DNA of 35,801 nucleotides. It comes from an uncultured Burkholderiales bacterium (GTDB lineage: Bacteria > Pseudomonadota > Gammaproteobacteria > Burkholderiales > Burkholderiaceae_D). Positions 1 through 35,801 of this stretch are shown in pieces. The stretch lies in assembly GCA_903836575.1 (NCBI GenBank), contig CAILRJ010000091.1:1-35801 (forward strand). Direction: 5' to 3'. Below the pieces are notes generated by a model, which saw nothing but the letters and a program-made list of their open reading frames with translations, was not told the DNA's origin and did not search any database. A program made the translations under genes and the position numbers. Each line of letters opens with the position of its first letter. Positions within the stretch are counted from its first letter, which is position 1.

Positions 1-20
1 AAAATTATTCCGCCAAAAAA

Positions 21-38
21 GTAGTACCCCGCTACTAC
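21..38. repeat. Short inverted repeat upstream of first gene
   Basis: GTAGTA and TACTAC form a perfect 6-bp inverted repeat around a 6-nt loop. It lies about 95 bp before the first start codon. It may be the end of a terminator from the gene to the left or a regulator site, and no T tract follows. The rest of bases 1-132 shows no gene and no clear sigma-70 promoter. Confidence 0.25.
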
Positions 39-132
39 CAGCGAGTACGAATCGCAGAGAATAATAGGACGACTGTTCGATTCATCGACAGGGACAACAG
101 CACCCCCATAAAAATAATCTGGAGATCACAAC

Positions 133-1422
133 ATGCAAAACAATCGTTGGTCGGGAATAGGCACGGCCGCTGTCGCCGTTGGCCTGCTGATGGGTTTGAC
201 GACGTCGGCTTTCGCCCAAGAGCAAGCGATGGACAAACTGAAATCGATGCGCGTCTCCGGCATTGATCCGAACCTGCCGTTGATCCCGCAGACCGGCAAG
301 AATGCCGATGCAATCAAGGAAAATCTCAAGCGTGTGAAGATGCCACCCGGCTTCGCAATTAACTTGTACGCGATCGTGCCGGATGCGCGCCACATGGCGG
401 TCGCTCCCTCGACCAACATGCTGTTCGTCGGCACCCGCAAGTCGTCGGTCTGGGCTGTCACCAACCGCAACAGCGGCGAGGAAGCAACCGAGGTCAAACA
501 GTTCGCCCCTTCCCTGAAATTCGTCCAGCCAAATGGCGTGTGCTGGACCAAGGATGGCTTCCTGATCGTGACCGAACACAATCGCATCCTGAGCTTTCCC
601 GCCGCTGAGTTTTTCTATGAAGGTGCCGACGTCGCGGTCTCCGAGTTGGTCCCGCAAGGCAAGCTGATCACGGTCGAGGACGAGAGCTACAACCATGGCG
701 CGCGCGTCTGCCGCGTCGGCAAGGATGGCATGCTGTACGTTGCGCTGGGCCAGCCGTTCAATGTACCGCCACGCGAAAAGCTCAAGAGCTTCAACGAACA
801 GGGCATAGGCGGCATTATCCGCATGAATGCGTCGACTGGTGCCAAGCGCGAAGTCTATGCAACCGGCATTCGCAACTCGGTCGGCATGGACTTCAACCCG
901 AAGAACAATGACCTGTGGTTCACCGATAACCAGACCGATGGCATGGGTGACGACATCCCGGCCGGCGAAATCAACCGCGCCACCAAGAAAGGCCAGTTCT
1001 TCGGCTATCCGTACATTCAAGGCAAGACACGGATCACCGAATTCGGCTACGACAAGGATCCGGTACCGGCCAACACGACCAACCCGGAGGTCTACATGGA
1101 AGCCCATGCAGCCGACCTGGGCATGACGTTCTACAGCGGCGACATGTTCCCGACCAAGTACCGCGGCGGGATTTTCTCAGCCCAGCATGGTTCATGGAAC
1201 AAGACCACGCCGATCGGTGCGCGCATCATGTTCACGTCACTGAAAGCGGATGGTTCGGCTGACAAGACCGAAGTGTTTGCCGATGGCTGGCTCGATGGCA
1301 AGACCCGTCAGTATCGCGGTCGTCCGGTCGACGTGGCCAATCTGCCGGATGGCTCCATCCTGGTATCGGATGACTTTGCCGGTGCGATCTATCGCATCAC
1401 TTACACTGGCACTGGTACCTGA
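133..1422 (+). CDS. Periplasmic PQQ-type sugar/sorbosone dehydrogenase-like protein
   Basis: This 429-aa protein resembles the L-sorbosone dehydrogenase / soluble PQQ glucose dehydrogenase family of six-bladed beta-propellers, which oxidise sugars or aldehydes in the periplasm and pass electrons to a cytochrome. Residues 1-28 form a Sec signal peptide with a hydrophobic core and a cut near SAFA-QE. Family-like motifs follow in order: PPGFAINLYA, NGVCWTKDGFL, YNHGARVCRVGKDG, GIRNSVGMDFNP, DNQTDGMGDD, FSAQHGSWN and GRPVDVANLPDGSILVSDD. The start is supported by GGAG eight bases upstream. A strong terminator follows the gene, and a small cytochrome c gene comes next and may accept its electrons. 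The family is clear, but substrate and true PQQ dependence are inferred. Some relatives are annotated only as propeller or NHL-like proteins. Confidence 0.82.
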   Translation: MQNNRWSGIGTAAVAVGLLMGLTTSAFAQEQAMDKLKSMRVSGIDPNLPLIPQTGKNADAIKENLKRVKMPPGFAINLYAIVPDARHMAVAPSTNMLFVGTRKSSVWAVTNRNSGEEATEVKQFAPSLKFVQPNGVCWTKDGFLIVTEHNRILSFPAAEFFYEGADVAVSELVPQGKLITVEDESYNHGARVCRVGKDGMLYVALGQPFNVPPREKLKSFNEQGIGGIIRMNASTGAKREVYATGIRNSVGMDFNPKNNDLWFTDNQTDGMGDDIPAGEINRATKKGQFFGYPYIQGKTRITEFGYDKDPVPANTTNPEVYMEAHAADLGMTFYSGDMFPTKYRGGIFSAQHGSWNKTTPIGARIMFTSLKADGSADKTEVFADGWLDGKTRQYRGRPVDVANLPDGSILVSDDFAGAIYRITYTGTGT

Positions 1423-1434
1423 TCGTCGCTCAAT

Positions 1435-1469
1435 ACCCGCCGCGCCAACTGCGTGGCGGGTATTTTTTT
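1435..1469 (+). terminator. Rho-independent terminator after the propeller dehydrogenase
   Basis: ACCCGCCGCG pairs with CGTGGCGGGT, a 10-bp stem with one G-U pair and a 7-nt loop. A run of seven T follows almost at once. The hairpin starts 13 bp after the stop codon. Confidence 0.85.
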
Positions 1470-1492
1470 GTCCTCTTTTTTCGATCGTGCGC

Positions 1493-1831
1493 ATGATGAC
1501 TTTTGACAGATTTTCAACCACCCGCGCAGTGCTTCTCGCACTATCCCTGATGGCGACCAGTGCGGTCGCGGCCGACCTCGAAGCCGGCCAGGCCAAAGCG
1601 ATGAGCTGCGCCATGTGCCACGGTGCCAATGGCATCAGCCAGATGCCCGGCGCGCCGAATCTGGCCGGCCAGCAAGCGCTGTATGTCGAACTGCAACTGA
1701 AAAATTATCGCAGCGGCAAACGCAACAATGAAATTATGAATGTCATCGCCAAGCCGCTGACCGATACCGAGATCAGCAACCTTGCGGCGTGGTTCGAATC
1801 GATCAAGATCGACGGCACCACCGCGCGCTAG
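1493..1831 (+). CDS. Small periplasmic c-type cytochrome
   Basis: This is a 112-aa class I cytochrome c (c553/c4-like single-haem domain). The ORF track extends it upstream through the preceding terminator, which is not credible. The tandem ATGs at 1493 and 1496 immediately precede a signal peptide (MMTFDRFSTTRAVLL...AVA). Haem attachment is CAMCH at about residues 39-43, and the methionine in IMNVIAKPLTD is the likely sixth ligand. No good ribosome binding site is visible. The stop codon shares the four bases CTAG with the convergent glycosyltransferase gene. It probably carries electrons, perhaps from the upstream dehydrogenase, but the intervening terminator argues against simple co-transcription. 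Confidence 0.85.
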   Translation: MMTFDRFSTTRAVLLALSLMATSAVAADLEAGQAKAMSCAMCHGANGISQMPGAPNLAGQQALYVELQLKNYRSGKRNNEIMNVIAKPLTDTEISNLAAWFESIKIDGTTAR

Positions 1832-2469
1832 TCCGGCAGCAGCCCGAGCTGCACGGCACGCAAATAATCGGCCGGCTCGTCGACATCCCAGCGTACCGGC
1901 ATTTCGGCCCAGTCCGGTCCGTGCTGCCAGCCCAGCGCACGCAACCGGTCGCGGGTCTGCGCCATGACGCGGTCGGTACTCCAGACCATCGCCTCGAATA
2001 CTGCGGCGAATCCGGCAGCACCATCACGCCTTGCACCCACCAGCACATAGCCGCCGTCTTCGGCCGGCGTGAAGACCAACCGTGCGCCCTGCTCCAGCGC
2101 GCGCGCCGCCAATTGCAGATCGGCACTCGCCAACGCGGGGCAATCACTACCGATCAGTAGAACGCGCTGGTGCTCCAGTAATAAGCGGTTCAGGCAGCCA
2201 GCCATCCGCTGCCCGAGATCGCCTTCTGCTTGCGCAGTGGCCGTCACACCAAAACGCCGGCAGCAATCCATCAGATAAGGATGATCATGCGCGCCGGCAC
2301 TCCACAACGAGACCTGACCGGGTGCGGCGTGCAGCGCGCTGCGCAGCGCGTGCTCCGTCATGTGTCGATGTGCATCGGCGGCACCTTCGGGGCCGAGTAG
2401 CGGAATCAAGCGAGTCTTGGTCAGACCAGCCACCGGCGCTTTGGCAAAGACCGCGATGTGCAGACTCAT
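1828..2469 (-). CDS. TIGR04282-family (DUF2064) arsenosugar-type glycosyltransferase
   Basis: This 213-aa protein has the GT-A/nucleotidyltransferase-like fold of the DUF2064 family. Recognisable motifs are FAKAPVAGLTKTRL near the N-terminus, LIGSDCPAL around residue 105 and PAEDGGYVLVG around residue 135. The family is often annotated as an arsenosugar biosynthesis glycosyltransferase because it sits beside ArsS genes. The exact sugar donor and acceptor are not established from sequence. It is the last gene of the minus-strand operon. Its ATG overlaps the stop of the preceding glycosyltransferase by four bases (ATGA), which implies translational coupling. The 3' end overlaps the cytochrome gene on the other strand. 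Confidence 0.86.
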   Translation of the reverse strand: MSLHIAVFAKAPVAGLTKTRLIPLLGPEGAADAHRHMTEHALRSALHAAPGQVSLWSAGAHDHPYLMDCCRRFGVTATAQAEGDLGQRMAGCLNRLLLEHQRVLLIGSDCPALASADLQLAARALEQGARLVFTPAEDGGYVLVGARRDGAAGFAAVFEAMVWSTDRVMAQTRDRLRALGWQHGPDWAEMPVRWDVDEPADYLRAVQLGLLPD

Positions 2470-3152
2470 CGTGGCAAATAGCCGTAAGCGACAGCTAGCG
2501 CGCGCGGATCAGCGCCACAAAAATAGGCCAGCCGCAAGCGCCACATCAGCACGATGGTGCGCCAGACACCGTGCTTTTCCCAGCGCCGGCCGGAGCTGAT
2601 GACACGCTCGCGCAGGCAGGCCGGCGGCGCAATTTTTTTCAGGCGACGACTCAGTTCAATGTCTTCCATCAGGGCGATGGGGGCGTAGCCCGCCAGCTTT
2701 TCGAAGACATCACGCCGCACAAAAACGGCCTGGTCGCCGGTGGCGATGCCGCTCAGGCGCGATCGCCAGTTCATCATCGCCGCGATCACCGGCAGCATCC
2801 GGTGCGTGCCGGTCAGTGTGATATCGAAACGGCCCCAGATTTGTTTGTCGAGGACGGCAGCGATCAACTTATCGGCCTGTTCGGGCAGCGCTGTATCGGC
2901 ATGCAGGAACAGCAGCGCAGCGCCGCTGGCCTGTGCCGCACCGGCATTCATTTGCAGTGCGCGTCCGCGCGGTGCATGCACCACCAGATCGACCAGCGGC
3001 AGTGCCAGCGCGACGGTCTGGTCGGTGCTGCCGCCATCGGCCAGAATCACTTGTGCACCGGCGCTTCGCAGCGCTGCCAGCCGCGTCAGCATGGCGACAA
3101 TCTGACCGCCTTCATTGAGGGCCGGCACGATGATCGCCAGAGATGCCCTCAT
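2466..3152 (-). CDS. TIGR04283-family arsenosugar-type glycosyltransferase (GT2)
   Basis: This is a 228-aa family 2 glycosyltransferase. I start it at the ATG at 3152 rather than 3188, because that ATG overlaps the upstream stop by one base (TGATG) and places the conserved IIVPALNEGG strand at the N-terminus. Other motifs are LADGGSTDQTV, PRGRALQMNAG, the metal-binding FLHADT around residue 85, GDQAVFVRRDVF and LMEDIELSRRLKK near the C-terminal third. Proteins of this subfamily are typically annotated as arsenosugar biosynthesis glycosyltransferases from co-occurrence with ArsS. They may add the aglycone or further sugar groups to a dimethylarsinoyl-ribose, but the reaction is inference. It is coupled on both sides to its operon neighbours. 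Confidence 0.87.
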   Translation of the reverse strand: MRASLAIIVPALNEGGQIVAMLTRLAALRSAGAQVILADGGSTDQTVALALPLVDLVVHAPRGRALQMNAGAAQASGAALLFLHADTALPEQADKLIAAVLDKQIWGRFDITLTGTHRMLPVIAAMMNWRSRLSGIATGDQAVFVRRDVFEKLAGYAPIALMEDIELSRRLKKIAPPACLRERVISSGRRWEKHGVWRTIVLMWRLRLAYFCGADPRALAVAYGYLPR

Positions 3153-5302
3153 CAACCGCGCTGCCATGCGTGATATTTCGCCACCCATTTCAGCAAGCGC
3201 TCCGGTGTATGGGCTTTTTTCCAGACTCCGGCGGCGAACTTGTTGGCTTCGGCCAGCGTCGGATAAATGTGGATGGTGCCGAGGATCTTGTTCATGCCGA
3301 GGCCATGCTTCATCGCCATCACGTATTCGGCGATCAGGTCGCCGGCATGGTCACCGACGATGGTCACGCCGAGTATCTTGTCCTTGCCCGGCACCGTCAG
3401 CACCTTGACGAAGCCGTGTGCTTCGCCGTCGGCAATGGCCCGATCGAGGTCGTCGAGTTCATAGCGCGAAATTTCGTACGGCACGCCGGCGGCGATCGCT
3501 TCCTGTTCATTGAGACCGACGCGCGCGACTTCCGGCTCGGTAAAAGTGGCCCACGGAATCACCGAATAATCAGCCTTGAATTTCTTGAAGCGACCGAACA
3601 GGCCATTGACTGCGGCGAACCAGGCCTGGTGCGCGGCGACATGCGTGAACTGGTACGGACCAGCGACATCACCGGCGGCAAAGATATTCGGATATAGCGT
3701 TTCGAGGTAATCGTTGGTCTCGATGGTGCGGGTTTTGCTGGTGCCGATGCCAAGTTCTTCGAGGCCGTAGCCGGTCAGGTTGGCGCTGCGACCGAGCGCT
3801 ACCAACACCACATCAAACGGAATGCGCACTTCGCTGCCGGCATGTTCGGCGACCAGGATTTTCTGGCCGTCTTCGAGCAAAAAGCGCACCGCCTTGTGGC
3901 CGGTCATCAGCGCAATGCCTTCGGCCCGGAAGCGCGACGCCACCATCGCCGAGACATCGGCATCTTCGCGCAGCATCACGCGCTCGGCCATTTCAACTTG
4001 CGTGACCTGCGCACCGAGCCGGGCAAACGCCTGTGCCAGTTCGCAGCCGATCGGACCACCGCCCAGTACCAGCAAGCGCTGCGGCAACGTGCGCAATGAC
4101 CACAGCGTGTCGGAGGTCAGCGCGCCCATCGTGTCGAGCCCCGGTATCGGCGGCATGAACGGGCGCGCACCGGCAGCGATGACGATGCTGCGCGTAGTCA
4201 GCGTGCGCTTGCTGCCATCGGGTTCAGTCAGTTCGACGGCGAACGGCGAGACAATGCGCGCCGACCCTTTCAGACTGTCGACGCCGAGACTCTGGTAGCG
4301 CTCGGCAGAATCATGCGGTGCGATGGTGGCGATGACGCGCTGGATGCGCTCCATCACGGCGGCAAAGTCAACTTGCGCGCTGGCTTGCACCAGACCGAAT
4401 TCATGGGCGCGGCCGATGTGCGACATCACTTTGGCAGAGCGAATCAGTGCCTTCGACGGCACGCATCCGGTGTTGAGGCAATCGCCGCCCAGCTGATGGC
4501 GCTCGATCAATGCGACCTTGGCTTTGACAGCCGCAGCGATGTACGCACTAACCAGTCCGGCCGAGCCGCCGCCGATGACGACCATGTTGTAGTCGTAGCG
4601 GGCCGGACGCGGCCAACGTGCATACACCTTGCGCGCCTTGATCCAGTCGAGCGCCTTGCGCGCCAGCAGCGGGAACACCCCCAGCAGCACGAACGACAAC
4701 AGCAGGTCCGGCGACAGAATGCCTTTGAGCGAAGTGATTTGCGCGAGCTGCGTACCGGCGTTGACGAACACCAGCGTACCGGCCAGCATGCCAAGCTGGC
4801 TGACCCAGTAATACGTTCGCACCGGCATGACGGTCAATCCCATCAGCAAATTAATCAGGAAGAACGGAAACACCGGCACCAGCCGCAGCGTGAACAGGTA
4901 CAGCGCGCCATCGCGGGCAATGCCTTCGTTGAAGCTCTTGAGCTTGTCACCGAAACGCTTGATTACCCAGTCACGCAAAATGAAGCGGGCCGATAGAAAC
5001 GCCAGCGTGGCACCGACGCACGACGCAAACGAGACAATGAGCGTACCGAACCACAAACCGAAAATCGCACCGGCAGCCAGCGTCAGGATGGCCGCGCCCG
5101 GAAATGACAGCGCAGTAACGGCGGTATAGACCAGAAAAAATATTCCGGCGCTGGCCAACGGGCTGGCCGTCGCCGCTGCTTGCAGGGCTTCCTGGCGCGA
5201 CTTGAGTTCATCGAGGCTGAGGTAGCGACCCAGATCAAAAACGAAGAAAGCGATGATGGCTGCGACGATCAGCAGCAGCAGGAAGAGTCGGTTTTTTTTC
5301 AT
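3152..5302 (-). CDS. Fusion of TVP38/DedA-type membrane domain and MerA-like FAD disulfide reductase
   Basis: This 716-aa protein has two parts. Residues 1-225 carry hydrophobic segments of the TVP38/TMEM64 (SNARE-associated/VTT) family, including GAAILTLAAGAIFGLWFG and the LRLVPVFPFFLINLLMG core. Residues from about 237 form a pyridine nucleotide-disulfide oxidoreductase: the FAD motif VVIGGGSAGL, the redox pair GGDCLNTGCVPSKA (C275, C280), a second nucleotide fold LVLGGGPIGCELAQ, FAAGDVAGPYQF and the dimer-interface motif HIYPTLAE. There is no HMA domain and no C-terminal vicinal cysteine pair, so it should not be called a true mercuric reductase. It is membrane-anchored with the flavin domain probably in the cytoplasm. 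The operon suggests a redox step on an arsenical or thiol cofactor, which is inference. It follows the phosphoesterase by 32 bp. Confidence 0.88.
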   Translation of the reverse strand: MKKNRLFLLLLIVAAIIAFFVFDLGRYLSLDELKSRQEALQAAATASPLASAGIFFLVYTAVTALSFPGAAILTLAAGAIFGLWFGTLIVSFASCVGATLAFLSARFILRDWVIKRFGDKLKSFNEGIARDGALYLFTLRLVPVFPFFLINLLMGLTVMPVRTYYWVSQLGMLAGTLVFVNAGTQLAQITSLKGILSPDLLLSFVLLGVFPLLARKALDWIKARKVYARWPRPARYDYNMVVIGGGSAGLVSAYIAAAVKAKVALIERHQLGGDCLNTGCVPSKALIRSAKVMSHIGRAHEFGLVQASAQVDFAAVMERIQRVIATIAPHDSAERYQSLGVDSLKGSARIVSPFAVELTEPDGSKRTLTTRSIVIAAGARPFMPPIPGLDTMGALTSDTLWSLRTLPQRLLVLGGGPIGCELAQAFARLGAQVTQVEMAERVMLREDADVSAMVASRFRAEGIALMTGHKAVRFLLEDGQKILVAEHAGSEVRIPFDVVLVALGRSANLTGYGLEELGIGTSKTRTIETNDYLETLYPNIFAAGDVAGPYQFTHVAAHQAWFAAVNGLFGRFKKFKADYSVIPWATFTEPEVARVGLNEQEAIAAGVPYEISRYELDDLDRAIADGEAHGFVKVLTVPGKDKILGVTIVGDHAGDLIAEYVMAMKHGLGMNKILGTIHIYPTLAEANKFAAGVWKKAHTPERLLKWVAKYHAWQRG

Positions 5303-5334
5303 GGGGGACTGGCCTCAGGGAGAACGGTGAAGGA

Positions 5335-6312
5335 TTACTTGAATCCGGCAGGACAGGCTTGTTCCTGCGAATATGCCGGTCCGTGATCGATACGCTGCAG
5401 ATACGCTGTGTTCGCTTCCGAACCTTGCGGCCAGTCACGCAGGAATTGTGCACGCCAGCGGGTCTGGTCATAGTCCACAGCGATCGCCGCAACATGGATG
5501 GCTTCGCCGTCAATCCGGAAGATGCGTTCGTACTGCACATTGAGCCAGCTTGGTGCCGGCGTCAGCGCAATCCGGCTGATCAGCCCGGCATGGACACCGG
5601 AAAAATTCGGCAGGCCGGCAGCGCCATTGTTGATGACACCGCATTCCTTTCCCTCGACCCGGAAGCGCCGCAGCGCCGGCAGGCAGGTGTGCGAACTGGC
5701 GAACAGCGCTACCTCGGCCTTGCGGAAAACCTGTTCGTTGATGGCGCGGCGGGCCGGATCGTCGAGCCGCTCGCGCGAAAAGTCCCAACCCGCCAGTGTC
5801 GTCGCGTCGCCATGCACGATGCCGATGCGGGCCTTGCCGACCGTCGCCAGCAAGTGCATCGGCAACGCCGCTAGCGCATTGCGGGACGCGCCCAGTGCCT
5901 GTTGCGCGGTGGCTCGCAGTGCAACGATGATCTGATTCGAGTGCGCCACCACGTCATCGCTGACGTCCTCGGGATAACCGCAACCGCAGCCGGCAGCCTC
6001 ATCGTCGGCGGCCAATTCGGTCTCGACATTGCCGCGCAGCGCGGTGTGCCGCAGCACGCGGGCATGGAGCTCGGCAAAGATCGCCGGATCGGTATCGAAC
6101 CAATGGAAATCCCCGTTGAACACCAGCTGCGGCGGCACGTCCTCGCGTGCGGCCAGCGACTCGATCAGATCGAGCGCCTGACCATTACCGTACAGCCCGC
6201 CGATCACGTACAAGGTCTGCGCAGCGAGCTCCGGTGCGCGGGCAAAGACTGCCGCGCCGTAGGCGTATCCGGTCGGGCAATTGCGCCCGGCGCGTGGCTG
6301 CTCCAGCGGCAT
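5335..6312 (-). CDS. Metallophosphoesterase-like protein of the ArsS operon
   Basis: This is 325 aa from the ATG at 6312, which overlaps the ArsS stop by one base (TGATG). The longer ORF start at 6366 would run back into arsS. The calcineurin-like pattern is recognisable but altered: YVIGGLYGNGQAL replaces the usual GDxHGN, then VFNGDFHWFDTD, LRGNVETEL in place of GNHE, IVHGDATTLAG, and FASSHTCLP in place of GHTH. A cysteine-containing insert, AAGCGCGYPEDVSDD, lies near residue 105. Such proteins are seen next to ArsS in arsenosugar clusters. A hydrolytic role on a phosphorylated sugar or nucleotide intermediate is plausible, but the changed metal-site motifs leave activity open. Confidence 0.75.
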   Translation of the reverse strand: MPLEQPRAGRNCPTGYAYGAAVFARAPELAAQTLYVIGGLYGNGQALDLIESLAAREDVPPQLVFNGDFHWFDTDPAIFAELHARVLRHTALRGNVETELAADDEAAGCGCGYPEDVSDDVVAHSNQIIVALRATAQQALGASRNALAALPMHLLATVGKARIGIVHGDATTLAGWDFSRERLDDPARRAINEQVFRKAEVALFASSHTCLPALRRFRVEGKECGVINNGAAGLPNFSGVHAGLISRIALTPAPSWLNVQYERIFRIDGEAIHVAAIAVDYDQTRWRAQFLRDWPQGSEANTAYLQRIDHGPAYSQEQACPAGFK

Positions 6313-7274
6313 CAAGCCAGCGCCCCGCTGCAACTGCTGCCGGCACCGGCGGTGCAGCCCCAGCAATGATTGGCGACCTTGATCGGATTGCCTTCCAGCG
6401 AGCTATCGAGCAAGTCGGTCAGATGTCGCCGGCCCTTGCCAGGCTGGTTCAGTGGCAAACCCAGCATCTGGTTGAAATCGCAGTCATACAGATAACCCAG
6501 ATGATCCACCGAGATCAGCGAGCGGCACATGACGCTGGCCAGATTGGCATCCTGATGCGCCGAGCGCAGCAAGTCCATGTAATCGTGGAACTGCCCTTTT
6601 GAAATCAGCGTGCTGCCGAAGCGCTGGATCGGCATGTTGGTAATCGTGAACAACTGGTTGAAACGGATACCGAATTGCTCGCCCAGAAAGTGGTCGTAGT
6701 CTTTTTTCAGGCCGGCCTGCGATGGCGGCAGTACCGGGCCTTGCGGGTTGTAGACCAGATCCAGCACGAGCGTCCCGTCCGGGTCGCCATAGCCGAGCGC
6801 GTTGAGTCGCTGCAGCATGCGGATGCTGCTGCCGAACGTGCCATCGCCACGCTGTTTGTCGACGTTGTCTTCGCTGTAGCACGGCAGCGAGGCGACGATA
6901 TGGACCTGCTGCGCAGCGAGGAATTCGGCGAATTCTTCATAGCCTGGTTCTTCGAGAATGGTCAGGTTACAGCGGTCGATGACGGCGACACCGAGGGCAC
7001 GCGCCTGCTCGACCAGAAAGCGGAAATGCACGTTCATCTCCGGCGCACCGCCGGTCAGGTCGATGGTGCGGATATCGCCCTGGCGCAGCACATCGAGGAC
7101 TTGCTCGATGGTGGCGCGATCCATCTGTTCGGTACGGGTCGGGCCGGCATTGACGTGGCAGTGCAGGCAGGACTGGTTACAGGTCGTGCCCAGATTAATT
7201 TGCAGGGTATCGGGACGGTGGCGTCGCAGCGCCGGGAAATCGGTGGCAACCAACAAAGGAAGTGTTGCATGCAT
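6312..7274 (-). CDS. arsS: Arsenosugar biosynthesis radical SAM protein ArsS
   Basis: This 320-aa radical SAM enzyme has the cluster motif TCNQSCLHCHVNAGP (C32, C36, C39; CX3CX2C), then IDLTGGAPEMN for SAM binding. The C-terminal half matches DUF3641 features: LVYNPQGPVLPPSQ, FNQLFTITNMPI, YLYDCDFNQMLG and a cysteine-rich tail HCWGCTAGAGSSC that may bind an auxiliary cluster. ArsS is proposed to transfer the 5'-deoxyadenosyl group of SAM to dimethylarsenic, giving the arsenosugar precursor. The start has AAGGA six bases upstream. It is first in a five-gene minus-strand operon. The methyltransferase ArsM, often its neighbour, is absent here. Confidence 0.93.
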   Translation of the reverse strand: MHATLPLLVATDFPALRRHRPDTLQINLGTTCNQSCLHCHVNAGPTRTEQMDRATIEQVLDVLRQGDIRTIDLTGGAPEMNVHFRFLVEQARALGVAVIDRCNLTILEEPGYEEFAEFLAAQQVHIVASLPCYSEDNVDKQRGDGTFGSSIRMLQRLNALGYGDPDGTLVLDLVYNPQGPVLPPSQAGLKKDYDHFLGEQFGIRFNQLFTITNMPIQRFGSTLISKGQFHDYMDLLRSAHQDANLASVMCRSLISVDHLGYLYDCDFNQMLGLPLNQPGKGRRHLTDLLDSSLEGNPIKVANHCWGCTAGAGSSCSGALA

Positions 7275-7306
7275 AAGTGATCCTTAAAGTGCGGCAGGGA
7301 GCAGGA

Positions 7307-7342
7307 TAAACCGAAACGCTCAAGTGGCGCTTGGTCGGTTTA
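7307..7342 (-). promoter_or_regulatory. Perfect inverted repeat in the arsS leader
   Basis: TAAACCGA and TCGGTTTA form a perfect 8-bp inverted repeat, with an inner CAAG/CTTG pair. It lies 33-68 bp upstream of the arsS start. It could be a repressor operator or a hairpin in the 5' leader. It matches neither a classic ArsR site nor a SAM/SAH riboswitch that I recognise. Confidence 0.5.
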
Positions 7343-7414
7343 GCGCGGCGATCCTGACAAGCGGATGGTAGACGACCCGAGATTTGAAATTTTCCAAAAA
7401 TTAGCAAGCCCTTG

Positions 7415-7445
7415 TTGCAATAATTCATCTACCTTCGGTTATGAT
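7415..7445 (+). promoter_or_regulatory. Possible sigma-70 promoter for the bacteriophytochrome
   Basis: TTGCAA and TATGAT are separated by 19 bp, within a locally AT-rich part of the divergent intergenic region. The spacing is longer than optimal. This is the best promoter-like pair I see upstream of the phytochrome gene. Confidence 0.35.
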
Positions 7446-7466
7446 TAATTAAAACTAAAAGACGTA

Positions 7467-7483
7467 AATTCCCTTCGGGAATT
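7467..7483 (+). promoter_or_regulatory. Small leader hairpin before the bacteriophytochrome
   Basis: AATTCCC and GGGAATT form a perfect 7-bp stem around a TTC loop, 38 bp before the phytochrome ATG and downstream of the possible promoter. It has no T tract. It could be an mRNA leader hairpin or a protein site. Confidence 0.3.
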
Positions 7484-7521
7484 CTTGATCACCCAACCCG
7501 TGCTGGCAGGGAGCCGACCGC

Positions 7522-10470
7522 ATGACCCATTTACACGATTTGATTTCCTCCGAGCTGGAACAGTCCTGTGCCCGGGAGCCGATCCACCTGCTCGGCGCCG
7601 TACAGCCGCACGGATTCGTGATGGTGGTTGATCCGGCGAGCGCCTGCATCGTGCAGGTATCAAGCGGCATCACGCGTCACTGGCCAGGCCTGCCGGACGC
7701 CTTCGCGATGATCGGCACAGCGCTGGTCGACTGGGTCGATGGTGCCGACAACTACGCGCTGTCGGGCCTGTCAACGACCAAGCCGAAGATCCTGCCGTGG
7801 CAACCGCGCATGGCACCGGCCAGCAGCAATTCCACCGGTATCGTGGATTGTGTATGGGAATGTCTTGCCCACCGCAGCGGTGACGTCCTCCTCCTCGAAT
7901 GGCTACCGCTCGACATCAATACCGCAGAACGCTTGAGACAAAACTACCTGTTAGCCGACCTCACCAGCGCCATGTCCCAATTGCGCCAGACCACCAGCCT
8001 CGACGACTTCTGCCAGGAGATCGCGGTATCGGTTCAGCATATGAGTAAATTCGACCGGGTCATGATTTACCGTTTCCTGCCTGACGGCTGCGGCGAAGTC
8101 ATCGCTGAACACACCGCCGAAGGACACGCACAGTGCTATCTCGGATTACGCTTCCCGGCCTCCGACATTCCAAGCCAGGCGCGCCAACTGTACCTGACCA
8201 ATACGCTGCGCATTCTGGTCGATGTCGACGCCGAAGCCGACACGCTGTTGCCGGCCACGCGGACGCTGGATCAGAGCCACAGCCTTTTACGCAGCCTGTC
8301 ACCGGTCCATTTGTGCTACCTGCGGAACATGCGCGTCTGCGCAACGATGACCTTATCGATCATCGTCGACGGCCAGCTGTGGGGTTTGATCACCTGCCAC
8401 CACCATGCACCGAAGGTAGCACCCTTCCAGCTCCGTGATGGCTTGCGCCAACTCAGTGAAGTGGTCGCCGAAGTGGCCAGCATGCGCATCGCCGCGCTGT
8501 GCGAGCAGCAAACAAATACGCATCGCCGTGCTCTCGACGCGCTGCTCGCCAGCCTGCAGCAGAGCCTGATCCTGGCCGGCAATATTCCCCGGGCGCTGGC
8601 TGCTTGCCTGCCGCAGTTGCTGGCGGCTTTCGGTGCCAGCGGACTGGGCGTTCAGATCGACGAGGTGATGTATGTCGGCGGCACCGACCGGCACATTGGC
8701 GCGGCGGCAGAAATTCTGCAGGAGATCACGATGCTGACCGGACAGGATGCCAGCGCGGCGGACGAAACAATAACAATCCGGACCTGGGACCGCTTGCCGG
8801 GCTCCTCACTGCAGCGGCTGGTCACGTTGCCGGATGCTGCCGGCCTGATGCTGGCCCAATGCGCCGGCCCGCGGCCCGCCCTCTGTTACCTGGTCAGACC
8901 GGAACAAGTGCAGCAAGTCCGCTGGGCCGGCGAGCCCGAAAAAAATACCGTCGTGCTGCCGGATGGGCAACTCCGACTGGAACCCCGCCGCTCGTTTTTG
9001 GAATGGCAGCAAACGCTCGGAGGTCGCGCACAGGCGTGGAACGGGATTGAGGCGGCGGCACTCGAAAAACTCCTGTGTCTGCTGTGCGATCACCACCAGA
9101 GCCAGGCCAACGAGGTCACGCACCGCAAGTTGCAATGGCGCGCACACCATGATCCACTGACCGGCCTGTTCAACCGCCGCGCGATGGAGGATGAAGTCAC
9201 TGAGCGGCTCAAAAATGGCAAATTCAATTCGGCACTGATCCTGCTCGACATCGATCGTTTCAAACAGATCAATGATCGCTATGGCCATGCCGCTGGTGAT
9301 CAGGTGCTGCAGGAACTGAGCCTGCGACTGGAATCAGCGGTGCGCGAATTCGATTTGGTGGCACGCCTGGGGGGTGACGAATTTATGCTGCTGATGCATC
9401 TGCCGCAAGCCGATCCGGCACAGGTGCTGGGCGTCGCTGACCGGCTGCACCAGGCGGTCGCCGCGCCTGTCCTCATCAACGGCCAAGCGCTGACGATTAG
9501 CATTTCTGTCGGTATTGCAGTCCCGCCTCTGCATGGGCAAACGGTGAGCGACTTGCTGCGACGGGCGGACCTGGCGCTGTATCGGGCCAAGACCGCCGGG
9601 CGCGCGCGCAGCATCGTGTTCGATCCGGCCATGGAGTCGAATCAAACCGCCAGCGACCAACTTGACAATGATCTGGCATGCGCCGTCGACAACCATGAGT
9701 TGTCGCTGGTGTTCCAGCCCAAGGTCGACCTGACCAGCTTCCGGGTGGTCGGCATGGAAGCACTGGTGCGCTGGGATCATCCGGTGCGCGGCCCGGTTTC
9801 GCCTGCCGTATTTATCCCGATTGCCGAGCGCACTGGTCAGATCGTGCGCATCGATCGTTGGGTTATGCAACAGGCGATTGCGACACAGGCCCGCTGGCGC
9901 GCACAGGGCCATGCCGACCTGCCGGTTGCGATTAACCTGTCGATGCAGGATATCGCATCGTCTGGCCTGATCCGGCACCTCAATGCACTGCTCCATGAAT
10001 TCCGGATCCCGCCGGCATTGCTGGAAATTGACATTATCGAATCCTCGTTGATGCACGAGTTCGACCACTGCCGCCAAGTCTTGCAGGAACTCCATGCGAG
10101 CGGCATCCACCTGAGCATGGATGATTTCGGCACTGGCTTTTCGTCGTTGAGCCATCTGCGCAAGCTACCGTTGCAATGCCTGAAAATCGATCAGTCGTTC
10201 ACCCGCAACATGCTCGACGACGACAGTGCCGAAAAGCTGATCCAAGCCCTGCTCGCCATGGGACTGGCGCTGAAAATGCAGATGGTCGCCGAAGGTATTG
10301 ACACCGTCGACCAGATGACCTGGCTGAAAAGCCATGGCTGCCTGATCGGTCAGGGCGCGTTGTTCAGCCGGCCGGTGCAGGCCGATGTCCTGCACCAGGT
10401 CATCGCCGAGATCGAAAGCCGCTTCCTCAGTGTGACCGTCCAGCCAGAATCGTTCGCACTCGCCGGCTGA
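7522..10470 (+). CDS. Bacteriophytochrome with GGDEF and EAL output domains
   Basis: This is a 982-aa light sensor. The N-terminal PAS region has SCAREPIHLLGAVQPHG with the biliverdin-binding Cys16. The GAF domain (about 150-310) has PASDIPSQAR and SPVHLCYLRNMRV. The PHY domain (about 320-515) has the tongue motif PRRSFLEWQQTLGGRA. The GGDEF domain (about 540-700) has HDPLTGLFNRR, an RxxD inhibitory site (REFD) and intact LGGDEF. The EAL domain (about 710-965) has EALVRW, AINLS, IDIIES, DDFGTGFSS, LKIDQSF and VAEG. Both cyclic di-GMP synthesis and hydrolysis therefore look possible, presumably switched by red/far-red light. AGGGAG eight bases upstream supports the start. No haem oxygenase gene is adjacent, so biliverdin must come from elsewhere. 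The 3' end overlaps phnE by 44 bp on the other strand. Confidence 0.95.
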   Translation: MTHLHDLISSELEQSCAREPIHLLGAVQPHGFVMVVDPASACIVQVSSGITRHWPGLPDAFAMIGTALVDWVDGADNYALSGLSTTKPKILPWQPRMAPASSNSTGIVDCVWECLAHRSGDVLLLEWLPLDINTAERLRQNYLLADLTSAMSQLRQTTSLDDFCQEIAVSVQHMSKFDRVMIYRFLPDGCGEVIAEHTAEGHAQCYLGLRFPASDIPSQARQLYLTNTLRILVDVDAEADTLLPATRTLDQSHSLLRSLSPVHLCYLRNMRVCATMTLSIIVDGQLWGLITCHHHAPKVAPFQLRDGLRQLSEVVAEVASMRIAALCEQQTNTHRRALDALLASLQQSLILAGNIPRALAACLPQLLAAFGASGLGVQIDEVMYVGGTDRHIGAAAEILQEITMLTGQDASAADETITIRTWDRLPGSSLQRLVTLPDAAGLMLAQCAGPRPALCYLVRPEQVQQVRWAGEPEKNTVVLPDGQLRLEPRRSFLEWQQTLGGRAQAWNGIEAAALEKLLCLLCDHHQSQANEVTHRKLQWRAHHDPLTGLFNRRAMEDEVTERLKNGKFNSALILLDIDRFKQINDRYGHAAGDQVLQELSLRLESAVREFDLVARLGGDEFMLLMHLPQADPAQVLGVADRLHQAVAAPVLINGQALTISISVGIAVPPLHGQTVSDLLRRADLALYRAKTAGRARSIVFDPAMESNQTASDQLDNDLACAVDNHELSLVFQPKVDLTSFRVVGMEALVRWDHPVRGPVSPAVFIPIAERTGQIVRIDRWVMQQAIATQARWRAQGHADLPVAINLSMQDIASSGLIRHLNALLHEFRIPPALLEIDIIESSLMHEFDHCRQVLQELHASGIHLSMDDFGTGFSSLSHLRKLPLQCLKIDQSFTRNMLDDDSAEKLIQALLAMGLALKMQMVAEGIDTVDQMTWLKSHGCLIGQGALFSRPVQADVLHQVIAEIESRFLSVTVQPESFALAG

Positions 10471-11302
10471 TCCGGTCGAAGCAAGTCACCAGCAGGACGA
10501 TGGCAATTAACAGTGTCGCCAGCCGGCCCCACTGGAACAGCGACACGGCCTCGGAGACCAGCAGCCCGAGGCCGCCCACACCGATCAAGCCGAGCACGGT
10601 CGAGTCGCGCATGTTGAATTCCCAGATGTACAGATGGATCGACAATCCCTGCGGCAATAGCGTGCGTGGCAACGCATGCCAGACCGTTTGCAGCGGCGTC
10701 ATGCCGATTACCCGACCGCAATCGATCAGGCGCTCGTCAATATTCTCGATGGCCTCGGCATATAGCTTGCCGTAGGTGCCAAAAGAGTGAAAAGCGATGG
10801 CCAGAATACCGGCCATCGGACCGAGCCCGATGATGCCGACCAGCAGCAAGCCGAACACCAGCGCATGGATCGCCCGTGCGATGTCGAGCAAACCGCGCGC
10901 CGGCGATGCCAGCCAGCGCGGCATGGCGAGATTGCGCGCGGCGACCAGGCCGAACGGCAGCGCCGTCAGCGCTGCTAGCAACGAACCTAGCGTAGCGACT
11001 TTCAAGGTGGTCCAGATTGCGCTGGCAAGACCGGTCAGATAGCGCTGTTCAGTCGCGCGTTGATCTTCGACGCGCAGCACCACGCCTTCATCGTTGCGGT
11101 ATTCGAGGCGTGGATTGCCGAACCAGACATTGAGCAGACTCGGGCGCGACAATTCGTGCGCGGTCTTGAGCAGGTTATCCAGCGGATTGCGGCCGAACTG
11201 CACGTCGCCGTCGCGCACGAAACTGATCGCGCTGGCGGCGATCAGCACTCCATACAGCGCGGCAAAAAGCCACAGGCGCGTGCGCCCGGCGAAGCTCGGC
11301 AC
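10427..11302 (-). CDS. phnE: Phosphonate/phosphite-type ABC transporter permease (PhnE-like)
   Basis: This 291-aa inner-membrane permease starts at GTG, six bases after the phnD stop. It has an N-terminal hydrophobic segment, a periplasmic stretch, then the BPD transporter core (GLASAIWTTLKVATLGSLLA, FGLVAARNLAMP, IHALVFGLLLVGIIGLGP). The ATPase-contact loop lies around YAEAIENIDERLIDCGRVIGMTPLQTV, and NMRDSTVLGLIGVGGLG is typical of PhnE. It works with the adjacent PhnD-like binding protein to import phosphonate, phosphite or a related oxyanion. No ATPase (PhnC) gene is present nearby. The last 44 bp run antisense to the end of the phytochrome gene. Confidence 0.88.
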   Translation of the reverse strand: MPSFAGRTRLWLFAALYGVLIAASAISFVRDGDVQFGRNPLDNLLKTAHELSRPSLLNVWFGNPRLEYRNDEGVVLRVEDQRATEQRYLTGLASAIWTTLKVATLGSLLAALTALPFGLVAARNLAMPRWLASPARGLLDIARAIHALVFGLLLVGIIGLGPMAGILAIAFHSFGTYGKLYAEAIENIDERLIDCGRVIGMTPLQTVWHALPRTLLPQGLSIHLYIWEFNMRDSTVLGLIGVGGLGLLVSEAVSLFQWGRLATLLIAIVLLVTCFDRISRRVRTILAGRSH

Positions 11303-11308
11303 CGGCGA

Positions 11309-12172
11309 TTACTTGCGCGGTTGCAGCTTGCCGGTGGCCAGCCCGGCATCGCGGATCGAACTGTAGAGCTTGTCGTCGCTTTTGACGAAGCCGGTGTAAT
11401 GCGCTGGCAGCAAACCCGGGTTGGTCTTGAGCTCGGCGCCAACCTGTTCCAGTGCGAGCTGGAGTTGCGCAACCAATGCCTTATCTTTCATCAAGTCGCC
11501 GCTAACGGCCACCGCATCATTGGGCAGCGGTGCCGAGGTCCAGAATATCTTGCTGTCGGCGGCTTTGATCAAACCCTGTTCGATCATCGCATTGCGATTA
11601 CGGTCGTAGTCGGCACCGGCATCGAGCTCACCGCGCGTGACTTGCGTTTCAATGGCCTGGTGTTTGGTGTAGAGCACCTTGCTGAAGTATTTTTCAGGGT
11701 CGGGAATGCCCATTTTCAGGAACTGATGGGTCGGAATCAAATAACCCGAAGTCGAACCCTTGTCACCAAAGGCGAAAGTGCGCCCCTTCAGGTCAGCCAG
11801 GCTGTTGATACCGGAATTGGGGTGCGTGATCATCAGTGCGAAGTACTCGGGTTTGCCGTCATACAGAATGGTCGCAACCGCCTGCGCGCCGGAATAATTA
11901 TTGGCCAGCACATAGCCCCACGGACCCATCAGCGCAATATCGGTTTCGCCATTGGCGAGCGACTTGGCCAATCCTTCCCAGCTATCGACGGTGCGCAGTT
12001 CGACCGGCTTGCCGAGTTTTTTCGACAGGTACTCGGCCAGCGGACGATAGGTGGCGTCGTTCTTTTCCTTGTCGGGTTGGAACAGGCCGACACCGAGGCG
12101 CAACGTATCGGCAGCAAGAGCGCTACTACAGACCAGCGCGGCGGCAAGGAACAGGACGACGGGACGCAACAT
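11309..12172 (-). CDS. phnD: Phosphate/phosphonate-type ABC substrate-binding protein (PhnD-like)
   Basis: This 287-aa periplasmic binding protein has a signal peptide ending near SALAAD (about residues 1-20). The type II binding fold is recognised from LRLGVGLFQPDKEKND, the conserved YRPLAEYLSKKLGKPVEL, GETDIALMGPWGYVLA, FAFGDKGSTSGYLIPT (anion-binding STSG) and ELDAGADYDRNRNAM. It heads a two-gene unit with the permease. The ligand could be phosphonate, phosphite, phosphate or an arsenic oxyanion; sequence alone does not decide. The 73-bp gap from the MTA phosphorylase on the same strand would permit co-transcription. Confidence 0.87.
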   Translation of the reverse strand: MLRPVVLFLAAALVCSSALAADTLRLGVGLFQPDKEKNDATYRPLAEYLSKKLGKPVELRTVDSWEGLAKSLANGETDIALMGPWGYVLANNYSGAQAVATILYDGKPEYFALMITHPNSGINSLADLKGRTFAFGDKGSTSGYLIPTHQFLKMGIPDPEKYFSKVLYTKHQAIETQVTRGELDAGADYDRNRNAMIEQGLIKAADSKIFWTSAPLPNDAVAVSGDLMKDKALVAQLQLALEQVGAELKTNPGLLPAHYTGFVKSDDKLYSSIRDAGLATGKLQPRK

Positions 12173-12245
12173 GATTCACTCCAAAATGGGGGTTGGTCGC
12201 GCCGTGACAGCGCGCATTACACAAGTAAAAAACAGCGGGATCGCG

Positions 12246-13118
12246 CTACAAGTATTTTTCCAGCAGCGGCAACAGCTTCTCGCGCGTGGCAGTTGGCATT
12301 GCCGATGCCGGCGTGACCAGCGCTTGTGCCAGCGCCGTGTGCGCCAGCGAGACCGGGGCCTGCGCTGCCAGCCGGCGAATTGCTGCGCGCAATACTTGCT
12401 GGGCTCCGGCGGCATTGTGCATCATGTTGCCGATTGCCATTTCAGCCGTCACCGGGGCGTGGCCTGTATGCCAGCAATCAAAGTCGGTCACCAGCGCCAG
12501 CGTGGCATACGCAATTTCGGCTTCGCGCGCGAGCCGGGCCTCCGGCAAGTTGGTCATACCGATCACCGACGCGCCCCACGCGCGGTAGAGCTGCGATTCG
12601 GCCAGTGTCGAAAAAGCCGGCCCTTCGATGCACACATACGTACCGCCGCGATGCAGCGTTGCTTCCGGCAAGGCGGCATCCTCGAACGCATCGGCGACCA
12701 GCTGACTCAGTGCCGCGCAGACCGGCTGCGCCAGACTGATGTGGGCCACCGCGCCGTCGCCAAAAAACGTATTGACGCGCTGGCGCGTCATGTCGATGTA
12801 CTGATCCGGCAGCACCATGTGACGCGGCGCCATGTCTTCGCGCAGCGAGCCGACTGCCGATACCGACAGCAGGTACGCTACGCCCAGACTCTTGAGCGCC
12901 CAGATGTTGGCGCGATACGGAATTTCAGTGGGCAGCAAGCGATGGCCGCGCCCATGACGGGCCAGGAAGGCAACCTGCACGCCCTCGATCGTACCGATGG
13001 TGATCGCATCCGACGGCGCACCGAACGGCGTGTCGACGGTGACTTCATGCCTGTTTTCCAACCCATCCATGTTGTACAGGCCGCTGCCACCGAGAATGGC
13101 GAATCGAATTTTTTGCAT
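12246..13118 (-). CDS. mtnP: S-methyl-5'-thioadenosine phosphorylase
   Basis: This is a 290-aa member of the PNP/MTAP phosphorylase family. Visible motifs are [15 protein letters not shown] (phosphate-binding GGSG), [75 protein letters not shown] and the base-site TDFDCWH. The two aspartates in that last motif favour 6-aminopurines, so methylthioadenosine rather than a 6-oxopurine substrate is expected. The enzyme splits MTA into adenine and methylthioribose-1-phosphate in methionine salvage. No other salvage gene is nearby. Only a weak ribosome binding site (AAGAAA) is visible. Its closeness to ArsS may be incidental. Confidence 0.9.
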
Positions 13119-13401
13119 GTGTCATTTCTTGAAAAAAGTGTAGGTTGTGACGCGTGCCACGAGGTAAAAAAAGGAGGGTCGCCGGCAACGTCGTTTATTG
13201 TACGTGGATGTACCTGAAAGATATAAGCCAACGTAACTGCAGGATCGTGTGAAGTCGCGTGCAACGAGTGATGGGGATATACGAAGATATGCCGATTGCG
13301 GGATTGGCTTGCTGGTTGGCGGGCCGACTGGTGCGACCCGCGCCGGATAGTGCGACCTGAACCGGCAGGGCGGACAGCTCAGGTACTGACACTACAGAGA
13401 C
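13119..13401. other. Gene-free interval upstream of mtnP
   Basis: I see no credible gene here. It holds the mtnP upstream region, a GTGCGACC direct repeat (two copies 19 bp apart, near 13332-13366) and a GC-rich imperfect hairpin around 13318-13346. A short CDACHEVKKGG-like reading at about 13147-13179 resembles a haem motif but leads nowhere. Confidence 0.4.
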
Positions 13402-13608
13402 TTAGACATCCAGATTCATATCGGGAGCCACAGTCTCTATAACTGGAGCAGGAGACGAAGTTACTGTGATTTTTGGACCGTTTTCTTTAACGTAGTCAAC
13501 AACAACATTGACAGCTTTCTTGGTTGCAGCAGCCATGTCTTGAGCAATATGACCAGTTTGAATTTGTACGCTACCGCCATTATTTCCAGTAATTTTAATC
13601 GCAGACAT
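13402..13608 (-). CDS. Unrecognised small protein, 68 aa
   Basis: I do not recognise this protein. The start at 13608 is favoured by a near-ideal AAGGAG seven bases upstream; the ORF track start (13632) lacks this. The sequence begins MSAIKITGNNGGSVQIQTG, has a lysine-containing segment likely to be helical (about residues 20-43, AQDMAAATKKAVNVVVDYVK), and ends in a Pro/Val-rich acidic tail. There is no signal peptide, cysteine or transmembrane helix. Base composition is lower in GC than the flanking housekeeping genes. An inverted repeat lies 60-100 bp upstream. It could be a small structural protein, a leader-type peptide or a recently acquired gene. Confidence 0.6.
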   Translation of the reverse strand: MSAIKITGNNGGSVQIQTGHIAQDMAAATKKAVNVVVDYVKENGPKITVTSSPAPVIETVAPDMNLDV

Positions 13609-13668
13609 ATTAATTCTCCTTGAACGCACCACACGATTGTAGTTGCCATCATTGGTGCTCCCATCAGA

Positions 13669-13709
13669 TTCAGAGTTCCATAACGTTACTTAATTATCAC
13701 GACTCTGAA
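13669..13709 (-). promoter_or_regulatory. Inverted repeat upstream of the 68-aa ORF
   Basis: TTCAGAGT and ACTCTGAA are perfect 8-bp arms 25 bp apart, with the palindrome AACGTT between them. On the minus strand a GATAAT -10-like hexamer lies between the arms. This fits an operator around a promoter, but no strong -35 box is evident. Confidence 0.35.
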
Positions 13710-14165
13710 GGTGCCCACCTAGTTCGTATCGATTGAGAAAACCTGAGTATTTATTTTGACTTGATCAGCGTTACCTGATGTCGGTTTCGGCATGTTGATC
13801 CCGTCAAAGGTCGGCAAGCCAGGTGATCCGCATGACGCGGCTCAACCCGCTTATAGCGAAATAATGCTTAGGCGCATCACCGGATTCAGCAGAACAGGTT
13901 CACGAGCTGGCCGCTAAAGGACTCCCTTGCCGACATAGACACTCTGCTGCGGTACTGCTCCCTGAATACCGACCATGCCGTTTTACCAAACCCGGCATAA
14001 CGCACAAGAAAAACGGTGCGCGTGGCATTACAAAAACCTCGAGAGAGGGCGCTGCGTAATGCGCAATGCATGCGGGAAGTTCAGCAGCTGGCTGCGTAAC
14101 CTCTGATGTTCGCAATGCTTTACGACTTCATGCTTGTGCGTAGCAAGCGGCTTACGGGGTGACCT
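13710..14165. other. Gene-poor interval with no supported gene
   Basis: Only short ORFs occur, on both strands, without ribosome binding sites or recognisable motifs. Stop codons are frequent in all frames. It may be degraded former coding DNA, but I cannot identify a parent gene. No tRNA or insertion sequence end is visible. Confidence 0.45.
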
Positions 14166-14369
14166 CTACAAGCTGTCGACCGGGATGATCTGAGTCTTGG
14201 TGTTAGTGTCCGTCATAATGGTGACGACTGACACATCGTAATTATTTGGATCAGCGGGTGATGTCGCGTCCTTTGATGAGGGGAGCGGGTGTGAACTAAC
14301 CAGTGTCGACGACTGGACGCTGGAATGGGCACGGGCGGGCATCGAGGGAATAGTTGGGGCGGCACTCAT
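14166..14369 (-). CDS. Unrecognised small Ser/Thr/Pro-rich protein, 67 aa
   Basis: I do not recognise this protein. The ATG at 14369 has GAAAGG about six bases upstream, which is a better start than the TTG at 14375. The N-terminal 40 residues are low-complexity, rich in Ser, Pro, Ala and Thr (MSAAPTIPSMPARAHSS...). The C-terminal part (NNYDVSVVTIMTDTNTKTQII) could form beta strands. It has no cysteine, signal peptide or membrane segment. Like the 68-aa ORF 560 bp downstream, it starts MSA and stands alone in a gene-poor stretch. Codon bias is modest, so it could be a chance ORF. Confidence 0.45.
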   Translation of the reverse strand: MSAAPTIPSMPARAHSSVQSSTLVSSHPLPSSKDATSPADPNNYDVSVVTIMTDTNTKTQIIPVDSL

Positions 14370-14387
14370 TGTCAACCTTTCAAAAGT

Positions 14388-14407
14388 CGACCACTTTATT
14401 ATGGTCG
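14388..14407 (-). promoter_or_regulatory. Inverted repeat before the 67-aa ORF
   Basis: CGACCA and TGGTCG are perfect 6-bp arms around an AT-rich 8-bp centre. On the minus strand they frame a CATAAT -10-like hexamer 19-38 bp upstream of the ATG. It is a possible promoter/operator. Confidence 0.3.
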
Positions 14408-14462
14408 CTTTGGTCAGTGGCTGCGTCAGAGCACCGGTTCCATTGCTGACAGTCCGGACTCA

Positions 14463-15452
14463 CTACACCCGCAGCGGCGCTTCATCCATCAGCGCAACCT
14501 GCTCGCGCAGTTCGAGAATGCGGTCCTGCCAGTAACGTTGCGTGTTGAACCACGGGAATGCCACCGGGAAAGCCGGATCTTCCCAGCGCCGCGCCAGCCA
14601 TGCCGAGTAATGCAGCAGGCGCAGGGTGCGCAAGGCTTCGATCAGATGCAGTTCGCGCGGATCGAACGCGCAAAAGTCTTCGTAGCCGGCCAGCAAATCC
14701 GACATTTGCCGCACCATGTCGCCGCGCTCGCCCGACAGCATCATCCACAAATCCTGAATCGCCGGTCCATTGCGGCTGTCATCAAAATCGACAAAATGCG
14801 GGCCGGCATCGGTCCACAATACGTTGCCGCTATGGACATCGCCATGCAAGCGCAGGCTGGCCACGTCGCCGGCGCGGTCATAGCAACGGCGCACGCCATC
14901 GAGTGCCATCGTCGTCACGCTCTGCCAGGCGGCGAGCAATTCGGGCGGAATGAAATCATGCGCGAGCAGCCAGGCGCGCGGCTCGGTGCCAAAGCTATGG
15001 ATATCGAGCGTCGGACGTTGCATGAAAGGTTTGAGTGCGCCGACCGCATGAATGCGGCCGATGAAGCGGCCCATCCATTCCAGCGTCGCCGGGTCTTCGA
15101 GTTCCGGTGCACGACCGCCGTGGCGGGCAAACACGGCAAAACGAAAGCCGTCGAGATTGTGCAAGCTATTGCCATCGCCCAGACGGGTGGCCGAGACCAC
15201 CGGAATTTCCTGCGCGACCAGTTCTTCGACGAAGGCATGCTCTTCAAGGATGGCCGCGTCACTCCAGCGACCGGGCCGGTAAAATTTGGCAACCACGGGC
15301 GGACCATCGTCGATGCCGATCTGATAGACACGATTTTCGTAACTGTTGAGCGCCAGCAAGCGACCATCGCCATGCAGGCCGATGCTATCGAGGGCGTCGA
15401 GCACCAGGTCGGGGCTGAGGTCGGCAAAAGAGGGAGTCGTGGGTAAGTTCAT
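14463..15452 (-). CDS. srkA: Stress response serine/threonine protein kinase SrkA (YihE/RdoA)
   Basis: This is a 329-aa cytoplasmic kinase of the choline kinase/APH fold. The start at 15452 aligns MNLPTTPSFADLSPDLVLDAL with the family N-terminus and gives the usual length of about 328; the ORF track start at 15545 is too long. Motifs are LNSYENRVYQIG, VVAKFYRP (ATP-binding lysine), ILEEHAFVEEL, the catalytic HGDVHSGNVLW around residue 200 and the metal-binding FVDFDDSRNGPAIQDLW. E. coli SrkA protects against programmed death under oxidative and envelope stress. It is divergent from the SEC-C protein gene, with a 113-bp shared upstream region containing a TACGGCC/GGCCGTA repeat. Confidence 0.93.
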   Translation of the reverse strand: MNLPTTPSFADLSPDLVLDALDSIGLHGDGRLLALNSYENRVYQIGIDDGPPVVAKFYRPGRWSDAAILEEHAFVEELVAQEIPVVSATRLGDGNSLHNLDGFRFAVFARHGGRAPELEDPATLEWMGRFIGRIHAVGALKPFMQRPTLDIHSFGTEPRAWLLAHDFIPPELLAAWQSVTTMALDGVRRCYDRAGDVASLRLHGDVHSGNVLWTDAGPHFVDFDDSRNGPAIQDLWMMLSGERGDMVRQMSDLLAGYEDFCAFDPRELHLIEALRTLRLLHYSAWLARRWEDPAFPVAFPWFNTQRYWQDRILELREQVALMDEAPLRV

Positions 15453-15565
15453 GCGTGGCATTGTACGGCCGCGCTGGCAAGGCCGGCCGTATTTGATCGT
15501 GCCGGCCAGCCACCGGATCGATACAGGCGATACACTACGCCCCATTCAATTTTCCGGAGCTTTCC

Positions 15566-16255
15566 ATGCACCTCGACCAGCCCTTGTCCGACAAAGAGTT
15601 TGACGAACTCGACAAATTTCTGCTTTCCGACCGCTGCGCCGAAGACTGCATGACGATGGACTCGCTGCACGGTTATTTCACTGCCATCGTGATCGGTCCG
15701 GAACTGGTGCCACTGGCCGAATGGCTGCCACCGATCTGGGGCGAGTCCGACGAAACCGGCCCGGACTTCAAGAACCCGAAAGAATTCGACCACATTGTCG
15801 GCCTGATTTCGCGCTTCATGAACGAAGTCGCAATCACCTTCGAAGTCGCGCCGAAGGAGTTCGAGCCACTATTTTGCGAGTTCGAATTCGAAGGCAAGCA
15901 ATTGCTCGATGGCGAAGCCTGGGCCTGGGGCTTCTGGGAAGGCACGCAATTGCGCGCCGATGCCTGGGCGCCGATCTGGACGTCGAACCTGGCCGACATC
16001 ATGCGCCCGATCTATCTGCTGGGTGCCGAAGAGATCGAGGAGAGCGAAATGGAGTTGGTCGACACGCCGCAGAAGGCGCACAAGATGACCATCGAAATCG
16101 AATCGGCGATCCCGCATATCCTCAAATACTGGGCGCCGATCCGTACCTCCGGCGTTGAAACCGTTACGCGTGAGTCGCCCAAAATCGGCCGCAACGATGA
16201 CTGCTCATGCGGCAGCGGCAAGAAGTTCAAGAAGTGCTGCGGCGCTGAAGGATAA
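15566..16255 (+). CDS. UPF0149/YecA-family protein with C-terminal SEC-C zinc motif
   Basis: This 229-aa protein has an N-terminal UPF0149 (YecA/YgfB) helical domain ([50 protein letters not shown]). A C-terminal SEC-C motif, [18 protein letters not shown], should bind zinc as in the SecA tail. YecA-type proteins are associated with SecA and ribosomes, but the exact role is unclear. The start has GGAG seven bases upstream. It is followed by a hairpin with a T-rich tract and then mntH, so it is probably a single-gene unit. Confidence 0.9.
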
Positions 16256-16262
16256 AACAAAC

Positions 16263-16299
16263 GGCGGCCGTCCTGCGGTCGCCTTGCTGCTTCTTTTTT
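16263..16299 (+). terminator. Probable terminator after the SEC-C protein gene
   Basis: GGCGGCCG and CGGTCGCC form an 8-bp stem with one G-U pair and a 5-nt loop. A T-rich stretch ending in six T follows seven bases later. The offset makes it imperfect. Confidence 0.5.
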
Positions 16300-16384
16300 C
16301 GTAGCCCAAAGAGGTCAATGGCGACCTGCACAACCCCAGCCTGATGCAGTCCATCGCATCAACAATTAACCATGACCCGCTCTT

Positions 16385-17707
16385 ATGTTCCACCTACCCA
16401 AAACCGCCACCGCTCCATTTTGCCCGTCCGAAGTCGCCGGCACGGTCTTCGTCGCCAACACTGACTCGTTCTGGAAAAAAATCTCCCGCTTCGCCGGTCC
16501 CGGCCTGCTAATCTCGGTCGGTTACATGGACCCCGGCAACTGGGCCACCGCCATCAACGCCGGTTCGGTGTATGGCTACAGCCTGCTGTTCGTGGTGGTG
16601 CTGTCGAGCCTGGCCGCGATCGTGCTGCAATGCCTGAGCCTGCGACTGGGCATTGCCAGCGGCAAGGACCTGGCGGTGCTGTGCCGCGAGCATTATTCGC
16701 CGCCGGTTGCCTTCGTGCTGTGGATACTGGCCGAAATCGCCATCATCGCCTGTGATCTGGCCGAAGTACTGGGTTGTGCGCTGGCATTCAAACTGCTGAT
16801 CAACGTCTCGTTGCCGGTGGGTGTGTTGCTGACCGCCTTTGACACCTTGCTCATCCTCGGCCTCAAGGGCCAGGGATTCCGCAAGGTCGAAGCCATCGTG
16901 CTGGCACTGATCCTGACGATCGCCGGCTGCCTGTTCACCCAGCTGGTGTTCATCAATCCCGACTGGCAAGCGGTGCTGCATGGTGCAATCCCGTCGATCG
17001 ATGCGCTGTCCACCCGCGATGCGCTGTATCTGGCCATCGGCATCCTCGGCGCTACCGTGATGCCGCATAACCTGTATCTGCACTCGTCAATCGTGCAGAC
17101 ACGGCGTGTCGCCAAGGACGAGCAGAGCCGGCGCGAAGCGATCCGCTTCGCCAGTCTCGACACGGTCGTGTCACTGATGCTGGCGTTGCTGGTCAACGGG
17201 GCGATTCTGGTGCTGGCCGCAGCGGCCTTCCATGCCACCGGCAATACCTCGGTGACCGAAATCGACCAGGCCTATCACCTGCTCGATCCGATTGCCGGCA
17301 CGGCAGCGGCCGGCATCCTGTTCGGACTGGGTTTGCTGGCTGCGGGTCAAAGTTCGACCTTCACCGGCACCATCGCCGGGCAGGTCATCATGGAAGGATT
17401 CCTGAAACTCAAGATCGCTTGCTGGAAACGGCGCGTCATCACCCGTGCGCTGGCGCTGGTACCGGCTTTTGTTGGCGTAATCGTGCTGGGCGAAAACTCG
17501 GTCGGGCGCTTGCTCGTGCTCAGTCAGGTGGTGCTCAGCATGCAACTGCCGTTTGTCATGTATCCGCTGCTGCGGCTCACCGGCCGGGTCGATGTGATGG
17601 GCGGATTCGTCAATGCGGCATGGTTGAAGGTACTGGCGTGGTCGCTGTTTGCGGTAATCTCGGCGGCCAATGTATGGCTGGTATTGCAGGCGTTCGGGCT
17701 GGGCTAA
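16385..17707 (+). CDS. mntH: Nramp-family Mn(II)/Fe(II) transporter
   Basis: This 440-aa inner-membrane transporter has about 11 hydrophobic segments. The metal-site motif DPGNWATAIN in the first helix and MPHNLYLHSSIVQTR in the sixth are diagnostic of proton-coupled Nramp transporters. GLLAAGQSSTFTGTIAGQVIMEGF is the conserved transport signature loop. Substrate is expected to be Mn(II) and other divalent metals. The ribosome binding site is weak. No MntR or Fur box is obvious in the 129-bp upstream gap. It ends convergent with the thiolase gene over a strong hairpin. Confidence 0.94.
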   Translation: MFHLPKTATAPFCPSEVAGTVFVANTDSFWKKISRFAGPGLLISVGYMDPGNWATAINAGSVYGYSLLFVVVLSSLAAIVLQCLSLRLGIASGKDLAVLCREHYSPPVAFVLWILAEIAIIACDLAEVLGCALAFKLLINVSLPVGVLLTAFDTLLILGLKGQGFRKVEAIVLALILTIAGCLFTQLVFINPDWQAVLHGAIPSIDALSTRDALYLAIGILGATVMPHNLYLHSSIVQTRRVAKDEQSRREAIRFASLDTVVSLMLALLVNGAILVLAAAAFHATGNTSVTEIDQAYHLLDPIAGTAAAGILFGLGLLAAGQSSTFTGTIAGQVIMEGFLKLKIACWKRRVITRALALVPAFVGVIVLGENSVGRLLVLSQVVLSMQLPFVMYPLLRLTGRVDVMGGFVNAAWLKVLAWSLFAVISAANVWLVLQAFGLG

Positions 17708-17725
17708 AAAGCGACCGACAGCGCT

Positions 17726-17749
17726 CCGCAGCGTGAGGCAACGCTGCGG
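17726..17749. terminator. Bidirectional hairpin between mntH and the thiolase gene
   Basis: CCGCAGCGT and ACGCTGCGG form a perfect 9-bp stem with a 6-nt loop, in the 54-bp gap between two convergent genes. There is no T tract on either side, so termination may be Rho-assisted. Confidence 0.55.
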
Positions 17750-17761
17750 TCCGTCCCTGCG

Positions 17762-18967
17762 TCAAACCCGTTCGATGATCAGCGCAATGCCCTGCCCGAC
17801 ACCGATGCACATCGTGCACAGCGCAAACCTGCCCTGAGTCTGATGCAACTGGTTGATCGCCGTGGTCACCAGTCGCGCACCGGACGCGCCCAGCGGATGA
17901 CCCAGCGCAATCGCGCCGCCATTCGGATTAACGCGCGGGTCGTCGTCCTGCAAACCGAGGTCGCGCAATACCGCCAGTCCCTGTGCGGCAAACGCTTCAT
18001 TCAATTCGATCACATCCATTTGATCCATTGTCATGCCGGCCTGCACCAGCACCTTGCGCGTGGCCGGTGCCGGGCCGATACCCATGATGCGCGGTGGCAC
18101 ACCCGCGGTCGCCATTGCAATCACGCGGGCTTTCGGCACCAGGCCATTTTTGAGCGCAGTGCGCTCATCCGCCAGCAACAACGCGCACGCGCCATCGTTG
18201 ATACCGGAAGCATTGCCGGCGGTGACGGTGCCGTCAGGACGGACAATCGGTTTGAGCCTGGCCAGCGCTTCGGCAGTGGTGGCGCGCGGATGTTCATCTT
18301 GCGTGATGATCAGCGGCTCGCCATTTTTTTGGGCCAGCGTGACGGGCGTGATTTCCGCATCAAAAAATCCGGAGAACTGCGCCGCCAGTGCCTTGCGCTG
18401 CGAGTTGAGCGCCATGCGGTCTTGCGCCGCGCGGTCGATGCCGAATTCGGTCGCGACGTTTTCGGCGGTCTCGGGCATCGAATCGACACCGTACTGGGTC
18501 TTCATCAGTTTGTTGATGAAGCGCCAGCCAATGGTGGTGTCGAATAGTTGGGTGTCGCGGGCAAAAGCACTACCTGCCTTGCCCATCACGAACGGTGCCC
18601 GGCTCATCGATTCGACGCCGCCGGCGATCATCATGCTGGCATCGCCGGAGCGGATCGCACGGGCTGCCGACCCGATCGCATCGAGACCTGATCCGCACAA
18701 ACGGTTGATGGTGGCACCCGAAACGCCGACCGGCAGGCCCGCCAGCAGCGATGCCATGCGTGCGACGTTACGGTTATCTTCGCCGGCCTGGTTGGCACAA
18801 CCCAATAGCACGTCATTGACTTGCTCCCAATCGACCGACGGGTTGCGCACCATCAGTGCCGCCAGTGGAATGGCGCCGAGGTCATCGGTACGGATTGCCG
18901 AGAGGCCGCCGCCGTAGCGGCCGAAGGGGGTGCGAATGGCATCGCAGATAAAGGCTTGAGTGAACAT
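17762..18967 (-). CDS. 3-oxoadipyl-CoA thiolase (PcaF/PaaJ type)
   Basis: This is a 401-aa thiolase, started at the ATG at 18967 with AAGGAG five bases upstream; the ORF track extends it 126 bp too far. Catalytic residues are the nucleophilic cysteine in NRLCGSGLDAI, the histidine in IALGHPLGASGARL and the cysteine in CTMCIGVGQG. Features such as AFICDAIRTPFGRYGG, DDDPRVNPNGGAIALG and MGKAGSAFARD match 3-oxoadipyl-CoA thiolases, which cleave 3-oxoadipyl-CoA to succinyl-CoA and acetyl-CoA in aromatic or phenylacetate breakdown. No other pca or paa genes are here, so an acetyl-CoA acetyltransferase role is also possible. Confidence 0.88.
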   Translation of the reverse strand: MFTQAFICDAIRTPFGRYGGGLSAIRTDDLGAIPLAALMVRNPSVDWEQVNDVLLGCANQAGEDNRNVARMASLLAGLPVGVSGATINRLCGSGLDAIGSAARAIRSGDASMMIAGGVESMSRAPFVMGKAGSAFARDTQLFDTTIGWRFINKLMKTQYGVDSMPETAENVATEFGIDRAAQDRMALNSQRKALAAQFSGFFDAEITPVTLAQKNGEPLIITQDEHPRATTAEALARLKPIVRPDGTVTAGNASGINDGACALLLADERTALKNGLVPKARVIAMATAGVPPRIMGIGPAPATRKVLVQAGMTMDQMDVIELNEAFAAQGLAVLRDLGLQDDDPRVNPNGGAIALGHPLGASGARLVTTAINQLHQTQGRFALCTMCIGVGQGIALIIERV

Positions 18968-19071
18968 GATTCTCCTTACTGAAAAATCGTCAATCGGGTG
19001 CACTTGCCATGCGGCGACAGGAAGCCCGGAGTTGCATTGCCAATGAGGCCGGCAGGCGTTGTGCTTCAATT

Positions 19072-19118
19072 TTCGAGGTGCTCTTGCGGGCACAACAGCG
19101 TGCCCACGCTACCTCGAA
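19072..19118 (-). repeat. Nested hairpin between orn and the thiolase gene
   Basis: Outer arms TTCGAGGT and ACCTCGAA (8 bp, perfect) enclose inner arms GGGCAC and GTGCCC (6 bp). It begins 11 bp after the orn stop when read on the minus strand. It is probably the orn terminator, although no T tract follows. Confidence 0.5.
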
Positions 19119-19128
19119 TTAATTGACT

Positions 19129-19731
19129 TTACACCTTGATGAAATGCTCGCGGTAGTAGCGCAGCTCTTCGATCGATTCAATGATGTCAGCCAGTGCCGT
19201 GTGTTTCTGGTGTTTTTTGAAGCCGCTGGCCAGTTCCGGCTTCCAGCGCTTGCACAGTTCCTTGAGCGTCGAGACATCCAGATTGCGATAGTGGAAGAAC
19301 GCTTCCAGCTTCGGCATCCCGCGCGCCATGAAGCGCCGGTCCTGGCAAATCGAATTACCGCACATCGGTGATTTACCGGCAGGTACAAAATCTTTCAGGA
19401 AGGTAATCAGCGCCGCTTCCGCTTCGGCTTCCGTCACCGTCGAGGCTTTGACCCGCTCGATCAGGCCCGAGCGTCCATGAGTGCCCTTGTTCCAGGCATC
19501 CATGCCATCGAGCGCCGCATCGGATTGATGAATCGCAAACACCGGCCCCTGGCCCAGAATGTTCAGGTCGGAGTCAGTCACGACGACGGCGACTTCGATG
19601 ATGCGATCGTTTTCCGGATCCAGGCCGGTCATTTCCATGTCGAGCCAGACCAGGTTGAATTCATTGGTGCGCAATGGCGCTGCTGCCGGTGCTGCATCCT
19701 GTGCAGTTTGCGGCTCAGTCGGTTGTGACAT
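19129..19731 (-). CDS. orn: Oligoribonuclease
   Basis: This is a 200-aa DEDDh 3'-5' exoribonuclease. The start at 19731 has AAGGGA seven bases upstream. It has an N-terminal extension of about 25 residues (Ala/Pro/Gln-rich) before the conserved [18 protein letters not shown] (DxE). Later motifs are [35 protein letters not shown] and the HTALADI region carrying the catalytic His and Asp. Orn degrades RNA dinucleotides, including pGpG left by EAL-type c-di-GMP hydrolysis, so it completes the turnover started by the two EAL proteins in this window. It is divergent from the M48 protease gene across 56 bp. Confidence 0.96.
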
Positions 19732-19787
19732 AATCGATTCCCTTCGCGTTGGCATTTTTCAGCGGGTCATTTTCTCACAGGAAAAGC

Positions 19788-21053
19788 ATGGGCTCATTCG
19801 GGTTTTCAATTTTGTTTGTCAGTGTTTTGCTGATTACAGTCGCACTGCGTTTCTGGCTCGCGACCCGCCAGATCAGGCATATCGTTCGCCACCGCAACAC
19901 GGTGCCGGAGCAGTTCGCCTCCAGCATCTCGCTGGCCTCGCACCAGAAAGCGGCTGACTACACGATCGCCAAGACACGTTTCGGCCTGCTGACATTACTG
20001 GTCAGTAGTTCAGTACTGGTCTGCTTCACCCTGATGGGCGGACTGCAATTATTATCCGTGCTGATGGTGCAGGCAACCGGTCCGGGCATGCTTTACCAGA
20101 TCGCCCTGCTGGCGGCCTTCGTGCTCATTAGCGGCCTGATCGATCTGCCGTTCGATTACTACAAAAAATTTGTCATCGAGCAGCGCTTCGGCTTCAACAA
20201 GATGACACCCGGGCTGTTCTTTACCGACATGGTCAAAGGCCTGTTGCTCGGTGCGGCCATCGGCTTGCCGCTGGTCTGGGTGATCCTGACGCTGATGGAG
20301 CAATCCGGCGCGCTGTGGTGGCTCTATGCCTGGCTGGTCTGGAGCGGTTTTCAATTGCTGATGCTGGTGCTGTTTCCGACCGTCATTGCACCGCTGTTCA
20401 ACAAGTTCACGCCACTGGCCGACGAGAGCCTGAAGGTACGCATCGAAGGCTTGATGCAGCGTGTCGGCTTTGCTTCGCAAGGCTTGTTCGTGATGGATGG
20501 CTCGAAGCGCAGCGCCCACGGCAATGCCTATTTTTCGGGCTTTGGCGCGGCCAAGCGCATCGTTTTTTTCGACACCTTGCTGTCGCGTCTGGCCCCAGCC
20601 GAAATCGAAGCGGTGCTGGCCCATGAACTGGGCCACTTCAAGCTCAAGCACATCGTCAAGCGCATCGTGATGATGTTCGCGCTATCGCTGGCGTTCCTGG
20701 CCCTGCTTGGCTATCTGAAAAATCAGGTCTGGTTCTACAACGGACTGGGCGTTGAACCGAGCCTGTTCATGAGTAATGATGCGATGGCGCTGATTCTGTT
20801 CATGCTGGTGCTGCCGGTATTCACGTTCGTGTTCGGACCGCTGACCTCGATCAGTTCACGCAAGCACGAGTTCGAAGCCGATGCCTTTGCCGCCACCCAT
20901 GCCGACGCCCGCGACCTGGTGTCGGCGCTGGTCAAACTGTATGAAGACAATGCCTCGACGCTGACACCGGACCCGCTGCATTCGGCTTTTTATGACTCCC
21001 ATCCCTCGGCCACCATGCGCATCAACAAGCTGCTGGCCGCTCCAACAAGGTGA
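19788..21053 (+). CDS. M48-family integral membrane zinc metalloprotease (Ste24/CaaX protease-like)
   Basis: This is a 421-aa membrane protease. The start at 19788 has AGGAAA close upstream and begins at the first hydrophobic segment (SFGFSILFVSVLLITVAL). The N-terminal half is the M48_N domain with several membrane segments (SSVLVCFTLMGGLQLLSVL, GLIDLPFDYYKKFVIEQRFG). The catalytic motif VLAHELGHFKLKH supplies the zinc-binding histidines and catalytic Glu, and EFEADAFAA the third ligand. Bacterial homologues are thought to act in membrane protein quality control. The gene order with phhB and rsgA, eight bases or fewer apart, suggests one operon. Confidence 0.93.
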   Translation: MGSFGFSILFVSVLLITVALRFWLATRQIRHIVRHRNTVPEQFASSISLASHQKAADYTIAKTRFGLLTLLVSSSVLVCFTLMGGLQLLSVLMVQATGPGMLYQIALLAAFVLISGLIDLPFDYYKKFVIEQRFGFNKMTPGLFFTDMVKGLLLGAAIGLPLVWVILTLMEQSGALWWLYAWLVWSGFQLLMLVLFPTVIAPLFNKFTPLADESLKVRIEGLMQRVGFASQGLFVMDGSKRSAHGNAYFSGFGAAKRIVFFDTLLSRLAPAEIEAVLAHELGHFKLKHIVKRIVMMFALSLAFLALLGYLKNQVWFYNGLGVEPSLFMSNDAMALILFMLVLPVFTFVFGPLTSISSRKHEFEADAFAATHADARDLVSALVKLYEDNASTLTPDPLHSAFYDSHPSATMRINKLLAAPTR

Positions 21054-21058
21054 ATTCC

Positions 21059-21406
21059 ATGACTCTGACTGACCTGCTTGAAAAAAAATGCCTGGCTGAC
21101 GTAACGGCTTTGTCTACCGTCGAGGTCACTTCCCTGCTCGCCCTGCTCGACAACTGGCACCTCGCCGATGGCAAGATCGTGCGCGCGTTCGACTGCAAGA
21201 ATTACTACGACACGCTGTCCTTCATCAATGCCATCGCCTACGTGATCCATGCCGAAAACCATCATCCGGAACTGGTCGTGACCTACAACCGCTGTATCGT
21301 CAAATTTGATACCCATTCGGTCAATGATGGCCGCGGCGGTCTGTCGGTCAACGACTTCGTTTGTGCTGCCAAGATCGATACGATCTTCCAGCAGTCGTTT
21401 TCCTGA
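21059..21406 (+). CDS. phhB: Pterin-4a-carbinolamine dehydratase
   Basis: This is a 115-aa PCD/DCoH protein. I prefer the ATG at 21059, with AAGGTGA just upstream, to the GTG at 21050 that overlaps the protease stop. The active-site motif is AENHHPELVVTYNRC, followed by the conserved GGLSVNDFVCAAKID end. It dehydrates 4a-hydroxytetrahydrobiopterin after phenylalanine hydroxylase and so recycles the pterin cofactor. No phenylalanine hydroxylase gene is in the window. It is three bases from rsgA and probably translationally linked. Confidence 0.93.
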   Translation: MTLTDLLEKKCLADVTALSTVEVTSLLALLDNWHLADGKIVRAFDCKNYYDTLSFINAIAYVIHAENHHPELVVTYNRCIVKFDTHSVNDGRGGLSVNDFVCAAKIDTIFQQSFS

Positions 21407-21409
21407 CCG

Positions 21410-22315
21410 ATGGCCAAGTTGCCTGAATTGATTGATGCCACCATCATTGCGGCCCATGGCCGCCATTATCTGGCGCATGCCGATGGGCTCAAGCTGCAAT
21501 GCGTGACCCGCGGCAAGAAAAGCGATGTCGCCGTTGGCGATATTGTGCGCGTGGCACTGACCTCGCCCAACCAGGGCGTGATCGAATCGATCACCGAACG
21601 CAGCTCGCTGCTGTACCGCTCCGACCAATACAAGTCCAAGCTACTGGCAGCCAATGTCACGCAACTGTTCATCGTGGTGGCAACCGAGCCGGGCTTCTCG
21701 GATGATCTGGTGTCGCGTTCGCTGGTCGCCGCCGAAGCGGCGGGCATACAGGCACACTTGATCCTCAACAAGATCGACGTTACCGAATCGCTGCCAAAAA
21801 CCCGTACCCGGCTGGCGCAATATGCGCGGCTCGGCTATCCGGTCCATGAAGTCTCGGCACGCGCCGCACCGGACGCCGCAGTAGCCACGCTGGCACCGCT
21901 GCTGCAGGGGCAATCGACGATTCTGATCGGCCAGTCCGGCATGGGCAAGTCGTCACTGATCAATCTGCTGGTGCCGGACGCCGACATCGCGGTGCGCGAG
22001 ATCTCGGCCGCGCTCGATACCGGCAAGCACACGACAACCTTCACCCGGCTCTACAACATCGGGGATACGTCGACTGCCATCATTGATTCACCGGGCTTTC
22101 AGGAATTCGGTTTGTATCATCTGTCAGAAGGAATGCTGGAGCGGGCGTTTCCGGAATTCGAACCGCTGCTGGGCAAATGCAAGTACTACAACTGCCATCA
22201 CCTGAGCGAGCCCAGCTGTACGGTATTGGCGGCGCTGGCGGCGGGCGAGATTTTGCCGTATCGGCATGCGCTGTATGTACAGTTGCTGCATGAGTCGTCG
22301 CAGAAATTGTATTAG
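21410..22315 (+). CDS. rsgA: Ribosome small subunit-dependent GTPase A
   Basis: This is a 301-aa circularly permuted GTPase that helps mature the 30S subunit. The motif order is diagnostic: G4 (LILNKIDV, about residue 120) comes before G1 ([10 protein letters not shown], about 175) and G3 (DSPGFQEFG, about 228). The N-terminal OB-fold includes [17 protein letters not shown], and the C-terminal zinc-binding part is [14 protein letters not shown]. It is last in the plus-strand group with the M48 protease and phhB. A structured non-coding region follows. Confidence 0.95.
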
Positions 22316-22344
22316 CGCGATCAGTTGCCGCAGGCAGTACATCA

Positions 22345-22499
22345 GGTGCAATGCCCTTCGGTTATTGCACCCGACGACCGCACGGCAGTCGTCGGGGTTG
22401 ATGTTGATGTTGACCTGTTCCGCAGTCGCAAACCCCCATCGTTAGCAATCAGGGTCAGCGTTTTTTTTCGCAGGCTTCATCGCGAAAATTACTCTGACC
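22345..22499 (+). ncRNA. Candidate structured RNA: three consecutive hairpins
   Basis: Hairpin 1: GGTGCAAT/ATTGCACC (22345-22371), 8-bp perfect stem, loop containing TTCG. Hairpin 2: CGACGAC/GTCGTCG (22372-22394), which can grow to 9 bp only by opening the base of hairpin 1. Hairpin 3: TTTTCGC/GCGAAAA (22465-22488) nested in GGTCAG/CTGACC (22453-22499). Hairpins 1 and 2 could be the rsgA terminator, but neither has a T tract. Expression and strand are unknown. Confidence 0.4.
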
Positions 22500-22678
22500 T
22501 TGATTGCGGATCCGGAGCGCTTGCCATCCAGTTTCCGTGCCGGGGTTGCGGATGCTGCTGCTGCTCCGTCATGACCAAACCGCCTGTATCAGCGCACCTT
22601 CAACAGACCCGGCACCAACGACAATCCGCCTCAACCGCCCAGCCTCCATCGAAACGGCTTTTCCCCCACCCTATCCTT

Positions 22679-22684
22679 TATAAT
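22679..22684 (+). promoter_or_regulatory. -10 box (TATAAT) for argF
   Basis: A consensus TATAAT lies 51 bp upstream of the argF start. The -35 region is poor (GGCTTT at 17-bp spacing), so activator input or another promoter is possible. No arginine-repressor box is evident. Confidence 0.5.
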
Positions 22685-22734
22685 TACCGATTCCATTTTC
22701 GGCAACCGGCAGCGTTCCATCGTCGTTTTAAACT

Positions 22735-23646
22735 ATGACTATCAAACATTTCCTGCAGTTTTCCGACCTCACTCTCTCCGAGTTCGAATACCTGATCGAG
22801 CGCACCCGCTTCATCAAGCACAAGTTCAAAAAATACGAGCCGTACCATCCGCTGCTGGATCGCACGCTGGTGATGGTCTTCGAAAAAAATTCGACACGGA
22901 CCCGCCTGTCCTTCGAAGCCGGCATGCACCAGCTCGGTGGCGCGGCGATTTATCTGAACACGCGTGACAGCCAGCTCGGTCGCGGCGAACCGGTCGAAGA
23001 TGCGGCGCAAGTGATGTCGCGCATGTGCGATGTGATCATGGTGCGCACCTTCGGCCAGGACATCATCGAACGCTTTGCGGCCAATTCACGCGTGCCGGTC
23101 ATCAACGGCCTGACCAATGAGTACCATCCGTGCCAGGTACTGGCTGATGTGTTTACATTCATCGAACAGCGCGGCTCGATTGCCGGCAAGACCGTGGCCT
23201 GGGTCGGCGACGCCAACAACATGCTGTATTCGTGGTTGCAGGCGGCCGAGGTATTTGGCTTTCATGTCAATGTCTCGACCCCGGCCGGCTACGACATCGA
23301 TCCTGCATTGGTCAACGACACCAACACCCACTACACGTTGTTCGCCAAGCCGGCGGATGCCTGCGATGGCGCGCATCTGGTGACGACCGATGTCTGGACC
23401 AGCATGGGTTACGAAGATGAGAATAACGCGCGCCTGAAAGCCTTCGATGGCTGGATCGTCGACGCCGCCAAGATGCAGCGCGCCCAACCCGACGCGCTGT
23501 TCATGCATTGTCTGCCCGCGCATCGCGGCGAAGAAGTCAGCGCCGAGGTCATCGACGGCCCGCAATCGGTGGTCTGGGACGAAGCCGAAAACCGCTTGCA
23601 TGTGCAAAAGGCCTTGCTCGAATACCTGGTGCTCGGACGGGTTTGA
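22735..23646 (+). CDS. argF: Ornithine carbamoyltransferase
   Basis: This 303-aa enzyme joins carbamoyl phosphate and ornithine to form citrulline in arginine synthesis. The carbamoyl phosphate site is FEKNSTRTRLSFE (about residues 45-57), then the HPCQVLAD loop (about 130) and the ornithine-binding MHCLPAHRGEEV near residue 260. The length is typical. The ribosome binding site is weak. It is followed after 58 bp by argG, which uses its product. Confidence 0.96.
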   Translation: MTIKHFLQFSDLTLSEFEYLIERTRFIKHKFKKYEPYHPLLDRTLVMVFEKNSTRTRLSFEAGMHQLGGAAIYLNTRDSQLGRGEPVEDAAQVMSRMCDVIMVRTFGQDIIERFAANSRVPVINGLTNEYHPCQVLADVFTFIEQRGSIAGKTVAWVGDANNMLYSWLQAAEVFGFHVNVSTPAGYDIDPALVNDTNTHYTLFAKPADACDGAHLVTTDVWTSMGYEDENNARLKAFDGWIVDAAKMQRAQPDALFMHCLPAHRGEEVSAEVIDGPQSVVWDEAENRLHVQKALLEYLVLGRV

Positions 23647-23704
23647 ATCCTTGCCGGGCAAGTAGTGTGCGACATCGAATAATTATTGATTGAAGGAACA
23701 TAAA

Positions 23705-24937
23705 ATGAGCGATATCAAGAAAGTCGTCCTGGCCTACTCCGGTGGCCTGGATACCTCGGTCATTCTGAAATGGCTGCAAGATAACTACCAGTGCGAAATC
23801 GTCACCTTCACGGCCGACCTCGGTCAGGGCGAAGAACTCGAACCGGCGCGCCAGAAGGCACTCAAGTTCGGCATCAAACCCGAGAACATCCACATCGATG
23901 ACGTGCGCGAAGAATTCGTGCGCGACTTCGTGTTCCCGATGTTCCGTGCCAATACCGTTTATGAAGGCGAATATCTGCTCGGCACGTCGATCGCGCGTCC
24001 GCTGATCGCCAAGCGCCTGATCGAAATCGCCCGCGAAAGCGGCGCCGATACGATCTCGCACGGTGCTACCGGCAAGGGCAATGACCAGGTCCGCTTCGAA
24101 CTCGGCGCGTATGCACTGATGCCGAATGTGAAGATCATCGCGCCATGGCGCGAATGGGATTTGCTGTCACGCGAGAAGTTGCTGAAGTACGCCGAAGACG
24201 CCGGTATCGCCGTCGACATGAAACACAAGAATGGCGGCGCACCGTACTCGATGGACGCCAATCTGCTGCACATCAGCTTTGAAGGCCGTCACCTCGAAAA
24301 CCCGAGCGCCGAAGCCGAAGAAGCGATGTGGCGCTGGACCGTCAGCCCGGAAGCGGCACCGGACCAACCCGAATACCTCGACGTCGAATACGAAAAAGGC
24401 GACATCGTTGCGCTCAACGGCGTGCGCATGACGCCTGCCGTCGTGCTGACCGAACTCAACCGCGTCGGCGGCAAGCACGGCATCGGCCGTCTTGATCTGG
24501 TCGAGAACCGCTACGTCGGCATGAAGTCACGCGGCTGTTACGAAACCCCGGGCGGCACCATCATGCTGCGCGCGCACCGTGCGATCGAATCGATCACGCT
24601 GGACCGCGAAGTCGCGCATCTGAAAGATGACCTGATGCCGCGTTACGCCTCGATGATTTATAACGGTTACTGGTGGTCGCCCGAGCGCATCGCGCTGCAA
24701 ACGCTGATCGACCATACGCAGCAATGCGTCAATGGCTGGGTCCGCCTGAAGCTCTACAAAGGCAATGTCATCGTGGTCGCGCGCGACTCCAAGACCGACT
24801 CGCTGTTCGACATGAAAATCTCGACCTTCGACGAAGACGATGGTGCCTACAACCAGGCCGATGCCGGTGGTTTCATCAAGCTCAACGCCTTGCGCATGCG
24901 CATCGCGGCGATTGCCCGCGAAAAACGCGGATCGTAA
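23705..24937 (+). CDS. argG: Argininosuccinate synthase
   Basis: This is a 410-aa ATP-dependent enzyme that condenses citrulline with aspartate. The ATG at 23705, with AAGGAA seven bases upstream, is preferred to the TTG at 23690. The PP-loop ATPase motif is [18 protein letters not shown] at the N-terminus. Citrulline/aspartate-binding regions include [15 protein letters not shown] (about 120), APWREWDL and [12 protein letters not shown]. It acts directly after ArgF and probably shares its transcript, which ends at the strong terminator just downstream. Confidence 0.97.
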
Positions 24938-24950
24938 AAAAGCCCGTCAT

Positions 24951-24980
24951 AACAAGCGGCCTGCGGGCCGCTTGTTTTTT
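24951..24980 (+). terminator. Strong Rho-independent terminator after argG
   Basis: AACAAGCGGC and GCCGCTTGTT form a perfect 10-bp stem with a 6-nt loop, followed by a run of T, 13 bp after the argG stop. Confidence 0.92.
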
Positions 24981-25012
24981 ATCTGCATCATCTGCACTTT
25001 GAAAGCGCCATC

Positions 25013-25327
25013 ATGTCCGACCATTTCGATAACGTCTCCGTCAACAAAAAAGCCAACCTGTACTTCGATGGCAAATGCGTGTCGCATGCGATCACGTTTG
25101 CCGACGGCACCAAAAAAACCCTGGGTGTGATTTTTCCATCGACGCTGACCTTCACCACCGGCGCACCGGAAATCATGGAAATCAACGCCGGCAAATGCCG
25201 CATCAAGCTGGCTGGCCAGAGTGAATGGCAGAGCTTCGAAGGTGGTCAGCGTTTTGACGTGGCGGGTAACTCCAGTTTCGAGATCGAGACCATCGAGACG
25301 CTGGATTACGTCTGTCATTTCGGCTAG
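25013..25327 (+). CDS. ppnP: Pyrimidine/purine nucleoside phosphorylase PpnP
   Basis: This is a 104-aa cupin-fold protein of the former DUF1255 (YaiE) family, which phosphorolyses several nucleosides to bases and ribose-1-phosphate. Features are [57 protein letters not shown] and the end DYVCHF. The length is typical. It lies after the argG terminator and so needs its own promoter in the 32-bp gap or read-through. Confidence 0.92.
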
Positions 25328-25372
25328 AAGTTTGCCTGACGAGCACGCTGCATCACGTCATTCCCTATCAGT

Positions 25373-25423
25373 ATGTCCGATTGATTAGACAAGACAGCTT
25401 TCTTTGTCTACTCTATCGGACAT
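25373..25423 (+). promoter_or_regulatory. Nested palindromic operator/promoter of hipBA
   Basis: Outer arms ATGTCCGAT (25373-25381) and ATCGGACAT (25415-25423) and inner arms TAGACAA (25386-25392) and TTGTCTA (25404-25410) share exactly one centre at 25398. Both pairs are perfect. TAGACA and TACTCT, 17 bp apart, form a plausible -35/-10 pair inside the palindrome. The right outer arm contains the first two bases of the hipB start codon, so transcription could begin at or next to the ATG (leaderless). Autoregulation by HipB is the natural inference. Confidence 0.75.
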
Positions 25424-25793
25424 GAAGACTTCTCCTTCCCTGCCTTTTCCTGCCGTCGCCCGCAAGCTGCGCGCATTTGGCCAGCGCTTGCGGGCGGCGC
25501 GCCTGCGCCGCGAAATTTCGACCATCCAGTTCTGCGAACGCATCAATGTCTCGCGCGATACCTTGCACCGGATGGAAAAAGGCGACTGGTCGATTGCCAT
25601 CGGCACTTACATGCGCGCGCTGCGCGTGCTGGGACTCGATGACGACCTGGACACGCTGGCAGCCGATGATGTGCTCGGACGCAAGCTGCAAGACTTGCAA
25701 CTGCCAACACGCAAACTCCGGGGGGTGCGCAAAGCAGCGTCAACGGCTCCGGTTGATGATCCCTCCGGAGGCAGCGATGGCGCATCCAGCTAG
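25422..25793 (+). CDS. hipB: HipB-like XRE-family antitoxin/repressor
   Basis: This 123-aa protein has an N-terminal helix-turn-helix: FGQRLRAARLRREIS, then TIQFCERINVSRDTLHRMEKGD, with IAIGTYMRALRVLGL completing the domain. The C-terminus is a Ser/Gly/Asp-rich tail. I place the start at the ATG at 25422; the TTG at 25404 in the ORF track lies inside the palindrome and lacks a ribosome binding site. The gene overlaps hipA by 17 bp and should be co-transcribed. By family precedent it neutralises HipA and represses the operon through the palindrome. Confidence 0.87.
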   Translation: MKTSPSLPFPAVARKLRAFGQRLRAARLRREISTIQFCERINVSRDTLHRMEKGDWSIAIGTYMRALRVLGLDDDLDTLAADDVLGRKLQDLQLPTRKLRGVRKAASTAPVDDPSGGSDGASS

Positions 25794-27054
25794 CGGAAAA
25801 GGCGGTGCACGTGACGCTTTCCAGGTCCATCTCGATGCAGCGGAACTCGGTGTGACGCAGCAGGTTGGTATGCTATACCGGGACGCGTCTGTGACGGCGA
25901 TGCCTGCAGTATTCGAGTACGGCAGCAACTGGCTCTCGCATCCGTCACGCTTCATGCTGGACCCGCGCCTGGACTTGTACAAGGGTAGCCAGTATCCAAC
26001 AGGGGGCACCGGCAGCTTCGGCATTTTCCTGGACTCGGCACCGGACCGCTGGGGCCGCATGCTCATGGAACGCAGGGAAGCGGCCGACGCCGATCGCCAA
26101 CAGCGTCCGATGCGGACCTTGCATGAGATCGACTTCCTGCTCGGCGTGCATGACAAGGCGCGCATGGGAGCGCTGCGTTTCAAGGTGTCGGACGCAGGAC
26201 CATACCTCGCATCGCATGACAATCCGGCACCGCCAGTGACAACTCTGCAAGCGCTTTCGGCCATCAGCGCGAAGCTGGAAGAGCCGGGAGCCGAAACACT
26301 GCCCGAGTACCTGCAGTGGTTGTCCATGCTGATTGCGCCAGGATCGTCGCTCGGTGGTGCGCGGCCAAAAGCGAATTTCACCGATACGGATGGCACGCTC
26401 TGGTTCGCAAAATTCCCATCACGGGAAGACCGGATTGATGTCGGCGCCTGGGAATACCTGTTGCATGGACTGGCGAAAAAGGCCGGCATCTGGGTGCCAC
26501 CGTCACGACTGGCTGCTTTTTCAGGTACCTACCGGACTTTCTGTGTTGCGCGCTTTGATCGCCTCGACAATAGCCGCCGGCTGTTCGTTTCGGCGATGAC
26601 GCTGCTTGAGCGCCAAGATGGTCAGCACCCTCCCGCCAGCTATCTCGATATCGCCGAATTTCTGTCGGACGAGGGTGCCCGTAATCACATCGACGTCGGT
26701 CTGGCACAGCTATACCGGCGCGTGATTTTCAATATCATGACCGGCAACCGCGACGATCATTTACGCAACCACGGATTCCTCCGCACTTCCACCGGCTGGA
26801 ATCTGGCACCGGCCTTTGACATGAATCCGAATCCCTATAAGGCCGAGCACGCCCTAACGTTCGATGGAAGCGTCGCCTCGCCCAGTCTGGCGGCAGTACG
26901 CCAGACCGCCGAACTATATCGACTGACGCTCAAAGCGTCACAGGAGATCGAAAGCCAGGTCCGGGCCAGCGTGCTCCAATGGAAAGAAGCAGCATTGGCA
27001 CTCGACCTGCCGCGCAGCGAAATCCTCATGATGAGTAATGTCATCGACGCCTAA
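25777..27054 (+). CDS. hipA: HipA-like serine/threonine kinase toxin
   Basis: This is a 425-aa HipA-domain kinase, started at the ATG at 25777 with GGAGG five bases upstream. The track ORF begins 300 bp earlier in the wrong frame for hipB. An N-terminal HipA_N-like part includes GTGSFGIFLDSAPDRWGRMLM. The kinase core has the flexible P-loop SSLGGARPKANF (about residues 190-200), LWFAKFPS with the ATP-binding lysine, catalytic MTGNRDDHLRNHGF (about 320) and the metal-binding AFDMNPNP. E. coli HipA phosphorylates GltX and causes growth arrest and persistence; this is a distinct subfamily whose target is unknown. The stop overlaps the alcohol dehydrogenase stop on the other strand by three bases. 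Confidence 0.88.
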   Translation: MAHPASGKGGARDAFQVHLDAAELGVTQQVGMLYRDASVTAMPAVFEYGSNWLSHPSRFMLDPRLDLYKGSQYPTGGTGSFGIFLDSAPDRWGRMLMERREAADADRQQRPMRTLHEIDFLLGVHDKARMGALRFKVSDAGPYLASHDNPAPPVTTLQALSAISAKLEEPGAETLPEYLQWLSMLIAPGSSLGGARPKANFTDTDGTLWFAKFPSREDRIDVGAWEYLLHGLAKKAGIWVPPSRLAAFSGTYRTFCVARFDRLDNSRRLFVSAMTLLERQDGQHPPASYLDIAEFLSDEGARNHIDVGLAQLYRRVIFNIMTGNRDDHLRNHGFLRTSTGWNLAPAFDMNPNPYKAEHALTFDGSVASPSLAAVRQTAELYRLTLKASQEIESQVRASVLQWKEAALALDLPRSEILMMSNVIDA

Positions 27055-28217
27055 TACGCCGCGGTATAAATCGCCAGCGCATCGGCCTCGGTCACTGCAC
27101 GCGGGTTGTTGGTCAACAGCCGCTGCTGCTTCATCGCATCGGCGGCCAGCATCGGCAAATCGGTCAGTGCGACACCGACATCACGCAAACGACGCGTGAC
27201 TTTGGTGGCCACGGCGAGTCGATCCAGATGAGCGATCAGCGCCGCGGTTTTGGTCGCATCATCGGCACCGGCCGGCATCGGTTCAGTGACAATCCAGTCA
27301 GCGATATCGGCATACAGGTGCGCGGCAGCCGGTGCATTAAAGCGCAGCACATGCGGCAACACCAGGGCATTCGACAAGCCATGCGGCACATGAAAATGCC
27401 CGCCCAACGGATACGCCAGTGCATGCACGGCCGCGACCGGCGCGTTCGAGAACGCTTGCCCGGCCAGCGTCGCACCCAGCAGCATGGCTTCGCGTGCCGC
27501 GCGATTGCTGCCGTCGGTGCAGGCGGTGACGATGTGGGCCGACAACAGCGTCAGCGCTTTTTGCGCCAGCATGTCCGACAACGGATTTTTCAGGCGGGCA
27601 CTGGTGTAGGCCTCGATCGCATGGACCATTGCATCAATCCCGGTGGCGGCTGTGGCGGCCGGCGGCAAGCCCAGTGTCAGTTCGGCGTCGAGGATGGCCA
27701 GGTCGGCAATAAGCAATGGCGACACGACACCGCTCTTGGTGGTGGCGCCGGTCGTGACGATCGAGATGGCCGTGACTTCGGAGCCGGTGCCGGCCGTGGT
27801 CGGCACCTGCACCAGCGGCAGGCGCGGACCGGCGACGTTGCCGATGCCGTACATGGCGTCGAGCGGCTGGGTCGAGGCGACCAGCACCGCGATCAGCTTG
27901 GCCACATCCATCGACGAACCACCGCCAAGTCCGACCACCAGCTCGGCGCGCGCATCCCGTGCACGCTGCGCCGCTGCCAGCACGATATGGTCCGGTGGAT
28001 CGGCAACCACATCGTCGATCACCTGCACCTCGAAACCGGCTGCAGCGAGGCTGGCCAGGGTCGGGCTGAGCAAGCCGCTGCGATGCAGAAAACTGTCGGT
28101 GACGAGACACAGGCGTGTCACCGCAAAGCGCTTGCGCAGCAGTTCGCCGAGCTTGCGGGCCGCGCCGAATTCGACGATCAGCGACGGTACGGTAGTAAAT
28201 TCGAAAGCAATGGTCAT
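27051..28217 (-). CDS. Iron-containing (group III) alcohol dehydrogenase
   Basis: This is a 388-aa NAD(P)-dependent dehydrogenase. Visible features are the nucleotide-binding GLGGGSSMDVAK (about residues 95-106), VPTTAGTGSEVT, and the metal ligands in LLIADLAILD, GIDAMVHAIEAYTS and AAVHALAYPLGGHFHVPHG. The family oxidises alcohols or reduces aldehydes and includes maleylacetate reductases; the substrate here is not determined. AGGA lies upstream of the ATG. It is downstream of the signalling operon on the same strand, separated by 64 bp containing a GC-rich hairpin. Confidence 0.9.
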   Translation of the reverse strand: MTIAFEFTTVPSLIVEFGAARKLGELLRKRFAVTRLCLVTDSFLHRSGLLSPTLASLAAAGFEVQVIDDVVADPPDHIVLAAAQRARDARAELVVGLGGGSSMDVAKLIAVLVASTQPLDAMYGIGNVAGPRLPLVQVPTTAGTGSEVTAISIVTTGATTKSGVVSPLLIADLAILDAELTLGLPPAATAATGIDAMVHAIEAYTSARLKNPLSDMLAQKALTLLSAHIVTACTDGSNRAAREAMLLGATLAGQAFSNAPVAAVHALAYPLGGHFHVPHGLSNALVLPHVLRFNAPAAAHLYADIADWIVTEPMPAGADDATKTAALIAHLDRLAVATKVTRRLRDVGVALTDLPMLAADAMKQQRLLTNNPRAVTEADALAIYTAAY

Positions 28218-28245
28218 GCGGATATCCTGGTAGTCAGTCTGGAAC

Positions 28246-28261
28246 GCGCGCTCATGCGCGC
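28246..28261 (-). repeat. GC-rich hairpin between signalling operon and alcohol dehydrogenase
   Basis: Two GCGCGC arms around a TCAT loop. It lies 20 bp after the stop of the EAL protein gene on the minus strand and has no T tract. It may weakly separate the two transcription units. Confidence 0.3.
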
Positions 28262-28281
28262 AGAGGAAAACATCATGTGCA

Positions 28282-30861
28282 TCACACCGACTCTAGCATC
28301 CCCGCCATCACCTCTGCCCGCACACCCGGACTGAATAAAAATCCCTGCATCTGGTCACAGCCCATCTGCGTCAGTTGATCGCGCTGTGCGACGGTCTCGA
28401 CGCCTTCGGCAACGACCTGCAATTTCAGCGCATGCGCCAGCGAAATAATTGTCGCAACGATGGCCAGGTTTTCGCTGCCGGTGGTCATCGCCGTGATGAA
28501 CGAGCGGTCAATCTTGAGCGTGTCGATCGGCAACCGGGCGAGGTAACCGAGCGACGAATAACCGGTACCAAAATCATCAATGGCCACCGTCATGCCGGCT
28601 TCGCGCAGCGAGACCAGCTTGTCGCTCGCCAGCTGCGAACTGGCGTTATCCATGAACAGGCTTTCGGTGATCTCGATCTCCAGTTGCGCACACGGATGCC
28701 GGGCCTGAATGGCCAGGACGCGGGGGACGAAGTCCTTTTCACGAATCTGCAGCTGCGAGACATTGACCGCGATGCGCGGCACCACCAGCCCTTGCTGCTG
28801 CCAGTGCAGGCATTGCCGATGCGCTTCGGCGATGACCCAGAGGCCGACCTCGACAATCAGCCCGGTGTCTTCCAGCACCTGGATGAACTGAAAAGGTGAC
28901 ACCAGCTCGACCCCCGGCTCTTGCCAGCGGATCAGCGCTTCCATGCCGACGATGCGCCCGCTGCGCAAGTCGATCTTGGGCTGATAGTGCAAGACGAATT
29001 GCTGCTCGGCCAGCGCACGGCGCAGGCGATTTTCGAGCGACAGTTTTTCGGCCGTCCGGGCATTCATTTCGGCGGTATAAAACAGGTAGCGCAGCTTGGC
29101 CGCACGTGCATCCTTCATCGCTGCTTCGGCATTGCGCAGCAGGCTGTCGCTGTCGTGGCCATCGTTGGGAAACACCGCGATGCCGGCACGCACCGACAAG
29201 CGGATCGCCTTGCCACCCATCGACAGCGGCTCGCCGAGCAGCCGGGCAAGCTCGCCTTCGATCAGATGCACGACCTCGGTTTCGCTGCGGTAGTCCTTGA
29301 GGACAAAGGCGAACATATCAGCACCGATACGCGCCAGATAACCCGCATCAGGCAGGTAGCCACGCAAACGGCGCGCCAGCAAACGCAAGACGTCGTCGCC
29401 GGAGGCGCGACCATACGTCTCATTGATGTGGCGAAAACGCTCGACATCAATCAATACCAGCGCAATGCGTTCGGCCGATACCGAGGCATCGTACGGCAAC
29501 AACTGGGCAACCCGGTCGAGGAACAAGGCGCGGTTGGGCAAGCCGGTCAACGCATCGAAATAGGCCAGGTAATTGATGCGCTCTTCCTTGTCGATGACCT
29601 CATGCGAAAACGAGATATCGGCGGCCAGTTCTGTCAGCAGGTGCTGCTCGTCCTCACTGAAGGCATCACGCTCATTGGCCAGCAAAGCCAGCACGCCGAA
29701 CGGTTGCTGACCAATCATTAGCGGCACCACGAACGCGGAGCGATACCCTTGCTGCAGGAAGGCATTGCGCATCGGTGCCGCCGGACCATCGTTTTGCAGA
29801 TCGTTGCTGACCGCACCCTGCTTGCTGCGCAACGCGCGCCCCACCAGTCCCTGGCCGCTTGGCAACTCGGCATCGGCACTGAAATCGAGCATTTTGAGGA
29901 ACGCGGCATCGACACCGGCCCAGGCCACCGGCCGTACCGCCAGCGTCGCCGGGTCCAGCAAGCCGATCAGGGCGCTGGTGAACTGGCCTTGCTCGTGCGC
30001 GATACGGCAGGCTTCATCGAGCAGCAGTTGCTTGTCATGCACACGCAGGATAACGAAATTGATACTGCCGAGTATGGTACGGATACGGATCATCCGCGCC
30101 AGCCGCTCCTCCTGTGCCTTGCGCTCGGACAGGTCGCGAATCACACTGGATGTCCAGCGCCCTTCGGCGGTATGCAGCGGGCTGAGGCTGACCTCGGCCG
30201 GGAACTGGCTGCCGTCGCAACGATGCGCAATGCATTCGAAACTAACGCTGCTACCCGGTGCGGCGTCAGCATCCAGTAATCGCGTGTGCCAGTGCGAACA
30301 CTGCGCACCCGCCAGCATCGTACCGTCGCTACCCAGCAGCGCGCTACGCGGATAGCCGAACAGCACTTCGGCCTGCGCATTGACGATCTCAATGCAGCCG
30401 TGCTGATCGAAGACCACGATCGCATGCGGCGCATATTCGATCAGGTCACGAAAACGGGATTCGGCATGCAAGCGGGCCGCCCGGCCGCGCGCCTCGTCGA
30501 TGGCACGCCGTACCGCCGGGGCCAGGCGCTGCAGGTTGGTCTTGAGCAGATAGTCGACCGCACCCCGCTTAAGTGCCTCGATCGCGGTGTCTTCGCCGAT
30601 CGTGCCGGAAATGAAAATGAACGGTACCGCCGGATGCAAGGCGCTTACTAGCGCCAGCGCACTGAGGCCATCGAAATGGGGCAATGAAAAATCCGACAGG
30701 ATCACATCCGGCGTGTTCGATGCCAGTTGCGCCAGAAAATCGGCGCGGGTCTCGACCCGTACCGCACTGACCGTCAGCCCGGCCCGGGTCAGTTCACGCA
30801 GGATCAGTTCAGCCTCGGTGGCAACATCCTCGAGCAGCAAGATTTTTAGCGGTATTGTCAT
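28282..30861 (-). CDS. Response regulator with PAS, GAF, degenerate GGDEF and EAL domains
   Basis: This is 859 aa from the ATG at 30861; the longer ORF start overlaps the upstream regulator gene. The order is REC (1-125; acidic pocket LLLEDV, phosphoacceptor D57 in ILSDFSLP, lysine in YLLKTN), PAS (about 145-260), GAF (about 290-440), GGDEF (about 445-600) and EAL (about 610-855). The GGDEF signature reads RIGADMFAF, so cyclase activity is probably lost. The EAL residues are intact: EALIRW, IAVNVSQ, EIEITES, AIDDFGTGYSS, LKIDRSF, VAEGVET. It is therefore predicted to be a phosphodiesterase controlled by phosphorylation and possibly by GTP binding to the dead GGDEF domain. It starts 10 bp after the single-domain regulator. 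Confidence 0.93.
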   Translation of the reverse strand: MTIPLKILLLEDVATEAELILRELTRAGLTVSAVRVETRADFLAQLASNTPDVILSDFSLPHFDGLSALALVSALHPAVPFIFISGTIGEDTAIEALKRGAVDYLLKTNLQRLAPAVRRAIDEARGRAARLHAESRFRDLIEYAPHAIVVFDQHGCIEIVNAQAEVLFGYPRSALLGSDGTMLAGAQCSHWHTRLLDADAAPGSSVSFECIAHRCDGSQFPAEVSLSPLHTAEGRWTSSVIRDLSERKAQEERLARMIRIRTILGSINFVILRVHDKQLLLDEACRIAHEQGQFTSALIGLLDPATLAVRPVAWAGVDAAFLKMLDFSADAELPSGQGLVGRALRSKQGAVSNDLQNDGPAAPMRNAFLQQGYRSAFVVPLMIGQQPFGVLALLANERDAFSEDEQHLLTELAADISFSHEVIDKEERINYLAYFDALTGLPNRALFLDRVAQLLPYDASVSAERIALVLIDVERFRHINETYGRASGDDVLRLLARRLRGYLPDAGYLARIGADMFAFVLKDYRSETEVVHLIEGELARLLGEPLSMGGKAIRLSVRAGIAVFPNDGHDSDSLLRNAEAAMKDARAAKLRYLFYTAEMNARTAEKLSLENRLRRALAEQQFVLHYQPKIDLRSGRIVGMEALIRWQEPGVELVSPFQFIQVLEDTGLIVEVGLWVIAEAHRQCLHWQQQGLVVPRIAVNVSQLQIREKDFVPRVLAIQARHPCAQLEIEITESLFMDNASSQLASDKLVSLREAGMTVAIDDFGTGYSSLGYLARLPIDTLKIDRSFITAMTTGSENLAIVATIISLAHALKLQVVAEGVETVAQRDQLTQMGCDQMQGFLFSPGVRAEVMAGMLESV

Positions 30862-30871
30862 CGCAGGGCAC

Positions 30872-31312
30872 TCATGTTGGCACCTTGTTGACCAGCATCC
30901 AGTAGAACCCGGTATCGCTGATGACCTTGTCAAAATCAAAGGTATCGACCGGCTTGACGATATAGCTGTTGGCACCCAGCCGGTAACTTTCGACCATGTC
31001 GCGCTCTTCGGCCGACGACGTCAGCATGACCACCGGGACGGCGTGCAGGGCCGGATCGGCGCGAATACGGCGCAGCACTTCGATGCCATCGACTTTCGGC
31101 ATCTTCACGTCCAGCAGAACCAGCTTGGGCTTGCCGCTGACGGTGCCGGCAAAACCGCCTTCGTGAAAAAGAAAATCAATGGCTTCGCTGCCGTCCTTGA
31201 CCCAGATCAGGTTATTGGCAAGACCGCGCTTGCGCAGGGCCCGCATCGTCATTTCGGCATCGGTCGCGGTATCTTCGGCGAGCAAAATGTCGACTTGCTG
31301 GAATGTATTCAT
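30872..31312 (-). CDS. Single-domain response regulator (RcpA/Rcp1-like)
   Basis: This is a 146-aa receiver domain without an output domain. It has the acidic pair LLAEDT, phosphoacceptor D68 in LVLLDVKMPKVDGIEVL, the switch threonine in VVMLTSSAEERD and the lysine in YIVKPVD. The insert FLFHEGGF after helix 2 and the length are typical of Rcp1-type regulators that pair with phytochromes and CHASE3-type kinases. Its ATG overlaps the kinase stop by four bases (ATGA), so it is likely the direct phosphate acceptor of that kinase, or a relay partner to the downstream REC-EAL protein. Confidence 0.93.
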   Translation of the reverse strand: MNTFQQVDILLAEDTATDAEMTMRALRKRGLANNLIWVKDGSEAIDFLFHEGGFAGTVSGKPKLVLLDVKMPKVDGIEVLRRIRADPALHAVPVVMLTSSAEERDMVESYRLGANSYIVKPVDTFDFDKVISDTGFYWMLVNKVPT

Positions 31313-32751
31313 ACTGCGTGCTCCTGCTTCGGTAAAGCAAAATAAAATGTTGCGCCCTGATCGGGAACGGCATCGGCCCAGATGCGGCCACCATGCCGCG
31401 TCACAATGCGCTGGGCAATCGCCAGGCCGACCCCGGTGCCGGGAAACTGGTCCGCAGAATGCAGGCGCTGGAACACCCCAAACAACTTGCCGTAATACTG
31501 CATGTCGAAACCGACACCGTTATCGGCAAGGGTATACACCGTTTCGGTCGCACCGGCGACACCTGTAATACGAATGACTGGCTGAGCTCGCGTGGCACTG
31601 TACTTGAGCGCATTGGACAGCAAATTGACCCAGACCTGCTGCAGCAGCGCCGGGTCGCCGACACAGCGTGGCAGGTTGCCGATCTCGATCTGCGCCGGCA
31701 GATAGTCCTCGTCGCGGCGGACCAGCCGGACCGCCGTATCGACTAGCGCACGCATGTCGATACGCTCTTGCTGCATCGCCTGCCGACTGAAGCGCGAGAA
31801 CGCCAGCAGGTCGTCAATCAGGTCACCCATGCGCTTGCTGTTATCGCGAATCACGGCCAAAAGACGCAGGCCTTCGCTATCGACCCGGTCGCCGTAATCT
31901 TCTTCGAACATGCGCGCGTAGCCGGAGACCGCCCGCAACGGAATACGCAAATCATGCGAGACCGAATAACTGAAACTTTCGAGTTCCTTGTTGGTGGCTT
32001 CAAGCTGGGCAGCGCGTTGCAGCAAGGCGTTATTGGCCTCGACCAGCGCTTGGTCGGCGAGGCGACGTTTGCGGTTTTCAACACGCAGCAACAGGAAGGC
32101 GCCGCCACTGGTGAGCGCACCAATCAGTGCACCGAGTCCGATCAGCAGGCTGGCACGCAGGGCACTTTCGGCGGCCTTGATTTCGCGTTCGGCCAACAGC
32201 GCTTGTTCCGCGACGATCATGCGATGCGACTGGGCGCGTATCTGGTTCTGGATCTGGTCACCGGCGCCGCCAACGATCAGCGCCATCCCCGCGTCCGCAC
32301 CCGCATTGACGCGACGAATATGTACCACCCGCCCGCCGATGACCAGTGACTCGCGCGCCAGCGCCGCCAGCGTTGCCATGCCAAGCAACAGCGCCGGCTT
32401 GCTGGACACCAGCACATCGAGTTCGGCCAGTCGCAATGGCAACGCACGGATTGCCTCGTGATACGGCAGCAGGAAGGAGTCGTTACCGGTAATGACATAG
32501 CCGCGCACCGCACTCTGCGCGCCGGTCGTCAGGGCACTGATGTCATCGATGCGGCTGATCACGTCGTTGGTATGTACGACGATGTCCGCGCGTTGCTTGA
32601 ATTCGCGCATGCTCGACAGCGAAATAATCGTTGTCAGCGTCAAGGCCAGCAAGGTCGACACGATCCCGATGACGGCCAGCGACGGAACAGGAACACGCGG
32701 CACAAAGGCTGGCATCAGGTACGGGTCTCCAAGTGCAACGGGGTTCGACAT
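31309..32751 (-). CDS. CHASE3-type sensor histidine kinase
   Basis: This is a 480-aa membrane kinase. A first membrane segment (about 22-45, VIGIVSTLLALTLTTIISL) precedes a periplasmic CHASE3-like domain (TTGAQSAVRGYVITGNDSFL). A second segment follows (about 200-220, LLIGLGALIGALTSGGAFLLL), then a coiled stretch. The H-box is SYSVSHDLRIPLRAVSGYA, followed by the N-box WVNLLSNALKYSA, DNGVGFDM, FQRLHSADQFPGTGVGLAI. This phytochrome-like kinase class phosphorylates Rcp-type regulators. It heads the three-gene signalling operon. The 103-bp gap to murB holds a weak CGCCA/TGGCG hairpin and no clear promoter. Confidence 0.93.
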   Translation of the reverse strand: MSNPVALGDPYLMPAFVPRVPVPSLAVIGIVSTLLALTLTTIISLSSMREFKQRADIVVHTNDVISRIDDISALTTGAQSAVRGYVITGNDSFLLPYHEAIRALPLRLAELDVLVSSKPALLLGMATLAALARESLVIGGRVVHIRRVNAGADAGMALIVGGAGDQIQNQIRAQSHRMIVAEQALLAEREIKAAESALRASLLIGLGALIGALTSGGAFLLLRVENRKRRLADQALVEANNALLQRAAQLEATNKELESFSYSVSHDLRIPLRAVSGYARMFEEDYGDRVDSEGLRLLAVIRDNSKRMGDLIDDLLAFSRFSRQAMQQERIDMRALVDTAVRLVRRDEDYLPAQIEIGNLPRCVGDPALLQQVWVNLLSNALKYSATRAQPVIRITGVAGATETVYTLADNGVGFDMQYYGKLFGVFQRLHSADQFPGTGVGLAIAQRIVTRHGGRIWADAVPDQGATFYFALPKQEHAV

Positions 32752-32854
32752 GAACCGGCAAATCTGTGAGGCTACAACTTAACATTTTTTCCTACCGAGA
32801 AGTATCACCATCCCGGTCAAAACGCGATGACTTGCAGTTACCGCCATCGTGGCG

Positions 32855-33913
32855 TCAGACAAAGGTCGGTTCCGGCTCCAGTTGCACGCCGAAGCGCTGC
32901 AAGACATCCGCCTGAATCGCGCGCGCCAGCTGCAGCACGTCGGCTCCGCGTGCCCCGCCCAGATTCACCAGTACCAGCGCCTGTTGGTGATAGACGCCAA
33001 CGGTACCGAGCGCACGCCCCTTCCAGCCGCATTGGTCAATGAGCCAGCCGGCCGCCAGCTTGGTGCTGCCGTCGGGCTGATCGTGACTGACCAGCGCCGG
33101 ATGCTGCGCCAGCAGCGCATCACGCTGCACGCGCGACACCAGCGGATTCTTGAAGAAGCTGCCGGCGTTGCCGATGACAGCCGGATCCGGCAATTTGCGC
33201 TGCCGGATCGCGATGACGGCGGCACTGACTTGCTGCATGGTCGGCGTGGCGATAGTCGCCAGCGCAGCAGCCAGTTCGGCATAGCGCAAGTCGGGCGTCC
33301 AGTGTCGCGGCAACGTGAATGTAACGTCGACAATCACCGCGCGATCACGCCAGTCATGTTTGAAGATGCTGTCGCGATAACCGAAGCGGCAAGCGCTCCG
33401 GTCCAGTGTGAATAGCGTGCCGCGCTGCAAATCGAAAGCGGTCAGCGAATGGAAGTGGCGCTCCATTTCGACACCGTAGGCACCGATGTTCTGGATTGGT
33501 GCCGCACCCACGGTACCGGGAATGAGCGACAGGTTTTCCAACCCGCCCAACTGTCGCTCCAGCGTCCAGTTCACCAATTCATGCCAGCCGACGCCGGCGG
33601 CCGCACGCACCAGCGAATGCTGCGTGTCCTGCCCGACGAGTGCGATACCGCTGCTGCAACTGTGCAGCACCAGACCATGGAAATCTCCGGTCAGCACGAG
33701 ATTGCTGCCACCACCGAGAATCAGGCGCGGCAGGCGTGCCAGTGCCGGATCGGTCTTTAGCGCGCTGTGCAGCCACTGCAGATCAGCGACCTCGCGCACC
33801 GGCAGATAGAGGTCGGCCATCGCATCGATGCCAAACGTGTTGAGGGATCGCAGCGAAAAATTCGGCTGCAGTATCGGCATCGGAGTCAGGTTCGGAGTGG
33901 TGGAAGAAGGCAT
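32855..33913 (-). CDS. murB: UDP-N-acetylenolpyruvoylglucosamine reductase
   Basis: This is a 352-aa type I MurB flavoenzyme that reduces enolpyruvyl-UDP-GlcNAc to UDP-MurNAc for peptidoglycan. FAD-binding motifs are LILGGGSNLVLTGDF (about residue 65) and IPGTVGAAPIQNIGAYGVEM (about 128). The catalytic serine is in VIGNAGSFFKNPLV, and AGWLIDQCGWKGR and the Glu-containing C-terminal end complete the active site. An alternative ATG at 33878 (MPILQPNFSLRSLNTFGI) would also fit the family N-terminus. It is divergent from yajQ across about 140 bp. Confidence 0.95.
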   Translation of the reverse strand: MPSSTTPNLTPMPILQPNFSLRSLNTFGIDAMADLYLPVREVADLQWLHSALKTDPALARLPRLILGGGSNLVLTGDFHGLVLHSCSSGIALVGQDTQHSLVRAAAGVGWHELVNWTLERQLGGLENLSLIPGTVGAAPIQNIGAYGVEMERHFHSLTAFDLQRGTLFTLDRSACRFGYRDSIFKHDWRDRAVIVDVTFTLPRHWTPDLRYAELAAALATIATPTMQQVSAAVIAIRQRKLPDPAVIGNAGSFFKNPLVSRVQRDALLAQHPALVSHDQPDGSTKLAAGWLIDQCGWKGRALGTVGVYHQQALVLVNLGGARGADVLQLARAIQADVLQRFGVQLEPEPTFV

Positions 33914-34054
33914 GCCCGCAGTTTACCCATGCATGAGCATAGCCACCTGTTTTTTTGTCCGTTAAAATGAGAGCCAGCCCGGGAAATGACCATCGTCCTT
34001 TCCCCGCCAGATACTCTGCAACGCTGCATCACCGCACCCAACAAGGAAAACACC

Positions 34055-34540
34055 ATGCCGTCATTCGACGTTGTCTCGGAAGCCAATATTGTCGAAGTCA
34101 AGAACGCCATCGACCAGTCCAACAAGGAAATCACCACCCGCTTCGACTTCAAGGGCAGCGACGCCCGTATCGAACAAAAGGAATTTGAACTCACCGCGTA
34201 TGCCGACGCCGACTTCCAGTTGAGCCAGGTGCGCGATGTGCTCAACAACAAGCTGGCCAAACGCAATGTCGACCTGCGTTTTCTGGACCTCGGCAAGATC
34301 GAAAAAATCGGTGGCGACAAGGTCAAGCAAGTCATCAAGATCAAGAACGGCATCGAGACCGACGCGGCAAAAAAAATCGTCCGTCTGATCAAGGACAGCA
34401 AGATGAAAGTGCAGGCCAGCATTCAGGGCGATGCGGTCCGCATCACCGGCGCCAAGCGCGATGACCTGCAGGCTGCGATGGCCGCACTGCGCAAGGATGT
34501 GCCGGAACTGCCGCTCGAATTCAACAACTTCCGCGACTGA
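34055..34540 (+). CDS. yajQ: YajQ-family (UPF0234) nucleotide-binding protein
   Basis: This 161-aa protein is started at the ATG at 34055 with AAGGA about eight bases upstream, giving the family N-terminus [19 protein letters not shown]. Conserved features are [54 protein letters not shown] and the C-terminal [10 protein letters not shown]. The fold has two RNA-recognition-like domains. Some YajQ proteins bind cyclic di-GMP and act with a transcription factor in virulence control, while others bind tRNA or nucleotides. It is followed after 48 bp by a retropepsin-like protease gene. Confidence 0.95.
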
Positions 34541-34588
34541 TTCATCATCGCCATCAAACGCTCTGACGCACCCGGCAGACCACACCGC

Positions 34589-35215
34589 ATGACGCGATGG
34601 CTGCTGCTGTTGTGCATCGCGAGCAGCGGTGCACAGGCCGAATCGATCGGTCTGGTCGGACTGTTTCCCGGCAAGGCCGTGCTGGTCATTGATGGCGCCC
34701 CACCCCGCACTTACGCAGTGGGCGCCGTTGTCGTCGACGGCGTGCGACTGACCGGCGTCAGCGAAAGTGGCGCCGTTCTGGATGAACACGGCAAGCGCCA
34801 GGAACTGGCGATTGGCACGCATTTCAGCCGCGCGCAATCGCAAGGCGCGCCCAGCATCACGCTGCAAGCCGATAGCCGCGGCCACTTCATGGCACAGGCC
34901 ATGATCAATGGATTGGCATTACCGGTGATGGTCGACACCGGCGCCAGTATGGTGTCGATGTCGGCGCAAGAAGCGCGTCGATTGGGGATTGATTACCGGA
35001 GCGGACAACGGACATTTTCGAATACCGCCAACGGCGTCATTCCGGTCTTTCTGGTACGCCTCGATAACGTCCGGCTTGGCGACATCACGCTCAGCGGCGT
35101 CGATGCGCTGATTCAGGAACAGGGTTTGCCTTTTGCATTGCTCGGCATGTCGTTCCTGAACCGCACGGTGATGCAGCGCGATGGTCAGCAAATGGTGCTG
35201 ACCAAGCGCTACTGA
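34589..35215 (+). CDS. Periplasmic retropepsin-like aspartic protease (TIGR02281 type)
   Basis: This 208-aa protein has a short signal peptide (MTRWLLLLCIASSGAQA, cut about residue 17). An N-terminal region of about 90 residues with a small beta-rich domain (VGLFPGKAVLVIDG) precedes the clan AA aspartic protease domain. The catalytic motif is VMVDTGASMVSMS (about residue 115), and the flap/second hydrophobic motif is LLGMSFLNR near the end. Such single-lobe enzymes act as dimers. Its target is unknown. The stop codon directly abuts the convergent aroG stop (TGATCA). Confidence 0.88.
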   Translation: MTRWLLLLCIASSGAQAESIGLVGLFPGKAVLVIDGAPPRTYAVGAVVVDGVRLTGVSESGAVLDEHGKRQELAIGTHFSRAQSQGAPSITLQADSRGHFMAQAMINGLALPVMVDTGASMVSMSAQEARRLGIDYRSGQRTFSNTANGVIPVFLVRLDNVRLGDITLSGVDALIQEQGLPFALLGMSFLNRTVMQRDGQQMVLTKRY

Positions 35216-35801
35216 TCAGACTTCGCGGGCCTTGCCCAAACGACGCTGACGCACTGCATCTGCCAGCCCCTGCAACACGCCGACACTGTCGTCCCAGCTG
35301 ATGCAACCGTCGGTGATCGACTGGCCGTACACCAGTTCCTTGCCGGCGATCAGATCCTGGCGACCCGCGACCAGATGCGATTCGATCATCAGGCCCATGA
35401 TGCGCTCGTCGCCACCGGCGACCTGTGCCGCGATATCGGCGCAGACCGGAATCTGGTTAGCCGGATTTTTGCTGCTGTTGGCATGCGAGGCATCGACCAT
35501 CAGACGAGCCGCCAAACCGTTGGCAGCAATTTCCTTGCAAGCCTGATCGACGCTGGCCGCATCGTAGTTCGGGCTTTTTCCACCACGCAAAATGATGTGG
35601 CAATCTTCATTGCCATTGGTCGAGACGATGGCCGAATGACCGCCCTTGGTCACCGACAGGAAGTGATGCGAATTCGAGGCCGCCTTGATCGCATCAATCG
35701 CGATCTTGACGTTGCCATCGGTACCGTTCTTGAAACCGACCGGGCAGGACAGGCCGGACGCCAGTTCGCGATGGATTTGCGATTCGGTGGTGCGGGCACC
35801 A
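35216..35801 (-). CDS. aroG: 3-deoxy-7-phosphoheptulonate (DAHP) synthase, class I, partial
   Basis: This is the C-terminal 195 residues of an AroG/AroF-type DAHP synthase; the 5' end lies beyond the window. The frame stays open to the edge, upstream of the GTG listed in the ORF track. Visible motifs are GARTTESQIHRELASGLS, PVGFKNGTDGN, FLSVTKGGHSAIV, HIILRGGKSPNYD, MVDASHANSSK and the metal-binding MGLMIESHLVAG and CISWDDS. The enzyme condenses PEP and erythrose-4-phosphate as the first step of aromatic amino acid synthesis. Which feedback isoform it is cannot be told from this part. Confidence 0.94.
   Translation of the reverse strand, partial: GARTTESQIHRELASGLSCPVGFKNGTDGNVKIAIDAIKAASNSHHFLSVTKGGHSAIVSTNGNEDCHIILRGGKSPNYDAASVDQACKEIAANGLAARLMVDASHANSSKNPANQIPVCADIAAQVAGGDERIMGLMIESHLVAGRQDLIAGKELVYGQSITDGCISWDDSVGVLQGLADAVRQRRLGKAREV

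Follow-up and report, generated by a model that had tools for sequence, protein, structure and literature searches.

HipB boxes and leaderless antitoxin mRNAs are each already known. In Escherichia coli, the HipB box is an 18-bp element of the form TATCCN8GGATA (PMC3376134). Inspection of the MG1655 sequence revealed four such boxes arranged as two pairs with 28-bp spacing, the nearest box ending 21 nt before the ATG. The Legionella HipBST operon carries three HipB sites in a row, separated by 53-bp gaps, with the nearest one 24 nt before the start codon (PMC10653801). At the level of the message, the regulator of paaR2-paaA2-parE2 in E. coli O157:H7 is leaderless as determined by 5' RACE and N-terminal sequencing, and lambda cI provides a leaderless message of an autorepressing regulator (both in PMC8630535). 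Leaderless messages account for 32 of the 37 Mycobacterium tuberculosis toxin-antitoxin pairs that have a primary start (PMC3898074), and transcription regulators are over-represented among the leaderless messages of Burkholderia cenocepacia and Cupriavidus (PMC4603805, PMC7563307). A limited search of the literature on leaderless messages and HipB returned no leaderless hipB; one may be reported elsewhere.

Here we analysed a 35.8-kb stretch of Burkholderiales DNA, termed the window. Comparative sequence analysis indicates that positions 25374-25422 very probably constitute the autoregulatory operator-promoter of a type II hipBA toxin-antitoxin operon, with a predicted leaderless start of hipB.

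A hipBA operon preceded by two facing boxes

The window encodes argF, argG, ppnP, hipB and hipA in this order on the plus strand, together with a convergent dehydrogenase-like gene; argF, argG and the dehydrogenase-like gene were named by eye from their translations. The features of the locus are as follows.

25373..25423, no strand: whole dyad, two boxes facing each other, position kept in relatives
25373-25381 and 25415-25423: outer arms ATGTCCGAT and ATCGGACAT, 9 bp, perfect
25386-25392 and 25404-25410: inner arms TAGACAA and TTGTCTA, 7 bp, perfect
25374..25391, plus strand: HipB-type box O1, TGTCCGATTGATTAGACA, whose inner half holds the -35 hexamer
25405..25422, minus strand: HipB-type box O2, TGTCCGATAGAGTAGACA on the minus strand, covering the -10 region and ending on the A of the hipB ATG
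25386..25391, plus strand: -35 hexamer TAGACA, from the best promoter of the 110-bp region, 17-bp spacing
25409..25414, plus strand: -10 hexamer TACTCT, 7 nt before the ATG
25421..25422, plus strand: transcription predicted to start at the A of the ATG or, less likely, at C25421, leaving a leader of 0-1 nt
25422..25793, plus strand: hipB, XRE-type antitoxin/repressor of 123 aa (HTH_31, E 3.8e-11)
25777..27054, plus strand: hipA, HipA-family kinase toxin of 425 aa (HipA_C, E 1.9e-42)

HipB matches PDB entry 9u9g ('XRE family transcriptional regulator, HipB') with an E value of 7.5e-18, and the start of hipA (25777..27054) overlaps the end of hipB (25422-25793). The XRE/HTH antitoxin gene thus lies directly before the HipA-kinase gene in one operon, as in type II HipBA systems. 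An assignment to HipBST does not apply, given the overlap of the two genes and the lack of a separate hipS between hipB and the kinase gene. Further upstream, a strong terminator-like hairpin follows argG at 24951-24976, so ppnP is probably transcribed separately from argG. The same genome carries a second, diverged hipB-hipA-like locus of about 35% identity (G000:C234:2400-4200, L160), at which no box-pair operator was found.

Sequence and repeat checks showed that the dyad at 25373-25423 consists of 20-nt arms around an 11-nt spacer, with 18 of 20 positions complementary and the centre at 25398. The two perfect arm pairs of 9 and 7 bp that an earlier note had placed around this common centre match its coordinates exactly. 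As it had also stated, the right outer arm runs into the hipB ATG (25422-25424), the A and T of which fall within the arm. Across the window, the dyad is the sole inverted repeat of at least 18/20 (spacer 3-40), and when the window was simulated 20 times with a first-order Markov model, 19 of the runs contained no comparable repeat. Furthermore, the outer arm pair occurs only once in the 4.0-Mb genome. The palindrome is confirmed as real, not a product of chance.

The 9-bp and 7-bp arms correspond to the outer and inner halves of O1 and O2, two boxes of the 18-bp consensus TGTCCGAT(A)N5-6GACA that lie head-to-head with their centres 31 bp apart. Upon scanning both strands of the 35.8 kb with a weight matrix built from 20 relatives, the window left out, O1 gave the top score of all positions (23.2 bits) and O2 the second-best (21.1 bits), the next, unrelated site reaching 8.0 bits. 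Of the nested palindromic operator proposed earlier, the operator is upheld by the comparative evidence; the nesting is not, since the units are two 18-bp boxes, one per arm. Paired 18-bp boxes with inverted half-sites over the hipB promoter are the arrangement expected of a HipB operator. The E. coli consensus TATCCN8GGATA is not matched by the window boxes, which share its length and combine an outer TGTCCGAT(A) with inner TGTC-type half-sites. A search of the own genome with the half-specified box, allowing at most one mismatch, yielded only one further exact match, which falls within a bioD-like reading frame, and so lends no support to a HipB regulon extending beyond this operon.

Promoter register and the start of hipB

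TAGACA and TACTCT are present at a 17-bp spacing, as claimed before. The latter hexamer agrees with TATAAT at only three of six positions; the promoter falls below the threshold of the consensus scan, and its score alone is not significant (shuffle p 0.27). No upstream plus-strand promoter for hipB passed the scan. Taken by itself, the window promoter is poor, and it becomes convincing only through its relatives. HipB relatives were drawn from whole genomes of the order and a public genome collection, giving 21 same-register loci, the window counted, from Undibacterium, Paraburkholderia, Burkholderia, Caballeronia, Comamonas and several uncultivated groups. In 19 of them the top-scoring sigma-70-like promoter lies over the boxes, with the -35 positioned at -36, a spacer of 17 bp and exactly 7 nt from the end of the -10 to the ATG. 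The two exceptions are L038, where the -35 is again at -36 and the -10 can be placed in alternative ways, and L033, which has a better-scoring match elsewhere. The -35 hexamer reads TTGACA in most relatives, TTGGCA in a few and TAGACA in the window, and the -10 reads TAATCT, TAAAGT or TAATAT in relatives. As these loci are homologous, their agreement is not independent evidence. This comparison favours an operator overlying the promoter, with the -35 in O1 and the -10 in O2, and the conserved -10 register favours a transcription start at or beside the start codon, both as suggested by the earlier note.

The hipB gene has no Shine-Dalgarno sequence: the duplex energy is -1.1 kcal/mol in the window and averages -1.3 kcal/mol in relatives, weaker than in shuffled sequence (-2.05). 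The Shine-Dalgarno sequence of hipA is strong (-9.5 kcal/mol). Together with an AUG start that is invariant among the loci, this lack is what is expected of a leaderless gene. In the locus alignment, coding periodicity sets in at the ATG, and a stop 6 nt upstream of it in some orthologs excludes an earlier start in those orthologs. The TTG at 25404 was considered as an alternative start and rejected: an in-frame TTG at -18 owes its frequency solely to the TTGYC of the box, and L061, L038, L070 and others lack it, some of them with stops a short way upstream. Given the position of the -10 and the missing Shine-Dalgarno sequence, the most likely start of hipB transcription is the ATG itself or the nucleotide preceding it. 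With a -10 as poor as TACTCT, expression could be weak or stem in part from ppnP read-through.

An alternative that we consider unlikely retains the operator but has the main hipB transcript start upstream with a leader, either from a distal promoter of its own or by read-through from ppnP, the promoter over the boxes being minor. The weakness of the window promoter is in keeping with it, as is the finding of no terminator between ppnP and hipB. However, the -35/-10 register is held exactly 7 nt from the ATG at 19 of 21 loci with unrelated upstream contexts, a leadered message would have no Shine-Dalgarno sequence to use, and a read-through message would fold (-24.8 kcal/mol) with the ATG hidden in a stem. 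Far less probable still is that the palindrome acts as an RNA hairpin in ppnP-derived transcripts, be it a terminator, an attenuator or a mask of the ribosome site. It does fold well (z about -5) with the start codon in one arm, but so would any DNA palindrome, and no T run follows the stem. Moreover, G-U pairs are not in excess over A-C mismatches (12 versus 19 cells), each arm has a conserved TGTC...GACA box structure, the conserved bases coincide with the promoter hexamers, and the same boxes recur as a second upstream pair. We thus rejected the RNA-hairpin reading for its lack of G-U preference and for boxes structured like a DNA operator. A fortuitous or non-functional repeat has a practically negligible probability: the weakness of the promoter is all that speaks for it, and uniqueness in the window, the simulations and, decisively, a position and sequence kept across many genera refute it.

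The autoregulatory operator-promoter with a leaderless hipB start enables us to propose a putative mechanism. Two HipB dimers would occupy O1 and O2, and the 31-bp spacing, about three helical turns, would place both on one face of the DNA. HipA would then join the box-bound dimers into a two-fold symmetric complex, in which O1 masks the -35, and O2 masks the -10, the start point and the A of the ATG. Once the boxes are free, RNA polymerase would initiate at the ATG or one nucleotide ahead of it, and in the resulting mRNA hipB would have neither leader nor Shine-Dalgarno sequence and hipA would be translated from its own strong ribosome site. The comparative evidence likewise favours the HipB autoregulation suggested earlier. 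Binding of HipB or HipB-HipA, the ensuing repression, the position of the 5' end and translation without a leader are predictions from it, as is the complete block of RNA polymerase that the earlier note expected from HipB binding.

Conservation, a second box pair and probable loss of the operon

The dyad of the 21 same-register loci is centred 24 nt upstream of the ATG. Information content is concentrated in -48 to -31 and -18 to +3; the 11-13 nt separating the boxes carry little, and the sequence further upstream almost none. Among 399 genomes of the order, the two-box pattern (at most two mismatches) occurs in six genomes at eight sites, all before hipB, and a reversed control pattern gave no match in the same genomes. 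A hipA relative was detected at 20 of the 21 loci. In relatives, departures from the dyad fall chiefly at positions where the promoter calls for different bases, as in the T-T at -35/-13 in 17 of 21 loci; the window has an A at this position, resulting in a perfect inner arm and a weaker -35. In some relatives (L037, L070, L076, L083 and L096) the ATG lies about 3 nt further away. A close HipB relative of 68% identity (L035/L086) has its dyad centre 52 nt before the ATG and a different box sequence. Another box type, TGCCACATA / TATGTGGC-like, precedes the HipB relatives of L075, L080, L037 and L089, which suggests that the operator sequence has changed within the HipB family at constant geometry.

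A second head-to-head box pair with 31-bp spacing is found about 120-160 nt before the ATG in 15 of 20 relatives (about -120 to -157; L031, L061-L065, L067, L069, L072, L002, L032-L034, L036 and L082), and none was found in the window. In this distal pair, the outer halves are far more conserved than the inner ones (14.2 versus 7.2 bits). It does not cover the hipB promoter and shows the same bias, so the half-site asymmetry is not only a by-product of the promoter. Most simply, each pair would be spanned by a two-fold symmetric complex; the unequal half-sites, in the upstream pair as well, would predict such an assembly of HipB and HipA.

Within the genus, a complete genome (G001) retains the box pair behind ppnP, with O1 identical at 18 of 18 positions and the ATG changed to ATC, as an orphan operator at G001:C1:3706088-3706136 (L166, L167). 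Neither hipB nor hipA was found downstream of it, and another genome of the genus (G002) yielded neither operator nor hipBA. The hipBA operon was probably lost within the genus, judging from these genomes. As G001 illustrates, the operator can outlast the operon, reflecting either a recent loss or a site retained for another protein.

Similar paired boxes precede hipB in homologues L084-L139, mostly from Bacteroidota. Most of the Bacteroidota homologues have 18-27 nt between the end of a TAnnTTTG promoter element and the ATG, so their hipB messages should have a leader. Since they share the dyad geometry and not the promoter register, the box-pair arrangement is broader than the leaderless start. 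Among the loci read here, the box pair is retained and the promoter appears to shift: in Betaproteobacteria (leaderless) it lies inside O2, whereas Bacteroidota and E. coli (leadered) have it further upstream. The lineage-wide prediction for the HipBA persistence operon is that repressor box, promoter and start codon occupy the same ~50 bases. The strongest form of it, in which the repressor box incorporates the start codon and a leaderless antitoxin-toxin message is obligatory across a whole HipBA lineage, we regard as rather doubtful. If true, the operon could be re-synthesised via leaderless (70S) initiation while HipA slows normal translation, and recovery from the toxin would be coupled to a different initiation route.

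Comparison with known systems

Among leaderless systems, paaR2 and lambda cI resemble the window in that a cI-like regulator repressing its own synthesis is encoded on an mRNA without a leader, both features being predictions for the window. In contrast to the window, with its predicted leaderless start, paaR2 belongs to another toxin family and has another operator. M. tuberculosis is an actinobacterium in which leaderless mRNA is common, whereas the window belongs to the Burkholderiales, where such messages are a minority class. The Legionella HipBST operators resemble the window in having 18-nt HipB sites over a predicted promoter (PMC10653801); they differ from its close pair touching the ATG and its two-gene hipBA operon. 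The window is most reminiscent of E. coli K-12 hipBA, with 18-bp paired HipB boxes over the promoter and the order hipB-hipA. However, E. coli MG1655, as well as many relatives of the window, has four boxes, whereas the window has one pair only. The E. coli boxes are true 5+8+5 palindromes 28 bp apart, and those of the window have unequal half-sites 31 bp apart. The nearest E. coli box stops 21 nt short of the ATG, whereas O2 includes the A of the start codon. In E. coli, HipA dimerises within HipA/HipB/operator complexes, as cited in PMC7029023, and the two-fold complex predicted here agrees with that arrangement.
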